Below, in pieces: positions 1 through 64,000 of a DNA stretch of 64,000 nucleotides. How positions within the stretch are numbered: the first letter of the stretch is position 1; each line of letters opens with the position of its first letter. The notes beneath the pieces are model-generated. The model did not search any database. It had not been told where the DNA came from and saw only the letters and a program-made list of their open reading frames with translations. The DNA comes from Herbiconiux sp. VKM Ac-1786. Lineage in GTDB: Bacteria > Actinomycetota > Actinomycetes > Actinomycetales > Microbacteriaceae. The position numbers were made by a program, and so were the translations under genes. The stretch covers positions 868,001-932,000 of the forward strand of contig NZ_JADKSG010000001.1 in NCBI RefSeq assembly GCF_015350805.1. Reading direction: 5' to 3'.

Positions 1-293
1 GCGGCCTTCGACTGGCGGCCGGCGATGACGCCCGTGATGATGCCGGCGATCGGCGCCGCGAAGGCGATGATGAAGAAGCCGACGAGACCGAGCACGAGGC
101 TGACGATGCCGAGGGTCTTGCCGGGCACCACCTGGCCCTGGCCGGCGGGCGGGGCGGCGTTGTACTGCGGGGCCGCGTTGTACTGCGGAGCCGCCGGGTA
201 CGCCTGGCCGGGCTGCTGGCCCTGCGGCGCCTGGTACTGCGGTGCGGCGGGCGGAGGCGTCGGCTCGCCCGGGCGCTGGCTGTCGTCGGTCAT
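1..293 (-). CDS. DUF4190-type membrane protein, 3' end outside window
   Basis: This gene runs off the left edge of the window, so only about 97 N-terminal residues are visible. They start with a Pro/Gln/Ala-rich cytoplasmic tail (residues 1-55) that repeats the unit AAPQYNA. A hydrophobic segment follows (about 60-85), rich in Gly and Ile, with the pattern GKTLGIVSLVLGLVGFF that is typical of actinobacterial DUF4190 proteins. An AAGGGG Shine-Dalgarno sequence precedes the ATG at 293. The function is unknown; the family is made of small two-helix membrane proteins. It is divergent from the epimerase gene at 524. Confidence 0.75.
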   Translation of the reverse strand, partial: MTDDSQRPGEPTPPPAAPQYQAPQGQQPGQAYPAAPQYNAAPQYNAAPPAGQGQVVPGKTLGIVSLVLGLVGFFIIAFAAPIAGIITGVIAGRQSKA

Positions 294-523
294 CGTGTCC
301 CCTTCGGTTGATGAGCTGGTGCATCACGAACCTACCGCGAAGCTCCTCCACAGGCTCGGATGCTCGGCGGACCGTCCACAGATGGCCGACGCCGCCCGGG
401 CCGGCGCCGACGAGGCGCTAGCGTGGAGGCGCGATGAGGTCTCGGGCCCGACGTCGCGCCCTGCCCGTCCCGCTCAGCCCGTCCCGTCTCGTCCCGCCCG
501 TCTCGTCTGGAAGAAGCACCGCC

Positions 524-1459
524 GTGAACGCCTCCCGCCGCCCCCTGTCCGGATCGCGGATCGACCTCGAAGCCGGCGCCTACCGCGCCTCGATCGCCAG
601 CATCGGCGCCACCCTGCGCCTGCTCCAGCACGAGGGCCGCGACCTCGTCGTGCCGTTCGGCCTCGACGAGCTGCGCCCCGCCTACCGCGGCGCCACCCTC
701 GCGCCCTGGCCCAACCGCGTGGTCGACGGCCTCTACACCTTCGACGGCATCGACCAGGTGCTCGCCCTCACCGAGCCGGCCCGCGGCCACGCGCTGCACG
801 GGCTGGCGGCCTGGCTCGACTTCGCGGTGCTCGAGCGCGACGCCTCCCGCGTGCTGCTCGGCGCGACCGTCGAGCCCCAGGCGGGCTACCCGCACCGTCT
901 CGAGCTCGCGGTCGAGTACGCGCTCGACGCCGAGGGCGGCCTGCGCCAGTCCGTCACGGCGACGAACGTCTCCGACACCCCGGCGCCGTACGGCACCGGC
1001 CCGCACCCCTACCTCGTGGCCGGCCCCGGCCCGGTCGACGAGTGGATGCTCACCCTGCCGGCCGCGGAGGTGCTCACCGTCACGCCCGACCGTCTCATCC
1101 CCGTCGCGATCGCCGACGTCGCGAGCGAAGACGGCGGGGTCTTCGACTTCCGCAGCGAGCGCCTGATCGCCGACACCTTCATCGACCACGCGTTCCGCTC
1201 GCTCTCGCGCGATGCCGACGGCGTCGCGACGGTCACCGTCCGCTCCCCCGAGGGCACGGCCACCGCCATGACCTTCGGCCCCGAGTGCGGCTGGGTGCAG
1301 GTGCACACGGCCGACAACGTCGACCCATCGATGCACCGCGCGGGCCTCGCGGTCGAGCCCATGACCTGCCCGCCCGACGCCTTCAACTCGGGCACCGACC
1401 TCATCGTCCTGGCCCCGAACGCCTCGACCACCGCCGCCTGGACCATCGCGGCCGTCTAG
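524..1459 (+). CDS. aldose 1-epimerase family protein
   Basis: This is a galactose mutarotase-like enzyme of 311 residues that interconverts alpha and beta anomers of an aldohexose or a related sugar in the cytoplasm. Visible family signatures are PWPNRV (61-66), HALHG (89-93), PHPYL with the likely general acid H161, and EPMTCPPDAFNSG with the likely base E278. The reading frame stays open upstream to an ATG at 434. I prefer the GTG at 524 because GGAAGAAG lies 7 nt before it and homology begins shortly after it. The stop abuts the convergent MFS gene with no gap. The exact sugar cannot be told; the length is usual for the family. Confidence 0.85.
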   Translation: MNASRRPLSGSRIDLEAGAYRASIASIGATLRLLQHEGRDLVVPFGLDELRPAYRGATLAPWPNRVVDGLYTFDGIDQVLALTEPARGHALHGLAAWLDFAVLERDASRVLLGATVEPQAGYPHRLELAVEYALDAEGGLRQSVTATNVSDTPAPYGTGPHPYLVAGPGPVDEWMLTLPAAEVLTVTPDRLIPVAIADVASEDGGVFDFRSERLIADTFIDHAFRSLSRDADGVATVTVRSPEGTATAMTFGPECGWVQVHTADNVDPSMHRAGLAVEPMTCPPDAFNSGTDLIVLAPNASTTAAWTIAAV

Positions 1460-2914
1460 CTAGTCGGGCAGGCTCGCGCCGCGCAGCGCCGCCGCGCGCC
1501 GCGGGATGAACACCGTCAGCACCACGCCCACCGCCGCCGCGACCGCCGAGATCACGAACGTCACCTGGAACGCCGACGCGCTCGGCGTCGTCACCCCGTT
1601 GGCGGTCACCAGGTTCCCGGCGAGCACCACGCCCAGCACCGCGCTGGCGATCGTCGACCCCAGCGTGCGCATCACCGAGTTCAGCCCGTTCGACGCGGCC
1701 GTCTCGGTCGCGGGCACCGCCGCCATGATCAGCGTCGGCATCGACGAGTACGCGAACCCCACCCCGAACCCCACCGCGGTGGCGATCACGATCGTGTGCC
1801 ACACCTCGGTCATCAGGAACAGCGCCAGCACGTAGCCCACGGCGATGATCGCGATCCCGAGCATGAAGCTGGTGCGTGCCCCGCGAGCCTTGATCAGCCG
1901 CGCGGCCACGGGCGACATCGCCCACATCACGAGCCCGCTCGGCATCAGGCAGAGCGAGGCGACGAGCATCGTCTGCCCCAGCCCGACCCCGGTGCCGGTC
2001 GGCGCCTCGAGCAGCTGCGGCAGCACCACGGTGCTCGCGAAGAACGCGAAGCCGACCGTGATCGACGCGAGGTTGGTCAGCAGCACGGTGCGGCTCGCGG
2101 CCACCCGCAGGTCGATCAGCGGGCTCGGCGTGCGCAGCTCGAACACGCCCCAGGCGAGCAGCACGACCGCGCCGCCCACTAGCGACCCGAGCGTCAACGG
2201 CGAGCCCCAGCCCCAGCTGCCGCCCTTGGAGACCCCGAGCAGCACCCCCGTCAGACCCACCGCGAGCCCGACCGCGCCGAGCACGTCGAAGCGCCCCTCG
2301 CTCCGCAGGGTGCTCACCGGGATCATCCGCCACACCAGCACCAGCCCCACCGCCGCGAGCAGCCCCGAGACGATGAACAGGGCGTGCCAGTCGAGGTACT
2401 GCGAGATCACGGCGGCGACCGGGAGGCCGACCGCGCCACCGACGCCGAGCGTGGCGCTGACGAGCGCGACCGCGCCGCCGAGCCGGTCGCGATGCAGCAC
2501 GTCACGCAAAATGCTGACACCCAGCGGGATCACACCGATCCCCGCCCCCTGCAGCGCCCGCCCCACGATCAGCGGGATCAGCGAGCTCGAGAACAGCGCC
2601 ACCACCGACCCGACGATCACGAGCGCGAGCAGCACGAGCACCATCCGCCGCTTCCCGTACAGGTCGCCGAGACGCCCGGCGATCGGCGTCGACACGGCGG
2701 CGGCGAGCAGCGTCACGGTGACCGCCCACTGTCCGTCCGAGGGCGAGACGTCGAGCAGTGCCGGCAGCGAGGGCACGAGCGGCGTGAGCAGCGTCATCAT
2801 GAACGCCGCGACGAGCCCCGTGAACGCGAGCGTGAACACGACCGCGCGCTGGTTCACGGGCGCACTCAGGCGGGCGCGCTCCTCGTCGCTGAGCCACGGC
2901 ACGTCCTGCTGCAC
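1460..2914 (-). CDS. MFS transporter, DHA2-like drug exporter
   Basis: This 484-residue polytopic protein has about 14 hydrophobic segments and the motif A sequence GRLGDLYGKRR at 80-90 (loop 2-3), which points to a proton-driven major facilitator of the drug:H+ antiporter-2 group. Its substrate is unknown; drugs or metabolites are the usual cargo. The start is a GTG at 2914, with AACGAT 6 nt upstream and no Shine-Dalgarno sequence, so it may be leaderless. It is divergent from the TMEM175-like gene at 3072. No regulator gene is adjacent, which is unusual for drug exporters of this type. Confidence 0.85.
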   Translation of the reverse strand: MQQDVPWLSDEERARLSAPVNQRAVVFTLAFTGLVAAFMMTLLTPLVPSLPALLDVSPSDGQWAVTVTLLAAAVSTPIAGRLGDLYGKRRMVLVLLALVIVGSVVALFSSSLIPLIVGRALQGAGIGVIPLGVSILRDVLHRDRLGGAVALVSATLGVGGAVGLPVAAVISQYLDWHALFIVSGLLAAVGLVLVWRMIPVSTLRSEGRFDVLGAVGLAVGLTGVLLGVSKGGSWGWGSPLTLGSLVGGAVVLLAWGVFELRTPSPLIDLRVAASRTVLLTNLASITVGFAFFASTVVLPQLLEAPTGTGVGLGQTMLVASLCLMPSGLVMWAMSPVAARLIKARGARTSFMLGIAIIAVGYVLALFLMTEVWHTIVIATAVGFGVGFAYSSMPTLIMAAVPATETAASNGLNSVMRTLGSTIASAVLGVVLAGNLVTANGVTTPSASAFQVTFVISAVAAAVGVVLTVFIPRRAAALRGASLPD

Positions 2915-3071
2915 GTTCTGATCGTTACCCGATTGCGTCGACGAGATGATTGCCCCCTGTGAAGTAGATACGCGGGTGCAACCGCACGGGCATCCGCTCT
3001 ATTCCTGCTGATTTCAGGATGCCCGCCCGGCCCCCGCGCCCGACACCCCCGTCGTTCGGCAGAATGGCCCC

Positions 3072-3725
3072 ATGCACACCGAGCGGGGCTTCGATCGACT
3101 GGTCAACTTCAGCGACGCCGTCGTGGCCATCGCGATCACGCTGCTGATCCTGCCGCTGGTCGACAGCGTCACCGAGGTCGTCTCGGGCGAGAGCGTCTGG
3201 GACGTCGTACTCTCCGACCTGCCCGAGTTCATGGTCTTCATCATCAGCTTCGCGGTGATCGGCCGGTTCTGGATCGCCCACCACCGCGTCTACGAACGCG
3301 CGGTCGACTACGACTCGTGGCTGCTCTGGGCGAACCTGTTCTGGCTGCTGACGATCGTCTTCCTGCCGTACCCGACCGAGCTGCTGTCCCAGGGCACGAG
3401 CGCCGACGACGGACGGGCGGGCATCTACGTCGGCACGATGCTGCTCAGCAGCCTCGCCCTGCTCTGGCAGCAGGCCATCCTGATCCGCCGCCCCGAGCTC
3501 GTGGCGCCCGCGGCTCGGGGCACCCTCTCGATCGTCCCGTCGGTCGTGACCGCCGGAATGATGCTCGTCACGTTCCTCGCGGTGCTGCTCATCCCAGGGC
3601 TCGGCCTTTGGGGGCTGTTCCTCCTGGTGCTCACCGGCCCGATGCAGGCGGTCGCCCGGCGGGTGACGGGTCACTCCGACGGGCCTCCTCGACGTCGGTC
3701 ACGAACGCCGCAGCCGCCGTCCTGA
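3072..3725 (+). CDS. TMEM175/DUF1211-family channel-like membrane protein
   Basis: The 217-residue protein opens with FDRLVNFSDAVVAIAITLL (7-25). This is the RxxxFSDxxxAIxxTLL signature of TM1 in the TMEM175 (DUF1211) family of potassium-permeable channels. Six hydrophobic segments can be counted, the usual number for bacterial single-repeat members that tetramerise. The ATG is preceded by CAGAAT with a 6-nt gap and no Shine-Dalgarno sequence, so the mRNA may be leaderless. The last 95 bases overlap the convergent hydrolase gene, and the C-terminal tail encoded there is Arg/Pro-rich. The family assignment is strong; ion selectivity is inferred. Confidence 0.85.
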   Translation: MHTERGFDRLVNFSDAVVAIAITLLILPLVDSVTEVVSGESVWDVVLSDLPEFMVFIISFAVIGRFWIAHHRVYERAVDYDSWLLWANLFWLLTIVFLPYPTELLSQGTSADDGRAGIYVGTMLLSSLALLWQQAILIRRPELVAPAARGTLSIVPSVVTAGMMLVTFLAVLLIPGLGLWGLFLLVLTGPMQAVARRVTGHSDGPPRRRSRTPQPPS

Positions 3726-4539
3726 ACACGCGCGAGGTCACGGCGCTGACGTGGTCACGGCCCGGCAGCCCGAGGAACCGCGCTCCGGGCAGCTCCTGCG
3801 CGAGCATCCGGGAGCCCTCGTGCACCGGGTCGTCCTCCCCCGCGACGATGAAGAGCGGATGCGCGGCCGCCCCCGCCCGCGGCCGGAACGCCCGACGCCG
3901 CACGGCCTCGGCCAGCCGGAGCAGCGCTTCGGGGTCGTTGCCGGCGGATGAGGCCATGCCGACGTACCGGGCGGTCTCCGCGTTCAGCGTCGCGCCCTCG
4001 CGGTCGTCGGCCCGGGCGGTTGCCCGTGTGGCGGCTCGTGCGGCGGTGAGGTCGAAACCGGCGAACGAGCCGTCGACGGGCGGGCCGCCCATCGTGACCG
4101 ACCGCACCCGCTCGGGATGCGTCTGCGCGTAGTCGTGCACGAGCCGGGCGCCGAGGGAGTAGCCGATCAGGTGCACGCTCTCGCCGGGCGCCTCGGCGTC
4201 GAGCACCGCCGTCAGGTCGTCGCGGAACGCGGGCAGCGCGTAGGCGGCAAGGCTGCGCGGGCGGGCGCTCTCGCCGTGGCCGCGGAGGTCGGGGGCGATC
4301 ACGCGGAACCCCGCGTCGACCAGGGTGGACACCCAGCGCGTGCGGATCCAGTTCGACCGGCGGTCGGAGGCGAAGCCGTGCACGAGCAGCACGGTCGGGG
4401 CGTCGGCCGCGCCTGCTGTCTCGTAGGCGATCCGCACCCCGCCGGCACCGCTGACCGAGCGGACCTCCGGTTGGCTGTCTCCTCCTGCACCGACGGCCAC
4501 AGTCCGGATCCGTCCACCGTTCGCCTCGATCACCGTCAC
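3631..4539 (-). CDS. alpha/beta hydrolase
   Basis: This 302-residue protein has an alpha/beta hydrolase fold. The oxyanion-hole motif is LLVHGF (about 52-57), the nucleophile elbow is GYSLGA with the catalytic Ser, the likely acid lies in GEDDP, and the His is in GRDHVSA near the C-terminus. A 35-residue N-terminal extension precedes the fold. The substrate is unknown; esters or peroxidase-type substrates are possible. The GTG start at 4539 is 6 nt after TAGGGT with no Shine-Dalgarno sequence. The promoter region of 31 bp is shared with the divergent YchJ-like gene. The 3' end overlaps the TMEM175 gene by 95 bp tail to tail. Confidence 0.82.
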   Translation of the reverse strand: MTVIEANGGRIRTVAVGAGGDSQPEVRSVSGAGGVRIAYETAGAADAPTVLLVHGFASDRRSNWIRTRWVSTLVDAGFRVIAPDLRGHGESARPRSLAAYALPAFRDDLTAVLDAEAPGESVHLIGYSLGARLVHDYAQTHPERVRSVTMGGPPVDGSFAGFDLTAARAATRATARADDREGATLNAETARYVGMASSAGNDPEALLRLAEAVRRRAFRPRAGAAAHPLFIVAGEDDPVHEGSRMLAQELPGARFLGLPGRDHVSAVTSRVFRTAAAAFVTDVEEARRSDPSPAGRPPASGR

Positions 4540-4570
4540 CCGACCACCCTAGGCGCGCGAGAATGACCGG

Positions 4571-5005
4571 GTGACAGACTCCTCTCCCTCAGCCGCCGCC
4601 TCGCCACCCAGCCTTGCCGCCGATGCCCGCTGCCCCTGCCTCAGCGGCGCGCCCTACGGCGAGTGCTGCGGCCCGTTCCACGCCGGCACCGCGGTCGCGC
4701 CCACGGCAGAGCAGCTCATGCGCTCCCGCTTCTCGGCCTTCGCGGTCGGCGATCCGGCCTACCTCCTGGCCACCTGGCACCCCTCGACGCGCCCCTCCCG
4801 GCTCGAGCTCGACGGCTCGCTGCGCTGGTACCGCCTCGACATCCTCTCCCGCTCGGCGGGCGGGCCCCTCGACACCGAGGGTGTCGTGGAGTTCGCGGCC
4901 CACCACCGCCCCCGACCAGGGCATCCGGGTGCAGCCGGAGTGCAGCACGAGACCAGCCGCTTCGTGCGGGAAGGAGGCCGCTGGTTCTACGTCGACGCCC
5001 TCTGA
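4571..5005 (+). CDS. YchJ-like (UPF0225) SEC-C motif protein
   Basis: This 144-residue protein matches the UPF0225/YchJ family. An N-terminal SEC-C zinc-binding motif, CPCLSGAPYGECC (about 21-33), is followed by PTAEQLMRSRFSAF, the hallmark of the family, and then by an NTF2-like beta domain ending in GGRWFYVD. The molecular role is not established; SEC-C motifs bind zinc and often mediate protein contacts. It starts with GTG, 6 nt after GAGAAT, so it is probably leaderless and shares a 31-bp bidirectional control region with the hydrolase at 4539. Confidence 0.85.
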   Translation: MTDSSPSAAASPPSLAADARCPCLSGAPYGECCGPFHAGTAVAPTAEQLMRSRFSAFAVGDPAYLLATWHPSTRPSRLELDGSLRWYRLDILSRSAGGPLDTEGVVEFAAHHRPRPGHPGAAGVQHETSRFVREGGRWFYVDAL

Positions 5006-5119
5006 AGTGGGCCCTCCGCTGGCCCCCCGTCTCCGCGCCCGCACCAGGTCGGCGAGCCGACGCGGGCTTGCGCATCCGCGGATCGGGCCCAAGGTGGAAG
5101 GACCGACAGAGGAGTCACC

Positions 5120-5509
5120 ATGACCGACAGCAGCAGCACCACGCCCGACGACGCCGACCAGCCCGACGTGCTCGACCTGGGCGGCTCGTTCGGCGCCCCG
5201 ACGGTCGACGCCGACCCGGTCGACGCGCGTGAGACGGCCGACTCGGTCGACAGCGAGGGCGACGGCGACGCCCGCGAGACGGCCGACCAGCCCGACGGGC
5301 GGGACGAGCGCGGCGAGAAGTCGTCCCTCGACCCCGACCACGAGAGCTTCGCCGCCCGCGAGGCGCACTCGGAGGGATCGGGCCCGAACGGCTCGGGCAC
5401 GAGCAGCCCCGACGGCATCGGCGCCTACAGCGACGGAGCCGACGCCTCGGCCGAGCCCGCCGACACCCACGCCGACAGCCCGAACCCCGACGCCGACGGC
5501 GTCGCCTGA
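5120..5509 (+). CDS. acidic low-complexity hypothetical protein
   Basis: This 129-residue protein is built almost entirely of Asp, Glu, Ser, Gly, Ala and Pro, with only a few bulky hydrophobics near residues 15-30 (VLDLGGSFGAP). It is predicted to be soluble, strongly acidic and disordered; no known domain was recognised. A good Shine-Dalgarno sequence (AGGAG) sits 6 nt before the ATG, which supports real translation. An imperfect inverted repeat with 8-bp arms (5518-5525 and 5550-5557) follows the stop and may terminate transcription. Similar acidic proteins accompany many actinobacterial genes, but no function can be given. Confidence 0.6.
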   Translation: MTDSSSTTPDDADQPDVLDLGGSFGAPTVDADPVDARETADSVDSEGDGDARETADQPDGRDERGEKSSLDPDHESFAAREAHSEGSGPNGSGTSSPDGIGAYSDGADASAEPADTHADSPNPDADGVA

Positions 5510-5606
5510 CCCCTGCCCCCCCGTCGCCATCGCCGCCCGCGGCGCGGCGGACGGGGGAATGGCGGTCGGACCCCCGGCGTTGCAGCCCCTGACCTCGGAG
5601 GCCGCC

Positions 5607-6257
5607 ATGACCTTGACCATCGACACCGCCACGACCCACCGCACCCCGCCGCTGAGCGAGCAGCTCCAGCGCCTGATCGACCTCGGCCTGCCCGAACTCG
5701 CCGGCATCAGCGCCGAGGAGCTGCGGAGCCGCGCGTCGACCCTGCGCGGCCGTCCGGACTCGATCCTCGTGGTCGGCCCCGCGATCGCCGCGCCCTCACG
5801 CCTAGTCACCCTGCTGCGTCGCGGCGGCAAGCCCGGGTTCGTCGCCGACGAGCTGGCCGACGTCGACACCTTCACCGAGCATCCGGATCTCGACGCCTGC
5901 CCCGAGGGCTTCTCACTCGCCCACGGCCTCGACCGCGGCGACGACCTGGCCGCCCGCACCCCCGACGAGGCGCTCGCCGAGATCCTCGCGCGCGGCCGCC
6001 GCCCGCTGACGGTCGCCGAGAGCATCAGCTGGCTCCTCCAGCAGCCCGAGCACCTGACCCCGAACCGCGCCTTCACGACCCTCGCCACCCGCCGCACCGC
6101 CCCCGACGGCACCCTCGACCCCCGGATCCCGACCCTCACGACCGCCACCCCCACCGCCCGCGACCCCCGCTCCCGCCGCGGCGCCCCCCACCTCACCGCC
6201 GCCCTCGCCACCACCACCGCCCACGCCACCCTCGCCCACGCCTCGGCCGCCGCCTGA
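5607..6257 (+). CDS. DUF5701 family protein
   Basis: The 216-residue protein starts at the ATG at 5607, which has GGAG 6 nt upstream; the frame is open much further upstream, but that part overlaps the acidic gene. The N-terminal half (LSEQLQRLIDLGLPELAG, then ILVVGPAIAAPSRLVTLL) resembles DUF5701, an actinobacterial family of unknown function with a mixed alpha/beta domain. The C-terminal 50 residues are Thr/Ala/Arg/Pro-rich and probably unstructured. The family name is my recognition from pattern and was not checked by a search. Confidence 0.65.
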   Translation: MTLTIDTATTHRTPPLSEQLQRLIDLGLPELAGISAEELRSRASTLRGRPDSILVVGPAIAAPSRLVTLLRRGGKPGFVADELADVDTFTEHPDLDACPEGFSLAHGLDRGDDLAARTPDEALAEILARGRRPLTVAESISWLLQQPEHLTPNRAFTTLATRRTAPDGTLDPRIPTLTTATPTARDPRSRRGAPHLTAALATTTAHATLAHASAAA

Positions 6258-6297
6258 CGCTTCCCGCAACCGCATTCTCGGCGACGGCCGAACGACC

Positions 6298-6326
6298 GTG
6301 ACAATCTTTGCCACTCGGAGTATCGT
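6298..6326 (+). promoter_or_regulatory. promoter of parDE
   Basis: GTGACA (6298-6303) and TATCGT (6321-6326) are separated by 17 bp and match sigma-70-type -35 and -10 boxes at 5/6 and 4/6 positions. The -10 ends 6 nt before the parD ATG, so the transcript should start at or next to the start codon, giving a leaderless message. Confidence 0.5.
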
Positions 6327-6332
6327 GCCGAC

Positions 6333-6563
6333 ATGGCATCCATGAATGTGTCCCTCCCCGACGCGCTCAAGGATTTCGTCGAGTCCCAGGTCGGCGAGCG
6401 GTACGGCACCAGCAGCGAGTTCATCCGCGAGCTGATCCGCCGCGAGCAGGACCGCGAGAGGCTCCGCGCCCTCGTCACCGACGGCATGACGTCCGGGCCC
6501 GGTTCCGAGCTCGACGCGTCCTACTTCGAGTCACTGCGTGCGCGCATCCGCGACGCCGCGTGA
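6333..6563 (+). CDS. parD: ParD-type antitoxin
   Basis: This 76-residue protein has a ribbon-helix-helix N-terminus (MNVSLPDALKDFVESQV, about residues 4-20) and the motif YGTSSEFIRELIRREQ, which is typical of ParD/CopG antitoxins. The C-terminal tail (35-76) would wrap around and neutralise the toxin, and the N-terminal domain would repress its own promoter. It overlaps the toxin gene by 4 bases (GTGA), so the two are co-translated. A promoter with its -10 six nucleotides upstream predicts a leaderless mRNA. An alternative ATG at residue 4 is possible. Confidence 0.85.
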   Translation: MASMNVSLPDALKDFVESQVGERYGTSSEFIRELIRREQDRERLRALVTDGMTSGPGSELDASYFESLRARIRDAA

Positions 6564-6877
6564 CGCGCCGCGTCGTCACCACCGCCCGCGCGGGTGAGGA
6601 CATCGCGTCCGCCGTCGACGCCTACGTGAGCGAGGGGGCGGCGGACGTCGCCCTCGACCTGGTCGACGAACTGGAGAAGCTGCGCGGTCTCCTCGCCGAG
6701 TTCCCGTCGCTCGGATCCGCGCGCCTGGCGATCGAACTCGGCATCGCCGAGATCCGCAGCGCCCCGCTCGGCCGCTTCCCGTACGTGGCCATCTACACCG
6801 ACGACTCGGACGCAGTGCGCATCCACCGCGTGCTCCACACCCGCCGCGACCTCCCCCGCGAGTTCGCATCTGATTGA
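6560..6877 (+). CDS. parE: ParE-family toxin
   Basis: The 105-residue protein begins at a GTG that overlaps the antitoxin stop. Its pattern (a central LVDELEKLRGLLAEFPSLGSAR, then IAEIRSAPLGRFPYVAIYTD and IHRVLHTRRD at the C-terminus) is that of the RelE/ParE superfamily. The basic C-terminal HTRRDLP-type element is present. ParE proteins usually poison DNA gyrase; RelE-type mRNA cleavage cannot be excluded from sequence alone. It sits just 5' of tRNA-Arg on the + strand and has no other mobile gene nearby. Confidence 0.8.
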   Translation: MTRRVVTTARAGEDIASAVDAYVSEGAADVALDLVDELEKLRGLLAEFPSLGSARLAIELGIAEIRSAPLGRFPYVAIYTDDSDAVRIHRVLHTRRDLPREFASD

Positions 6878-7086
6878 CGGAGTGGTGCCGGCAGCCACTC
6901 GCGAGCACCACCCGCACTGCTTCTCACACGCGGCGATCGGGAGACGAATCGGGTGTGGGGAATCGGCACCCTCGTCGTGGGAGCGATCTGCCTGGTCATC
7001 CTTATCGTGCCCCGTCGCGTAGGCGCGCAGGTTGCGAGAAGGAAGTGCCGCGACGACGGGAGAGCCGAAGCAGCAGCGGAAACAGC

Positions 7087-7117
7087 GAAGGCCCCGGTTC
7101 TGGGAACCGGGACCTTC
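7087..7117 (-). terminator. hairpin terminator after tRNA-Arg
   Basis: The arms 7087-7100 and 7104-7117 pair over 14 positions around a 3-nt loop. On the minus strand the single mismatch becomes a G-U wobble, so the stem is complete in that direction. It lies 3 nt beyond the CCA end of the tRNA and is followed by a moderately U-rich stretch, which fits termination of the tRNA transcript. Confidence 0.65.
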
Positions 7118-7120
7118 GTG

Positions 7121-7197
<77 letters not shown>

Positions 7198-7321
7198 AGT
7201 GTGTGAGAAACGATCTCCCGCACGAACATCAGAGCCTAGCAGGTGGTTCGGGCAACACAAAGTCGACGCAGGCTCAGCTCGCGAGCACCTCGATGTCGGG
7301 GGCGGATGCCACGATTGACCC

Positions 7322-10300
7322 ATGTCCCCCGCACCGCCCCCGAGCTGGCGTTCGGCCGTCGACGCCCTGTCGCCGGCGGGCCCCGAGCGCGCGTCGGCGA
7401 GCGCACGAACCGCGGCCGCCAGCGGGTCCGGCGGGTCCGGCGGCGAGGGCAGCACGCCGATGGGCCTCCAGTTCGAGGTGCGCGAAGAGGCTCCGCGCGA
7501 CCACGACCGCTGGCGGGGCCCGAGCACCCGCGCGGCGACGGCGGAGGGGGCGGCCGCCGAGGGGGCGCCGCGGCGCCTGGCGGTGCGGCCGGTCATCCGC
7601 TCGGGCTCGGGGTCGTACGTGAAGGCGAACGTCACGTGGGGCTCGTTCACGCACCAGGTCAACCGGCTCGCCCTCGACCCCGCGCACCACCGCTGGTTCG
7701 CACAGTTCGCCGCGCTGCACCGGGCCACCCGCCCCGCGCACGTGGTGCCCGAGACCGACTGGCTCACGCTCGACGACTTCCTCAGCCCGCTGCTCTGGCA
7801 GCTGCTGGCCGAGGCGCGCAGGCTCGGCATCGCCCTCGTCAGCTCGGCGAAGAGCGGCACGGTGCAGCTGAGCGGATGCGCGTCCGTCTCCTTCGACGCC
7901 CGCCAGCGCTCGGGCGACCTCCGCCTGACCCCGCTCGTCGCGTTCACCGAGACGCCACCCGGCGGCGACGACCCCGAACCCGAACCCGACCCCGACAACA
8001 TCGAAGGAGATGCAGACACCGACGGCCGCCACCCCGCCCAGCACGCCGGCGCGATCGGCGACCACGGCATCTACGCCTACGACCTGAGCAGCGCCAAGCG
8101 GCCGCGGGTCGTGCTGGCGCCGTCCGCGCATCCGCTCAGCACGGAGGAGCAGCGCGCCCTCGGCCGGCCCGCCATCACCGTGCCGGCCGCCGACACCGCG
8201 CAGTTCTTCGAGGAGTACTACCCGGCGCTGCGCCGCGGCATCCTGCTGGCGAGCAGCGACGGGAGCGTCGAGCTGCCGACGGTGCCGCCGCCGACCCTGG
8301 TGCTGACGGCGCGGTTCCTCGCCGACGACGTGCTGACGCTCGACTGGGAGTGGGCGGGCCTCCGCGACCCCGCGTCCGAGTCGCGCACCCGCGACACCGC
8401 TCGGGAGCAGCTCGACACGGTGCTGCGGCGCTTCCCGGCCGCGGCGGTCGAGATCGACGCCGACGCCGCGCCGGTCACGCTTGACGGCGTCACCGCGGCC
8501 GCGTTCGCCGAGAAGGCGCTGCCGGCGCTCGATGCGCTGGCGAACATCCGCGTCGACGTGATCGGGCCGCGGCCCGCCTACCGCGAGCTGATCGGCCACC
8601 CCGACATCAGCATCACCCACGTCGAGACGCTGAAGCGCGACTGGTTCGACCTCGGCATCGTGATCAACATCGGCGGCTACCGCGTACCGTTCGGCCCGCT
8701 GTTCAAGGCGCTCGCCAAGGGGCGCACGCGGCTGCTGATGGTCGACAAGACGTACCTGTCGCTCGAGCATCCGGCGTTCGACCGCCTGCGCGAGCTGCTC
8801 GAGGAGTCCACGACGCTCGACGAGTGGGAGACCGGCCTGCGAGTCAGCCGCCACCAGGCCGCCCGCTTCGCCGAGTTCGACGACACGGCCGACGAGAGCC
8901 CCGACGCCCTCGCCTGGCGGCAGGCGGTGCGTGCGGCGCAGCAGCTGGCCCAGGCGACGGATGCTCCGGTGCCACCCACCCCGCTGCCCGCCACCGTCTC
9001 GGCCACCCTCCGCCCCTACCAGAAGGCGGGGTTCGACTGGCTGGCGTTCCTCCACCGCAACCGGCTCGGCGGCATCCTGGCCGACGACATGGGCCTGGGC
9101 AAGACGCTGCAGACCCTGGCGCTGATCGCCCACGCCCGCGAGCACCCGCCCGAGCCCGCCGCCGCGCATCCGCCGCCCTTCCTCGTCGTGGCGCCGACCT
9201 CGGTCGTCGGCACCTGGCAGGCCGAGGCCGCCCACTTCACCCCCGCACTCACCGTGCGCGCCGTCACCGCCACCCAGGGCAGCCGCTCCGCCCTGGCCGA
9301 CGCCAGCGCCGGGGCCGACGTCGTGGTCACGAGCTACGCCCTGTTCCGCCTCGACGCCGCCCACTACCGCGCGCTCGACTGGGCCGGGCTCGTGCTGGAC
9401 GAGGCCCAGTTCGTGAAGAACCACCTCTCGAAGGCGCACGAGGCGGCCCGCGAGCTCGACGTACCGTTCCGCCTCGCCATCACCGGAACGCCGCTCGAGA
9501 ACAACCTGCTCGAGCTCTGGGCGCTGCTCGACATCGTGGCGCCGGGGCTGTTCCCGTCGGCACGGCTGTTCGCCGAGAAGTTCCAGCGCCCGATCGAGCG
9601 GGGCATCGACCCGCGGGCGCTCGCGACGCTGCGGCAGCGCATCCGCCCGGTGCTGCTGCGCCGCACCAAAGACGCCGTCGCCCCCGAACTTCCGGCGAAG
9701 CAGGAGCAGGTGCTGCCGGTCGAGCTCTCCCCCGCGCACCGGCACCTCTACGACACCGTGCTGCAGCGCGAGCGGCAGAAGCTGTTCGGCCTGCTCGACG
9801 ACCTCGACCGCAACCGCTTCATCGTCTTCCGCTCGCTGACACTGCTCAGGATGCTCAGCCTCGACGCCTCGCTCATCGACGACGCCCACGGGTCCATCCC
9901 CTCGTCCAAGCTCGACGTGCTGATCGAGCAGCTCGGCGAGGTGATCGGCGAGGGCCACCGCTCGCTCGTGTTCAGCCAGTTCACGAGCTACCTGGCGAAG
10001 GTCGCTGCCCGGCTCGACGCGGAGGGCATCGCCTACGAGTACCTCGACGGCTCGACGCGGCGGCGGCCCGAGGTGGTGCAGCGGTTCCGGGAGGGCACGG
10101 CGCCGGTGTTCCTGATCAGCCTCAAGGCCGGCGGCTTCGGGCTCACGCTGACCGAGGCCGACTACGTCTACCTGCTCGACCCGTGGTGGAACCCGGCGTC
10201 GGAGTCGCAGGCGATCGACCGCACGCACCGCATCGGGCAGGAGCATCCGGTGAACGTGTACCGGCTGGTCGCGACCGACACCATCGAGGAGAAGGTCATG

Positions 10301-10405
10301 GCCCTGAAGGAGCACAAGGCCGAGCTCTTCGACGCGGTGCTCGACGACGACGCGCTGTTCTCGCGGTCGCTCACGGCCGACGACCTGCGGGCGCTGCTGT
10401 CCTGA
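7322..10405 (+). CDS. Snf2/Rad54-family DEAD-like ATPase
   Basis: This 1027-residue protein is an Snf2-type DNA-dependent ATPase. The helicase core fills the C-terminal half: Walker A DDMGLGKT near residue 588, Ia LVVAPTSVVGTW, Walker B LDEAQF near 693, motif III ITGTPLENN, motif IV LVFSQFTSYL, motif V GGFGLTLTEAD and motif VI QAIDRTHRIGQ near 963. The N-terminal half has no SWIM zinc finger, unlike many bacterial Snf2 proteins; it starts with a Ser/Gly-rich stretch and then an unrecognised mixed domain. Such enzymes remodel protein-DNA or RNA polymerase complexes; the target is unknown. A -10-like CACGAT lies 6 nt before the ATG, so it may be leaderless. It stands alone. Confidence 0.9.
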   Translation: MSPAPPPSWRSAVDALSPAGPERASASARTAAASGSGGSGGEGSTPMGLQFEVREEAPRDHDRWRGPSTRAATAEGAAAEGAPRRLAVRPVIRSGSGSYVKANVTWGSFTHQVNRLALDPAHHRWFAQFAALHRATRPAHVVPETDWLTLDDFLSPLLWQLLAEARRLGIALVSSAKSGTVQLSGCASVSFDARQRSGDLRLTPLVAFTETPPGGDDPEPEPDPDNIEGDADTDGRHPAQHAGAIGDHGIYAYDLSSAKRPRVVLAPSAHPLSTEEQRALGRPAITVPAADTAQFFEEYYPALRRGILLASSDGSVELPTVPPPTLVLTARFLADDVLTLDWEWAGLRDPASESRTRDTAREQLDTVLRRFPAAAVEIDADAAPVTLDGVTAAAFAEKALPALDALANIRVDVIGPRPAYRELIGHPDISITHVETLKRDWFDLGIVINIGGYRVPFGPLFKALAKGRTRLLMVDKTYLSLEHPAFDRLRELLEESTTLDEWETGLRVSRHQAARFAEFDDTADESPDALAWRQAVRAAQQLAQATDAPVPPTPLPATVSATLRPYQKAGFDWLAFLHRNRLGGILADDMGLGKTLQTLALIAHAREHPPEPAAAHPPPFLVVAPTSVVGTWQAEAAHFTPALTVRAVTATQGSRSALADASAGADVVVTSYALFRLDAAHYRALDWAGLVLDEAQFVKNHLSKAHEAARELDVPFRLAITGTPLENNLLELWALLDIVAPGLFPSARLFAEKFQRPIERGIDPRALATLRQRIRPVLLRRTKDAVAPELPAKQEQVLPVELSPAHRHLYDTVLQRERQKLFGLLDDLDRNRFIVFRSLTLLRMLSLDASLIDDAHGSIPSSKLDVLIEQLGEVIGEGHRSLVFSQFTSYLAKVAARLDAEGIAYEYLDGSTRRRPEVVQRFREGTAPVFLISLKAGGFGLTLTEADYVYLLDPWWNPASESQAIDRTHRIGQEHPVNVYRLVATDTIEEKVMALKEHKAELFDAVLDDDALFSRSLTADDLRALLS

Positions 10406-10444
10406 CGGCCGGCGCCAGCCGGGCGCCCGCGCCCACGGGCTCCG

Positions 10445-10852
10445 CTAGCCCAGCGCGCCCACCCGCTCGATCAGCTGCTGGATGAACGGGATCAGGTCCT
10501 GCACCTGCCCCACGCTCGACATCCCCGTCGCCACGAGCGGCCACACCGAGCCGATCAGCGTGGCGACAACGGCGGCGACCGCGGCCACCCACGACAGGGC
10601 CCCGTTCCGCGACACGAACGCGAGCGCCAGGAACCCGAGCGCGACGATCGAGCAGATCACGATCGACGCGGCGATGGCGCCGACCGGCACGTCGAGCGCT
10701 CCGACGGTGGTGGCGTCGGCGCCCGCGATCAGGCCGAGCACCGGCAGCATCACGCCGACGACCGTCAGCAGGCAGACGACGACCCCGGTGACGACGGCGG
10801 CCCAGACGGCACGCGGGCGGCGGCGGGTGGGGGTGCGGCTGAACGATCGCAT
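10445..10852 (-). CDS. small membrane protein of unknown function
   Basis: The 135-residue protein has a basic N-terminus (residues 1-15, Arg-rich) and three hydrophobic segments (about 17-42, 52-78 and 83-107), then a short amphipathic C-terminus (VGQVQDLIPFIQQLIERVGAL). AGGAG lies 4 nt before the ATG. No family was recognised. It follows alanine dehydrogenase on the same strand after 149 bp, so a shared transcript is possible but not shown. Confidence 0.65.
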   Translation of the reverse strand: MRSFSRTPTRRRPRAVWAAVVTGVVVCLLTVVGVMLPVLGLIAGADATTVGALDVPVGAIAASIVICSIVALGFLALAFVSRNGALSWVAAVAAVVATLIGSVWPLVATGMSSVGQVQDLIPFIQQLIERVGALG

Positions 10853-11001
10853 GAGGCTCCTCGGATGGCGGCGGCACCGCGCACGCCCTCCGAGCCCACG
10901 CGGTTCACTGAGAAGACGGCCCGGCCCCGCGCTTCGTCACGAACGCCCCGCCGCCCCGTCGCTCAGCGGCTCCGCCCGCCGCCCGGCGCGGACAACGCCG
11001 G

Positions 11002-12159
11002 TCAGGCCGAGGCGGGCGAAGCCCCCGCCGCCGCGCCAGCGGGCTCCGCAGCCAGCGCCGACGCGAGCGACGTGTACCCGAAGTGCGGGAACGCCGCCGC
11101 CGTCGGCTCGTGCGTCAGCCGCCCGTCCACGGTCGACACCGCCGCCGCGAGCGCGGCGTCCCGCTCCACGGCGTCCCGCCACCCGCGATCGGCCAGCCGC
11201 ACCACGTACGGCAGCGTCGCGTTCGTCAGCGCCGCCGTCGACGTGGCCGGCACCGCACCGGGCATGTTGGCCACGCAGTAGAAGATCGTCTCCTCGACCG
11301 GGTAGGTCGGCTCGTCGTGGGTGGTCGGCCGCGAGTCCTCGAAGCAGCCGCCCTGGTCGATGGCGATGTCCACCAGCACCGAGCCGCGTTTCATCCGCGA
11401 CACGAGCTCGTGCGAGACGAGCTTCGGCGCCGCGGCACCGGGCACGAGCACCGCGCCGATCACGAGATCGGCCTCCAGCACGCTGCGCTCGACCTCGAAC
11501 GCGTTCGACACCACGGTCTTCACGCGCCCGGAGAACACCTCGTCGATGTGCCGCAGCCGCGGGATGGACAGGTCGAGCACCGTCACGTCCGCCCCCGCCG
11601 CGACGGCCTGCTGCACGGCGTTCTCGCCAGCCTGCCCGCCGCCGATCACCGTGACCTTCGCCGGCCGCACCCCGGGCACGCCGCCTAGCAGCACTCCGCG
11701 ACCGCCCTTGGACCCCATCAGGTGGTAGCTGCCGACCATCACCGAGAGGCGTCCGGCGACCTCGCTCATGGGGGCGAGCAGCGGCAGCGATCCGTCGGCG
11801 AGCTGCACGGTCTCGTAGGCGATCGAGGTCGCCCGAGACGCGATCAGCGCGGCCACGAGCGGTGCTGCGGCGGCCAGGTGCAGGTAGGTGAAGATGAGCT
11901 GGCCCGCGCGCATCCGCTCGTATTCGGGCTCGATCGGCTCTTTCACCTTCACGATCATCTCGGCGGCCCAGACGGCGTCGACATCGACGACGGATGCTCC
12001 CGCCGCCGCATACTCCTCGTCGACGATCGCCGAGCCGACGCCGGCCCCGGTCTCGACGAGCACCGTGTGCCCGTGCTTGACCAGCTCGAACACCCCCGAC
12101 GGCGTCATCGCCACCCGGAACTCGTTGTTCTTGATCTCTTTCGGCACCCCGATGATCAC
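11002..12159 (-). CDS. ald: alanine dehydrogenase
   Basis: This 385-residue enzyme oxidises L-alanine to pyruvate and ammonia with NAD+. It begins [18 protein letters not shown], the family signature, and has the substrate-site region KVKEP (71-75), the conserved His in TYLHL (about 94), a Rossmann loop GGGQAG (173-178) and DIAIDQGG near residue 265. The start is GTG with AAGGAG 6 nt upstream. It is divergent from an Lrp-type gene whose product probably controls it, and a promoter GTGACA-N18-GATAAT faces it. The C-terminal 20 residues are an Ala/Gly-rich tail longer than usual. It allows alanine use as carbon and nitrogen source. Confidence 0.95.
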
Positions 12160-12208
12160 GGTGGGCTCCTTCGCTCGTCGTCGACCGTCGCGTTCGCGAT
12201 CTGGCTCG

Positions 12209-12258
12209 ATTATCGGGCGATCGGATGCTCGTTGTCACCGATCCCGAATATCATTCGG
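12209..12258. promoter_or_regulatory. divergent ald/lrp control region with Lrp-like operator
   Basis: On the minus strand, GTGACA (12238-12233) and GATAAT (12214-12209) are 18 bp apart and would drive ald. The perfect inverted repeat CCGAAT-ATC-ATTCGG (12244-12258) lies just upstream of that -35, near -49 from the expected start. It also covers TATCAT (12249-12254), a -10-like box for the regulator gene. This layout suits activation of ald and self-repression by the Lrp protein. Confidence 0.5.
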
Positions 12259-12301
12259 TCGAGGCGGCAGTTCTAGCCGCGTAGTTCGGAGGACGAGGGT
12301 G

Positions 12302-12814
12302 ATGGCGCGCACCGACGGAACAGCCGTGATCGACGACATCGACGAGCGGATCGTCTGGGAGCTCTGCCGCGAGGCCCGGCTGCCGAACAAGGAGCTGGCG
12401 GAGCGCGTGGGCGTCGCGCCGTCGACGTGTCTCGTGCGGGTGCGGGCGCTGCACGCGAGCGGGGTGCTTCGGTCGTTCCATGCGCAGCCCGACTGGGCGT
12501 CGCTCGGGCTGCCGATCGAGGCGATCGTGCAGGTGCGGCTGAAGGCGCAGGCGCGGGCCGAGATCCGCAGCTACGCGCAGCGCGTGATCACGCTGCCGAA
12601 CGTGCTGAACGTGTTCTTCCTCGGCGGGGCCGACGACTTCCTGATCCACGTGGCCTGCACCTCGACCGGGCAGCTGCGCGACTTCGTGGCCACCGAGCTC
12701 AGCATGGACAACTCGGTCGCCTCGACGCAGACCAACATCGTGTTCGACCACCTGATCGGGGTGCAGCACATGCAGCAGGGCAGCTCGTGGAGCGAGGTGC
12801 GCGAGGCGCTGTAG
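12302..12814 (+). CDS. Lrp/AsnC-family transcriptional regulator
   Basis: This 170-residue protein has an N-terminal winged helix-turn-helix (about 8-68, with LPNKELAERVGVAPSTC as the recognition region) and a C-terminal RAM (ligand-binding) domain starting near IEAIVQVRLK. The ATG at 12302 has GGAGGACGAG upstream; the frame is open further 5' but that part lies over ald. It is divergent from alanine dehydrogenase, the arrangement known for AldR in mycobacteria, so it is likely an alanine-responsive activator of ald. Confidence 0.9.
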   Translation: MARTDGTAVIDDIDERIVWELCREARLPNKELAERVGVAPSTCLVRVRALHASGVLRSFHAQPDWASLGLPIEAIVQVRLKAQARAEIRSYAQRVITLPNVLNVFFLGGADDFLIHVACTSTGQLRDFVATELSMDNSVASTQTNIVFDHLIGVQHMQQGSSWSEVREAL

Positions 12815-12864
12815 GCCGGGCGACACCGGCCAGAAGAGGGCCGAGCGGCCGGGCGGGCGCCGGG

Positions 12865-13371
12865 CTACTCCTCGTCCCAGAACCCCACGTGCACCGCGGT
12901 GGCTTCGGGCAGCGCGACCGGCCCGACCACCTCGACGTCACGCCCGCCCCGCGCGAGCACCTCGCGCGACGGCAGCGCCAGCGTCGGCACGCCCTCCTGG
13001 GCGTCGACGAGATCGCGCAGCGCCTCCTCCGAGAGCGCGAACACCACCCGCGGGATGTCGGCCCAGTAGATCGCGCCGGTGCACATCGCGCAGGGCTCGG
13101 TGCTCGTGTACAGCGTGGAGGCGGCGAGCTCGTCGCGCTCGAGCTGCTGCCCCGAGTCGCGCACGAGGTTGGTCTCGGCGTGGCCGATGGGGTCGTGCCC
13201 CGTGTTGACGGTGTTCATCGCCTCGATGGTGCGTCCGTCGGCGGTCACGAGGAGGGCGCCGAAGGGGTGGTCGCCACGATCGCGGGCGGCGGCCGCCAGG
13301 GCGACGGCGCGCTCGAGGTGCGCGAGATCGGCGGGGGCGAGGTCGGTGGGCGCGAGCGGCGGCACGGTCAT
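12865..13371 (-). CDS. nucleoside/cytidine deaminase-family protein
   Basis: The 168-residue protein has the zinc-dependent deaminase motifs HAE (64-66) and PCAMC (93-97), with the FGALLV strand before them. This puts it in the CMP/dCMP or guanine-deaminase-like group, which acts on small bases or nucleosides rather than tRNA. I chose the ATG at 13371 over that at 13389 because CAGGCT is placed 6 nt upstream, as at other leaderless genes in the window. The C-terminus ends in an acidic FWDEE. The substrate cannot be decided; guanine or isocytosine is possible. Confidence 0.82.
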   Translation of the reverse strand: MTVPPLAPTDLAPADLAHLERAVALAAAARDRGDHPFGALLVTADGRTIEAMNTVNTGHDPIGHAETNLVRDSGQQLERDELAASTLYTSTEPCAMCTGAIYWADIPRVVFALSEEALRDLVDAQEGVPTLALPSREVLARGGRDVEVVGPVALPEATAVHVGFWDEE

Positions 13372-13440
13372 CCGCCCAGCCTGGCACACGCCACGCGGCT
13401 GCCGCCGCTGTCACGGGCTCGGCGGCCGCCGTGCGTGCGG

Positions 13441-14661
13441 CTACGCCTCGACCGGGACGTGCTCGTCGTCAGGCGGGAGCGGGGCACCACCACGCGAGCG
13501 GCGGCGCAGCGTCAGGCCGATCAGCGGGTACAGCAGCACCGAGATCATCCCGGCGCCGACGAGCGCCGCCGCCGTGCCCGGCAGGATGGCCTGGCGGTCG
13601 AGCGCGATGCCCGTGACCGCCACGATGATCGGCAGCCCGGTCGCGCCGAAGAGGCCGAGGGCGGCCCGGTCGCGCCGTGACGACCCGGCGGGCGCCGCGA
13701 GCAGGCTCGGCAGCCCGCGCACGAGCAGCAGCAGCACCGCGAACACCGGCAGCAGCACGAGCGCCGCCGGGTCGGCGAGGAGGGCGCCGAGGTCGAAGGT
13801 GATGCCCGTGTAGATGAAGAACACCGGCACGAGGAAGCCGAAGGCGACCGCCTCGAGCTTCGCGTCGACGAGCTCGAGGTCGGGCTTGTTGACGCCCGAG
13901 AGCAGCACGCGGCAGATCACCCCGGCCGCGAAGGCGCCGAGCAGCATGTCGAGCCCGAGGATGACGCTGAGCACCACGAGCGCCGCGATGGCGAGCAGCA
14001 CGAGGCGCACCGCGAACTGTCCGCTGGTGTGCAGGGTGGCCGTCACGATGCGGTGGAGGCCGGTGCGCGGTCCGCGCGAGGCGGCCAGGATGCCCAGCAG
14101 CGCGACGGCCGTGAACCCGATCAGCACGACGGCCGAGATGCCGGGCGAGCGGCCGCTCAGGAAGAGCGAGATGGCGATCAGCGGGCCGAACTCCCCCACG
14201 GCGCCGACCGCGGTGACCGCGCGGCCGAACGGGGTGGACAGTTCCCCGGCATCGCGGAGCATCGGCATGATCGTGCCGAGCGCGGTGGACGTCAGGGCGA
14301 CCCCGATGAACACCGCGGCCTCGAGGTCGGGCGCGATCAGGTAGCCGACCGCGATCGCGGCCACGAGCGAGATGCCCCAGCCGAGCCCGGCGCGGGCGAT
14401 CGGGCGCCCGGCTATGGCCGCGAAGTCGATCTCGCGGCCCGCCATGAAGAACAGCAGCGCGAGGCCGAACTCGGCGATCGCGCCCGAGAAGGGGCTCGGC
14501 CCGAGCCAGCCGAGCACGCTCGGACCCACCAGCACGCCGAGCAGGATCTCGAACACCACGAGCGGCACGCGGGCCACCCGGCCCACGGCCGCGGCGATCA
14601 GCGGAGCCGCCACGGCGAGCGCCGCGATCAGCACGATGCCGACCGGATCAGCCTGGTCCAT
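13441..14661 (-). CDS. CPA2-type cation:proton antiporter
   Basis: This 406-residue membrane protein has about 12 hydrophobic segments and the pattern of the Kef/NapA-type sodium/hydrogen exchanger domain, with VVFEILLGVLVGPSVLGWLG early and ALTSTALGTIMPMLRDAGE in the middle. It probably exchanges Na+ or K+ for H+ across the cytoplasmic membrane. It ends in a short hydrophilic tail and has no C-terminal TrkA-N (RCK) domain, so it is not a full KefB/C. It lies 100 bp downstream of prpC but is likely a separate unit. Confidence 0.88.
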   Translation of the reverse strand: MDQADPVGIVLIAALAVAAPLIAAAVGRVARVPLVVFEILLGVLVGPSVLGWLGPSPFSGAIAEFGLALLFFMAGREIDFAAIAGRPIARAGLGWGISLVAAIAVGYLIAPDLEAAVFIGVALTSTALGTIMPMLRDAGELSTPFGRAVTAVGAVGEFGPLIAISLFLSGRSPGISAVVLIGFTAVALLGILAASRGPRTGLHRIVTATLHTSGQFAVRLVLLAIAALVVLSVILGLDMLLGAFAAGVICRVLLSGVNKPDLELVDAKLEAVAFGFLVPVFFIYTGITFDLGALLADPAALVLLPVFAVLLLLVRGLPSLLAAPAGSSRRDRAALGLFGATGLPIIVAVTGIALDRQAILPGTAAALVGAGMISVLLYPLIGLTLRRRSRGGAPLPPDDEHVPVEA

Positions 14662-14761
14662 CCCCTACCCCGCCTTCGTCAGCACCATCCTGGCGCACGA
14701 CGGCCCGGCGAGGCGACCGGCGGAGCCGGCGGGGCGACCGGCCGAGCCGCGCGCGCAGCGC

Positions 14762-15883
14762 TCAGTCGGTCGGCAGGTGCCGCTCGTCGACCCCGTCGTA
14801 CGCCGACAGCGGCCGGATCAGCGCGTTCGACGCCAGCTGCTCCCGGATGTGCGCCGTCCACCCCACGATCCGCGACGCCACGAACAGCGGAGTGAACATC
14901 TCGGTGTCGAAACCCATCAGGTGGTACGCCGGCCCCGACGGGTAGTCGAGGTTGGGCTTGATGTTCTTCCGGGACTGCATCGCCTCGTCGAGGGCCACGT
15001 ACAGGTCGAGCAGATCGGGCCGGTCGTACTCGGCCACGAGCGTGTCGAGCGAGGCCTTCATCGTCGGCACCCGCGAGTCGCCGTTCTTGTACACCCGGTG
15101 CCCGAAGCCCATGATCTTTCGCTTGGCCGCCAGCGCCTCGTCGAGCCACGCCTCGGCCGCGGAGGCCGAGCCGATCTCGTCGAACACGTGCATCACGGCC
15201 TCGTTGGCGCCGCCGTGCAGCGGGCCCTTCAGCGCGCCGATCCCGGCGACGACTGCCGAGTACAGGTCGCTGAGCGTCGAGGTGACGACCCGCGCGGTGA
15301 ACGTCGAGGCGTTGAACGAGTGCTCCGCGTACAGGATCATCGACACGTCGAACGCCTTCACGACCACGTCGGAGGGCACCGAACCGAAGGTCATCCGCAG
15401 GAAGTTCGCCGAGTATCCGAGCGACTCGTCGGGCTCCACCAGCTCCTGCCCGCGGCGGCGGCGCTGGTCGTAGGCGACGATCGCGGGCAGCGCGGCGAGC
15501 AGGTGCACGGCCTTGCCGAGCGTCCCCTCCTCCGACGAGTCGTCCCACGAGGGGTCGAGCGCGCCGATCACGCTGACGGCCGTCCGCACGACGTCCATCG
15601 GATGCGCGGTCAGCGGCAGCTCGTCGATCACCCGCTTCACGGCCGGATCCAGGGCGCGCTGCGACCGCTCGGCCCGCTCGAAGGCCTCGAGCTCGGGCGC
15701 CGACGGCAGCTCACCGTTCCAGAGCAGGTACGCGACCTGCTCGAACGAGCACGACGCGGCCAGCTCCTGCACCGGATACCCCCGGTACAGCAGCGAGTTC
15801 GTCTCGGGGTTCACCTTCGACACGGCCGTGTAGTCGACGACGACGCCGGCCAGGCCCTTCTTGATCTCCTGCGGTTCGGTCAT
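14762..15883 (-). CDS. prpC: 2-methylcitrate synthase / citrate synthase
   Basis: The 373-residue enzyme condenses propionyl-CoA with oxaloacetate to 2-methylcitrate, the first step of the 2-methylcitrate cycle. Citrate synthase active-site elements are visible: AEHSFN (H188), GPLHGGANE (H223), GFGHRVYK (H262) and NLDYPSG (D313). The short length and the start GLAGVVVDYTAVSKV fit the PrpC subgroup. AAGGAG precedes the ATG by 8 nt. It is the third enzyme gene of the prpDBC operon, 44 bp after prpB. Confidence 0.93.
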   Translation of the reverse strand: MTEPQEIKKGLAGVVVDYTAVSKVNPETNSLLYRGYPVQELAASCSFEQVAYLLWNGELPSAPELEAFERAERSQRALDPAVKRVIDELPLTAHPMDVVRTAVSVIGALDPSWDDSSEEGTLGKAVHLLAALPAIVAYDQRRRRGQELVEPDESLGYSANFLRMTFGSVPSDVVVKAFDVSMILYAEHSFNASTFTARVVTSTLSDLYSAVVAGIGALKGPLHGGANEAVMHVFDEIGSASAAEAWLDEALAAKRKIMGFGHRVYKNGDSRVPTMKASLDTLVAEYDRPDLLDLYVALDEAMQSRKNIKPNLDYPSGPAYHLMGFDTEMFTPLFVASRIVGWTAHIREQLASNALIRPLSAYDGVDERHLPTD

Positions 15884-15927
15884 GTCAGCACTCCTTCGTG
15901 AACAACGTGGGCCGGCCGGTGAGGTGC

Positions 15928-16833
15928 TCAGCGAGCATCCGGAACCTCGAAATCGAACACCGAGGAGTCGAACGCGTTGTAGGCCGCGTAGTCGAGCAGT
16001 TCGTAGAGTCTGGCACGCGTCTGCATCGTGGCGACCTCCCTCTTCAGTGAACCTTCGGCGACGAGTGCGTCGAGCCCGCGCTCGGCCGCGCCCATCGCGA
16101 TGCGCAGCAGCGAGACCGGGTAGATCACGAGGTTGGCGCCCGCCGACTCGAGTTCGGAGACGCTGAACAGCTCGCTCTTGCCGAACTCGGTCATGTTCGC
16201 GAGCATCGGCACGTCGATCGCGGCGCGCATGGCCTCGAACTCCGACAGGTCGGCCATCGCCTCGGGGAAGATGGCGTCGGCACCCGCGTCGACGAGCTGC
16301 TTGGCGCGGTCGATCGCGGCGCCGAGGCCGTCGACGGCGCGGATGTCGGTGCGCGCCATGATCAGCAGGTTCGGGTCGCGGCGCGCGTCGGCGGCGGCCC
16401 GGATGCGCTTGACCGCCGTGTCGGCGTCGACCACCGCCTTGCCGTCGAGGTGACCGCAGCGCTTGGGGTTGACCTGGTCCTCGATGTGCAGGCCGGAGAC
16501 GCCGGCGTCCTCGAGCGTCTGCACCGTGCGGGCCACGTTCATCGGCTCGCCGAAGCCCGTGTCGGCGTCGATCAGGGTGGGCAGGTTCGTCATGCGCGAG
16601 ATCTGGCCGCCGCGGGTGGCCACCTCGGTGAGCGTGGTGAGTCCGATGTCGGGGAAGCCGAGGTCGGCGGCGATGACGGCGCCCGAGATGTAGACGCCGT
16701 CGAAGCCCTTCTCCTCGATCAGGCGGGCGCTCAGCGGGTTGAAGGCGCCGGGCATCCGGAGCAGTCGGCCGGAGCTCAGGGCCGAGCGGAAGGCGGCGCG
16801 CTTCTCGTGCGCCGGAATCGTGGAGTACAGCAT
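15928..16833 (-). CDS. prpB: 2-methylisocitrate lyase
   Basis: This 301-residue enzyme cleaves 2-methylisocitrate to pyruvate and succinate, the last step of the cycle. It belongs to the PEP mutase/isocitrate lyase superfamily and shows DADTGFG (Mg binding, 90-96) and the catalytic loop KRCGH (124-128). The ATG at 16833 overlaps the prpD stop by one base (TGATG), which shows translational coupling. The frame is open far upstream over prpD; the chosen start matches the family N-terminus. Confidence 0.94.
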   Translation of the reverse strand: MLYSTIPAHEKRAAFRSALSSGRLLRMPGAFNPLSARLIEEKGFDGVYISGAVIAADLGFPDIGLTTLTEVATRGGQISRMTNLPTLIDADTGFGEPMNVARTVQTLEDAGVSGLHIEDQVNPKRCGHLDGKAVVDADTAVKRIRAAADARRDPNLLIMARTDIRAVDGLGAAIDRAKQLVDAGADAIFPEAMADLSEFEAMRAAIDVPMLANMTEFGKSELFSVSELESAGANLVIYPVSLLRIAMGAAERGLDALVAEGSLKREVATMQTRARLYELLDYAAYNAFDSSVFDFEVPDAR

Positions 16834-18341
16834 CAGAACAGTCCCTTCGGGGTGGGGATGGCCTCGAGGAGGCCGGGGCGGGCGACGACGTTCAGCTGCC
16901 GCACCTCGTCGACCGTGAGCTCGGGCAGGCGCTCGGCGAGGGCGAGGAACCGCTCGATCTCGGCCTCCTGGATGACACCGGCGGCCAGCGTGCGGAACTT
17001 CTGCACGTAGTCGGCGCGGGCGAACGGCCGGGCCCCGAGCGGGTGCGCGTCGGCCACCGCGATCTCGTCGACGACGGTCGATCCGTCGGCGAGCACGATC
17101 TCGACGCGACCGCCGAACGCCTTCTCGGCGGGGTCGAGGGAGTGGTAGCGGCGGGTCCACTCGGGGTCCTCGAGCGTCTGCACCTTGTGCCAGAGCTCGA
17201 CGGTGTCGGGTCGCGCGGCCCGCGAGGGGCTGTACGAGTCGACGTGGTGCCAGGCGCCGTCCTGCAGCGCGACCGTGAAGATGTACGGGATGGAGTGGTC
17301 GAGCGTCTCCCGGCTGGCCGTCGGGTCGTACTTCTGCGGGTCGTTCGCGCCCGAACCGATCACGAAGTGCGTGTGGTGGCTGGTGTGGATCGTCACGCTC
17401 ACGACGTTCGCCGGGTCGGTGGTCTCCGGATGCTCGCGGTTGAGCTTGCGGGCCAGGTCGATCCACGCCTGCGCCTGGTACTCGGCCGAGTGCTCCTTCG
17501 TGTAGGTGTCGAGGATGGCGCGCTTCGCCTCGCCCGTCTCCGGGAGGGGGACCTGGTAGCGCGCATCCGGCCCGTCGAGGAGCCACGCGATCACGCCGTC
17601 CTCCCCCTCGTAGATGGGGGTGGGGCTGGTCTGGCCGCGCATCGCCCGGTCGACGGCCTCGACGGCCATCTTGCCGGCGAAGGCCGGGGCGTGGGCCTTC
17701 CAGGTGGAGATCTCGCCCTTGCGCGACTGGCGGGTGGCGGTGGTGGTGTGCAGCGCCTGGCCGACGGCCTGGAAGATCGTCTCGACGTCGAGACCGAGCA
17801 GGGTGCCGATGCCGGCGGCGGCCGACGGGCCGAGGTGCGCGACGTGGTCGATCTTGTGCTTGTGCAGGCTGATCGCCTTCACCAGGTCGACCTGGATCTC
17901 GTAGCCCGTGGCGATGCCGCGCACGACGTCGGCGCCGGTGCGGCCGACATGCTGGGCCACCGCGAGGATCGGCGGGATGTTGTCGCCCGGGTGCGAGTAC
18001 TCGGCCGCGAGGAAGGTGTCGTGGTAGTCGAGTTCGCGCACGGCGACCCCGTTCGCCCAGGCCGCCCACTCAGGGCTGTAGCCGCCGGTGACGCCGAAGA
18101 CCGAGGCGCCCGGAGCGTAGGGGTGGTCGAGCGCCTGGGCGCGGGCGGCGACGCCCGGGGCGCGGGTGATGCTCGCCACCGCGACGGCGGCGTTGTCGAT
18201 CACGCGGTTGATGACCATTTCGGTCACCTCGGGGCTCACCGCGACCGGGTCGGCGGCGACCTGGGCGATCTTGTGGGCCAGCTGGCCCTCGCGGGGGAGG
18301 TTCTCGTCGCTGCGGTGCACGCGCACGTCGTGGAGGTTCAT
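16833..18341 (-). CDS. prpD: 2-methylcitrate dehydratase (MmgE/PrpD family)
   Basis: The 502-residue protein is a MmgE/PrpD-family dehydratase that converts 2-methylcitrate to 2-methylaconitate. The N-terminal helical domain carries [20 protein letters not shown], a conserved active-site stretch, followed by [16 protein letters not shown]. The C-terminal lid domain has [18 protein letters not shown]. The start ATG at 18341 overlaps the end of the GntR gene by 4 bases. No separate aconitase-like prpF or acnD gene is nearby, so isomerisation to 2-methylisocitrate must rely on PrpD itself or on a housekeeping aconitase. Confidence 0.94.
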
Positions 18342-19093
18342 CGGGCGGGGGCGCCTTTCGGTGGGGTGGTGAGGGCGGGGCTGGCGGTGTCGGTGGGGGC
18401 GGTGTCGGTGCGGCCGGATGCTCGGGCGGGGGTCGTGGGCGGGTCGGCGTCGAGGGAGCCGAGCGTGGCGCGGAGGCTCCGCGCGAGGTGCACCCGGGTG
18501 GCGTCGGCCGCGAGCTGCGGGTCGCCGTCGACGATCGCGTCGACGATCAGCAGGTGCTCGCGGGCGGCCTCGAGCAGGCGAGCGGGGTTGTCGCGGGAGA
18601 GGCGGCGGAGGCGCACGAGGTGGGTGCGGACGTTGGTGAGCGCCTGCACGAGGAAGGGGTTCTGCACGGCCTCGTCGATGGCCGCGTCGAAGCGGACGGC
18701 GAGGTCGTAGTAGGCGTGCCGGCCCGGATCGGGATCGGCCAGCAGGGCGGGCACCTCCCGCAGCTCGTTCTGCAGGGCGACGAAGGCGGCTGCGGTGCGG
18801 CGGCGGGCCGCGAGTGCCGCCGCCTCGGTCTCGAGCGCACGCCGCAGCTCGAAGAGCTCGGTCACGTTCGCCGCCGAGACGGGCGCGACGATCAGGCCGC
18901 GGCCACCCTGCGGCTCCACGAGACCGTCGGCGACGAGGCGCGCGAGGGCCTCGCGCACGGGGGTGCGGGAGATGCCGAGGCGGCCCGAGAGCTCCACCTC
19001 GGCCAGCACCGCCCCCGGGGCCAGCTGCCACGAGAGGATCTCGGAGCGCAGCGCCTCGTAGGCGAGCTCACCGGCGCGGGCCATCACGCGCAT
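18338..19093 (-). CDS. GntR-family regulator (FadR/FCD type) of the prp operon
   Basis: This 251-residue protein has an N-terminal winged helix (about 8-72; [18 protein letters not shown] is the recognition region) and a C-terminal all-helical FCD ligand domain (about 78-215), then a Pro/Thr/Ala-rich tail. It is the first gene of the prp operon and overlaps prpD by 4 bases, so it should sense a 2-methylcitrate-cycle compound. An alternative ATG lies at 19084. Two TGTATACA palindromes upstream are likely its sites. In many actinobacteria prp genes are instead under PrpR-type regulators of another family. Confidence 0.9.
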
Positions 19094-19101
19094 CCGCTCT
19101 C

Positions 19102-19161
19102 TGTATACATCAGGGTCAATCTACGCCTCTTCGTCGGTCGATTCAAGAGGCTGTGTATACA
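19102..19161 (-). promoter_or_regulatory. prp promoter with two flanking TGTATACA operators
   Basis: On the minus strand, TTGAAT (19146-19141) and TAGATT (19123-19118) are 17 bp apart. A perfect 8-bp palindrome TGTATACA lies on each side (19102-19109 just after the expected transcription start, and 19154-19161 just before the -35). They are 52 bp apart centre to centre, close to five helical turns. GTxxAC is the usual core of FCD-GntR operators. Confidence 0.6.
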
Positions 19162-19197
19162 TGAGCCCGGATGCCCGTTCCGCAGTACATTCAGCAC

Positions 19198-20076
19198 ATG
19201 ACATTCGACCCGAACGCGAAGATCGACTCCGGCAAGGTCTCGAAGCGGGGTCGAGGGGTGGCCATCGGTGGCGGCAGCGCCGTGGTCGTGCTGGGGCTGT
19301 TCCTGCTGTCGCAGCTCACGGGCGTCGACCTCACGGGGCTCGTCGGCGGGGGCACCGGCGGCTCGGACAGCTCGCAGGACCAGACCGTCGCGTGCGAGAC
19401 CGGGGCCGACGCGAACGCCAGCACCGACTGCCTGATCACCGGCGCGGCGACCTCGCTCGACGTGTACTGGACGGATGCGACCGCCCAGGTGGGGGCCGAG
19501 TACCGGGCGCCGGGTGACATCATCCTGTTCGAGCAGTCGACGAACACCGGCTGCGGCCAGGCCACCAGTGCGGTCGGCCCGTTCTACTGCCCGCCCGACG
19601 AGCAGATCTACCTCGACACGGGCTTCTTCGACGAGCTGCGCACGCAGTTCGGGGCGAGCGGCGGCACGCTGTCGCAGATGTACGTGATCGCGCACGAGTG
19701 GGGGCACCACATCCAGAACCTGACCGGCGTGCTCGCGTCGGAGAACTCGGGCGACACGGGGCCCGCCTCGGCGTCGGTGCGCACCGAGCTGCAGGCCGAC
19801 TGCTACGCCGGATCGTGGGTAGGTGCCGCGTCGACGATCGCCGACGCCGACGGCACGACGTTCCTCGAGCCGGTCACCGACGCCCAGATCGCGGATGCGC
19901 TGAACGCCGCCTCGGTGATCGGCGACGACCGCATCCAGGAGAAGAGCAGCGGGCAGGTGAACCCGGAGGCGTGGACGCACGGGTCGAGCGAGTCGCGGCA
20001 GAAGTGGTTCTCGGCGGGGCTGGCGGGCGGGCCGACGGCCTGCGACACCTTCGGGGTCGACGCGTCGCAGCTCTGA
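19198..20076 (+). CDS. neutral zinc metallopeptidase (YpfJ-like), membrane anchored
   Basis: The 292-residue protein has a short cytoplasmic N-terminus (MTFDPNAKIDSGKVSKRGRG), one membrane segment (about 21-45) and an extracytoplasmic peptidase domain with the zinc motif HEWGHH (H166-H171) and a downstream ELQADCYAGSW element typical of the YpfJ/zinc_peptidase family. Cysteines at the start of the domain may form disulphides. The ATG at 19198 is preferred over 19171 because TACATT sits 6 nt upstream and homologues begin MTF. The physiological substrate is unknown. Confidence 0.9.
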   Translation: MTFDPNAKIDSGKVSKRGRGVAIGGGSAVVVLGLFLLSQLTGVDLTGLVGGGTGGSDSSQDQTVACETGADANASTDCLITGAATSLDVYWTDATAQVGAEYRAPGDIILFEQSTNTGCGQATSAVGPFYCPPDEQIYLDTGFFDELRTQFGASGGTLSQMYVIAHEWGHHIQNLTGVLASENSGDTGPASASVRTELQADCYAGSWVGAASTIADADGTTFLEPVTDAQIADALNAASVIGDDRIQEKSSGQVNPEAWTHGSSESRQKWFSAGLAGGPTACDTFGVDASQL

Positions 20077-20202
20077 CCGGTGGCCCGACTCGCGTCGACG
20101 CTGCTCGATCGGCTTCCGCGCGGTTCGAGGCCGCCGCTCGGCTCCTGTCGTGAGCGATGCTCCGGTTGGGCGGGTGTCGGGGGTGCCGCTTAGGCTCTTC
20201 TG

Positions 20203-20601
20203 GTGAGCTACGACGAGCATCTTCCCCGGGGGCGCGCCAGTCTCGAGGTGCTGCGCGCCGAGGCGGCCGACGAGCTCGCCACCATCGTGCAGGAGCGGCT
20301 GCTCTCGGGCGAAGACCCGTGGGACTTCATGGACGAGCTGCCCTCGGTCGACGAACTCGTGGTCTACCTGCTGCGCGCCGACAACATCGCGTCCAACGGC
20401 GGTCGGCGACCGTCGTCGGCCCGCAACTACCGGGTGCTCCGTCAGATCGCGCTCGACCACCCCGACCTGACGCCCGCGGTCTGGCGGCTCATCGGCGACA
20501 AAGACGCTCCCGACTGGGCCCCCGGCCCCGGCCGCAACGGCTCGATCTCCCGCCCCGGCGCTCCCGACACCGCCGAGTCGTCCGACCGTCGCGCCGGCTG
20601 A
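20203..20601 (+). CDS. conserved hypothetical protein
   Basis: This 132-residue soluble protein has no family that I recognise. The first 70 residues look helical and acidic (EVLRAEAADELATIVQERLL, then DELPSVDELVVYLLRADNIA), and the last 40 residues are Gly/Pro/Ser-rich and likely disordered. It starts at GTG, 6 nt after TAGGCT, without a Shine-Dalgarno sequence, which fits a leaderless message. It is convergent with the small gene at 20621-20908. Confidence 0.6.
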   Translation: MSYDEHLPRGRASLEVLRAEAADELATIVQERLLSGEDPWDFMDELPSVDELVVYLLRADNIASNGGRRPSSARNYRVLRQIALDHPDLTPAVWRLIGDKDAPDWAPGPGRNGSISRPGAPDTAESSDRRAG

Positions 20602-20620
20602 GAGCGGCTAGCGGGAGCAG

Positions 20621-20908
20621 CTAGCGGGAGCGGCCGAACGACGTGAGGCGCTGCCAGAGGGAGGGGCGGACGGGCTGCTCGGCGACGCCGCCGAGGTCTT
20701 GCACCTGCACGTGCGCCGTGACGCGGATGGCCGGCGCCTCGGCCGCGGGGCCCGCCGGCATGGGCGTGGGGCCCGTGCTCAGCCCGCCGGACAGCGAGGG
20801 GCGGCCCTCGGCGACCCAGTCGAGGTAGGCGGCGTAGGGGTCGTTCGGATCGGGAGCGACCGCGGTGGCGCCGACACCTTCGCCGCGCCGGTAGTGCTTG
20901 GTGCCCAT
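20621..20908 (-). CDS. small hypothetical protein
   Basis: This 95-residue soluble protein has a basic start (MGTKHYRRGEG), a short block PNDPYAAYLDWVAEGRPSLSGG, a Pro/Ala-rich linker and a C-terminal SLWQRLTSFGRSR. GGGGAGG lies 5-6 nt before the ATG, a strong ribosome binding site. No domain was recognised and neighbours give no functional clue. Confidence 0.6.
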   Translation of the reverse strand: MGTKHYRRGEGVGATAVAPDPNDPYAAYLDWVAEGRPSLSGGLSTGPTPMPAGPAAEAPAIRVTAHVQVQDLGGVAEQPVRPSLWQRLTSFGRSR

Positions 20909-21044
20909 CTCGCCTCCCCTGGGGAAAATCGTCGTCGCTTACGGGAAGTTTCGCACGATGCGCCGCGATTCGTTATCGCTTCGTTGCGGCTTGACTTCTC
21001 TGCGGGGCTGTGTCGCCGCGGGGTGCGGCGACAGGGGGCGGCGA

Positions 21045-21206
21045 TCAGGCCGAGAGGCGCAGGGGCTCCTCGACCAGTTCGTCGAACGAGAGCGTCACAC
21101 CGTCGCCGCGGCAGTCGCGGCAGTGGCTGAACTCGTCGTCGTGGAGGCTCTGCACGGGGTCGGCCCCCGAGCCGTCGCAGCGTTCGCAGATGTCGAAATC
21201 GTTCAT
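21045..21206 (-). CDS. small DnaJ-type zinc-ribbon protein, 53 aa
   Basis: This 53-residue ORF carries two knuckles, CERCDGSG (7-14) and CRDCRGDG (29-36). They match the CxxCxGxG repeats of the DnaJ zinc-finger domain and should bind one zinc ion. The rest is acidic. It starts 6 nt after CACAAT, so it is probably leaderless; no Shine-Dalgarno sequence is present. Small proteins of this type are common in actinobacteria, with roles proposed in protein or nucleic-acid binding but not proved. Confidence 0.65.
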   Translation of the reverse strand: MNDFDICERCDGSGADPVQSLHDDEFSHCRDCRGDGVTLSFDELVEEPLRLSA

Positions 21207-21314
21207 GCCGACATTGTGCGCCGCACCACCGACATCGGCGGCAGCCACGCCGGTCGGGCGCGCTTCACCCAGCCCGCTCCCGGCGGGCTCCGAGCCGGGT
21301 GCGAGACTTGAGCG

Positions 21315-21872
21315 ATGAGCACGACGGATGCACGCTGGCAGTCCCGGGTCGACGATCTCTGGGCCCGTTTCGACGACTACGACCCCGAGGCGTTCGTGGC
21401 CGAGCTCGAGCGCGTCACGGCGGAGGGCGCCGACGACGTGCCCCGCGCCGTCGTCGAGTTCGAGCGTGCCGGCGGCTTCGACTCGGTCGGGCGCACCGAG
21501 GAGGCCGTGCCGCTCTACCGCGCGGCGCTGGCCGCCGGATCCGACGGCGGGGAGCCGGCACTCGACGCGTGGCGACGTCGGCAGGCCACGGTTCAGCTGG
21601 CGAGTTCGCTCCGCGCTCTCGGGCGGGCCGAGGAGGCGGTGGCGCTGCTCGAGGCGGAGGCCGCGCATCCGATCGCCGGAGACGACGAGAACGCCCGCGA
21701 GGCCGGGAAGCTGCAGGATGCGGTGCTCGCCTTCCTCGCGCTCGCCCTGGCCGACACGGGCCGGGAGCGCGAGGCCGTGGGGGTCGCACTCGGCGCACTG
21801 GCGCCGCACGTGCCGCGGTACCGCCGCTCGCTCACGAACTACGCCGCCGCGCTGCGCGGGCCCGCCGATTGA
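21315..21872 (+). CDS. tetratricopeptide-repeat protein
   Basis: The 185-residue soluble protein is all-helical, and TPR-like repeats are visible as FERAGGFDSVGRTEEAVPLY, then ASSLRALGRAEEAVALLEAE, and a final AFLALALADTGREREAVGVA. This arrangement resembles the TPR_5 group. Such proteins bind partners rather than catalyse. The ATG follows GAGACT by 6 nt with no Shine-Dalgarno sequence. A palindrome at 21901 lies after the stop. No partner is suggested by the neighbours. Confidence 0.8.
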   Translation: MSTTDARWQSRVDDLWARFDDYDPEAFVAELERVTAEGADDVPRAVVEFERAGGFDSVGRTEEAVPLYRAALAAGSDGGEPALDAWRRRQATVQLASSLRALGRAEEAVALLEAEAAHPIAGDDENAREAGKLQDAVLAFLALALADTGREREAVGVALGALAPHVPRYRRSLTNYAAALRGPAD

Positions 21873-21900
21873 CGCCCCGCGAGCGCTGACGGCGGCGGTG

Positions 21901-21918
21901 ATGGGGAGTTCTCCCCAT
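21901..21918. promoter_or_regulatory. 18-bp palindrome
   Basis: ATGGGGAG-TT-CTCCCCAT is a perfect inverted repeat with a 2-nt centre. The centre is too small for a good RNA hairpin, so it looks more like a protein-binding operator, placed 39 bp upstream of the gene at 21957. No regulator gene is adjacent. Confidence 0.4.
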
Positions 21919-21956
21919 GGTGGGCTCCGCTCGGGCGCGCCTACGCTCGGAGCCTG

Positions 21957-22259
21957 ATGACGAAGCACACCCCGCAGCACGCAACGGCCGAGAACGACGC
22001 GGCCTTCGACGACCTGCTCTGGGAGTTCGACGTCACCCGCGAGCGGGCCGACCTCGAGCGCGCATCCGCGACCGCCCCGCCCGAACCCGCGGTGGCGCGG
22101 CGGGGGCCCGTCGCGCCGAAGGGCACCTCGTTCGCGCGGCCCGAGCTCAGGACGCGCTGGCAGCGGTTCCGGGGCAACCTCGGCGTGCGCATCCTGAGCT
22201 GGGTGCTGCTCGTCGGCGGCACCGCGACCCTCGTCGCCCTGGCGGTCGCCCAGCGCTGA
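21957..22259 (+). CDS. small membrane-anchored hypothetical protein
   Basis: This 100-residue protein has an acidic N-terminal part (about 12-40, with DDLLWEFDVTRERADLE), a Pro-rich linker, a basic patch (RPELRTRWQRFRGN) and one C-terminal membrane segment (about 76-98). It would be a tail-anchored or single-pass membrane protein with the N-terminus in the cytoplasm. TACGCT and CGGAG upstream could serve as -10 and ribosome binding site. The function is unknown. Confidence 0.6.
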   Translation: MTKHTPQHATAENDAAFDDLLWEFDVTRERADLERASATAPPEPAVARRGPVAPKGTSFARPELRTRWQRFRGNLGVRILSWVLLVGGTATLVALAVAQR

Positions 22260-22266
22260 CGCCTCT

Positions 22267-22342
22267 GTACGCTCCGGACGAAGAAACGGGCCCTCCGCGA
22301 CCACTATGGCGGCGAGGGCCCGTTTCTTAGTCAGGAGCGTAC
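22267..22342. terminator. nested inverted-repeat terminator
   Basis: The inner arms AAGAAACGGGCCCTC (22281-22295) and its exact complement (22314-22328) form a perfect 15-bp stem that has AAGAAA/TTTCTT at its base, so it can end transcription from both sides. Outer arms of 9 bp (22267-22275 and 22334-22342) also pair perfectly. It separates two convergent genes and should be bidirectional. Confidence 0.8.
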
Positions 22343-22371
22343 GGCGAGCGAGCGCCGGGGCACCTCGCGGC

Positions 22372-23568
22372 TCAGAGGCCGAAGGCGGCCCCCGTGTGGG
22401 CGCCCGCGGCGGCGGGGGTGCGGTCGTCCTCGGCAGTGGAGCCGGTCCAGTGGTCCTCACCGGCGACGTGACCCTCGCCCGCAGCACCCGCGGCCCGGGC
22501 CGCGGCGACGCGCTCGGCGTGCGACGGCGGGTTGCTCGGCACGCCGGCGGGGCGCTGGGAGTCGTTGATCTCGCGGAGGGCGGGCACGATGTCCTCGGCG
22601 AGGATGTCGATCTGCTCGAGCACCGTCTTCAGGGGAAGGCCGGCGTGGTCGATCAGGAACATCTGGCGCTGGTAGTCGCCGACGTGGTCGCGCATGGTGG
22701 CGTACCGGTCGATGATCTGCTGCGGCGACCCGACGGTGAGCGGGGTCTGCTCCGTGAAGTCCTCCATCGAGGGGCCGTGGCCGTAGACGGGGGCGTTGTC
22801 GAAGTAGGGGCGGAACTCGTCGATGGCGTCCTGCGAGTTCTTGCGGGCGAAGAACTGCCCGCCGAGGCCCACGATCGCCTGGTCGGCGCGGCCGTGTCCG
22901 TAGTGCTCGAAGCGGCTGCGGTAGAGCGACACCATCTGCTCGGTGTGCTGAATCGGCCAGAAGATGTTGTTGTGGAAGAAGCCGTCGCCGTAATAGGCGG
23001 CCTGCTCGGCGATCTGCGGGCTGCGGATGCTGCCGTGCCAGACGAACGGCGGCACACCGTCGAGCGGGCGGGGCGTGGCGGTGAAGCCCTGCAAGGGGGT
23101 GCGGAACTTGCCCTCCCAGTCCACGACCTCCTCCTCCCAGAGGCGGCGGAGCAGCGCGTAGTTCTCGATGGCGAGCGGGACGCCCGCGCGGATGTCCTTG
23201 CCGAACCAGGGGTAGACCGGCCCGGTGTTGCCGCGGCCCATCATGAGGTCCATGCGGCCGTTCGAGATGACCTGGAGCATCGCGTAGTCCTCGGCGATCT
23301 TCACCGGGTCGTTCGTGGTGATCAGGGTCGTCGAGGTCGACAGGACGATGTTCTCGGTCGTGCCCGCGAGGTAGCCCAGCATGGTGGTGGGCGAGGAGGC
23401 GACGAACGGCGGGTTGTGGTGCTCGCCGGTGGCGAAGACGTCCAGGCCCGCCTGGTCGGCGTGCTGGGCGATGGTCAGGATGGCGCGAGTGCGCTCGGTG
23501 TCATCCGGGGTACGGCCCGTCGTGGGGTCGGTGGTGACGTCGCTGACGGTGAAGATTCCGAACTGCAT
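22372..23568 (-). CDS. LLM-class flavin-dependent monooxygenase
   Basis: This 398-residue protein is luciferase-like. It starts MQFGIFTVSDVTTDP and contains TGEHHNPPFVASSP, the conserved ExHH segment near residue 49, plus VLSTSTTLITTNDPVKIAEDYAML and GRMDLMMGRGNTGPVYPWF. These fit an FMN-dependent monooxygenase or reductase of the CE1758-like subgroup. The last 45 residues are Ala/Gly-rich and outside the barrel. AAAGGG precedes the ATG. It shares its upstream region with hipBA, but a functional link is unlikely. The substrate is unknown. Confidence 0.88.
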   Translation of the reverse strand: MQFGIFTVSDVTTDPTTGRTPDDTERTRAILTIAQHADQAGLDVFATGEHHNPPFVASSPTTMLGYLAGTTENIVLSTSTTLITTNDPVKIAEDYAMLQVISNGRMDLMMGRGNTGPVYPWFGKDIRAGVPLAIENYALLRRLWEEEVVDWEGKFRTPLQGFTATPRPLDGVPPFVWHGSIRSPQIAEQAAYYGDGFFHNNIFWPIQHTEQMVSLYRSRFEHYGHGRADQAIVGLGGQFFARKNSQDAIDEFRPYFDNAPVYGHGPSMEDFTEQTPLTVGSPQQIIDRYATMRDHVGDYQRQMFLIDHAGLPLKTVLEQIDILAEDIVPALREINDSQRPAGVPSNPPSHAERVAAARAAGAAGEGHVAGEDHWTGSTAEDDRTPAAAGAHTGAAFGL

Positions 23569-23646
23569 GGCTGCGACCCTTTCTCAGATCAATGCGTTTG
23601 CATGTATCTCGTACAACGCACCACCCCGGTAGGTATTCCCATGCTC

Positions 23647-23704
23647 GCGACACGACGTGATAGTGTCGCAGATTGACGACGCAAAAAAGTTTTGCGTCGC
23701 AGAT
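23647..23704 (+). promoter_or_regulatory. hipBA promoter and operators
   Basis: An extended -10 (TG-A-TAGTGT, 23658-23666) is overlapped by an inverted repeat GCGACAC/GTGTCGC (23647-23653 and 23663-23669). Right after the expected start lies a second perfect repeat, CGACGCAAAA-AAG-TTTTGCGTCG (23677-23699). The 9-mer GTCGCAGAT also occurs twice (23665 and 23696). These are good candidates for HipB autorepression sites. Confidence 0.55.
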
Positions 23705-23724
23705 CACACACCGGAGGTGCCGCA

Positions 23725-24024
23725 ATGAGCAGGCCGGTTCCTCTGCGCGTCAGTCAGTCGGCCGCTGAGATCGGCGAGAACCTCGCCGCGTGGCGAAAGC
23801 TGCAGTCGATCACCTCGGCCCAGCTGGCCGAGCGCGCCGGCATCTCCCGTTCCACCCTCTCGAAGCTCGAGCACGGCGACCCGGGTGTCGGCTTCGGCGC
23901 CGTGCTCGCGGTGTCGCGCGCTCTCGGTGTGCTCGATGCGCTGGTGCAGGCGACCGATCCCTACCGCACCGATCTCGGACGAGCCCGCGCCGACGAGGCG
24001 CTGCCCACCCGGGTGCGGCCCTGA
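23725..24024 (+). CDS. hipB: HipB-like antitoxin (XRE helix-turn-helix)
   Basis: The 99-residue protein is an XRE-type helix-turn-helix regulator: IGENLAAWRKLQSITSAQLA, then ERAGISRSTLSKLEHGDPGV, the typical turn and recognition helix. It should bind the palindromes upstream and neutralise HipA. GGAGGTG lies 5 nt before the ATG. The stop overlaps the hipA start (TGATG). The C-terminal 20 residues (TDLGRARADEALPTRVRP) are probably flexible, as in other HipB proteins. Confidence 0.9.
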   Translation: MSRPVPLRVSQSAAEIGENLAAWRKLQSITSAQLAERAGISRSTLSKLEHGDPGVGFGAVLAVSRALGVLDALVQATDPYRTDLGRARADEALPTRVRP

Positions 24025-25262
24025 TGCGCATCCTCGCCGAGCTCGACGAGGGCGGCACGACGCGACCGGTGGGCGAGCTCTTCTCCACGGTTCGGCGCCG
24101 CACGGTCGTCGCGTCGTTCGGCTACGACCGCGGCTACCTCGCCGATCCCTCGGCCTACCCGATCGAACCCGCGCTCCCCCTGCACGCCGGGTCACAGGCG
24201 CTCGCCGCCCCGCTGCCGCGGGCTTTCGCCGACGCCGCCCCCGACCGGTGGGGCCGCGCCCTGATCGCGAAGCGGCTGCGCGCCGAGGCGGCTGCCGCCG
24301 GCGAGGTCGTGGGCATGATCGACGACCGCGACTACCTGCTCGGCGTGGGTGACGCGACCCGGCACGGCGCCCTGCGGTTCCGCACCGCGCCCGACGGCCC
24401 GTTCGAGCATCCGGCCGACACCGTGCCCAAGCTGATCGCGCTGCCCGAGCTGATGCGGGCGGCCGACCGCGTGGCCCGCGACGAGCCCGGCGACCTCGCC
24501 GCCGTGAAGCTGCTGCTCGACGCCGGCACCGGGTCACTCGGCGGGGCCCGCCCGAAGGCCTCGGTGCGCGACGGTGAGCGCCTTCTGATCGCGAAGTTCC
24601 CCCACCCCGGCGACGAGTGGGACGTGATCGCCTGGGAGAGCGTCGCCCTCGAACTCGCCGGGAAGGCCGGGATCGACGTGCCGGTGACCCAGCACCTCGA
24701 GCTCGACGGCCGCAGCGTGCTGCTTCTCGAGCGCTTCGACCGGGCGGGCACCGAGCGGGTCGGCTACATCTCCGCGATGACGATGCTCGAGACGGGCGAC
24801 GGCGAGCCGCGCGACTACCTCGAGATCGCCGAGGCCCTGGCCGCGCAGAGCGCTCGTGCCACGGCCGACCTCCGCCAGCTGTGGCGGCGCATCGCGTTCT
24901 CGATCGCTCTGCACAACACCGACGACCATCTGCGCAACCACGGCTTCCTGCGCGCCCGCGGCGGCTGGACGCTGTCGCCCGCGTTCGACATCAACCCCGA
25001 ACCGGCCCTCGCCGCCCAGCGGGTGACGTCGGTCGGCGGCGCGTCGACTCCGGATGCCGAGCTGCGCACCCTCCTCGACTACGCGCCCTCCTTCGACCTC
25101 GACTCGACCGGGGCGCGGGCCGTTCTGCGGGAGGTCGCGGACGCGGCCCGCGCGTGGCGCACTGTCGCGAAGCGGCACCGCATCGCGCGGGGCGAGCTCG
25201 ACCGCTTCGCGCCGACCCTCGGCGTCACGGTCGAGCTGGTCGCCGCCGCGGGCGGAGCCTGA
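24024..25262 (+). CDS. hipA: HipA-family Ser/Thr kinase toxin
   Basis: This 412-residue kinase resembles HipA, which in E. coli phosphorylates GltX and induces persistence. It has the N-terminal HipA_N domain (about 10-100), the Gly-rich loop GSLGGARPKAS near 171-181, the ATP lysine in LIAKFP, the catalytic loop HNTDDHLRN (297-305) and the metal-binding FDINP near 321. All key residues are present, so it should be active. It is translationally coupled to hipB. Its actual target may differ from GltX. Confidence 0.92.
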   Translation: MRILAELDEGGTTRPVGELFSTVRRRTVVASFGYDRGYLADPSAYPIEPALPLHAGSQALAAPLPRAFADAAPDRWGRALIAKRLRAEAAAAGEVVGMIDDRDYLLGVGDATRHGALRFRTAPDGPFEHPADTVPKLIALPELMRAADRVARDEPGDLAAVKLLLDAGTGSLGGARPKASVRDGERLLIAKFPHPGDEWDVIAWESVALELAGKAGIDVPVTQHLELDGRSVLLLERFDRAGTERVGYISAMTMLETGDGEPRDYLEIAEALAAQSARATADLRQLWRRIAFSIALHNTDDHLRNHGFLRARGGWTLSPAFDINPEPALAAQRVTSVGGASTPDAELRTLLDYAPSFDLDSTGARAVLREVADAARAWRTVAKRHRIARGELDRFAPTLGVTVELVAAAGGA

Positions 25263-25272
25263 GCGCACAGCG

Positions 25273-25914
25273 TCACCCGAGGAGGGCCGCCAGGGCCGCC
25301 GGCGGGGCCGTGATCGCGACGGGCCACGACGGCCGCACGAAGTCGGCCGCCGCGAGGCGGAGGCGCTGCTCGGTGGCACGTTCGCCCGGGCGCGGGCTCG
25401 CGAAGGCGAAACCGTTCGGGTGGTAGCCGAGCTTGCGCGAGACCGCGAGCGAGGGCTCGTTCCAGTCGAAGGCGCCCGAGTCGGCGTAGTCGGCGCCGAG
25501 GGTGTCGAAGGCGAAGGTCAGCACCGCCTGCCGCATCTCGGTGCCGAGCCCCTGGCCCTGCGCCGAGCGGGTGAGCCACGACCCCGTCGACACCGTGCGC
25601 AGGATGCCGAAGTCGTCGGCCTCGAGATCCTGCACGCCGATCGGATGCCCGTCCCGCAGCACCGCGAAGTTCAGCCCCCACGCGTCCGGCCGCAGCTCGG
25701 CGCGGCGCCGCCACTGGAACTGCGCCAGCGAGCGGCGGAGCGTCGCGGGCTCCTCCTCGCTCCAGGGCCGCATGAAGGGCATCCGCTCGCCGTGGATGCC
25801 CGCAAGCGCCGCATCGGCGAGACCCGGCAGGTCGTCGTCGCGCACGACCCGCAGCACCAGCCGCGGCGTCTCGAGGCGGAGGGCGAACAGGGGCCACACG
25901 TCGTCGATGCTCAT
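25273..25914 (-). CDS. GNAT-family N-acetyltransferase
   Basis: The 213-residue protein has the RimJ/RimL-type GNAT pattern: LETPRLVLRVVRDDDLPGLA at the start, IGVQDLEADDF in the centre and an acetyl-CoA loop near RSAQGQGLGTEMRQAVL, followed by SRKLGYHPNG. It probably acetylates an N-terminal amine or a small molecule. I start it at the ATG at 25914 because TACTCT is 7 nt upstream; a GTG at 25920 is in frame. It is convergent with hipA, 10 bp away. Confidence 0.85.
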   Translation of the reverse strand: MSIDDVWPLFALRLETPRLVLRVVRDDDLPGLADAALAGIHGERMPFMRPWSEEEPATLRRSLAQFQWRRRAELRPDAWGLNFAVLRDGHPIGVQDLEADDFGILRTVSTGSWLTRSAQGQGLGTEMRQAVLTFAFDTLGADYADSGAFDWNEPSLAVSRKLGYHPNGFAFASPRPGERATEQRLRLAAADFVRPSWPVAITAPPAALAALLG

Positions 25915-25936
25915 GACCACAAGAGTAGAAGACGCG

Positions 25937-26917
25937 TCAGCGCTCGCCCTGCTCCTCCGCCATCGCCTCGGCGTGCTCGCTCTTGCCCTCGGCGATCAGC
26001 CGGTCGTCGCGCCGCAGCACGCCGACGAACTCGCGCAGGCGCCCGCCGAGGGCCTTGAGCGCGAGCGCCGGGCTCGTGTGGGTCGGCTCCGGCGTCTCGG
26101 CCGCCTCGTGCGACATGCGGTTGAGCAGGCCGTCGGTGTCGCGGGGCGCCCGCGCGAACTCGACGCAGAGCCGGGCGACGCCCTCGGCGTGCTGGTGCAT
26201 CACCGAGTGGGCGGCGCCGCCGATCTCCCAGGTCGAGGCGAACGGGATGCGCGTGGCCGCCCACTCGGCGAAGGCCTCCGAGACCACGGCGTCGTGCTGC
26301 CCGCGCACGATCAGGGTGGCGGCCCGGATGCGCGGGAAGCGGTCCTCGATGCGGAACCGCATCATCGCCGGCAGCACGCGCAGGAACCACTTCGGCCCGC
26401 AGGTCAGGTACGAGCCGACGGCGAGCAGCTTCACCTTGACGGGCTCGTGCCAGGCGGCGTGCAGGAAGCGGAACGCCAGCGTCGGCAGCCGCCGCGCCGA
26501 GGGGTCGACGACGGGGCTGATCAGCACCACCGTCGTGATGTCCGGCCGCCGGGCCGCGACCTCGGCGACCATCTGGGTGCCCATCGAGTGCCCGACCAGC
26601 ACGGGGTCGTGGAGGTCGAGCTCGTCGATCACGGCCTCGACGAGGTCGGCGTACTGCTCGATGCTCATCGCGGCGGGCGGATGCGGGACCCCGCCGAATC
26701 CGGGCAGGTCGAGGGCGTGCACCGGGCCGAACTCGTTCAGGTTCGGGGCGAGGCGCTCGAAGTAGGTGGCGGCGACGCCGAGGCCGGCCACGAGCACGAA
26801 GGCGCGGCCGCCGGGCGAACCGATGGTCGAGACGCGCGTGTAGACGTCGCCGCGCTCGACGCGCCGCACCTCGATCGAGGTGTTCGGCTCGTTCGGGTCC
26901 CCTCCTCGCTCCACCAT
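25937..26917 (-). CDS. alpha/beta hydrolase
   Basis: The 326-residue protein has an alpha/beta hydrolase fold: VLVAGLGVAATYFERLAP (oxyanion-hole region), GHSMGTQ with the nucleophile Ser, VRGQHDAVV with the acid, and a His in GAAHSVMHQH. After the fold (about residue 265) there is a C-terminal extension of about 60 charged residues with Glu-rich ends. The substrate is unknown. It may be cotranscribed with the small gene at 27219, 11 bp upstream. Confidence 0.84.
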   Translation of the reverse strand: MVERGGDPNEPNTSIEVRRVERGDVYTRVSTIGSPGGRAFVLVAGLGVAATYFERLAPNLNEFGPVHALDLPGFGGVPHPPAAMSIEQYADLVEAVIDELDLHDPVLVGHSMGTQMVAEVAARRPDITTVVLISPVVDPSARRLPTLAFRFLHAAWHEPVKVKLLAVGSYLTCGPKWFLRVLPAMMRFRIEDRFPRIRAATLIVRGQHDAVVSEAFAEWAATRIPFASTWEIGGAAHSVMHQHAEGVARLCVEFARAPRDTDGLLNRMSHEAAETPEPTHTSPALALKALGGRLREFVGVLRRDDRLIAEGKSEHAEAMAEEQGER

Positions 26918-26928
26918 CCGCGTGCGGC

Positions 26929-27219
26929 TCAGCCGCCGGCGCTCGGCACGTCGGAGGTCGGGTCGGCGATCTCGGGGTCGAACTCGTTCAGGTGGCCGCG
27001 CACGACCTGCTCCCAGTCGGTGCCCTCGAGGTTGCCGGCCGTGCCGTCAGGCAGGCTCGTCGTGTAGACGGGCTCGCCCTCTTCGCCGGCGGAGGACTTC
27101 ACGACGAGGTGGCCAAGGACCGTTCCCGCCCGGGTGATGGCCCACTCTGTCGGACCGCCGCTGAGCGCATAGCTCGAGCCGCGGTGCTCGATGGTGGTGT
27201 CGGTCAGTTCGAGTGCCAT
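26929..27219 (-). CDS. conserved hypothetical protein, 96 aa
   Basis: This small soluble protein alternates beta-strand-like segments (LELTDTTIEHRGSSYALSG, then WAITRAGTVLGHLVVKSS) and ends in an acidic, Pro-containing tail. No family was recognised. The ATG follows TACGGT by 6 nt and no Shine-Dalgarno sequence is present, as at several other genes here. It precedes the hydrolase gene by 11 bp on the same strand. Confidence 0.62.
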   Translation of the reverse strand: MALELTDTTIEHRGSSYALSGGPTEWAITRAGTVLGHLVVKSSAGEEGEPVYTTSLPDGTAGNLEGTDWEQVVRGHLNEFDPEIADPTSDVPSAGG

Positions 27220-27294
27220 TCCCTCACCGTATGCCGGGCACCCGTGTGCCGCACGGGAGCGGCCGACGGGGAGCGCCGGCCGCGCATCCGCTCG

Positions 27295-28128
27295 TCAGCC
27301 CTTCAGGCCCGAGGTGCTGATGCCGCTGACGAACTGCTTCTGACCGAGGAAGAACAGGATGATCATCGGCACGGTCGTGATGACCGACGCCGTGACGATG
27401 ATCTCCCAGTGCCACTCGCCGCCGAAGCCGTAGGCGTCGACCAGCGACTTGAGGCCTCGGGGGATCGTGAAGGTCGAGGTGTCGCGGAGGTAGATCAGGC
27501 CGCGCATGAGGTCGGTCCAGGCGGCCTGCGCCTCGAACAGGAACGTCACCACGAGCGCCGGCTTGCAGAGCGGCAGGGCGATGCGCCAGAACATGCCGAC
27601 GTGGCCGGCGCCGTCGATGCGGGCCGCGTCGAAGTAGTCGCGGGGCACGCCGAGGAAGAACTGCCGCAGCAGGAAGATGTAGAACGCGCTGCCGAACAGG
27701 TTGCCCGCCCAGAGCGGCACGAGCGTGCCGACGGCGCCGAGCGAGTTCCAGATCAGGAACGTCGGGATCATCGTCACCGCCCCGGGCAGCATCATCGAGC
27801 CGAGCACGAAGGCGAACAGCACGCCCCTTCCGCGGAAGCGGTAGTACGAGAAGCCCCACGCCACGAGCGCGCTGGAGAGCGTCACCGCGGTCGCGGCCAG
27901 CACCGTGACGAGCACCGTGTTCAGCAGCCACAGCGCCATCGGCGCCTCCTGCCACACGGTGAGGTAGTTCTCGAGCGTGAAGGTCTTGGGGATGAGCGCG
28001 TTGTCGAACACCTCGCCGCGCGGCTTGAACGAGGCGCTGACGAGCCAGACGAAGGGGTAGAGGAACACCACCGAGACCACGACGAGGGCGATGCCCAGGG
28101 GTAGGCCGCGCATCCGCCGCCGGTTCAT
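27295..28128 (-). CDS. carbohydrate ABC transporter permease (MalG type)
   Basis: This 277-residue inner-membrane permease has six hydrophobic segments and the EAA loop (DYFDAARIDGAGHVGMFWRI) that contacts the ATPase. The C-terminal FVSGISTSGLKG is typical of MalG-type sugar permeases. The ATG at 28128 overlaps the upstream permease by 4 bases. It belongs to a three-gene unit with a solute-binding lipoprotein and a MalF-type permease; no ATPase gene is present, so a shared MsiK-like ATPase must serve it. Confidence 0.93.
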   Translation of the reverse strand: MNRRRMRGLPLGIALVVVSVVFLYPFVWLVSASFKPRGEVFDNALIPKTFTLENYLTVWQEAPMALWLLNTVLVTVLAATAVTLSSALVAWGFSYYRFRGRGVLFAFVLGSMMLPGAVTMIPTFLIWNSLGAVGTLVPLWAGNLFGSAFYIFLLRQFFLGVPRDYFDAARIDGAGHVGMFWRIALPLCKPALVVTFLFEAQAAWTDLMRGLIYLRDTSTFTIPRGLKSLVDAYGFGGEWHWEIIVTASVITTVPMIILFFLGQKQFVSGISTSGLKG

Positions 28129-29102
28129 CGATCGCCCCCCTCGTAGTAGACGACCTTCCGCGAGACGACGAACTGCACGGCCGTGATCGCCATGATGATC
28201 ACGAACAGCAGCCAGGCGAGCGCCGAGGCGTAGCCCATGTGCAGGAACTCGAAGGCCTGCTGGAACAGGTAGATCACGTAGAACAGGGCGGCGTCGTTGC
28301 TGTAGGTCGTGTTGCCGCCGCCGAAGAACGCCGTGTAGACCTCGTCGAAGGTCTGCAGGGCGTTGATCGTGTTGATGATCACGATGAAGAACAGCGCCGG
28401 GCTGATCAGCGGCACGGTCACGCGCCAGGTGACCTGCAGGCCGTTGGCGCCGTCGAGGCGGGCGGCCTCGAGCACGTCCTCGGGCACGCTGCGGAGGGCG
28501 GCGAGCAGGATGATCACCGACGAGCCGACCGTCCAGAGACTCATCAGGATGAGGCCGGGCTTGACCCACGCGGGGTCGGTCGTCCAGGCAGGCCCGTCGA
28601 TGCCCACCAGCCCGAGTGCGCCGTTGACCAGGCCGTTCTGGCCGTTGAAGAGCAGGAGGAACAGCACGCCGACGGCCACGGGCGGGGTCATCTTCGGCAG
28701 GAAGAACACGGTCCTGAAGAATCCGGATGCGCGCCCGGCACGATCCAGGAGCACCGCCAGCACCAGCGAGACGATCACGTACGCGGGGATCTGCAGCACC
28801 GCGTAGAAGAGGGTGTTGCCGAGCGCGAGCGCGACCTTCGGGTCGGCGAAGAGCTGGGCGTAGTTGTCGAGGCCGACGAACGACGGATCGTTGATGACGT
28901 CGTAGTCGGTGAGGGAGAGGTAGCCGCTGTAGATCAGGGGCCAGAGGGTGAAGACGGCGAAGCCGACGATCCAGGGCGAGAGGAAGGCGAGGGCGGCGAG
29001 GAGGTTGCGGCGCCGCGCCCGCCTCAGGCTCGGGCGGACCGGGGCGGTCTCCCGGGACGACCGCCGTGAGCGCGCCGGGCGGACCGCCGTGTCACTCGCC
29101 AT
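28125..29102 (-). CDS. carbohydrate ABC transporter permease (MalF/UgpA type)
   Basis: The 325-residue protein has a basic N-terminal tail and six membrane segments, with the EAA motif DVLEAARLDGANGLQVTWRV near residue 215. It pairs with the MalG-type permease that follows it to form the channel for a sugar or glycoside. It overlaps the solute-binding protein gene upstream by 11 bases, which shows tight coupling. The cargo is unknown. Confidence 0.93.
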   Translation of the reverse strand: MASDTAVRPARSRRSSRETAPVRPSLRRARRRNLLAALAFLSPWIVGFAVFTLWPLIYSGYLSLTDYDVINDPSFVGLDNYAQLFADPKVALALGNTLFYAVLQIPAYVIVSLVLAVLLDRAGRASGFFRTVFFLPKMTPPVAVGVLFLLLFNGQNGLVNGALGLVGIDGPAWTTDPAWVKPGLILMSLWTVGSSVIILLAALRSVPEDVLEAARLDGANGLQVTWRVTVPLISPALFFIVIINTINALQTFDEVYTAFFGGGNTTYSNDAALFYVIYLFQQAFEFLHMGYASALAWLLFVIIMAITAVQFVVSRKVVYYEGGDR

Positions 29103-30489
29103 CCAGCGTCGCCCAGGCCTTGTCGAGCGCCTTCTGGGCCTCGTCCTGCGCCTGGCCGAGCGCCTCCTGCGGCTCCTGCTGGCCGTTCAGCACGCGGTTG
29201 ACCGCGTCCTGCCAGACCGACTTGAACTCGGCGTCGGCCGGGTTCGCCGGCAGCGAGAAGGTGTGGTCGTTGGCCTCGTACATCGCGGTCACGCCCGAGT
29301 CCCAGGGCTCGCCGCCCGAGGTGACCATCGCGCGGATCGCCTCGTCGGCCTCGACGTTCGCCGTGAGGATGCCGGTGAACGGCTTGCCCTCGTCCTGCCG
29401 GGCGGCGAGCCGGGCATCCGCCGCCGCCTGCCAGGCGTCCACGCTCGTCATCACGCGCGCCCAGCGGCAGGCCGCCGCGGTGTTCTCGCTGCCGGCCGGG
29501 ATGGCCCAGGCCGAGCCGCTGGCGTAGGCGAGGGGCTGGCCCTGGCGGTCGCGCACGGTGTCGAAGACGAGCGGGGCGTCGGGCGAGACGTCGTTCAGCA
29601 CGTTGAGGTACCACTGCTCCATCGGCATGGCGCCGAGCGCGTTCGTGGCGAACTGGTTGCCCGAGCCGAAGAAGTCGGCCGAGTCGCGCACGGCCTTGAC
29701 CGAGCTGAAGCCGCCCTGGGCGTCGTAGATGCCGACCGCCCATTCGAGCGCGTCGACGACGGCGGGGTCGTCGAGCTCGGCGGTGCGGCCGTCCTCGGAG
29801 ATGAGGTCGGCGCCGTTCGCCTTGGCCCAGAGCGGCAGGAACTCGGGCAGCTTGCTGTCGTAGCCGATCACGGGCGGGTTCGCGTCGGGCTTCGCGAGGG
29901 CAGCGCTGGCCGCGGTGACGGCGGCGGGGTCGCTGCCGTTCACGTCGTCGAGGGTGAGGCCGGTGGCGTCCAGCAGGTCGCCGTTCGCCATCGTGATCTG
30001 GATGCCGTTGAACTCGGGGATGCCGTAGATCTCGTCGCCGAAGGTCACCTGCGCGATCGCGGTGTCGCGGTACTGGCCGGTGTCGATGCCCTCGCCGGCG
30101 ATGCAGGCGTCGAGCGGCAGCAGGGCGCCGCGGGCGGCGAGCGAGCCGATCTGGTCGCGATTCGCGTAGAGCAGCTCGGGCGGCTGGCCCGAGGCGACGG
30201 AGGAGAGGAACTGCTGGATGTCGAGGTCGCCCTCGATCAGCTCGACGTCGACGTCGACGTCGCTGCCGAGCTCCTCCTTCGTCGGGTCGAGGCGGGAGGT
30301 GGCGACCTCGTCGCTCGCGCCGAAGCCCATCACGGTCAGCTTTCCGGTCAGGGCCGCCGAGGAGTCATAGTCGGTGTCGTCCTGCGTGGCGGATCCGCCC
30401 GTGCCGACGGCGCAGCCGCCGAGCCCCAGTGCGATCCCCAGGACGACCGCGGAGGCGGTCATCGTCGTGGCCGTGCGTGCGCTGTCCAT
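29092..30489 (-). CDS. extracellular solute-binding lipoprotein, family 1
   Basis: This 465-residue protein has a lipoprotein signal with lipobox LGGC (Cys at about residue 26) and then a type I sugar-binding protein fold. The start at 30489 places the signal peptide at the N-terminus; the frame is open to 30567. It should capture a carbohydrate outside the membrane and deliver it to the two permeases downstream. The upstream region holds three inverted repeats but no regulator gene, so control is by an unlinked protein. Confidence 0.9.
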   Translation of the reverse strand: MDSARTATTMTASAVVLGIALGLGGCAVGTGGSATQDDTDYDSSAALTGKLTVMGFGASDEVATSRLDPTKEELGSDVDVDVELIEGDLDIQQFLSSVASGQPPELLYANRDQIGSLAARGALLPLDACIAGEGIDTGQYRDTAIAQVTFGDEIYGIPEFNGIQITMANGDLLDATGLTLDDVNGSDPAAVTAASAALAKPDANPPVIGYDSKLPEFLPLWAKANGADLISEDGRTAELDDPAVVDALEWAVGIYDAQGGFSSVKAVRDSADFFGSGNQFATNALGAMPMEQWYLNVLNDVSPDAPLVFDTVRDRQGQPLAYASGSAWAIPAGSENTAAACRWARVMTSVDAWQAAADARLAARQDEGKPFTGILTANVEADEAIRAMVTSGGEPWDSGVTAMYEANDHTFSLPANPADAEFKSVWQDAVNRVLNGQQEPQEALGQAQDEAQKALDKAWATLDGE

Positions 30490-30557
30490 GGTCACCCTCG
30501 TGCTGCCCGCGCGGGTCTCTCGCGCGTCGTGGTTCGCGGCGCGACCGGTCGCGCCGG

Positions 30558-30625
30558 GTTCCGACACCGGAACCGAAAATCACGCTGGAACCGCTTCTCG
30601 AAGCGACAAGGGGCTTGACAGCCCC
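30558..30625. promoter_or_regulatory. three inverted repeats upstream of the sugar ABC operon
   Basis: GTTCCG-ACAC-CGGAAC (30558-30573), CGCTTC-TC-GAAGCG (30592-30605) and GGGGCT-TGAC-AGCCCC (30610-30625) lie within 68 bp. The middle one has the size of a LacI-type operator. The last one also contains a TTGACA in the plus direction. Which are operators is uncertain. Confidence 0.4.
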
Positions 30626-30688
30626 ACCCCCGTTTGGGCATATTCCGCTGCTCGGCGCGCGGGGCGGCGGCCTGGCCGGCGGCCGGGA

Positions 30689-30934
30689 TCAGGCGGGGCA
30701 GTGGAGTTGGGTGCGTTCGCCCGTGCGGTCGATGGTGTGGTCGGCCATGAGGTTGCCGCAGAGGGGGCAGCGGGGGTCGGCTGGGGGCACGTAGGGCGCC
30801 TCGGGGCGGCCGATGCCGACCTGGGCCGGGCCCGTGAAGGTGAAGACGATGCGGTTCAGGCGGTTCACGAAGCCGGGCTTGCCGTCGAAGGGGTTCATCG
30901 GGTTCGGCTCGCGCGGGGCCTTCTTTCGTGCCAT
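30689..30934 (-). CDS. small zinc-ribbon protein
   Basis: This 81-residue protein has a basic start (MARKKAPREPNP), a middle part NRLNRIVFTFTGPAQVG and a C-terminal metal-binding pattern CPLCGNLMADHTI ending in HCPA. The Cys/His set (CxxC, H, HC) suggests one zinc site. The ATG at 30934 is 7 nt from TATACT and has no Shine-Dalgarno sequence. It is divergent from a MarR gene across only 22 bp, so the two are probably controlled together. Confidence 0.7.
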   Translation of the reverse strand: MARKKAPREPNPMNPFDGKPGFVNRLNRIVFTFTGPAQVGIGRPEAPYVPPADPRCPLCGNLMADHTIDRTGERTQLHCPA

Positions 30935-30956
30935 AACGATTAGTATACTAACGATT
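30935..30956. promoter_or_regulatory. symmetric bidirectional leaderless promoter and operator
   Basis: The 22-bp gap between two divergent start codons contains the perfect palindrome TTAGTATACTAA (30940-30951). Each strand reads TATACT with exactly 7 nt to its start codon. AACGATT is repeated on both sides (30935 and 30950). The palindrome can act as both overlapping -10 boxes and as the MarR binding site. Confidence 0.65.
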
Positions 30957-31412
30957 ATGACGACCGGCACCGATCTGCTCGCCCTCGACCGGCAGCTCTG
31001 CTACGCGCTCGCGGTCGCGTCCCGCTCCGTGATCGGGGTCTACAAGCCGATCCTCGAGCCGTTGGGGCTGACGCATCCGCAGTACCTCGTGATGCTGGCG
31101 CTCTGGGAGCGGGAGCCGCGCTCGCTCGGCGAGCTCGCCACCGCGCTGCGGCTCGAGCCGGCGACGCTCTCGCCGCTGGTGAAGCGGCTCGAGGCGGCCG
31201 GGCTGGTGACGCGGGCCCGGTCGGCCAGCGACGAGCGGCAGCTCGCGGTGCAGCTGACGGCGGATGGGCGTCGGCTGCGCGAGCAGGCCGAGCACGTGCC
31301 GCCGCAGGTGATCGAGGCGCTCGGCGTCGACGTCTCGGAGCTGCTCGAGCTGCAGGCCCGGCTGACCGCGATCATCGAGCGGATCGCGCCGGTGCCGGCC
31401 ACCGCATCCTGA
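30957..31412 (+). CDS. MarR-family transcriptional regulator
   Basis: The 151-residue protein has the MarR winged helix-turn-helix: HPQYLVMLALWEREPRSLGE, then LATALRLEPATLSPLVKRLE and the wing RSASDERQLAVQLTADG. It resembles the OhrR/SarZ side of the family because LLALDRQLCYAL has an early Cys (about residue 14), which can sense oxidants in OhrR; this is an inference. The ATG at 30957 is leaderless by position. It probably represses itself and the divergent zinc-ribbon gene. Confidence 0.88.
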   Translation: MTTGTDLLALDRQLCYALAVASRSVIGVYKPILEPLGLTHPQYLVMLALWEREPRSLGELATALRLEPATLSPLVKRLEAAGLVTRARSASDERQLAVQLTADGRRLREQAEHVPPQVIEALGVDVSELLELQARLTAIIERIAPVPATAS

Positions 31413-31428
31413 AGGCAGTAAATCGCGA

Positions 31429-32658
31429 TCAGGCGCGGATGCACTCCGCGATCACGCCGAGCCCGTCGGCCACCTCGGCGAACGAGGTGCTGAGGGGCGA
31501 CAGCCCGATGCGGATGCCCCCGGGCGCCCGGTAGTCGGGCAGGACGTCGCGCTGCCACGCCCGGGCGACGACGGCCTGAGCATCCGGATGCCCGAGCGTC
31601 ACGTGGCCCCCGCGCCGCGACGGGTCGCGCGGTGACGCCAGCGTGAGGCCGAGGCCGGCGAGCTCGCCGTCGAGCGCATCGACGACCATCTCGGTGAGGG
31701 CGACCGACTTGGCCCGCACCGCCGGCATGCCCGCGCGCTCGATCAGGTCGAGCATGTCGAGCATCGGCTGCATGCCGAGGATCGACGGCGTGCCGCTGAG
31801 CACGCGCCGGATGCCGGCCGCCGGCTCGTAGTGCTCGCCCATCGCGAACGGGTCGGCCGCGCCCATCCAGCCCGTGATCGGCTGACGCAGCTCGGGCTGC
31901 AGCCCGGCCCGCACGTAGGCGAACGCGGGGGCGCCCGGGCCACCGTTGAGGTACTTGTAGGTGCAGCCGACGGCGAGGTCGACGCCCCAGCGGTCGAGCT
32001 CGGTCGGCACCGAGCCGACGGAGTGGCAGACGTCCCAGAGCACGAGTGCGCCGACGTCGTGGGCGAGGCGGGTGAGCGTCTCGACGTCGGCTAGGTGTCC
32101 CGAGCGGTACGAGACGTGGCTGAGCAGCAGCAGCGCGGTGCGCTCGGTGACCAGCTCCTCGATCTGCGTGGGCTCGGGGCCGCCGTCGCGGGGCACCGGG
32201 ATCCAGCGCACGCTGAGGCCGCACTCGCGCGCGATGCTCTCGACCAGGAAGCGGTCGGTCGGGAAGTCGTCGTCGTCGATCGCGATCTCGTCGCGGCCGG
32301 GGCGGGCGGCGACCGCGGCCCGGATGAGCTTGTAGAGCAGCACCGTCGTCGAGTCGCCGACGACGACCTGGCCGGGCGCGGCGCCGAGGGTGAGGGCGCC
32401 GATCCGGTCGCCGACCTGCTCGGGGGCGGCCATCCACTGCTCGTCCCAGCCGCGGATGAGTCGGCCGCCCCAGGCGTCGAGGAGTGCCGCCATCCGCTCC
32501 TTCGTGGCGGCGACGGGCCGGCCGAGGGAGTTGCCGTCGAAGTAGGCGTGCACGCCGGGGTCGGCGACGAACTCGTCGCGGAAGGGCGCGAGCGCGTCGG
32601 CGGCGTCGAGCTCGGCGGCGCGCGCGGCGAGCACCGGCAGGCTGGTGGAGGCGGTCAT
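31429..32658 (-). CDS. kynU: kynureninase
   Basis: The 409-residue PLP enzyme cleaves L-kynurenine (or 3-hydroxykynurenine) to anthranilate and alanine. Visible marks are YFDGNSLGRP near 39-48, DSTTVLLYKL, DFPTDRF, HVSYRSG, DVCHSVGSVP and the PLP lysine K235 in TYKYLNGGPG. No tryptophan dioxygenase or kynurenine formamidase gene is in the window, so the rest of the pathway must lie elsewhere or kynurenine is imported. The start codon lies directly after a GGGGGG run. Confidence 0.93.
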   Translation of the reverse strand: MTASTSLPVLAARAAELDAADALAPFRDEFVADPGVHAYFDGNSLGRPVAATKERMAALLDAWGGRLIRGWDEQWMAAPEQVGDRIGALTLGAAPGQVVVGDSTTVLLYKLIRAAVAARPGRDEIAIDDDDFPTDRFLVESIARECGLSVRWIPVPRDGGPEPTQIEELVTERTALLLLSHVSYRSGHLADVETLTRLAHDVGALVLWDVCHSVGSVPTELDRWGVDLAVGCTYKYLNGGPGAPAFAYVRAGLQPELRQPITGWMGAADPFAMGEHYEPAAGIRRVLSGTPSILGMQPMLDMLDLIERAGMPAVRAKSVALTEMVVDALDGELAGLGLTLASPRDPSRRGGHVTLGHPDAQAVVARAWQRDVLPDYRAPGGIRIGLSPLSTSFAEVADGLGVIAECIRA

Positions 32659-32704
32659 CCCCCCATGCTCGCAGACGCGAGCCCCGTCACGGCCGGGCGC
32701 GGCC

Positions 32705-33619
32705 TCAGGCGGCGAAGTCGAGGGAGGGCTCGTCGCTGACCGCGAGGGTGAGCACGGCCTTGCCGATCAGGTCGTCGCGCTCGAGGTCGGTCTCGAGGCG
32801 GCGGAGCTGGGCGGCCACGCCGTCCTCGTTCTGGTCGCCGACCAGGTCGACGGCGGCCACCAGGAACAGCTTGCCGGGCCCCGAGAACTCGAGGTACAGC
32901 GAGGTGACGCGCTGGATCTCGGGGTGCGCGAGGAGCATCCGCCCCGTCTCGGCCCGGTACGAGCCGCTCGGCCCGGCCCCGAGCAGATAGCGCCGGTTGC
33001 GGCTGATCAGCAGCAGCGCCACCCCGCCGAGCAGCAGCCCGATCAGGATGGAGCCGATCGCGTCCCAGACCGGGTCGCCCGTCGCCTGGTGCAGGCCGAT
33101 GCCGCCGGCGGCGATGACGAGGCCGAGGAGGGCCGCGGTGTCCTCGAAGAAGACCGAGCGCAGCGTCGTGTTCGAGCCGTTCACGACGTAGTCGAAGAAG
33201 CCGCGCCCGTACTGCTGCGCCGCCTTCCGCCCCTGCAGCACCGACTGCGTCAGCGAGAAGCCCTCGAGCACGAAGGCCACCGCGAGCACGATGTAGTTGA
33301 GCGTGTAGTCCTCGACCGCCTCGGGCGCCGCCAGGCTCTGGATGCCGTGGTAGACCGACACCACGGCCCCCACCGTGAAGATGCCGAAGGCGGCGAACAG
33401 CGAGAAGATGTAGGCGTCCCGGCCGTAGCCGAGCGGATGCGCGGGGTCCTGCTTCTTCTCCGCCCGCCGGTCGGCGATCAGCAGGAAGATCTCGTTGCCC
33501 GCATCCGCCCACGAGTGGGCCGCCTCGGCGAGCATCGACGCCGAACCGGTGAGCGCGGCGACGACCGACTTGGCGGCGGCCACGAGGATGTTGGCGAGGA
33601 ACGCGATGACGACGGTCAT
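32705..33619 (-). CDS. cation diffusion facilitator (CDF) transporter
   Basis: This 304-residue protein is a CDF-type divalent-metal/proton antiporter with six membrane segments. The signature LAEAAHSWADAGNE (30-43) is the TM2 metal-site region, and FFEDTAALLGL carries the second Asp in TM5. After a loop, a cytoplasmic ferredoxin-like domain follows (from about 220). CDF proteins export Zn, Mn, Fe or Co; which metal cannot be told. The ATG is 7 nt after TAGCGT with no Shine-Dalgarno sequence. Confidence 0.9.
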   Translation of the reverse strand: MTVVIAFLANILVAAAKSVVAALTGSASMLAEAAHSWADAGNEIFLLIADRRAEKKQDPAHPLGYGRDAYIFSLFAAFGIFTVGAVVSVYHGIQSLAAPEAVEDYTLNYIVLAVAFVLEGFSLTQSVLQGRKAAQQYGRGFFDYVVNGSNTTLRSVFFEDTAALLGLVIAAGGIGLHQATGDPVWDAIGSILIGLLLGGVALLLISRNRRYLLGAGPSGSYRAETGRMLLAHPEIQRVTSLYLEFSGPGKLFLVAAVDLVGDQNEDGVAAQLRRLETDLERDDLIGKAVLTLAVSDEPSLDFAA

Positions 33620-33691
33620 GCGAGCGACGCTACGCCCGCGCGGCCGCGGCCGGTGTCACTCGGGCCGGTGCCGCCGCGGCCGCTGCCGCCG

Positions 33692-33967
33692 CTACGGCTT
33701 CGCCTGCAGGTACCCCGCGCCCCGCAGCATGCGGCGCAGGTCGAGCACCATCTGCTCGTCGACGTCCTTGTGCCGGGGCTTGGTGAGCACGATGCGCTCG
33801 TCGCCGAGCTTCACGATGTACTTGCCGTCGTGCTCCTCGCGCACGTCGGCGATCTCCTCGAGCATTCCGATCACGTCGTTCCATTCGAGGTTGTGCGTCG
33901 TGGGGTGGTGGCCGATGTGCTCGAGGGTGGTGCGGTGGTGCTGGCTGACGTGATCGATGCCGGACAT
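33692..33967 (-). CDS. conserved hypothetical protein, HicA-like pattern
   Basis: The 91-residue soluble protein has a His-rich start (HHRTTLEHIGHHPTTHNLEW), then DVIGMLEEIADVREEHDGKY and IVLTKPRHKDVDEQMVLDLR. The order helix-strand-strand-helix recalls small dsRBD-like proteins such as HicA, but no HicB partner is next to it and the catalytic His pattern is not clear. AAAGGGG precedes the ATG at 33967. Homologues are, to my knowledge, common in actinobacteria without known function. Confidence 0.6.
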   Translation of the reverse strand: MSGIDHVSQHHRTTLEHIGHHPTTHNLEWNDVIGMLEEIADVREEHDGKYIVKLGDERIVLTKPRHKDVDEQMVLDLRRMLRGAGYLQAKP

Positions 33968-34135
33968 CGGTGGCCCCTTTCGTTGGTGAACGGATGCCCG
34001 TGGGCACGCGCATCCGTTCGACAACCTAGCCGCGCACCCGCCGTCGGGCCCCCGTCATCTGTCGCAAGATGCCTCGACGCGGGGCCGGCGGCAAGGGGGG
34101 CGGCGGCCGGACGGGTCGGGGGTACGGTGTGCGCC

Positions 34136-35128
34136 ATGACGAGCGAGACACGCGAGACCGCCCCGAGCGGCACCCAGGACGGCGACGGCGACACCCCGCT
34201 GCGCAAGAGGATCACGGGGCCGCTGCTGTTCCTGTTCATCCTCGGCGACGAGTCGGTCAAGAGCAACGTCGTGATGACCGTGATCGAGGTCTCGGGGCTC
34301 GTGATCGTGGTGGTCGTCGTGGGCGTGATGCTCAGCGGCGGGGGCGGCGACGTGTCACGCCTCGGGCAGTTCCCGGCCGACGCCTCGCCGGCGCTCGCGG
34401 TGCTCGGCGGCGCGATCGTGGCCTACTACTCCTTCGTCGGCTTCGAGACCTCGGCGAACGTGGCCGAGGAGGTGCGCCGGCCCTCGAAGGTCTACCCGAA
34501 GGCTCTGTTCGGGGCGCTGATCACGGCGGGCGCGGTGTACGTGCTGGTCGGGGTCGCCTCCTCGATCGCGCTGCCGGCCGACGAGCTCGGCGAGTCGTCG
34601 GGGCCGCTGCTGGCGGTCGTCGCGGCGAGCGGGGTGCCGATCCCGAACTGGCTGTTCAGCCTGATCGCCCTGATCGCGGTGGCCAACGGGGCGCTGCTGA
34701 CGATGATCATGACCAGCCGGCTGAGCTACGGCATGGCGTCGGAGGGGCTGCTGCCGAGCCCGCTCGCGAAGGTGCTGCCGAAGCGCCGCACGCCCTGGGT
34801 CGCGATCGTCTGCACCACGATCGTGGCGATGCTGCTGACCCTCGTCGGCGACCTCGAGACGCTCGCCTCGGCGGTCGTGCTGCTGCTGCTGTTCTCGTTC
34901 ATCAGCACGAACGTGGCGGTGCTGGTGCTGCGGCGCGACACGGTCTCGCACGACCATTTCCGCGTCTGGACGGTCGTGCCCGTGCTCGGGGTGCTCTCGT
35001 GCATCCTGCTGCTGACCCAGCAGGAACCGATCGTGTGGGCCTTCGGGGGCGGGTTCCTGGTGCTGGGCGTGGTGCTGTACTTCGCGACCCTGCTCGGTCG
35101 ACGGATGCGCGACCGCCGCCGCGCCTGA
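34136..35128 (+). CDS. APC amino-acid permease with internal in-frame deletion
   Basis: This 330-residue protein keeps the N-terminal PLRKRITGPLLFLFILGD and then jumps to ESVKSNVVMTVIEVSG. In intact actinobacterial permeases of this type, the first stretch continues as GAGIYALVG and about 130-140 residues lie between the two parts. TM1 (second half) to about TM5 are therefore missing, while TM6 to the C-terminus follow normally (VAYYSFVGFETSANVAEEVR). The junction is at residue 38/39 (base 34250) and the frame is kept. Transport is unlikely because TM1 lines the substrate site. The start is 7 nt after TACGGT. It may be a decaying gene or an assembly collapse. Confidence 0.75.
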   Translation: MTSETRETAPSGTQDGDGDTPLRKRITGPLLFLFILGDESVKSNVVMTVIEVSGLVIVVVVVGVMLSGGGGDVSRLGQFPADASPALAVLGGAIVAYYSFVGFETSANVAEEVRRPSKVYPKALFGALITAGAVYVLVGVASSIALPADELGESSGPLLAVVAASGVPIPNWLFSLIALIAVANGALLTMIMTSRLSYGMASEGLLPSPLAKVLPKRRTPWVAIVCTTIVAMLLTLVGDLETLASAVVLLLLFSFISTNVAVLVLRRDTVSHDHFRVWTVVPVLGVLSCILLLTQQEPIVWAFGGGFLVLGVVLYFATLLGRRMRDRRRA

Positions 35129-35168
35129 CGGCACCCGCGCGGCCCGGGTCGGCCTCGGGCGGCCGGCC

Positions 35169-35266
35169 TTGATCGGCGGTGGGCGCGCGGGTACAGTCGA
35201 ACGACTCCGCGCCCGCCCACCCCGCGCGGCCGGAGCTCCCGGCACACGACGCCGGGCACGAAGGAG
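35169..35266 (+). promoter_or_regulatory. sdaA promoter and leader hairpin
   Basis: TTGATC (35169-35174) and TACAGT (35192-35197) are spaced by 17 bp, giving a leader of about 70 nt. Near its end the arms CCCGGC (35238-35243) and GCCGGG (35251-35256) form a small hairpin that stops 4 nt before the AAGGAG ribosome binding site (35261-35266), so it could affect translation. Confidence 0.45.
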
Positions 35267-35275
35267 CAGTGCGCG

Positions 35276-36685
<1,410 letters not shown>

Positions 36686-36756
36686 GGCTGCTGCCGCTGC
36701 GGCCTGCCCCGGTCGGGGGCGCGCGTGCGGGCGCGGGTGCTCCCTAGGCTGGCGCC

Positions 36757-37332
36757 ATGGCCCTTCCCCGCACGCCCGTCGACCGCCGCACCGTGCTCGC
36801 CGGGGCGGCCTGGTCGGTGCCCGTCATCGCGGTCGCGCTCGGCGCCCCGGCGGCGGCCGCCAGCACCACGATCGACGTCGACTTCGCCTTCGTCCTCCTC
36901 CAGCTGAAAAGGTCGGACACCGTTGCCGGGGTCATCGCGATCACCAGCACCGGCACGGATGCGGTGCCCGACCAGGACGTCTCGGTGACCATCACCGGCC
37001 TCGACTCCCCGACGGACGGGACCTACCTCACCGAATTCGGGCCGGTGCTCAGCGGCGACGGCCTCGTCGACAAGGGCGACGGCACGCGGGTGCCGACCGT
37101 GAACAGCGCCTTCGTCGCCGTGGCCGATCCGGTCGGAGGAACACTGACCCTGACCGCCGATCGGTTCACCATCCCGTCCGGCGTCGTCTACCTCGCGGTG
37201 TTCTTCACCTGGCCCGCCACGAACCGCTATGTCGACGGCCTGGTGCTGGCAGGCTCCTTCACCATCACGCCGCCTTCGGGGCCTGCCCTCACCGGCACAT
37301 TGAACCAGGTCACCCTGCTCGCACCGGCCTGA
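36757..37332 (+). CDS. secreted protein with Tat-like leader
   Basis: The 191-residue protein has a twin-arginine-like leader, DRRTVLAGAAWSVPVIA (9-25), then GAPAAAAS as a likely cleavage site (about residue 35). The mature part is beta-rich with many Thr and Gly (Ig- or carbohydrate-binding-like appearance), and no family was recognised. The ATG follows TAGGCT by 6 nt and has no Shine-Dalgarno sequence. Its leader is closely similar to that of the propeller protein at 37891-39126, so the two share an export route. Confidence 0.7.
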   Translation: MALPRTPVDRRTVLAGAAWSVPVIAVALGAPAAAASTTIDVDFAFVLLQLKRSDTVAGVIAITSTGTDAVPDQDVSVTITGLDSPTDGTYLTEFGPVLSGDGLVDKGDGTRVPTVNSAFVAVADPVGGTLTLTADRFTIPSGVVYLAVFFTWPATNRYVDGLVLAGSFTITPPSGPALTGTLNQVTLLAPA

Positions 37333-37437
37333 CTGCTCGACCTGTCAAGCCCCTGAGCGCCGACGGCGATCGGGGCGACGGTTGACGCAGAGGGTGGCCG
37401 AGCAGCGGGCGCCGGCGCGGACACGCGAGGAGGCGCC

Positions 37438-37863
37438 ATGCGCGAGCGCGAGACCGGGAGGCGCGGCACCGACCGGGGCGGCTGGCCGATGCTGGGCGCG
37501 TTCGTCGAGAGCACGGTCGGTGACCGGCTGGTGCTGACGTTCGCGCTGTCCGACGTGCTGCCGGCCGGGCGCGTGGAGGCCGTGGTGCTCGGCGTCGACG
37601 CGCTGCGCGACGGCGCGGGGCGGCGGGTGACGCTCTACGCGGTGTTCGAGCCGCAGTCGGTGCACGTCTTCAGCCGCTGCGGCGACCTGGAGCGGCGGCA
37701 CGACGACGCCGAGGTCACCTATCCCGGCAGCGCCGTCTGCATCGCGCTCGACCTCCCCGGTCCCGAGCTCTGCCTCGAGAGCCAGCCCGAGGTGCGCGGT
37801 TTCGCGGTGATCGACGGGGTCACGCGGCAGGAGCACGCCCCGGTCACCCTGCTCCCGGCCTGA
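37438..37863 (+). CDS. hypothetical protein, 141 aa
   Basis: This soluble protein has a basic start and a beta-rich body (LVLTFALSDVLPAGRVEAVV, then VTLYAVFEPQSVHVFSRCGD). GAGGAGG lies 4 nt before the ATG, a strong ribosome binding site. No signal peptide or family was seen. It sits between two genes with Tat-like leaders and is convergent with the second one. Confidence 0.6.
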   Translation: MRERETGRRGTDRGGWPMLGAFVESTVGDRLVLTFALSDVLPAGRVEAVVLGVDALRDGAGRRVTLYAVFEPQSVHVFSRCGDLERRHDDAEVTYPGSAVCIALDLPGPELCLESQPEVRGFAVIDGVTRQEHAPVTLLPA

Positions 37864-37890
37864 CCCGTACGCTCCCGTCCTGACCCGTCG

Positions 37891-39126
37891 CTAGGCGCCG
37901 GCGCGGATCGCGATGCTCGGCGACTTGAAGCCGGTCGCGAGCACGGTCGGCCCGCCTCCGGCGGCGGCCACCTTCTGCACGTCGAGCGTGCCGCGGCTGC
38001 CGATGAAGACGTCTCCGGCGGCCGAGACGGTGACCGCCGACGGAAAGACGAGGTCGGAGGCGACGGTCGTCTGAACCCGGTCGGGCGTGACCCGGATGAC
38101 GAAGCCGTACTGGGCGTCGGCGATGTAGACGTCCCCGGTGGGCGAGACGGCGATGGACGTCGGTGCGTCCAGCCCGCTGCCGATCGTCGTCTGCGCCCCG
38201 CCGTCCGCCGGGAGCCAGAGCACGCGGAACCGGCCGATCTCGGCGAGGTAGACGTCGCCCGCCGGCGAGACGGCGATCGCAGCCACATCGTCGAGCCCCG
38301 ATGCGATCACGGTCTGCGTTCCGCCGTCGGCCGGGATCCGCACCGCCTCCCCGGTTCCGCTGTCGGCGACGTAGACGTCTCCGGACGCCGTGACCGCGAC
38401 CCCGACGGGGCTCACGAAGCCGGCGCCGACGGTCGTCGGCCCCGAGCCGTCGGCGCCGAACCGCAGCACCCGGCTGTTGCGGGTGTCGGCCACGTAGAAG
38501 TCGCCCGCCGCCGTGACGGTGAAGCCGACGGGCCCGCCGGTGCCGGTGACGACGACCTGCTCGGCCCCACCCCCGCCCGGGATGCGCACGATGGTGTCCG
38601 TCGCCTGATCGGCGACGAAGACGTCGGGGATGGGGCCGTAGCCGAGCAGCGTCGAGACCTGGCCGCCCGCGGCGGTGGACACGCTCGTCACGATCTCGGC
38701 CTTCACCCCGCCCCGCACCTCGGCGGTGACCGTGTAGACGGCGCCCGCCACGAGCTGGTCGCTGGTGAGCACGAAGCCCGTGCCGAAGACCGCCGACGCC
38801 CAGACGCTCTCCCCCGTGCTGAGGACGGTCGCCGAGTCGCCGGCGTCGACCGGCTGCACCGCGACCCTGACCTGGGCGCGCGGGGCGAGGTCGGACGGCG
38901 TCGTGATCGTCAGCACCGCGGGGGTGCCGAAGGTGATGGCGGACGGCGTCCAGACCGCCGACAGCCGGGTCACCGGTGTGCTGGCGGCTGCGGCCGGCAC
39001 GCCGACGGCCAGCGCGATGACCGGCGCGCTCCACGCGGCCCCCTGCAGCAGTTGTCGCCGGGAGACGCTCGAGCCGGCTGACAGGCCGGCCGGATGCTCG
39101 GACGGGGTGATCGCGCGCTCGCTCAT
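37891..39126 (-). CDS. secreted NHL-type beta-propeller protein
   Basis: The 411-residue protein has a Tat leader, SRRQLLQGAAW (22-32), and a cleavage site after PAAAA. An Ig-like domain of about 110 residues follows. Then about six repeats of 42 residues with the pattern SPxGDVYVADxxxxRVxRxPADGG form an NHL-like beta-propeller. AGAGGA lies before the ATG at 39126; the longer frame to 39306 would bury the leader. Such proteins bind ligands or act as lactonase-like enzymes; no catalytic residues are apparent. Confidence 0.8.
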   Translation of the reverse strand: MSERAITPSEHPAGLSAGSSVSRRQLLQGAAWSAPVIALAVGVPAAAASTPVTRLSAVWTPSAITFGTPAVLTITTPSDLAPRAQVRVAVQPVDAGDSATVLSTGESVWASAVFGTGFVLTSDQLVAGAVYTVTAEVRGGVKAEIVTSVSTAAGGQVSTLLGYGPIPDVFVADQATDTIVRIPGGGGAEQVVVTGTGGPVGFTVTAAGDFYVADTRNSRVLRFGADGSGPTTVGAGFVSPVGVAVTASGDVYVADSGTGEAVRIPADGGTQTVIASGLDDVAAIAVSPAGDVYLAEIGRFRVLWLPADGGAQTTIGSGLDAPTSIAVSPTGDVYIADAQYGFVIRVTPDRVQTTVASDLVFPSAVTVSAAGDVFIGSRGTLDVQKVAAAGGGPTVLATGFKSPSIAIRAGA

Positions 39127-39251
39127 GTGGTCCTCTCGAGACCGGCCCAGTCTGGACGAACCCGCCGCCAGGGGGAACAGCCGCTTCCGGACATGTCCGC
39201 TACCGGCCACGCCGCCCGCCCGCGCACCCGCGCACCCGCCCACGGCGGATG

Positions 39252-39322
39252 TCGGTACGGGAGGAGAATCGGGCACATGAGCCGCATGCGAGCCCGAAGG
39301 CCGCATTCTCCTCCCGTACCGA
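39252..39322. terminator. long inverted repeat after the Asp23 operon
   Basis: Arms of 18 bp (39252-39269 and 39305-39322) are exact complements, with a 35-nt loop that has an inner CGGGC/GCCCG pair. It begins 22 bp after the last gene of the Asp23 operon (minus strand) and probably terminates it. A U-tract is lacking, so rho-independent strength is unsure. Confidence 0.6.
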
Positions 39323-39343
39323 CGAGGCGCGGGCGGGGTGGGG

Positions 39344-39625
39344 TCAGTCGCGCATCCGGCGGGCGAGGTGGGCGGCCACGGCTGAGACCACGATCGCGGC
39401 GACGATCTTGACGAGGGTCGGATGCTCGCGGTAGAGCTTCTCGGCCCGGTCCCACAGGGTGGCCGCCGTGTCGCTCGCGCGGTCGGCGGCGTCGCGGGCG
39501 TCGTCCGAGACCCGGTCGGCCGCGTCGCGGGCCTTCTCGGCCGCGGCGTCGGCGGTCTTGCGGGCGTTCTTCGCGAGGGTCTCCGCGGTGTCCTTCGCCA
39601 GTTCGGCGGCGTCGTTCGATGCCAT
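39344..39625 (-). CDS. tail-anchored Ala-rich 11-mer repeat protein
   Basis: The 93-residue protein is one amphipathic helix made of 11-residue units (residues 12-55, e.g. DAADRVSDDAR, DAADRASDTAA) followed by a single C-terminal membrane segment (about 69-88). The repeats resemble those of group 3 LEA proteins or apolipoproteins, which lie on membranes. It is the last gene of the Asp23 operon, 4 bp after the Asp23-repeat fusion gene. No enzymatic function is expected. The family resembles YqjD/DUF883-like membrane proteins. Confidence 0.75.
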   Translation of the reverse strand: MASNDAAELAKDTAETLAKNARKTADAAAEKARDAADRVSDDARDAADRASDTAATLWDRAEKLYREHPTLVKIVAAIVVSAVAAHLARRMRD

Positions 39626-39629
39626 GCTG

Positions 39630-40583
39630 CTACTCCTTCGTCGGGGTGGTGTCGGTGGTGGCCGCGGGCTCCGTGGTGGGCGCGGGCTCCGTGGTGGGCT
39701 CGGCCGGGTCGGGGGTGACGGCCTGCTTCACGGCGTCGGCGGCGTCGCGGGCTGCGTCGGCTGCGGCGTCCGCCGCGTCGCTCGCCGCAGCGGCGGCACG
39801 GCTGGCGGCGTCCGCGGCGTCCTCGGCGGCCTGGGCCGCGTCCGGCCCCGGAGCGGCATCGCCGGACCGGGCGCCGGCGTCGTCGGCACGGTCGGAAGCC
39901 GTCTCCCGGACGTGGTCCGCGGCGTCCGACGCGGAGTCGCGCACCGCGTCAGCCGCGTCCGACGCGGCGTTCCGGACGGTGTCGGCGGCGGTCGCCGCGC
40001 TGGAGCGGACGGTGGCCGCCGCGTCGGCCGCGCCGGAGCGGACGGTGGCCGCCGCGTCGGCCGCGCCGGAGCGGACGGTGGCCGCCGCGTCGGCCGCGCC
40101 CGAGCGCGCCGTGGCGACCGCGTCGGCGGTCGTCGCGGCCGCGGTCTCGACCGCGGGCTCGGTGTCGAAGGGGCCGTGCACGTCGGTGATCACGACGTCG
40201 ATCGACGCCGGGTGCTCGTCGAGCTGGGCGACGGCGTGGGTGATCTGGGTGCGGGCCGTGTCGGCGACGTCGGTGACGTTGGCCGGGTACTCGACCACGA
40301 GCGAGACCGTGACGGCGAGTCCGGCGTCGCGTCGCGAGATCGAGACGCCCGGGTAGGCGCCCGATCCGGTGACCGAGCGGCGCACCGAGTCGACGGCCCG
40401 CCCGAAGGGGGTGCCGAGGCGGTGCACGCCGCTGACGCCGAGGGCCGTGTCGGCCACGGTGCGGGCCAGCACCTCCGCCGGGTCCGGGTTCGGGTCGGCG
40501 GGCGGTGGCACCTGACCGAGGTCGATCGGCTCGATGTGGCGACCGGCGGCGGCGGGGGTGGGAGTGTGGGTGGTGTTGCTCAT
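39630..40583 (-). CDS. Asp23/Gls24-like domain fused to 11-mer Ala-rich repeats
   Basis: This 317-residue protein has an Asp23/Gls24-like domain (about 35-137: VADTALGVSGVHRLG, then ISRRDAGLAVTVSLVVEYP and a final strand IDVVITDVHGPF). After it, residues 161-237 are seven 11-mers of the type SGAADAAATVR, and more irregular repeats run to about 288. The end is Pro/Thr-rich. Asp23 proteins bind the membrane through AmaP-type anchors in envelope stress response. The repeat region would be a long amphipathic helix. It is the sixth gene of a seven-gene unit. Confidence 0.75.
   Translation of the reverse strand: MSNTTHTPTPAAAGRHIEPIDLGQVPPPADPNPDPAEVLARTVADTALGVSGVHRLGTPFGRAVDSVRRSVTGSGAYPGVSISRRDAGLAVTVSLVVEYPANVTDVADTARTQITHAVAQLDEHPASIDVVITDVHGPFDTEPAVETAAATTADAVATARSGAADAAATVRSGAADAAATVRSGAADAAATVRSSAATAADTVRNAASDAADAVRDSASDAADHVRETASDRADDAGARSGDAAPGPDAAQAAEDAADAASRAAAAASDAADAAADAARDAADAVKQAVTPDPAEPTTEPAPTTEPAATTDTTPTKE
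40003..40101 (-). repeat. three perfect 33-bp tandem repeats
   Basis: Three identical 33-bp units (40003-40035, 40036-40068, 40069-40101) lie in the Asp23-repeat fusion gene. Each encodes one 11-residue unit, SGAADAAATVR, in phase. The sequence identity at DNA level indicates recent slippage or duplication, so the number may vary between strains. Confidence 0.9.
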
Positions 40584-40614
40584 GACTCTGTCCTGTCTGC
40601 GTTCTTCAGGCGGC

Positions 40615-41223
40615 TCACGCGACCCGGGCGGTCGAGGCCACCCGGCTGCGCAGCCCGCTCACGATCTGGATGACGACCGGCGTCTGCCGGCCGAGCAGCG
40701 CGTCCCACTCGCCGACGGCGCGGTCGATCGACTCGCGCACCGCCACCGGGGAGGCGCCGCGACGGGCGTGCGCGGTGATGCGGAGCACGTTCTGCCGCCG
40801 CACCCGGAAGGCCGTGACGTCGAGGGCGACGATCGAGGGATCCCGCGACAGCGCGTCCGACAGCAGGTCCGACGCGACCTTCGCGTCGACGATCAGGTCG
40901 CCGCCGGCCGGCGTGGCCCCCTGAGACGCGGAGCCGGCGCCCACCCGCAGCAGCGTCCCGGTGCGCCCCCGCCCCTGCCGCAGCGCGAACCACACCAGCA
41001 CCGCGATCAGCAGCAGGCACCCCGCCGCAGCGGCCCACGCCACCCACGGCGCCCCCGAGAGGGACGACGAGACGGCGGAACCCGCACCGTCGACGGCACC
41101 CGAGACGGCGTCGCGCGCATCCGGGATCAGCACCCCGACAGCGGTCGCCCCGCCCACGACGAGCAGCACGAGGCCGACGACGAGGAGCAGCAGGCGGTTG
41201 AGGAATCGGTTGGTGGTGGTCAT
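40615..41223 (-). CDS. AmaP-like membrane protein of the Asp23 operon
   Basis: The 202-residue protein has two membrane segments (about 8-32 and 58-80) and a C-terminal cytoplasmic domain (about 105-195) with the strand pattern ALDVTAFRVRRQNVLRITAHA, like the conserved domain of alkaline-shock membrane anchors. In Staphylococcus, AmaP tethers Asp23 to the membrane; the same role is likely here. Its start overlaps the upstream gene by 4 bases (ATGA). Confidence 0.68.
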   Translation of the reverse strand: MTTTNRFLNRLLLLVVGLVLLVVGGATAVGVLIPDARDAVSGAVDGAGSAVSSSLSGAPWVAWAAAAGCLLLIAVLVWFALRQGRGRTGTLLRVGAGSASQGATPAGGDLIVDAKVASDLLSDALSRDPSIVALDVTAFRVRRQNVLRITAHARRGASPVAVRESIDRAVGEWDALLGRQTPVVIQIVSGLRSRVASTARVA

Positions 41224-41798
41224 GCTCCGACGGTTCCGTTCTCGGTCAGCCGGACGCTCGCGCGGAGCCCCGGGGTGAAGTCGTAGCCCGCGAGCTCGGC
41301 CTCGACGGCGGCACGGATGGCGCCGACATCGGCCGCGCGGCCCGAGCTGCGGGTCACGACGACGGATGCGCGACGGCGCCCCACCGCGACGTGCACCTGC
41401 TCGGGGTCGACGTCGCCCGCGAAGGCGGCGGCGCGGGCGAGGCTCGCCGCGATGACGCGGTCGTCGACCACGGCGGCGGTGCGGTCGCGGCGCGAACCGC
41501 GACGACCGCGGCGGGCCGGCTTCAGCGCGGCGACCACGAGCACGACGCCGATCACGGCGACGACCGCCCCGATCGCGACGAGCAGCGCGGTCGGCGCGGC
41601 GACGGCTCCCGACAGCGATCCGGCCGCGTCGGCCGGTGCGACGAGCAGCGCGGGCCGGCCGAGGGCCGCGAGCACCAGTTCGGTGCCCGCCCAGGCGACG
41701 AGCAGCGCGAGCACGACGGCGACCGCGATGGCCGCCCCCGCGCGGGAGGAATGGGTCTCGCGCCGCACCAGGCGGCGGTAGAGGGCGGGTGTGCTCAT
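41220..41798 (-). CDS. DUF6286-like membrane protein of the Asp23 operon
   Basis: This 192-residue protein has two membrane segments (about 20-46 and 65-92), a basic patch (KPARRGRRGSRRDR) and a C-terminal alpha/beta domain with VHVAVGRRRASVVVTRSSGR, similar in type to the DUF6286 proteins found in Streptomyces Asp23 clusters. The family name is tentative. It probably works with the AmaP-like protein in membrane tethering. Both ends overlap neighbours by 4 bases. Confidence 0.66.
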   Translation of the reverse strand: MSTPALYRRLVRRETHSSRAGAAIAVAVVLALLVAWAGTELVLAALGRPALLVAPADAAGSLSGAVAAPTALLVAIGAVVAVIGVVLVVAALKPARRGRRGSRRDRTAAVVDDRVIAASLARAAAFAGDVDPEQVHVAVGRRRASVVVTRSSGRAADVGAIRAAVEAELAGYDFTPGLRASVRLTENGTVGA

Positions 41799-42157
41799 GC
41801 GACCCTCCTCCTCTCTCTCAGATCGGCGCCGGTGATCCGCAGATCGACCCGTCCGATGCTCGAACCGGTCAGTGCGAGCAGGCGGTCCCGGATGCTCGAC
41901 TGCGCCGAGGCGACGCGCTCGAGCAGCGTGCCCGAACGCTCGCCGCCCCGCGGCGCCACGCCGAGCGGCGACAGGCGGATCGGGGTGCGGGCCGTGACGA
42001 CCAGCACCCCCCGCTCGTCGGCGAGCTCGACGGACACCGCGGAGGCGTCGACGTCGAGGGCGTCGGCGGTGACGGCCGACACCACGCGCCGGACGGCGCG
42101 CGGCGCGATCACGGTGCGCCCGTGCAGACCCGAGCCGGCCGCCACCGCTGCGGTCAC
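41795..42157 (-). CDS. small Asp23-like protein
   Basis: The 120-residue protein begins at a GTG at 42157 that overlaps the stop of the upstream gene (GTGA). It has a two-helix/three-strand pattern (IAPRAVRRVVSAVTADAL, then GVLVVTARTPIRLSPLG, and a final VDLRITGADL), similar to Asp23/Gls24 domains without the stress-induced N-terminus. No membrane segment is present. Its role is inferred from the operon. Confidence 0.62.
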   Translation of the reverse strand: MTAAVAAGSGLHGRTVIAPRAVRRVVSAVTADALDVDASAVSVELADERGVLVVTARTPIRLSPLGVAPRGGERSGTLLERVASAQSSIRDRLLALTGSSIGRVDLRITGADLRERRRVA

Positions 42158-42342
42158 GACGACCGCCGCCCTCGGAGCGACTCGCCGAGCGAGCGGAGGT
42201 CGAGCTTGCCCTCGGCCACCCGGCCGGCGGCCCAACCGATCGCCATCGCGAGGGCCACGAACACGAAGGCCCAGAAGCCGAGCGTGATCGCGGTCAGCGC
42301 GAGCACGGCGCCGATCAGGACGCCGGTGGTGGCGGAGCTCAC
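42154..42342 (-). CDS. DUF2273-like small membrane protein
   Basis: This 62-residue protein has two adjacent membrane segments (about 5-24 and 25-42) ending in RVAEGKLDLRSLGESLRGRR. That matches DUF2273, a short membrane protein regularly encoded next to asp23. It probably helps anchor Asp23 proteins. It overlaps both neighbours by 4 bases. Confidence 0.75.
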   Translation of the reverse strand: MSSATTGVLIGAVLALTAITLGFWAFVFVALAMAIGWAAGRVAEGKLDLRSLGESLRGRRSS

Positions 42343-42758
42343 TGGACGCGGCTCTCGGCGGCGTCGTCGCCCTCGTCGTCCGAGGGGATGTGCACGTCGG
42401 ACACGGTCACGTTGACCTCGGCGACCTCCATGCCGACGACGGTGGTGATGGCGCGGCTGACGCTCGCGCGGATCTCGTCGGCGAGCTTCTGCAGGTCGAC
42501 GGGGTACTCGGCGACGACGGTGATGTCGGCGGCGACCTGGCGCTCGCCGACCTCGACCTTGACGCCCTGGCCGCGGTCCTGCGCGTTGATGGCGTTGCGG
42601 ATGGCGCCGATGGCGCGGGCGGCGCCGCCGCCCAGGTCGTGCACGCCGTAGACCTCGCGTGCGGCGATGCCGGCGACCTTCTCGACCACGCCGTCGGCGA
42701 CGGTGTTGGTGCCCTTCGAGGAGGTGGTGGAGTGCTTGGCGGTGGTGGTGTCGGTCAT
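42339..42758 (-). CDS. Asp23/Gls24 family envelope stress protein
   Basis: This 139-residue protein is a typical Asp23/Gls24 member: VADGVVEKVAGIAAREVYGV at the N-terminus, VKVEVGERQVAADITVVAEY in the centre and VAEVNVTVSDVHIP at the end, followed by an acidic tail. Family members are cytoplasmic and membrane-associated, and are induced by alkaline or cell-wall stress. It heads the operon and has a strong AAGGAG site 7 nt before the ATG. No sigma factor gene is adjacent, unlike some Streptomyces clusters. Confidence 0.9.
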   Translation of the reverse strand: MTDTTTAKHSTTSSKGTNTVADGVVEKVAGIAAREVYGVHDLGGGAARAIGAIRNAINAQDRGQGVKVEVGERQVAADITVVAEYPVDLQKLADEIRASVSRAITTVVGMEVAEVNVTVSDVHIPSDDEGDDAAESRVQ

Positions 42759-42904
42759 GATCTCTCCTTGGGTAGAGGCCCCCGGGTGGAGGCTCCGTGG
42801 AAGCGGGTCTTCACCAGTGAGACGTGATCAGGATCGACAAGGGCATAGGCACTCAGGGAGCGTTCAGGGAGGAAGCGCGACGGGGCTCAGCGCCCCTGGG
42901 CGAG

Positions 42905-44149
42905 CTAGTAGCGGATGGCGTCGATGACCTTGACGCGCACCGCGACGAGCGCCGGCAGGATGCCCGCCAGCGCCCCCACGGCCGACGCCGCCACGAGCCC
43001 GAGCACCGCCGCGTCGACCGGGAACGGCGGGAAGTCGGTGACGAGCCCCTGACCGACCAGGTCGTGCACCATCGGGCTCTGCACGATCAGGATCGCGGCC
43101 GCCACCCCGGCGGCCCCGGCGGCGACCGTCGCCACCACGCTCTCCATCATCACCGCGAAGAACACCCGGCCCGCGGTCGCCCCGAAGCTGCGCCGGATGC
43201 CGATCTCCCGCACCCGCTGCTTGACCGTCACGAGGGCGATGTTGACCAGCCCGAGCGCTCCGAGCAGCAGCACGAGCAGGGCGATGCCGCCGACGATCAT
43301 CTGCGTCACGAGGAAGGGGTCGTCGCCGTACTGCGCGGCGTCCTGGCGCTGCACGTCGACGGTCGCCCCGTCTCCGACCGCCGCCGCGAGGTCGCGCTTC
43401 ACGGCCGCGGCGAGCGCCTCCCAGTCGCCGACGGGCACCCAGAGCTCGTACTGGGTCGACGACCCGGCGAAGGGGTCGACCGCGGCGCCGGCACCCGCAT
43501 CCGCCTGCTGGAAGGCCGCGAGCTGGTCGGCGAGCATGAACATCGCCGGCTCGGTCTCCCAGTCGGCCGAGGGGTAGACCCCCACGATCACCGCGGTCGT
43601 GCCGTCGTCACCGCCGAGCGAGAGCAGCGGATGCGCGTCGAGCGCCGGCTGCCCGAGGGAATCCCAGAACACCGAGTTCACGATCACGCGGGGCGCGAGC
43701 TGTTCGGCGTCGGCCGCCGTGAACCAGGCGCCCTCCGAGATGCGCACGCGGTGCATCTCGCCGTAGGGCTGGTCGACGGCCTGGGTGCCGACGGAGAGCA
43801 CGCCGTTCGGCGAGTCGACGGGCACCGAGGCGTTCACCACCCGGCTGGCGTAGTCGATGCCGTAGCGCGAGACGGTCTCGACCCAGGCGGTCTGCAGCGT
43901 CTCGGCGTCGACCTGCCCGCCGTCCTGGCTGTAGGCCGAGACGTAGAGGGTGGCGGGGCGCCCGCTCTGGCGCTCGCTCAGCTCGGCGGTCGACTGCTGG
44001 AGGATGCCGCCGAGCGCCACGACGGTGGTGAGCGAGCAGACGGCCACGGCGACGCCGATCAGCGAGAGCAGCACGCGGGTGCGGTGGATGCGCAGCTCCT
44101 GCCACGCCTCGAGCACCGCCCCGACGAGCCCGGTGAGCAGGCGGCTCAC
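42905..44149 (-). CDS. ABC transporter permease (MacB/FtsX type)
   Basis: This 414-residue protein has one N-terminal membrane segment (about 26-50), a long extracytoplasmic domain (about 55-265) and three C-terminal membrane segments, the layout of MacB_PCD plus FtsX. It lacks the fused ATPase of true MacB; that is encoded by the next gene upstream. It may export a peptide, lipid or antibiotic. It overlaps the ATPase gene by 4 bases. Confidence 0.9.
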   Translation of the reverse strand: MSRLLTGLVGAVLEAWQELRIHRTRVLLSLIGVAVAVCSLTTVVALGGILQQSTAELSERQSGRPATLYVSAYSQDGGQVDAETLQTAWVETVSRYGIDYASRVVNASVPVDSPNGVLSVGTQAVDQPYGEMHRVRISEGAWFTAADAEQLAPRVIVNSVFWDSLGQPALDAHPLLSLGGDDGTTAVIVGVYPSADWETEPAMFMLADQLAAFQQADAGAGAAVDPFAGSSTQYELWVPVGDWEALAAAVKRDLAAAVGDGATVDVQRQDAAQYGDDPFLVTQMIVGGIALLVLLLGALGLVNIALVTVKQRVREIGIRRSFGATAGRVFFAVMMESVVATVAAGAAGVAAAILIVQSPMVHDLVGQGLVTDFPPFPVDAAVLGLVAASAVGALAGILPALVAVRVKVIDAIRY

Positions 44150-44847
44150 GCGGCCCCCACCTCCGCGCCCACCCGCGTCAGCACCCCGTGGTCGAGCCTG
44201 TAGTGGTCCCGCGACCGCTCGGCGATCGCCGGGTCGTGCGTGATCACCACGAGCGCCGCCCGCGTGCGCGTGGCGACCTCGTCGATCAGCTCCATCACGC
44301 TCTGCCCGGTGTCGAGGTCGAGCGCCCCGGTCGGCTCGTCGGCGAGGATCAGCCGCGGCCCGCGAACGAGCGACCGGGCGATCGCGACGCGCTGCTGCTC
44401 GCCGCCCGAGAGCCGGTCGGGCAGGCTCTCCAGGCGGTGGCCGAGACCGACCTCCTCGAGCATCTCGGCCGCGATCGCCCGCCGCCGCCAGAACTGGCGC
44501 CCCTCGGCGTAGAGCAGGGGCATGATCACGTTCTCGAGCGCCGTGCGCCCGGGCAGCAGGTTGAACTGCTGGAAGACGAAGCCGATCTCGCGGCCGCGCA
44601 CCCGGTCGCGCTCGCGCGAGGCGTACTGCTTCACCGGCCGACCGGCGAACTCCAGCACACCGCTGGTGGGGGTGTCGAGGAGGCCGAGCAGGTTCAGCAG
44701 CGTCGACTTGCCCGAGCCGGATCGGCCGACGACCGAGATGCGGTCGTCCTCCTCCACGTCGAGGTCGACGCCGTTCAGGATGGTCAGGGCCGGCTGATCC
44801 GGCGGGAGCACCGTGCGCGTCACCGACGCGAGGTGCAGCAGGGTCAC
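44146..44847 (-). CDS. ABC transporter ATPase (LolD/MacB type)
   Basis: The 233-residue ATPase has Walker [10 protein letters not shown] (about 42-50), Q-loop [11 protein letters not shown], signature [15 protein letters not shown], Walker [12 protein letters not shown] and the switch ITHDPA. The sequence is of the LolD/MacB/FtsE type that works with FtsX permeases. The GTG start at 44847 overlaps the stop of the adaptor gene (GTGA). The frame is open upstream but the chosen start matches family length. Confidence 0.93.
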
Positions 44848-45947
44848 GAGAACGATCCGCAGACGCCGCTGCCGTCGGGCAGGGTCGTGCAGCCGTCGGT
44901 CCCGTCGGCGGGAACCGCGGCGGCGCCCGGCGCGAACTGCAGCACCGTGTCGCCCTCGGCGAGCCCGCCGGTGATCTCGACCGTGCTGCCGTCGCTCAAG
45001 CCGAGGCCCACGGGCCGCTCCTCGTTCGCGCCGTCGGCGGTGACCACCCAGACGGTGCCGCTCTGGGCCGCGCCGCGCACGGCCGTGGTCGGCACGACCA
45101 GCACGTTCTCGGCCTTGCCGCCCGCGATCGTCAGCTGCGCGGCGAGCCCCGGGAACACGGTGACGCCGTCGGGCACCGGGCAGCTCACGGTGGTGGTGCT
45201 CCCGGATGCTCCGCCACCGCCTCCTCCGCCGCCCCCGTCGGTCGCACCGCCCGTGACGCCTCCGGCACCGCCGCCCGAGCCGCCCTCCGACGCCCCGGCC
45301 AGCGGGGTGCGGATGCTCAGTCCCGTGCACGTGAACGGAGCCGGCCCGCCGGTGATCGCCACCGACGCCTCGGTCGGCCGGTTCACCAGCCGGTACTGCT
45401 GCGCGGGCTGCAGCGAGCCCGACACCGAGAACGTGGGCGGCGCCATCTGCCCGGCGGCCTCGCCGATCGCGACGGTCTGCCCGGGGATCACCCCGAGCGA
45501 GCTGAGCGTGCCCGAGATGGGTGCGAGCACCTGCTCGTAGCGGAAGATCGCGGGCAGCGGCTTGCCCTCGGCGTCGACCGTCTCGGCCGGGTCGCGCTCG
45601 ATCTCGACCTTGACGTCGAACACCACGTCACCGGCCGCGATCGACGCCCCGACCGCGGCGAACACCTCGTCGACCGCACCCGCCGCCGTGGACTTCACCG
45701 GCACCGCCGGATCGGCCGACACGGTGGCGTCGAGCACCACGTCGTTCGTGATCGTGCCCCGCGCGACGGCCACCGTCGGCTCGACCAGCGCGCCCGTGGG
45801 CACCGCCGGATCGGCCTCGGCGGGCCGATCGGGAAAGAACGCCAGCTTGCCCAGAGCCACTGCGATCACCGCGATCAGAACGATCCGGACGACCGGGAAG
45901 ACCCATCTCCTCGCCACACCCACGACACACCCTCCTGTCCCCCGCAT
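44844..45947 (-). CDS. MacA-like membrane-fusion protein
   Basis: This 367-residue protein has one N-terminal membrane anchor (about 13-36) and an HlyD/MacA-like body: a lipoyl-type segment (ASIAAGDVVFDVKVE with LAPISGTLSSLGVIPGQ) and a C-terminal beta part (VPTTAVRGAAQSGTVWVV and GLAEGDTVLQFAPG). A Gly-rich insert lies at 221-250 between C207 and C256, which could be joined by a disulphide. It is the adaptor for the ATPase and FtsX-type permease that follow, forming an exporter in a Gram-positive cell. Confidence 0.82.
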   Translation of the reverse strand: MRGTGGCVVGVARRWVFPVVRIVLIAVIAVALGKLAFFPDRPAEADPAVPTGALVEPTVAVARGTITNDVVLDATVSADPAVPVKSTAAGAVDEVFAAVGASIAAGDVVFDVKVEIERDPAETVDAEGKPLPAIFRYEQVLAPISGTLSSLGVIPGQTVAIGEAAGQMAPPTFSVSGSLQPAQQYRLVNRPTEASVAITGGPAPFTCTGLSIRTPLAGASEGGSGGGAGGVTGGATDGGGGGGGGGASGSTTTVSCPVPDGVTVFPGLAAQLTIAGGKAENVLVVPTTAVRGAAQSGTVWVVTADGANEERPVGLGLSDGSTVEITGGLAEGDTVLQFAPGAAAVPADGTDGCTTLPDGSGVCGSFS

Positions 45948-45989
45948 CGAATCCTAGGGGGTTTGCAATCCAGCCGTCGGCTCCCGTAG

Positions 45990-46008
45990 TTTGGTTAGGC
46001 AATCCTAA
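45990..46008 (+). promoter_or_regulatory. DtxR/IdeR-type iron box
   Basis: TTTGGTTAGGCAATCCTAA matches the IdeR/DmdR consensus TTAGGTTAGGCTAACCTAA at 16 of 19 positions. It is 58 bp upstream of the iron-siderophore binding-protein gene, so the operon should be repressed by Fe(II)-bound regulator. Confidence 0.75.
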
Positions 46009-46066
46009 TGCGCCGTCACAGCAGCGCAGATCTGCGAACTCCCGCATCCCACCGAAAGGCACCTCC

Positions 46067-47095
46067 ATGCCCCGCGCCACGCGCTTCGCCGCCCTCACCA
46101 CGGCGGCCCTGCTCACCGCCTCGCTCGCCGCCTGCTCGTCCTCCTCGTCGGCCGAGACCGACGCCTCCTCCACCGGCGGCGCCTTCGAGCCGATCACCAT
46201 CGAGCACGCCCTCGGCACCACCGTGATCGAGACGCAGCCCGAGCGCGTCGCCACCGTCAACTGGGCGAACCACGAGGTGCCGCTCGCCCTCGGCGTCGTG
46301 CCCGTCGGCATGGCCGCGGCGAACTTCGGCGACGACGACGGCGACGGCCTGCTGCCCTGGGTCGAGGAGAAGCTCACCGAGCTCGGCGCCGAGACGCCCG
46401 TGCTCTTCGACGAGACCGACGGCATCGACTTCGAGGCCGTGGCCGACACCGACCCCGACGTGATCCTCGCCGCGTACTCCGGACTGACCCAGGAGGACTA
46501 CGACACCCTGAGCGAGATCGCCCCCGTCGTGGCCTACCCCGAGACCGCCTGGGGCACCCCGTGGCGCGAGATGATCGAGCTGAACAGCGAGGCCATCGGC
46601 AAGAAGGCCGAGGGCGAGCAGCTCATCTCCGACCTCGAGACCCAGATCTCCGACGCCGCCGCGAAGTACCCGCAGCTCGAGGGCACCTCGGCCGCGTTCC
46701 TCACCCACGTCGACACCGCCGACCTCAGCGAGGTCAGCTTCTACACGACGCACGACACCCGGGCGATGTTCTTCGACGACCTCGGCCTGAGCACCCCCGA
46801 GAGCATCGCCACCGCCTCGGCGACCACCGACCTCTTCGCCCTCACCCAGAGCGCCGAGCAGGCCGACGCGTTCACCGACATCGACATCATCGTCACCTAC
46901 GGCGGCGACGAGCTGCTGACCGCCCTCGAGGCCGACCCGCTGCTGTCGCAGATGCCGGCCGTGGCGAACAAGGCGATCGTCGCCCTGCCCGGCACCACCC
47001 CGCTCGGCACCGCCGCGAACCCCACGCCGTTGTCGATCTCGTGGGTGCTCGACGACTACCTGGCGCTGCTCGCCGAGGCCGCCGACAAGGCGTGA
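46067..47095 (+). CDS. iron-siderophore binding lipoprotein (FecB type)
   Basis: The 342-residue protein has a lipoprotein signal with lipobox LAAC (Cys 23) and a class III periplasmic-binding-protein fold: ITIEHALGTTVIETQPERVA, VNWANHEVPLALGVVPVGMA and, in the second lobe, the linker region. It should bind a ferric siderophore outside the membrane. It is the first of four genes overlapping by GTGA with two permeases and an ATPase, under an iron box. Confidence 0.92.
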   Translation: MPRATRFAALTTAALLTASLAACSSSSSAETDASSTGGAFEPITIEHALGTTVIETQPERVATVNWANHEVPLALGVVPVGMAAANFGDDDGDGLLPWVEEKLTELGAETPVLFDETDGIDFEAVADTDPDVILAAYSGLTQEDYDTLSEIAPVVAYPETAWGTPWREMIELNSEAIGKKAEGEQLISDLETQISDAAAKYPQLEGTSAAFLTHVDTADLSEVSFYTTHDTRAMFFDDLGLSTPESIATASATTDLFALTQSAEQADAFTDIDIIVTYGGDELLTALEADPLLSQMPAVANKAIVALPGTTPLGTAANPTPLSISWVLDDYLALLAEAADKA

Positions 47096-48138
47096 CCTCG
47101 ACCACCCTCGCACCCGCCGTCTCGGGAGCCGCCGTCGTGCGGCGCCCGAGACGGCTGCGTGCGCTTTGGCTGCTGATCGCGGCCGCGGTGCTGGTCGCGC
47201 TCGCGGCGGCGAGTGTCGCCGTGGGGTCGCGCGAAGTGGGCTGGGACGACATCGTCGCGGCCCTGGGCGGCGCCACCGACGGCTTCGACCGGGCGGCGGT
47301 CGCGACGCGCATCCCCCGCACCCTGCTCGCCGTGCTGGCGGGGGCCGCCCTCGCGGTGTCGGGGGCCGTGATGCAGGGCGTCACGCGCAACCCGCTGGCC
47401 GACCCGGGCATCCTGGGCGTGAACATGGGCGCGTCGCTCGCCGTGGTGACCGGCATCGCCTTCTTCGGCCTCGCGAGCGCCTCGGCGCAGATCTGGGTGG
47501 CCATCGCCGGTGCCGCGATCGCCGCCGCGTTCGTCTACGTAGTGGGCTCGCTCGGCCGCGGCGGCGCGACCCCCCTGAAGCTGGCCCTGGCGGGCGCCGC
47601 CACCTCGGCCGCCCTGGTCTCGTTCACCAGCGCCATCGTGCTGCCGCGCGGCGACATCTCCGACAGCGTGCGCTCGTGGCAGATCGGCGGCGTCGGCGGG
47701 GCGACCGGCGCGAGCATCCAGCAGGTGCTGCCGTTCCTCGTCGTGGGCTTCGTGATCTGCCTGCTCTCGGCGCGCGGGCTCAACTCGCTCGCCCTCGGCG
47801 ACGAGCTCGCGGCCGGCCTCGGCGAGCGCGTGGCCCTGGCGCGGGGCGGCGCGGCGCTCGGCTCGGTCGTGCTCTGCGGCGCCGTCACCGCGATCGCCGG
47901 TCCGATCGCGTTCGTGGGCCTCGTCGTGCCGCACGCCTGCCGGCTGCTGGTCGGCGTCGACCACCGCTGGCTGCTGCCGTTCTCGGCCGTCGTGGGCGCG
48001 TGCCTGCTGACGGGCGCCGACATCCTCGGCCGCATCGTCGCGCGCCCCGCCGAGATCGACGTGGGCATCATCACCGCGCTCGTGGGAGCGCCCTTCTTCA
48101 TCGCGATCGTGCGCCGGCAGAAGGTGAAGAGCCTGTGA
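47092..48138 (+). CDS. FecCD-family ABC permease, first subunit
   Basis: The 348-residue permease has about nine or ten membrane segments and the family motif RIPRTLLAVLAGAALAVSGA with NPLADPGILGVNMGASLAV. GPIAFVGLVVPHACRLLVG is the cytoplasmic loop that contacts the ATPase. It starts at a GTG that overlaps the binding-protein stop. It forms a heterodimeric channel with the next protein. Confidence 0.92.
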   Translation: MTSTTLAPAVSGAAVVRRPRRLRALWLLIAAAVLVALAAASVAVGSREVGWDDIVAALGGATDGFDRAAVATRIPRTLLAVLAGAALAVSGAVMQGVTRNPLADPGILGVNMGASLAVVTGIAFFGLASASAQIWVAIAGAAIAAAFVYVVGSLGRGGATPLKLALAGAATSAALVSFTSAIVLPRGDISDSVRSWQIGGVGGATGASIQQVLPFLVVGFVICLLSARGLNSLALGDELAAGLGERVALARGGAALGSVVLCGAVTAIAGPIAFVGLVVPHACRLLVGVDHRWLLPFSAVVGACLLTGADILGRIVARPAEIDVGIITALVGAPFFIAIVRRQKVKSL

Positions 48139-49187
48139 CGCTGCTCGACCGCGCCCCGACGGCGACGACGGATGCGGTGCAGCACGGCCGCGCGGCGCGC
48201 AGTCGCCGGCGCCGCACCGTGATCGTGGTGCTCGCCCTGCTCATCGCGGTGATGGCCGCCGTCAGCCTGATGGCCGGCCGCACCTTCTACCCGCCCGCCG
48301 ACGTGATCGGCGTCATCCTGGGGCAGGACGTGCCGGGCGCCTCGTTCACCGTCGGCCGCTTGCGCCTGCCCCGCACCGCCCTCGCCGTGCTCGCGGGCCT
48401 CTCGTTCGGTCTCGGCGGGGTCGCGTTCCAGACCATGCTGCGGAACCCGCTCGCGAGCCCCGACATCATCGGCATCAGCTCGGGCGCGAGTGCCGCGGCG
48501 GCCTTCGCGATCGTCACCCTGTCGCTCGGCGCGACCGAGGTCTCGGTGTTCGCCATCGTCGTCGGGCTCGCCGTGGCGCTGCTCATCTACCTGCTCTCGT
48601 ACCGCAGCGGGGTGGCCGGCACCCGGCTCATCCTGATCGGCATCGGCGTCGCCGCCATGCTCGACAGCGTCACCGCCTACGTGCTCTCGCAGGCCGCGCA
48701 GTGGGACCTGCAGGAGGCAATGCGCTGGCTCACCGGCAGCCTGAACGGCACCAGCTGGCCGCAGGTGCTGCCCGTGCTGGCGGCCGTCGCGGTGCTCTCC
48801 CCCGTGCTGCTCGGCCAGGGCCGCAACCTCGCGGTCACCCAGCTCGGCGATGACGCCGCCTCGGCCCTCGGCGTGCGGGTCGACCGCACCAGGCTCATCG
48901 TCATCGTCGCCGCCGTCGGCCTGATCGCCTTCGCCACGGCGGCCGCCGGGCCGATCGCGTTCGTCGCGTTCCTCTCGGGGCCGATCGCGGCGCGGCTGGT
49001 GGGGCCGGGCGGCTCCCTGCTCGTGCCCGCGGCGCTCGTCGGGGCGCTGCTCGTGGTGGTCGCCGACTTCGTGGGCCAGTTCGCGTTCGGCACGCGCTAC
49101 CCCGTCGGGGTGGTCACGGGAGTGCTCGGCGCTCCCTATCTGGTGTATCTGATCATCCGCTCGAACCGCTCAGGAGGCTCGCTGTGA
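48135..49187 (+). CDS. FecCD-family ABC permease, second subunit
   Basis: The 350-residue permease parallels the previous one, with [39 protein letters not shown] and [20 protein letters not shown]. It starts at a GTG overlapping the previous stop by 4 bases. The N-terminus carries about 25 extra hydrophilic residues. It completes the siderophore channel. Confidence 0.92.
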
Positions 49188-50008
49188 CCCGTGGCCACAC
49201 CCTCGCCGCCGCCGACCTCACGCTCGGCTACGGCGACCGCACCGTCGTCGACGGCCTCGACCTGACCGTGCCGCCCGGCGCCGTCACCGCGATCGTGGGC
49301 GCCAACGCCTGCGGCAAGTCGACGCTGCTGCGCTCGATGTCGCGGCTGCTCGCCCCGAAGGGCGGCCAGGTGCTGCTCGACGGCAAGCAGGTGCACCGGA
49401 TGCCCGCCAAGGAGCTCGCGCGCACCCTCGGCCTCCTGCCGCAGTCGCCCATCGCGCCCGAGGGCATCACGGTCTCCGACCTCGTGGGCCGCGGGCGGCA
49501 CCCGCACCAGAGCCTGTTCGCGCGCTGGAACGCCGCCGACGACGCCGCCGTGGCGGCCGCCCTGGAGGCCACCGAGACCGTCGCGCTCGCCGACCGCCCC
49601 GTCGACGAGCTCTCGGGCGGCCAGCGCCAGCGGGTCTGGATCGCGATGGCGCTCGCGCAGCAGACCGACCTGCTGCTGCTGGACGAGCCGACGACCTTCC
49701 TCGACGTCAGCCATCAGATCGACGTGCTCGACCTGCTCACCGACCTCAACCGCACCCGCGGCACCACGATCGTGATGGTGCTGCACGACCTCAACCTGGC
49801 CGCGCGCTACGCCGACCACCTCGTGGCGCTCGCCGACGGACGGGTGCACGCCGCGGGCACCCCCGCCGAGGTGCTCACCGAGGAGGTCGTGCGCACCGTC
49901 TTCGGGCTGGAGAACCGCATCATCGCCGACCCCACCTCGGGGAAGCCGCTGATGCTGCCGCTCGGACGGCACCACGTGGTGACCCGCGACGAGCACCCCG
50001 TCGGCTAG
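49184..50008 (+). CDS. iron-siderophore ABC transporter ATPase (FecE type)
   Basis: The 274-residue ATPase has Walker [10 protein letters not shown] (about 39-47), signature [15 protein letters not shown], Walker [13 protein letters not shown] and H-loop VLHDLN. This pattern is standard for FecE/FepC-type proteins. Note Cys in the Walker A loop (NACGKS) instead of the more usual Gly or Ser, which is tolerated in the family. It starts at a GTG overlapping the previous stop. The 3' end overlaps the convergent small gene by 4 bases. Confidence 0.93.
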
Positions 50009-50337
50009 AGGTCGAGCTCCTCGTAGCTCGGCATCCCGACGCCGTCGGGCTGCACCGGCGACGGCGAGGTCAGCTGCTCCAGCTTCGTGCGCATCGCGCG
50101 CTCGGTCTCGGTGTTGTCGGGTTCGGGCATGGAGGACCGCGTGGTCTCGGCCATCAGCACGGTGCCCTGGTCGAGCACGAAGGTCGCCTCGACGTCGGAC
50201 CCGTCGGCACCGTAGCCGCTCAGCGTGACCGTATCGGCGGTGTGGGCGCGGGCGACGGCGGCGCTGTACTCCGTCAGGAGGTCGGCGGCCTCGTCTCCCA
50301 CCAGGAGGGACTTGTCGGCGAACGTCACGTGCTTCAT
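50005..50337 (-). CDS. hypothetical protein, 110 aa
   Basis: The protein begins [20 protein letters not shown] and continues with [20 protein letters not shown], an alpha/beta pattern that I cannot assign. The ATG at 50337 is preferred since the family-like start [10 protein letters not shown] follows directly. The C-terminus ends in PSYEELDL. It could relate to small actinobacterial proteins of unknown function; the neighbours give no clue. Confidence 0.65.
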
Positions 50338-50432
50338 GCGCCAGACCGTACGCGCGGGCACGGCGGCGCGGTGGGGGCTTGCGCTCCGGCCGGGCATCTG
50401 GCACGGGCATCCGGACTGTTAGCGTGAGAACG

Positions 50433-51656
50433 GTGACCGCCGAACGCCTGCGCCCGACGACCGCCGCCCGCCGGGCCCGCATCGGCGCCGCCGTGCTGTT
50501 CTTCACGAACGGCGCCATCTTCGCGAACCTGCTGCCGCGCTACCCCGAGCTGGTCGAGCAGCTCGACCTCAGCAAGGCGTCGTTCGGCCTCGCGGTCGCG
50601 GCGTTCCCGGTGGGGGCGCTGCTCGCCGGGCTGAGCGCCGGGGCCCTGGTGCGGCGCTTCCGTTCGTCGCGGGTCGCCGTGCTGGCCACGATCCTGTCGG
50701 CGGTGGGCATCCTGATCGCGGGTTCGGGCTCGTCGTGGGCGGTGCTCGCCGGCGGCCTGTTCGTCGCCGGGGCGATGGACTCCATCACCGACGTCGCGCA
50801 GAACTCGCACGCACTGCGGGTGCAGCGGCTCTACGGCCGCTCGATCCTCAATTCCTTCCACGCGATCTGGAGCATCGGGGCTGTCTCGGGCGGCGTGCTC
50901 GGAGCGGCGGCGGCACAGTTCGCGGTGCCGATGCCGCTGCACCTCGCCCTCAGCGGGGTGCTCTTCTCGCTCGCGGCCCTCGTCGCCTACCGCCTGCTGC
51001 TGCCCGGCCCGGAGCCGCTGGACGTCGCGGAGCCGGCCGCCTCCGTCGCCGAGGCCGCCTCGCGCACCCGGGCCGGCCTCGGCGCGCTCGCGAAGTACGG
51101 GGTGCTGCTCGCCCTCGTGGTGATCGCCTCGGCGGGCGCCATCGTCGAGGACTCCGGCGCCTCCTGGTCGGCCCTGTACCTCTCCGGCTCGCTCGGCGCC
51201 TCGGCGTTCCTCGCGGGCATCGGCTTCGTGGCCCTGCAGGGCATGCAGTTCGTGGGCCGGATGCTCGGCGACGGCCTGGTCGACCGCTTCGGTCAGCGCG
51301 CGGTGGCCCGGGCCGGTGGCGCGATCGTGCTGGTGGGCATGGGGCTCGCGCTGGCGTTCCCCACCGTCTGGGGCACGATCGCGGGCTTCGGACTCGCGGG
51401 GCTCGGGGTGTCGACCCTGATCCCCGCGGCGATGCAGGCGGCCGACGAGCTGCCCGGCTTTCGCCCGGGCACGGGGCTGACGATCGTCAGCTGGCTGCTG
51501 CGCGTCGGCTTCCTCGTCTCGCCGCCGATCGTCGGGGCGGTCGCCGACGCGACCAGCCTGCGGGTCGGGCTGGTGATCGTGCCGGTGGCGGGGCTGCTGG
51601 TGCTCGTCTTCGCGGGGGTGCTGACCACCCGCCGCCGCCTCCCCGCCGCCGGCTAG
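50433..51656 (+). CDS. MFS transporter
   Basis: The 407-residue protein has about 12 membrane segments and resembles the inner-membrane proteins of the YbjJ/fucose-permease-like group (NGAIFANLLPRYPELVEQLD near the start; DSITDVAQNSHALRVQRLYG between TM4 and TM5). The GTG at 50433 is 7 nt after TAGCGT; a frame open to 50379 is considered less likely. The substrate is unknown. It is convergent with the hydrolase gene. Confidence 0.85.
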   Translation: MTAERLRPTTAARRARIGAAVLFFTNGAIFANLLPRYPELVEQLDLSKASFGLAVAAFPVGALLAGLSAGALVRRFRSSRVAVLATILSAVGILIAGSGSSWAVLAGGLFVAGAMDSITDVAQNSHALRVQRLYGRSILNSFHAIWSIGAVSGGVLGAAAAQFAVPMPLHLALSGVLFSLAALVAYRLLLPGPEPLDVAEPAASVAEAASRTRAGLGALAKYGVLLALVVIASAGAIVEDSGASWSALYLSGSLGASAFLAGIGFVALQGMQFVGRMLGDGLVDRFGQRAVARAGGAIVLVGMGLALAFPTVWGTIAGFGLAGLGVSTLIPAAMQAADELPGFRPGTGLTIVSWLLRVGFLVSPPIVGAVADATSLRVGLVIVPVAGLLVLVFAGVLTTRRRLPAAG

Positions 51657-51674
51657 CCCTCCTCCTAGGGGCGG

Positions 51675-54629
<2,955 letters not shown>

Positions 54630-54647
54630 CCAACCACCGCATCCCGA

Positions 54648-54705
54648 GGGCAAGCGCGAAGCGCGCGGCAGCACACCCGGCTGCCGCGCGCTGACGCGCT
54701 TGCCC
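54648..54705. terminator. 58-nt stem-loop after the HNH gene
   Basis: Arms of 11 and 12 bp pair perfectly (GGGCAAGCGCG with CGCGCTTGCCC, and GCGCGCGGCAGC with GCTGCCGCGCGC), broken by a small internal loop (AA versus TGA) around a 7-nt loop. It begins 19 bp after the HNH stop and can act in both directions, also for the convergent monooxygenase gene. Confidence 0.65.
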
Positions 54706-54781
54706 GAGATGGACATGGCTGAGTCAGTAGGGCAGCCGCGTCGCACTCGGGCCTGTGTTAGGAGGTCGCCGGCCGGTTGGT

Positions 54782-55789
54782 CTAGGCGGCGACCCGCGCG
54801 TGCGCGTCGGCGAGCAGCTCGACCGAGCGCAGGCGCGCCGCCGTCGCCAGGGAGGCGTGCGCCACGATGACCTCGTCGATGTCGGCCGTGCGGGCGAAGT
54901 CCTCGACGTAGTCGGCGACCTCGGTGCCCGTGCCGATGCCGGTGTAGGTCGTCATGGTGGCGACGTGCGCACCGGCCGGCGTGGTCAGCAGGTAGTCGAG
55001 CTCGTCGTCGCCGAATCGGCGATCGAGCGGGATGCGGCCGCTCTGGCGCAGCAGCATCATCAGCCGGGCCCGCTTCGTGCGCGCGAACTGCTGCTCGGCG
55101 TCGTCACGGTCGTCGGCCGCGATCGCGTTCATCCCGGCGATGACGTGCGGCCGGTCGAGCTGTTCGGACGGAGTGAACTCACGTCGGTAGACCGCCACGG
55201 CGTCGTGCAGCGCATCCGGAGCGAAGTGCGACGCGAAGGCGTAGGGCAGCCCGTAAGCCGCGGCGAGCCGGGCACCGAACAGCGACGACCCGAGGATGTA
55301 CAGCGGCACCCGCGAGTGGGCACCCGGTGTGGCGCCGACGCCGGGCACGCGGGACTCCCCCGCCAGGAAGCCCTGCAGCTCGAGCACGTCCTCGGGGAAC
55401 CGCTCCGACGACGCGGGATCGCGGCGGAGCGCCCGGAAGGTCGCCTGGTCGCTGCCGGGCGCCCGCCCGAGCCCCAGGTCGATGCGGCCCGGGTGCAGCG
55501 CTTCGAGGGTGCCGAACTGCTCGGCGATCGTCAGCGGCGCGTGGTTCGGCAGCATCACGCCGCCGGCCCCGAGCCGGATCGTCGACGTCTGCGAGGCCAC
55601 GTGGGCGATCAGCACGGCGGTCGCGCTCGACGCGATCGACTCCATGTTGTGGTGCTCGGCGTACCAGACCCGCCGGTAGCCGCTCGCCTCGGCCTGCTGG
55701 GCGAGCGCGACGGAGGCGGCGAAGCTGTCGCGCACCGTCTCGCCGGGGGCGATCGGGGCGAGGTCGAGGATCGAGAGGGGAACGGTCAT
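54782..55789 (-). CDS. LLM-class flavin-dependent oxidoreductase (MsnO8-like)
   Basis: The 335-residue protein starts [20 protein letters not shown] and has [40 protein letters not shown] and GRAPGSD. This is the pattern of the short MsnO8-type luciferase-like oxidoreductases that use FMN. The substrate is unknown. Its upstream region carries the first pair of CGGTATCC repeats, shared with the control region of the rhamnoside cluster, but whether it belongs to it is not known. Confidence 0.88.
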
Positions 55790-56361
55790 GGAAGGGACAA
55801 CGCGGGCGGGCGGCGGAGCCTTCCCGACCGGCCGCCCGGCGCGGTATCCGATCGCTGCGGGATACCGGAGCCGAATCGGCAGAAGTCGTTCAGCACAGAG
55901 CTGCGGACACTAGTGGTCATGTCGACAATTCCCCTGAGTCGCCAGCGGTAGTGAGTTCGGGCGCTGCCGGGCAGCTGACCCTAGCCACCGGTCTGACGTT
56001 CGAGTCGGGACTGGGCGCTCAAGACCTACCAAACGCGGAGTGATTGTTCTGACGGGCGAGGTCACTACATTTCGCCGACCTGTCATCCACTTGACATAAG
56101 GAACATTATCGGTCTCGAATGATCGTGCCTGAACGGCATGTCTCAGGGTCCGCGTATCGTGACTCATGTCAAGGCAGACGGAACGAAACCTAAAGCCGCG
56201 TCATGGCCGGCTGGCGGTATCCATTCGTCTCAGTGAGAGGTGGGCAATTCGTCTCGTCAGAGCGCCTCACTGGGCTCACCATCGACTTGACAGGCAACAA
56301 ATTGTGTCGTCTACTGGATACCGTTAACGGTAATCGGACAACGAGTGGAAGGGACGACAAC
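55790..56361. other. gene-free regulatory region, AT-richer than its surroundings
   Basis: No convincing gene is seen in these 572 bases; short open frames lack ribosome binding sites. It holds four copies of CGGTATCC (two per strand: 55842, 55860, 56215, 56316), a possible weak promoter TTGACA-N18-TCGAAT (56091-56120), and the GntR promoter near its right end. Its base composition appears lower in GC than the flanking genes, which suggests an acquisition boundary. Confidence 0.6.
56287..56332 (+). promoter_or_regulatory. promoter and operator of the rhamnoside-cluster GntR gene
   Basis: TTGACA (56287-56292, perfect) and TCTACT (56310-56315, 4/6) are 17 bp apart. Directly after the -10 the 14-bp perfect palindrome TACCGTTAACGGTA (56319-56332) covers the expected transcription start, an arrangement that suits autorepression. 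A GGATACCG copy overlaps its left half. Confidence 0.65.
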
Positions 56362-57054
56362 ATGATCACAACGCTTCTTCCCGTCCGACAGCAATCGCTT
56401 GGGTCTCAGGTGAGTTCGGTGCTACGCGATCTCATCATTCGTAGAGAACTCGCTCCAGGTACCCACCTAGTCGAAGACGCTCTAGCAGCGGAATACGATG
56501 TGAGTCGCGGCCCAATCCGTGACGCCCTCCGCCAGCTCGAGAGCGAGGGATTGGTCGAATCCCGCCGCCGTGGAATCTTCGTCGTCGGCATTGAGCTTCG
56601 AGATATTGAAGACCTCTATTCACTGCGCGAGGCGATTGAAGAACTTGCGTTGCGTCTTGCCATGGAACGCGCGACACCGGACCAGTGGGTCGAAGGTCGT
56701 CGTCTGGTAGACGCCATGCGCGCTGCCGCAGACCGGCAGGACGAGCAGGAGTTTGCGCGGGCCGACGTGGACTTTCACGCGCTGCTCTACCGACTCAGCG
56801 GACACCGTCGCCTCGTCGATGTCTGGGGACAGTACGAACCCATTCTGACGAGTCTGCTTCAGGTGACGGTCGCCGAAGACGTCGACCTCCACCCGTCTGC
56901 CGAGGATCACCAGCGTCTCCTTGACATTGTCGCAACCGGCGATCAGGACGCAGCTGTGCGCGCCATCCGTGAGCACCTGGAGGGTGCAAAGCACCGAATG
57001 ATCCATGCTTACAGCGCATCAGTCGGCGAACTTCAAGCAGAAACCGCCAGCTGA
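56362..57054 (+). CDS. GntR-family regulator (FCD type)
   Basis: The 230-residue protein has a GntR winged helix (about 12-76; EDALAAEYDVSRGPIRDALR is the DNA-reading part) and an FCD sensor domain (about 82-215). GGAAGGGA lies 8 nt before the ATG. Its codon use is more AT-rich than that of the surrounding genes (att, gtt, gaa). It heads the rhamnoside cluster and probably senses a sugar acid or related intermediate of it. The palindrome at 56319 is its likely site. Confidence 0.9.
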   Translation: MITTLLPVRQQSLGSQVSSVLRDLIIRRELAPGTHLVEDALAAEYDVSRGPIRDALRQLESEGLVESRRRGIFVVGIELRDIEDLYSLREAIEELALRLAMERATPDQWVEGRRLVDAMRAAADRQDEQEFARADVDFHALLYRLSGHRRLVDVWGQYEPILTSLLQVTVAEDVDLHPSAEDHQRLLDIVATGDQDAAVRAIREHLEGAKHRMIHAYSASVGELQAETAS

Positions 57055-57143
57055 GCCGACATTAACCGAGCCCCGAAATAAGAGCTTCGGCACTCATCTC
57101 AGCGCGCCCACCGCGCAAATTGATCTCAATGAGGAGTCTCCCC

Positions 57144-58118
57144 ATGACCACTGTCGTCGACAGCACCGTGAACCCCCTGGCGGGTTACGAAGACGAGGAA
57201 CGCGGCCTCGAGCCGGCCGGCAGAGGCAACGGCAAGCGCCCCCGCGGCGGCCAGCGCTTCTCGCGCCAGCTGCTCTGGTTCGCCCTACCTGCCCTCGTGT
57301 TCTACGTCTTCGTGGTGGTGGTGCCCACCCTCCGCGGTGGTCTGCTGGCCTTCACGAACTGGGACGGCCTCTCCCAGGCCTACGAGTTCATCGGCATCGA
57401 CAACTTCGTGCGGGTGTTCACCGAGCCTGCCGCCCTGCAGGCCCTCGGCACCACGCTCATAATCGCCGCCGCGATCACCGTGTTCCAGAACCTGATCGGG
57501 CTGCTGCTGGCACTGGGGGTGAACAGCCGCATCAAGTCGCGCAACGTGCTGCGGGTGGTGTTCTTCGCCCCGGTGGTCATCACTCCGGTCGTGGTCGCCT
57601 ACCTATGGAAGTTCATGCTCACCCCCGAGGGCGCCGTGAACAGCGCGCTCGGCGGTCTCGGGCTCGGCTCCCTGCAGCAGGACTGGCTCGGCAACCCCAC
57701 GCTCGCTCTGGTGTCGGTGATCTTCGTGGCCGTCTGGCAGAACGCCGGGTTCTCGATGGTGATCTTCCTGGCCGGGCTGCAGTCCATCCCGCAGGAGCTG
57801 ATGGAGGCCGCCGAGGTCGACGGCGCCGGTGCCTGGCGCCGCTTCCGGAGCGTGGTGTGGCCGCTGCTCGCCCCGGCCACCACCATCAACCTCATGCTCA
57901 CGGTGATCGCGGGCCTCAAGATGTTCTCCGAGGTCTTCGTGCTCACCGGAGGCGGGCCGGGAACCGCCACTCAGACCCTCTCCACCCTCATCTACAAGAG
58001 CGCGTTCCAGTTCAACGAGTTCGCCTACAGCATCGCGCTGGCGCTCGTGCTGGCCGTGATCGTGGCCGTGATCTCCGGTGCGCAGTACCGGCTCGCCAAC
58101 CGGAAGGACCAGTTCTGA
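57144..58118 (+). CDS. carbohydrate ABC transporter permease (MalF/UgpA type)
   Basis: This 324-residue permease has a hydrophilic, Gly/Arg-rich N-terminal tail (about 1-42), six membrane segments and the EAA loop ELMEAAEVDGAGAWRRFRSV near 215. GAGGAG is 7 nt before the ATG at 57144. It overlaps the next permease gene by one base (TGATG). With no ATPase gene in the cluster, a general MsiK-like ATPase is needed. Confidence 0.93.
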   Translation: MTTVVDSTVNPLAGYEDEERGLEPAGRGNGKRPRGGQRFSRQLLWFALPALVFYVFVVVVPTLRGGLLAFTNWDGLSQAYEFIGIDNFVRVFTEPAALQALGTTLIIAAAITVFQNLIGLLLALGVNSRIKSRNVLRVVFFAPVVITPVVVAYLWKFMLTPEGAVNSALGGLGLGSLQQDWLGNPTLALVSVIFVAVWQNAGFSMVIFLAGLQSIPQELMEAAEVDGAGAWRRFRSVVWPLLAPATTINLMLTVIAGLKMFSEVFVLTGGGPGTATQTLSTLIYKSAFQFNEFAYSIALALVLAVIVAVISGAQYRLANRKDQF

Positions 58119-58939
58119 TGGGCCGCTACACGGTCAAGACCCTCGGCCTCGAGGTGGTGATGTACCTCGCGGCGATCGTGTTCATCTTCCCCGTCTACAT
58201 CCTGCTGAACCTCTCCTTCCGGCCCAGCAACGACCAGGCCTCGCCCGTGGTGCCGCTCACCAGCCCCACCATCGACAACTACGTCAACGCCTGGAACGAG
58301 GCCGGCCTCGCGCAGGCCCTGCTAAACAGCGCCATCATCACGATAGTCAGCGTGACGCTCACGGTTGTGATCTCCTCGCTCGCCGCCTACCCGCTTGCCC
58401 GCGTCACCTCGAGGCTGTCGACGGGCGTCTTCTGGCTCATCCTCGCCGGGCTCCTCATCCCGTTCCAGGTCGCGCTCATCCCGCTCTACCAGACCATCCG
58501 CGACCTCGGACTGCTCGGCAGCATCTGGTCGCTGGTGATCTTCTACGCCGGGCTGCAGGTTCCGTTCTCGGTGTTCCTCTACACCGGGTTCTTGCGCACC
58601 CTGCCGCGCGACTATGAGGAGGCCGCCTCCCTCGACGGCGCCGGGCAGCTGCGCACCTTCGTGAGCGTGGTCTTCCCGTTGCTGCGACCGATCACCGGCA
58701 CCGTCGTCATCCTTAACGCCATCGCGGTGTGGAACGACTTCCTGGTTCCCCTGCTCTATCTCAGCGGCACCACCCAGCAGACCATCACGGTGGCCCTCTA
58801 CAGCTTCGTGGGCCAGTACGTGTCGAACTGGCCGATCGTGTTCGCCGGGCTCGTAATCAGCATCATCCCGGTGCTGCTGGTCTACTTCCTGCTGCAGAAG
58901 CACATCATCCAGGGCTTCGCGGGCGGACTGAAAGGCTAG
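58118..58939 (+). CDS. carbohydrate ABC transporter permease (MalG type)
   Basis: This 273-residue permease has six membrane segments and the EAA loop RDYEEAASLDGAGQLRTFVS. The end IIQGFAGGLKG is typical of MalG-like proteins. The ATG at 58118 overlaps the previous stop. It forms the importer with the preceding permease and the lipoprotein at 61707. The cargo is probably a rhamnose-containing glycoside, inferred from the next gene. Confidence 0.93.
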   Translation: MGRYTVKTLGLEVVMYLAAIVFIFPVYILLNLSFRPSNDQASPVVPLTSPTIDNYVNAWNEAGLAQALLNSAIITIVSVTLTVVISSLAAYPLARVTSRLSTGVFWLILAGLLIPFQVALIPLYQTIRDLGLLGSIWSLVIFYAGLQVPFSVFLYTGFLRTLPRDYEEAASLDGAGQLRTFVSVVFPLLRPITGTVVILNAIAVWNDFLVPLLYLSGTTQQTITVALYSFVGQYVSNWPIVFAGLVISIIPVLLVYFLLQKHIIQGFAGGLKG

Positions 58940-58948
58940 GACGAACGG

Positions 58949-61648
58949 ATGCTCGAACCCTACGATCTCGAGACCGACCGCCAGACCGCCCCCAGTGGCA
59001 TCGTGTCACCGCCCTCCTTCAGCTGGCGGCTGCGCGGAACGGCTCGCGGCGATTCTCAAACCGCTTATCGCATCACGGTGAATGCCGAGCTCGGGCTTGG
59101 TAGCGCGTCCCTCGTCTGGGACTCCGGATGGCACGACTCCGCCTCCACCGCGGGCATCCCCTACACCGGTGCCCCGCTGATGTCGTCGACCGCCTACAGC
59201 TGGCGCCTCGAACTCCGCGGCGCCCGAGGCGAGACCCCGACTACCGCGGCCAGGTTCGAGACTGCGGTTGTGCATCCCGACGAATGGCGCGCCCACTGGA
59301 TCGCCCGCAACCCGATCTACACCCAGATCGCCCCCGTGCCGCAGGACACCGACATCAGCTACACCGTTAACAAGCTCAAGCCGGTGCGCCGCTTCGCCAA
59401 GCACTTCACCCTCGACGCCGTGCCCCGCCGGGCCGTGGTGCACTCCTCGGCCAAGGGGATCTACCGGCTGTACGTGAACGGGCACCGGGTGGGCCGCGAC
59501 GAGCTGGTGCCGGGCTGGACCGAGTACCGCGAGCGGATCGCCTATCAGAGCCACGATGTCACCGCGCTGCTGGTGGAGGGCGAGAACTCCATCGCGGCTC
59601 TGCTCGGCGACGGCTGGTGGTGCGGCTTCATTGGCACCGACCGCCGGCACCACGCCCAGCACTACGGCGACGAGCCCGCGTTCCTGGCCCAGCTCGAACT
59701 CGGTGCCGCCGATGGCGGCCGCACAGTGGTGGCCACCGACGAGACCTGGCGTGAGAGCGCCAGCGAGATCCTCTACGCCGACCTGCTCATGGGCCAGTAC
59801 GAAGACGCCCGGCAGCGCGTCGACGACTGGCACCTCACGAGCCACCCGATCGGGGAGTGGTCGAGCGCTGTGGTGGTCGACTCCGGCCACTCCCTTCTGG
59901 TGCCCGAGAGCGACCCGGCGGTGCGGGCGATCGAGGCACTCCCGGCGCGGAGCGTGACCACGCGCATCCCGGGCCACCACGTGGTCGACTTCGGCCAGAA
60001 CCTGGTGGGACACGTGGCACTCACCCTGCGCGGCGTGCCAGCCGGCACCCGTGTGCAGCTCGACCACGCCGAGGTGCTGAAGGACGACGGCTCGCTCTAC
60101 ACCGAGAACCTCCGCACCGTCGAGGCCACCGACGTCTACGTCACCCGCGGCGACGAGGTCGAGGTGTTCGAGCCGCGCTTCACCCTGCACGGCTTCCGCT
60201 TCGCCGAGATCTCCGGGCTCGAGGCGGCTCCGGATGCGGCCGACATCGAGGCGGTCGTCATCCACAACGACTTCGCCCCGGCCGGCGAACTGGAGACCGA
60301 CGACGGCGCGCTCAACCAGCTGGTGTCGAACATCCGCTGGGGCCTGCGGGACAACTTCGTGGCCGTGCCCACCGACTGCCCGCAGCGCGACGAGCGGCTG
60401 GGCTGGACGGCAGATGCGCAAGTGTTCACCCCGACGGCGCTGTACGAGGCGCAGCTGCTGCCGTTCCTTCGGCGCTGGCTGCGCGATCTGCGCAGCGCCC
60501 AGTCGGCCGAGGGCGCCTTTCCCGACACGGCACCGCACATGGTGCACAAGCGGGAGGGCGCGCCGGCCTGGGGCGACGGCGGGGTCACCATCCCGTGGGC
60601 GCTCTACACCGCCACCGGATCGGAGGAGGTACTGCGCGAGTCCATCGACTCGATGGTGGCGTGGGTGCGCTACCTGCACCTGCACAACCCCGGGCTGCTC
60701 TGGGTGAACCGGCGCGGCAACGACTACGGCGACTGGCTCTCAGTGGGCGAGCAGACCTCGAAGGACGTGCTGGCCACCGCCTACTTCGCCCGCAGCACCG
60801 AGCTCACCGCCCGGGCGCTGCGCGTGCTCGGCCGCAACAGCGAGGCGGCGGAATTCGAGGAGCTGCTCGCGGGCATTCGCTCGGCCTTCCTGGAGGCCTA
60901 CGTCACCGACGACGGCCTGGTGGAAGGTGACACCCAGACCGGCTACCTGCTCGCCCTGGGCTTCGACCTGGTGCCGGCCGAGTGGCGCGACGCCGTGGCC
61001 GCACACCTGGTGCGGGCGGTCGAGCGGCGCGGTCCGGCCCTCACCACCGGCTTCATCGGGGTGGCCCTGCTGCTGCCCGTGCTCACCTCGATCGGCCGCT
61101 CCGACCTGGCGTTCTCGCTGCTGCACCGCGACGAGTACCCGTCCTGGCTGTACTCGGTCAAGAACGGTGCCACCACCATCTGGGAGCGCTGGGACGGCTG
61201 GACAAGCGAGCACGGCTTCCAGTCGGCGCGCATGAACAGCTTCAACCACTACTCCTTCGGCTCGGTGGGCGAGTGGCTCTACCGCTCGCTCGCCGGCATC
61301 GGCCAGACCGATCGCAGCGTCGCCTTCGGCGAGCTGGAGATCGCACCGCAGTTCGACCCGTCGCTCACCCGGGTGCGGGCCGCCCACGAGTCGCCGCGTG
61401 GCCGCATCGAGGCTTCCTGGCACCGATCGGAGGGCCGGGTCGAGTTCGCGCTCACCGTGCCGCCCGGATCGACCGCCCACGTGGCGCTGCCCGCCCGGGC
61501 CGCGTCGCAGATCGAGGAAGGAGGCGCAGCCGCAGTGGATGCCGAGGGCATAGCCCTCGAAACGGAGACCGACCAGGTCGTCCGATTCACCGTGGAGTCC
61601 GGAAGCTACCACTTCCGGCTTCCCGACCCGGCGCTCGTCGCCGTCTGA
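58949..61648 (+). CDS. alpha-L-rhamnosidase, GH78
   Basis: The 899-residue enzyme belongs to glycoside hydrolase family 78 and releases terminal L-rhamnose from glycosides. N-terminal beta domains (about 1-330, with KGIYRLYVNGHRVGRDELVP) precede the (alpha/alpha)6 barrel, which starts near 350-360. The signature DCPQRDERLGWTADAQ begins at D476 and holds the catalytic acid region; GDWLSVGEQTSKDV and TTIWERWDGWTSEHGFQSAR follow. No signal peptide is present, so it should act in the cytoplasm on imported substrate. It starts 9 bp after the permease gene. Confidence 0.93.
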   Translation: MLEPYDLETDRQTAPSGIVSPPSFSWRLRGTARGDSQTAYRITVNAELGLGSASLVWDSGWHDSASTAGIPYTGAPLMSSTAYSWRLELRGARGETPTTAARFETAVVHPDEWRAHWIARNPIYTQIAPVPQDTDISYTVNKLKPVRRFAKHFTLDAVPRRAVVHSSAKGIYRLYVNGHRVGRDELVPGWTEYRERIAYQSHDVTALLVEGENSIAALLGDGWWCGFIGTDRRHHAQHYGDEPAFLAQLELGAADGGRTVVATDETWRESASEILYADLLMGQYEDARQRVDDWHLTSHPIGEWSSAVVVDSGHSLLVPESDPAVRAIEALPARSVTTRIPGHHVVDFGQNLVGHVALTLRGVPAGTRVQLDHAEVLKDDGSLYTENLRTVEATDVYVTRGDEVEVFEPRFTLHGFRFAEISGLEAAPDAADIEAVVIHNDFAPAGELETDDGALNQLVSNIRWGLRDNFVAVPTDCPQRDERLGWTADAQVFTPTALYEAQLLPFLRRWLRDLRSAQSAEGAFPDTAPHMVHKREGAPAWGDGGVTIPWALYTATGSEEVLRESIDSMVAWVRYLHLHNPGLLWVNRRGNDYGDWLSVGEQTSKDVLATAYFARSTELTARALRVLGRNSEAAEFEELLAGIRSAFLEAYVTDDGLVEGDTQTGYLLALGFDLVPAEWRDAVAAHLVRAVERRGPALTTGFIGVALLLPVLTSIGRSDLAFSLLHRDEYPSWLYSVKNGATTIWERWDGWTSEHGFQSARMNSFNHYSFGSVGEWLYRSLAGIGQTDRSVAFGELEIAPQFDPSLTRVRAAHESPRGRIEASWHRSEGRVEFALTVPPGSTAHVALPARAASQIEEGGAAAVDAEGIALETETDQVVRFTVESGSYHFRLPDPALVAV

Positions 61649-61706
61649 AGCACCAGCATCACATCACGGGGCGACCACGCCCCCTTCCCAAGGAGTGTAC
61701 AAAACA

Positions 61707-62975
61707 ATGACGTTCAAGAAGACGATCGCCGTCGCCGGCCTCGCCGTCACGGCACTCGCTCTCGCCGGCTGCGCCGGCGGGGGCTCCGACACCGCATCGG
61801 GCGGAGACCCGAACACGCTCACCATCGCCACCACCTCCAGCAACCAGACCGCGATGGACGCCGTGATCGCGGCGTACAAGGAGGCTAACCCCGAGCTCGA
61901 CGTGACGGTCAACTACGCCGACACCGAGCAGTACCAGACGACGCTACGCACCCAGCTCTCCTCGGGCACCGCGCCGGACGTGTTCACGGCGTGGGCGGGA
62001 TCCGGGAACCCCGGGGCGATCGACATCCTGCAGGCCGCCGGCTACCTCGCCGACCTCAGCGACAGCCCCTGGGTCGACCAGGTGCAGCCCGACGTCGCCG
62101 ACTCGCTCAAGATCGACGGAAAGACCTACGGCCTGCCCTCGAAGCTCGATGCCGTGGGCGCCATCTACAACCAGGGCACCCTCGACGGCCTCGGCCTCAT
62201 CGCCCCGACCACCTGGGATGAGCTGCTCACGTTCTGCGGCGACGTGAAGGATGCGGGCAAGGTCGCCTTCTCTCTCGGCGCGCAGACCCCGTGGGTGACC
62301 CAGCTGATCGACTACGCCCTGGTGGCCAACACTGTCTACGCCGACGACCCCGAGTTCGACCAGGAGCTCGCCGCAGGCGACGCCACCTTCGTGGGCTCGG
62401 GCTGGGAGGACGCGATGAACCAGTACCTCGAGATGAACGAGGCCGGCTGCTTCAACGAGAACGTGCTCGGCACCGACGTCAACGCCAGCTACGCCGCACT
62501 GAACAACGGCGACGCCGTGGCCGTGGTGCAGGTGCTGGCATCCTTCCCGCAGATCCAGTCCACCGCCGCGGAGGGAACCGAGTACGGCTTCTTCGCCCTG
62601 CCGGCGAACGACACCGGCACCACCCGCATCCCCACCGGCATCGGAGTGAGCTACGCGCTCAACGCGAAGGCCAAGAACACGGATGCGGGCCAGGCCTTCA
62701 TCGATTGGCTGGGCACCCCCGAGGCCATCACCACCTGGTTCGAGGCGTCGCCCGGCATCCCGGCCATCCCCACCGAGGGGGTCGTGACCAACCCGGTGAT
62801 CTCGGGAGCGGAGGCCATCATCGCGGCCGGCGACACCGCTCCCTTCCCCGACCAGAGCTGGCCGAGCGCGAAGGTGCAGGATGCGCACCTCACCGGCGTG
62901 CAGGAGCTGTTCTCCGGCCAGAAGAAGGTGGAGGACGTGCTGGCGGGGCTCGACGCCGCCTACGGCAGCAACTAG
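61707..62975 (+). CDS. extracellular solute-binding lipoprotein of the rhamnoside cluster
   Basis: This 422-residue protein has a lipoprotein signal with lipobox LAGC (Cys about 21) and a family 1 sugar-binding fold (TLTIATTSSNQTAMDAVIAA, then LSSGTAPDVFTAWAGSGNPG). AAGGAG is 11 nt before the ATG at 61707. It is placed after the rhamnosidase, unusual but seen in other clusters, and it should present the glycoside to the permeases at 57144 and 58118. A strong hairpin follows it, so the aldolase gene may be expressed at a lower level. Confidence 0.92.
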   Translation: MTFKKTIAVAGLAVTALALAGCAGGGSDTASGGDPNTLTIATTSSNQTAMDAVIAAYKEANPELDVTVNYADTEQYQTTLRTQLSSGTAPDVFTAWAGSGNPGAIDILQAAGYLADLSDSPWVDQVQPDVADSLKIDGKTYGLPSKLDAVGAIYNQGTLDGLGLIAPTTWDELLTFCGDVKDAGKVAFSLGAQTPWVTQLIDYALVANTVYADDPEFDQELAAGDATFVGSGWEDAMNQYLEMNEAGCFNENVLGTDVNASYAALNNGDAVAVVQVLASFPQIQSTAAEGTEYGFFALPANDTGTTRIPTGIGVSYALNAKAKNTDAGQAFIDWLGTPEAITTWFEASPGIPAIPTEGVVTNPVISGAEAIIAAGDTAPFPDQSWPSAKVQDAHLTGVQELFSGQKKVEDVLAGLDAAYGSN

Positions 62976-62983
62976 TCGCCGCC

Positions 62984-63013
62984 GGTGCGGCCCCGCTTCG
63001 GCGGGGCCGCACC
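62984..63013 (+). terminator. 13-bp stem with TTCG tetraloop
   Basis: GGTGCGGCCCCGC and its exact complement are closed by a TTCG loop, a very stable hairpin 9 nt after the binding-protein stop. There is no U-tract, so it may be an attenuator or RNA stabiliser between two genes of the cluster rather than a full terminator. Confidence 0.75.
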
Positions 63014-63069
63014 CCATCCGTTCGACCCTCCTTACCGGCCCCCTTTCAATGGAAGAGACCACCACCGCC

Positions 63070-63957
63070 ATGCCTTCACCCGCTGTCGCCCCCGAGATCC
63101 TCACCGCCGTGCCCGTCGCGTTCCGCGCCGACGGCAGCCTGAACGAGGAGGGCTCGCGCGAGATCCTCCAGGCCGTCGCCCGCTCGGGTGTGCAGGGTGC
63201 CCTGGTGCTCGGCACCACCGGGGAGTTCCCCGCGCTGTCCGAGCGCGAGCGGGGCATCCTCACCGAGATCGCGCTCGAGGAGCTGAGCGAACTGCGCGCC
63301 GTGGTGCACGTCGGTGCTGCCAGCCAGTACGAGGTCTCGCGCCTGATCGAGCAGGCACGAGCCGCCGGAGCCCGCGAGATCGCCATCCTCACGCCCTACT
63401 ACCTGCCCACCACGCCCTCCGCCATCCTCGAGTTCTACCGCACGCTCGCCGACCAGAGCGACGGACTCGACGCCTACGTCTACCTCTTCCGCGACCGCAC
63501 CAGCAACGACGTGAGCGAGGAACTGCTCGCGCAGATCGCCGAGCTTCCCAACATCGTCGGCGTAAAGCTGAGCGGGGAGTCGCTCGAGCAGGTGGCCCGC
63601 TTTCGCGCCGCCGTGCCGGCCGACTTCCTCATCTACACCGGCGGCGACCGCGACCTGGCCCGGGCTCACGACTTCGGGGCGCAGGGCGTCATCTCCGGGG
63701 TCGCCTCGGTGTTCGCCGGCCCGTTCGTGCGGCTGCGCGAGGCGCTCGTCTCCGGCAATTCGTCGCGCGTGGCCGAACTGCAGCACGAGGTCGACGCCGC
63801 CGTCGACCTCGTGCGCGGCGACCCGCTGCGCATGAAGGCCATCCTGCGACTTCAGGGGATCGACGCCGGGCACGCCCGGATGGCCCTCGACGAGCCCACC
63901 GACCGCGACCTAGCCGACTTCGCGGCCGCCATCCCCCGGTTCGCCGCACTCGTCTAG
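63070..63957 (+). CDS. dihydrodipicolinate synthase/KDG-aldolase-family protein
   Basis: This 295-residue protein is a class I aldolase-like TIM barrel. It has LGTTGEF (TTGE at 49-52, substrate carboxylate binding), the Tyr region VYLFRDRT (Y138) and the Schiff-base Lys K166 in VGVKLSGES. The LFRDRT replaces the NVPGRT of true DapA, so a role in sugar-acid cleavage (for example 2-keto-3-deoxy acids from L-rhamnose) is more likely than lysine synthesis. I chose the ATG at 63070, with GGAAGAG 12 nt upstream; an ATG at 63049 is possible. Confidence 0.85.
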   Translation: MPSPAVAPEILTAVPVAFRADGSLNEEGSREILQAVARSGVQGALVLGTTGEFPALSERERGILTEIALEELSELRAVVHVGAASQYEVSRLIEQARAAGAREIAILTPYYLPTTPSAILEFYRTLADQSDGLDAYVYLFRDRTSNDVSEELLAQIAELPNIVGVKLSGESLEQVARFRAAVPADFLIYTGGDRDLARAHDFGAQGVISGVASVFAGPFVRLREALVSGNSSRVAELQHEVDAAVDLVRGDPLRMKAILRLQGIDAGHARMALDEPTDRDLADFAAAIPRFAALV

Positions 63958-64000
63958 CGCCACCGACCGACCCACCCCACACCCCCACCACGTCGAGGAG

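Follow-up and report, generated by a model that had tools for sequence, protein, structure and literature searches.

Proteins of the Asp23/Gls24 family are widespread. In Staphylococcus aureus, according to passages of PMC6954212, AmaP retains the filament-forming Asp23 at the membrane, and the same passages describe the molecular function of Asp23 as still unclear. Two unspecified Asp23/Gls24 genes of Curtobacterium aetherium rise on drying, as stated in a portion of PMC12029717, and one Asp23/Gls24 gene of Streptomyces venezuelae falls after ethanol (PMC9769785). For the group-3 LEA proteins, described as chaperone-like, an 11-mer consensus made of hydrophobic, acidic/amide and basic positions has been published (excerpts of PMC10295645). 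Membrane-bound bacterial LEA proteins exist, as illustrated by BilRI of Aggregatibacter, which resides in the outer membrane and contains eleven 11-mers (PMC8096337, in excerpt), and perilipin-4, which has a low-hydrophobicity Ala/Val/Thr face, binds bilayers very weakly (parts of PMC6164224). Here we describe an actinobacterial operon in which an Asp23 paralogue carries a long tail of 11-residue repeats. A first-pass annotation had noted this arrangement as one not seen described before, and we found no description of an Asp23 protein with an 11-mer tail in the literature searched.

A seven-gene Asp23 operon in Herbiconiux

The window, the whole stretch of 64,000 nucleotides analysed from Herbiconiux sp. 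VKM Ac-1786, contains seven tightly packed genes at 39344-42758, all on the minus strand. Stops and starts overlap by 4 bases between A and B, B and C, C and D, and D and E, while 31 bases separate E from F and 4 bases F from TA, so that the compact cluster first reported from the open reading frames stands as described. The features are:

42339..42758, minus strand: A, canonical Asp23 protein without tail, 139 aa (Pfam Asp23, 5.4e-25)
42154..42342, minus strand: B, small DUF2273 membrane protein, 62 aa (Pfam DUF2273, 5.8e-9)
41795..42157, minus strand: C, small protein, 120 aa (GTG start)
41220..41798, minus strand: D, membrane protein of DUF6286 type, 192 aa (DUF6286 in 13/16 family members)
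40615..41223, minus strand: E, AmaP-like membrane anchor, 202 aa (NCBIfam AmaP in 17/17 family members)
39630..40583, minus strand: F (Asp23B), Asp23 domain and acidic Ala-rich 11-mer tail, 317 aa (Pfam Asp23, 2.5e-8)
39873..40136, minus strand: eight successive 11-mers, residues 150-237 of F (register listing)
39344..39625, minus strand: TA, tail-anchored protein, 93 aa (lag-11 periodicity and hydropathy)

The promoter and terminator scan found no sigma-70 site. Among 233 loci, only those of Herbiconiux share a block of 15 bases that lies upstream of A.

The assignments initially made to the Asp23, DUF2273-like and membrane-anchor genes agree with profile searches. A scores 88.3 bits against Pfam Asp23 (gathering cut-off 28) and B 36.3 bits against DUF2273 (cut-off 25.4). 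DUF6286 is matched by the D family with a best E value of 2.8e-10, D of the window itself having no Pfam match at E<=0.01 and reaching 18.5 bits against AmaP, below the cut-off of 55. All members of the E family match AmaP at E<=0.01 (best 1.5e-12), and E of the window scores 18.1 bits, also below that cut-off. Homology of D and E to Asp23B was considered and rejected, profile-profile comparison with Asp23B being negative for each.

C, whose GTG start was picked from homologue lengths (the listed TTG open reading frame begins at 42235), had been called a small Asp23-like protein. Its AlphaFold2 model (pTM 0.64) shows the helix-strand-strand-helix-strand order of the Asp23 core. The claim is otherwise weakly supported, since the profile-profile alignment with Asp23B gave an hhalign probability of 1.2%, Pfam Asp23 matches only 1/17 members of the C family (at 0.0017) and the model retrieved generic Foldseek matches, none at E<=0.001. 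We therefore dropped C as an Asp23 homologue.

The tail of Asp23B is a long 3-11 helix-former

F scores 34.8 bits against Pfam Asp23 (cut-off 28) over approximately residues 35-138, and the same family is matched by 46/46 tail-bearing F members (E<=0.01). The fusion of an Asp23-like domain to at least seven 11-mers, proposed from the translation, is thus confirmed with eight successive units, three of them identical (SGAADAAATVR, residues 161-193), followed by a less regular helix at about 247-289. Identity at lag 11 along residues 136-317 lies far above residue shuffles (z = 11.6, compared with 7.2 at lag 22 and 4.3 at lag 7), a value equalled by 0/5000 shuffles over all lags tried; the same analysis detected no period in the Asp23 domain alone. 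Among the 246 open reading frames of the window of at least 90 aa, F ranks first for lag 11 and TA fifth. Ranks 2 and 3 are occupied by frames antisense to F. At the DNA level, positions 39952-40127 form a tandem array with a period of 33 bp, 5.3 copies and 85% matches. The helical period is 3.64-3.67 residues per turn, against 3.5 for a heptad.

AlphaFold2 modelled the Asp23 domain of F with pLDDT blocks of 71-96 and the tail as helices at 145-191, 196-239 and 247-289 with moderate pLDDT, about 58-77 (overall pTM 0.43). In Foldseek and VIA-align comparisons the domain lies near the C-terminal domains of metal transporters (MamM: Z 10.7, 78 aligned residues, rmsd 2.0), a likeness that we read as probably reflecting nothing more than a common fold. 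None of the 50 matches listed for it names an Asp23 structure, which excludes nothing.

TA, described earlier as a tail-anchored protein of the same 11-mer period, indeed has an amphipathic 11-mer helix some 66 residues long (lag 11, z = 5.1 against shuffles), one hydrophobic segment near residues 70-88 (hydropathy maximum 2.09 from residue 70) and a basic C-terminus. Across 398 genomes of the family, its only close homologue is in Herbiconiux gentiana, with weak matches in 14 more.

The periodicity extends to the whole tail family. From 73 proteins we removed 10 without a usable tail of at least 60 aa and 19 near-copies, leaving 44 non-redundant tails; L101 and L150, which have masked bases inside the tail, were left out of analyses A2 and A3 and of the tail statistics. 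The mean helical period is 3.64 with a power of 15.8 (shuffle 95% maximum 1.55) against 1.7 at the heptad value of 3.5, which rules out a left-handed heptad coiled coil, and the strongest lag is 11 in 26/44 tails and 7 in 7/44. Repeat units vary between genera; the period and the helix wheel are kept. In a class-A amphipathic helix, K/R occupy the polar-apolar edge and D/E the centre of the polar face. The pooled wheel of the tails has this layout, with an Ala-rich apolar face, K/R enriched 1.2-2.2x towards its edges (+/-80-120 degrees) and D/E enriched 2.4-2.7x at the polar centre (+/-160 degrees). The fraction of charged residues that are K/R is 0.37 on the flanks and falls to 0.15 in the centre, a difference that 0/2000 label shuffles reproduce and that is present in 34/41 tails (3/44 gave no usable 33-residue segment). 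The original comparison with LEA-3 and apolipoprotein helices is supported as regards period and charge layout. A type-I-antifreeze-like reading, for which Thr would recur every 11 residues, was dropped because Thr ranges from 2 to 13% among tails.

All 44 tails are acidic (net charge -11 to -50), with few large hydrophobic residues (3-24%), low hydrophobic moments (medians 0.20 and 0.27) and mean hydrophobicity near 0. This composition could suit a hydrophilic, acidic tail that protects cytosolic proteins close to the membrane as an LEA-like molecular shield or vitrifying agent and makes no contact with lipid, and the chaperone-like description of group-3 LEA proteins in excerpts of PMC10295645 points the same way. 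Nevertheless, the ordered amphipathic layout exceeds the needs of a shield and the domain to which the tail is fused has a known relative linked to the membrane; we regard this explanation as quite improbable.

Distribution across Microbacteriaceae

Asp23B occurs in 54/393 sampled Microbacteriaceae genomes (at least 51 bits) belonging to many genera, with a tail of at least 50 aa in 47 of these 54 and a gene order mostly as in the window. The annotation came from one genome; the F gene is common to many genera of the family. So far, this Asp23 paralogue has been found only in Microbacteriaceae. Outside the Asp23B subfamily, none of 43 loci (29 best-scoring and 14 with long open frames) has a tail of at least 50 aa; these loci, some of them from Microbacteriaceae, were drawn from a search of the order with 128 matching genomes, calibrated with the window's own Asp23B member only. 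Across 125 relative loci, A was found in 114 (the remaining 11 A matches being F itself), B in 95, C in 77, D in 99 and E in 100. The pairing of DUF2273 with an AmaP-type anchor that marks Asp23 operons is thus present in the window and not general.

The tail is missing (<40 aa) in 7/54 Asp23B proteins scattered over the tree, implying 7 changes, at least 5 of them forced by well-supported branches, and it is therefore dispensable. A joint loss of tail and anchors, prompted by L080, a Herbiconiux relative, fails both ways: D and E are kept in 4/7 tail-less loci (L092, L100, L103 and L110) and have no match, within the fetched stretch, in 10/46 tail-bearing ones (seven of Clavibacter type, and L127, L129 and L130). 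Anchoring by D and E can hence not be general.

This patchiness, the range of tail lengths (64 to 351 residues among the 44 tails, mostly 150-350) and the 33-bp DNA repeats would all be expected if the tail were a GC-rich, low-complexity stretch that is prone to slippage and only weakly selected, helical and soluble and without specific function. We find this improbable: across 44 tails of differing units, both the period of 3.64 and the arrangement of charges persist, which neither drift nor slippage by itself would maintain, and the canonical Asp23 of the same loci is never so tailed (0/114 matches at E<1e-20 in the 125 relative loci have a tail of at least 60 aa).

Downstream of F, 100/125 loci encode a hydrophobic protein, conserved and roughly 135 aa long (E<=1e-3), and in 12/53 fetched relative loci a gene for a MIP (aquaporin-family) channel lies directly upstream of F on the same strand; no such gene is present in the window. 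Either product might be held by the tail if this were a protein-protein module, in which straight or right-handed hendecad coiled coils packed through their Ala faces hold such a partner or cross-link Asp23 filaments, with no role for lipid or drying. The 3.64 period fits straight or right-handed helical bundles, as do the Ala-rich face and the three long modelled helices of 43-47 residues, and the conserved downstream protein would provide a partner. Large hydrophobic residues are, however, scarce for a coiled-coil core, unit sequence and length vary freely, and a sequence search of the PDB with the F tail returned no solved relative, its single match having an E value of 0.92. We consider such a module unlikely, although a serious candidate.

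A possible role in water loss

The reading that we prefer, plausible if somewhat short of probable, is that F places an LEA-3-like helix on a membrane-associated Asp23 layer and has a role in water stress. Through its Asp23 domain, F would most likely become part of this layer beneath the cytoplasmic membrane, where the AmaP-like E, together with D, would hold it in the window operon. With its Asp23 domain in an anchored layer, the tail, a long 3-11 helix-former of group-3 LEA and class-A layout, would be concentrated at the inner membrane face. Upon water loss it would be expected to gain helix and might then shield the membrane and its proteins through shallow interactions with lipid or adjacent helices; contact with lipid is something that we infer only. 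In the window and in H. gentiana, TA would anchor another helix of this kind in the membrane itself. A fuller version, advanced with caution as a possibility, sees the LEA-3-like helix fused to an Asp23 subunit as a membrane-tethered water-loss shield, a lattice in which each subunit bears 150-350 residues of conditional amphipathic helix, encoded together with a MIP channel in some genera and made longer or shorter by repeat slippage.

As to the initial interpretation, a stress-induced membrane coat in which Asp23 is built onto a desiccation-protein-like helix, the 3-11 helix, the charge layout and the Asp23 fusion, in an operon with AmaP-like proteins, have been retained, and the link with water is strengthened by the MIP channel neighbours of F in other genera. 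Curtobacterium, in one species of which two unspecified Asp23/Gls24 genes rise on drying (PMC12029717), carries the Asp23B operon. For the Herbiconiux operon itself, induction by stress is a conjecture. Membrane coating itself is unsupported, as tails so acidic, Ala-rich and weakly hydrophobic do not favour spontaneous binding to an anionic membrane, and membership of the LEA family fared no better. A drought-protein-like helix on an Asp23 paralogue, with a MIP neighbour in several genera, points to one task for an Asp23 layer, that of keeping protective helices next to the membrane while water is lost. The natural differences in tail length between species offer a ready-made comparison series.

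Comparison with known systems

The tails resemble the 3-11 helices of apolipoproteins, synuclein and perilipin-4 in having a period close to 11/3, with K/R along the edge and D/E in the centre, and perilipin-4 also in the low hydrophobicity of the face (parts of PMC6164224). They differ in being more acidic, and any homology is conjectural: Pfam Apolipoprotein is matched by 14/46 tail-bearing members at E<=0.01 (best 1.7e-12), and F of the window scores 16.1 bits, below the cut-off of 90. Other Pfam matches at the same threshold (YtxH in 7 members, best 1.7e-6; ISG65-75 in 3; MT0933_antitox in 2; five others in a single member each) can be read as compositional. TA recalls the tail-anchored helical DUF883 proteins (YqjD/ElaB), which we take to share its amphipathic N-terminal helix, single C-terminal membrane segment and basic end, although at 13.6 bits it falls short of the Pfam DUF883 cut-off of 25.4.

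With the group-3 LEA proteins (Pfam LEA_4; Deinococcus DosH, pea LEAM and the bacterial BilRI), the F tails share hydrophilic, Ala-rich 11-residue repeats of 3-11 helix type. Proteins of that group are also marked by disorder in water, helix formation on drying and the protection of dried membranes or enzymes. The G3LEA consensus, as given in excerpts of PMC10295645, fits the tails better than 150/150 permuted consensuses (mean match 0.46), permutation also breaking amphipathicity, and ranks 9 of 210 when the apolar positions are fixed. F differs in its net acidity, in its fusion to an Asp23 domain and its co-encoding with AmaP-like proteins, and LEA_4 membership was rejected, as none of the 46 tail-bearing members matches PF02987 at E<=0.01. 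A LEA_4 search of the window's own genome was likewise empty, but so were its control genomes, and it carries no weight.

The closest likeness in gene content is to the Asp23/AmaP system of S. aureus (PF03780, NF033218), where an Asp23 gene and an AmaP-like anchor gene likewise share one operon. To this the window operon adds a second Asp23 with an 11-mer tail, a DUF6286-type protein and small proteins, and F is followed by TA in the window and in H. gentiana or, in most relatives, by the conserved hydrophobic protein.

An Asp23 operon with an 11-residue repeat

Seven closely spaced genes run on the minus strand from 42758 to 39344, and their calls match the seven-gene Asp23 operon that the first-pass annotation had described.

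Genes of the operon, in order from 42758 to 39344
A (-): Asp23, above the Pfam cut-off
B (-): DUF2273, above the Pfam cut-off
C (-): small protein, with Asp23-core element order in an AlphaFold2 model
D (-): membrane protein, DUF6286-type; 13 of 16 relatives match DUF6286, the window copy does not
E (-): membrane protein, AmaP-like; all 17 members hit the profile (lowest E 1.5e-12), window copy below the NCBIfam AmaP cut-off
F, 39630-40583 (-): second Asp23 with a long tail (Asp23B, 317 aa), above the Pfam cut-off
TA, 39344-39625 (-): tail-anchored protein (93 aa), last gene of the operon

Asp23 occurs at five places in the whole genome (E≤0.001), four of them above the Pfam cut-off. The proposed Asp23-like nature of C agrees with the order of secondary-structure elements in its model; we grade it as weak, because a profile comparison with Asp23B found no relationship and Pfam Asp23 touches only 1 of 17 members of C. 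Upstream of Asp23A (42759-42905) lies a 15-base block, CACTGGTGAAGACCC, found in 9 of 233 loci, all from the three Herbiconiux genomes that have the operon; it is a possible candidate promoter or regulator site. Just downstream of the operon, 37891-39306 (-) encodes NHL beta-propeller repeats after an N-terminal signal-like segment (by eye). Further away, 56001-60000 has a GC of 0.645 (0.696-0.746 in the other 4-kb blocks) and carries a GntR/FCD regulator, a binding-protein-dependent transport permease and an alpha-L-rhamnosidase.

The 11-residue period claimed for F and TA is real. Lag-11 identity reaches z = 11.6 in F 136-317, a value attained by none of 5000 shuffles over all lags tried, and z = 5.1 in TA; among 246 window ORFs of at least 90 aa, F ranks first and TA fifth, with ORFs antisense to F second and third. 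At the DNA level the F repeats form a 33-bp array. In both the F repeat region and TA the hydrophobicity maximum falls at 3.65-3.70 residues per turn, close to 11/3.

Asp23B tails keep this geometry, not residue identity. The repeat unit varies by genus, from SGAADAAATVR in the window to DALEKAKDAGS (locus L120) and DQAGEKARDLR (L097), and the mean helical period of 44 non-redundant tails is 3.64, with a power of 15.8 versus 1.55 in shuffles and 11.8 at 3.667. Twenty-six tails favour lag 11, seven lag 7, six lag 18, two lag 22, and one each lags 29, 5 and 6. Power at the heptad period is 1.7, and the rival reading, a heptad coiled coil, is rejected on the period. In five relatives (L081, L085, L120, L123, L128) the helices are followed by a short Val/Asp-rich strand-like end, e.g. 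VTVIVDGHGEQPTRIEVDGPATVEVQGD in L120.

Distribution and locus organisation

Asp23B is a trait of the family Microbacteriaceae. At a threshold of 51 bits (best match below, 47.6), its domain occurs in 54 of 393 sampled genomes of the family, 155 of which have any Asp23 match, and in 3 of 16 Herbiconiux genomes. Searching named genomes for a single conserved peptide pattern returned 72 loci, all labelled as Microbacteriaceae: Herbiconiux, Frigoribacterium, Curtobacterium, Rathayibacter, Frondihabitans, Clavibacter, Plantibacter, Agreia, Labedella, Subtercola, Amnibacterium and unclassified members. In 396 genomes of the order, a sample containing no other Asp23B for calibration, nothing exceeded 86 bits except the window F (168.6); window A scored 77. 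A tail like that of F was found in none of 43 order-level loci examined and none of 114 Asp23A proteins. Among the papers that the literature searches listed, chiefly open-access ones, no account was found of an Asp23 that carries an 11-mer tail.

Neighbour genes were called (E≤1e-3) in 125 relative loci, 53 from sampled family genomes and 72 from the pattern scan, two overlapping sets. A accompanies Asp23B in 114 (another 11 matches hit F itself, in several cases where the contig ends), B in 95, C in 77, D in 99 and E in 100, mostly in the window's order. In L197, B-E follow F; Clavibacter-type loci have A and F only; and a close Herbiconiux relative has A and F adjacent, with B-E, tail and TA all missing. 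In 100 of 125 loci a conserved hydrophobic protein of ~135 aa is encoded downstream of F (E≤1e-3, some matches weak; e.g. L133 5993-6400 (+)). Hydropathy and visual inspection give it several membrane segments, and it has no clear Pfam family. In the loci compared, TA was found in the slot after F only in the window and H. gentiana. A further 14 of 398 genomes show weak TA matches, and a TA-like gene lies near Asp23 genes in two of seven such regions examined; in L251 it directly follows an Asp23, and in L248 an E-like gene lies ~2.3 kb upstream of it. A different protein (L254, ~6077-6268 (+)), with an N-terminal hydrophobic segment and many TTARDLADRTS-type 11-mers, is predicted to be another architecture of the family that anchors 11-mers in the membrane.

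Of the 125 loci, 21 (Frondihabitans, Clavibacter, some Rathayibacter and other genera) have a MIP (aquaporin-family) channel gene immediately ahead of F and in its orientation; these include 12 of the 53 from sampled genomes. The window locus lacks such a gene. The two genes tested match Pfam MIP at 1.4e-43 or better.

Two of the MIP channel genes directly upstream of Asp23B
L104 6474-7277 (-)
L120 5075-5893 (+)

On the tree the label of having this MIP neighbour needs 8 changes, compared with 11.1 after shuffling, and 3 of 500 shuffles need as few; near-copies favour this clustering.

Membrane coating and water stress

Several results speak against the membrane coating first proposed for the repeats. 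Acidic helices of low hydrophobic moment generally bind anionic bilayers poorly; all 44 tails are acidic (net charge -11 to -50) and their moment is low. Among 54 Asp23B (53 fetched loci plus the window), 47 have tails of at least 50 aa and seven of less than 40 aa. The tail-less state takes seven changes on a quickly built tree, many of whose forks are weak; well-supported branches force at least five of these changes. D and E are retained in four of the seven tail-less loci, and both are unmatched in 10 of 46 tail-bearing loci within the stretch fetched.

In S. aureus, AmaP tethers Asp23, which assembles into filaments and whose molecular function is described as unclear (PMC6954212). By analogy, F would carry its tail into a layer of this kind. 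LEA-3 model peptides become helical when dried (PMC10295645). LEAM of pea reportedly protects the inner membrane and gives dried liposomes partial protection (PMC6981728). Two Asp23/Gls24 genes go up in drying Curtobacterium aetherium, one at each of the four time points and the other once water is at 50% or less (PMC12029717, whose text does not state whether they are A and F), and a Streptomyces venezuelae Asp23 gene is down after ethanol shock (PMC9769785). In light of these reports, a water-stress role is our best guess for F, whose tail might plausibly lie as a helix at the membrane and is an unproven candidate for lipid contact.

Likeness to known amphipathic helices

Class-A amphipathic helices have K/R flanking the apolar face and D/E in the polar centre. 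On the pooled wheel, where 0 degrees marks the apolar face, K/R are enriched at ±80-120 and D/E at ±160. With the phase set from uncharged residues alone, the K/R share of charged residues is 0.37 between 60 and 140 degrees and falls to 0.15 past 140, a difference matched by 0 of 2000 label shuffles and seen in 34 of 41 tails; the share is likewise high (0.48) at 0-60 degrees. The charge layout of Asp23B tails is class-A, as in apolipoproteins and group-3 LEA proteins. Among 46 members, Pfam profiles (E≤0.01) match Apolipoprotein in 14, YtxH in 7 and LEA_4 in none. The published G3LEA 11-mer consensus (PMC10295645) fits the tails better than every one of 150 permuted versions, in which amphipathicity is lost as well; when the apolar positions are kept in place, it comes 9th of 210. 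Perilipin-4 has a weak Ala/Val/Thr face similar to that of the Asp23B tails and binds bilayers only very weakly (PMC6164224), a further point against membrane coating.
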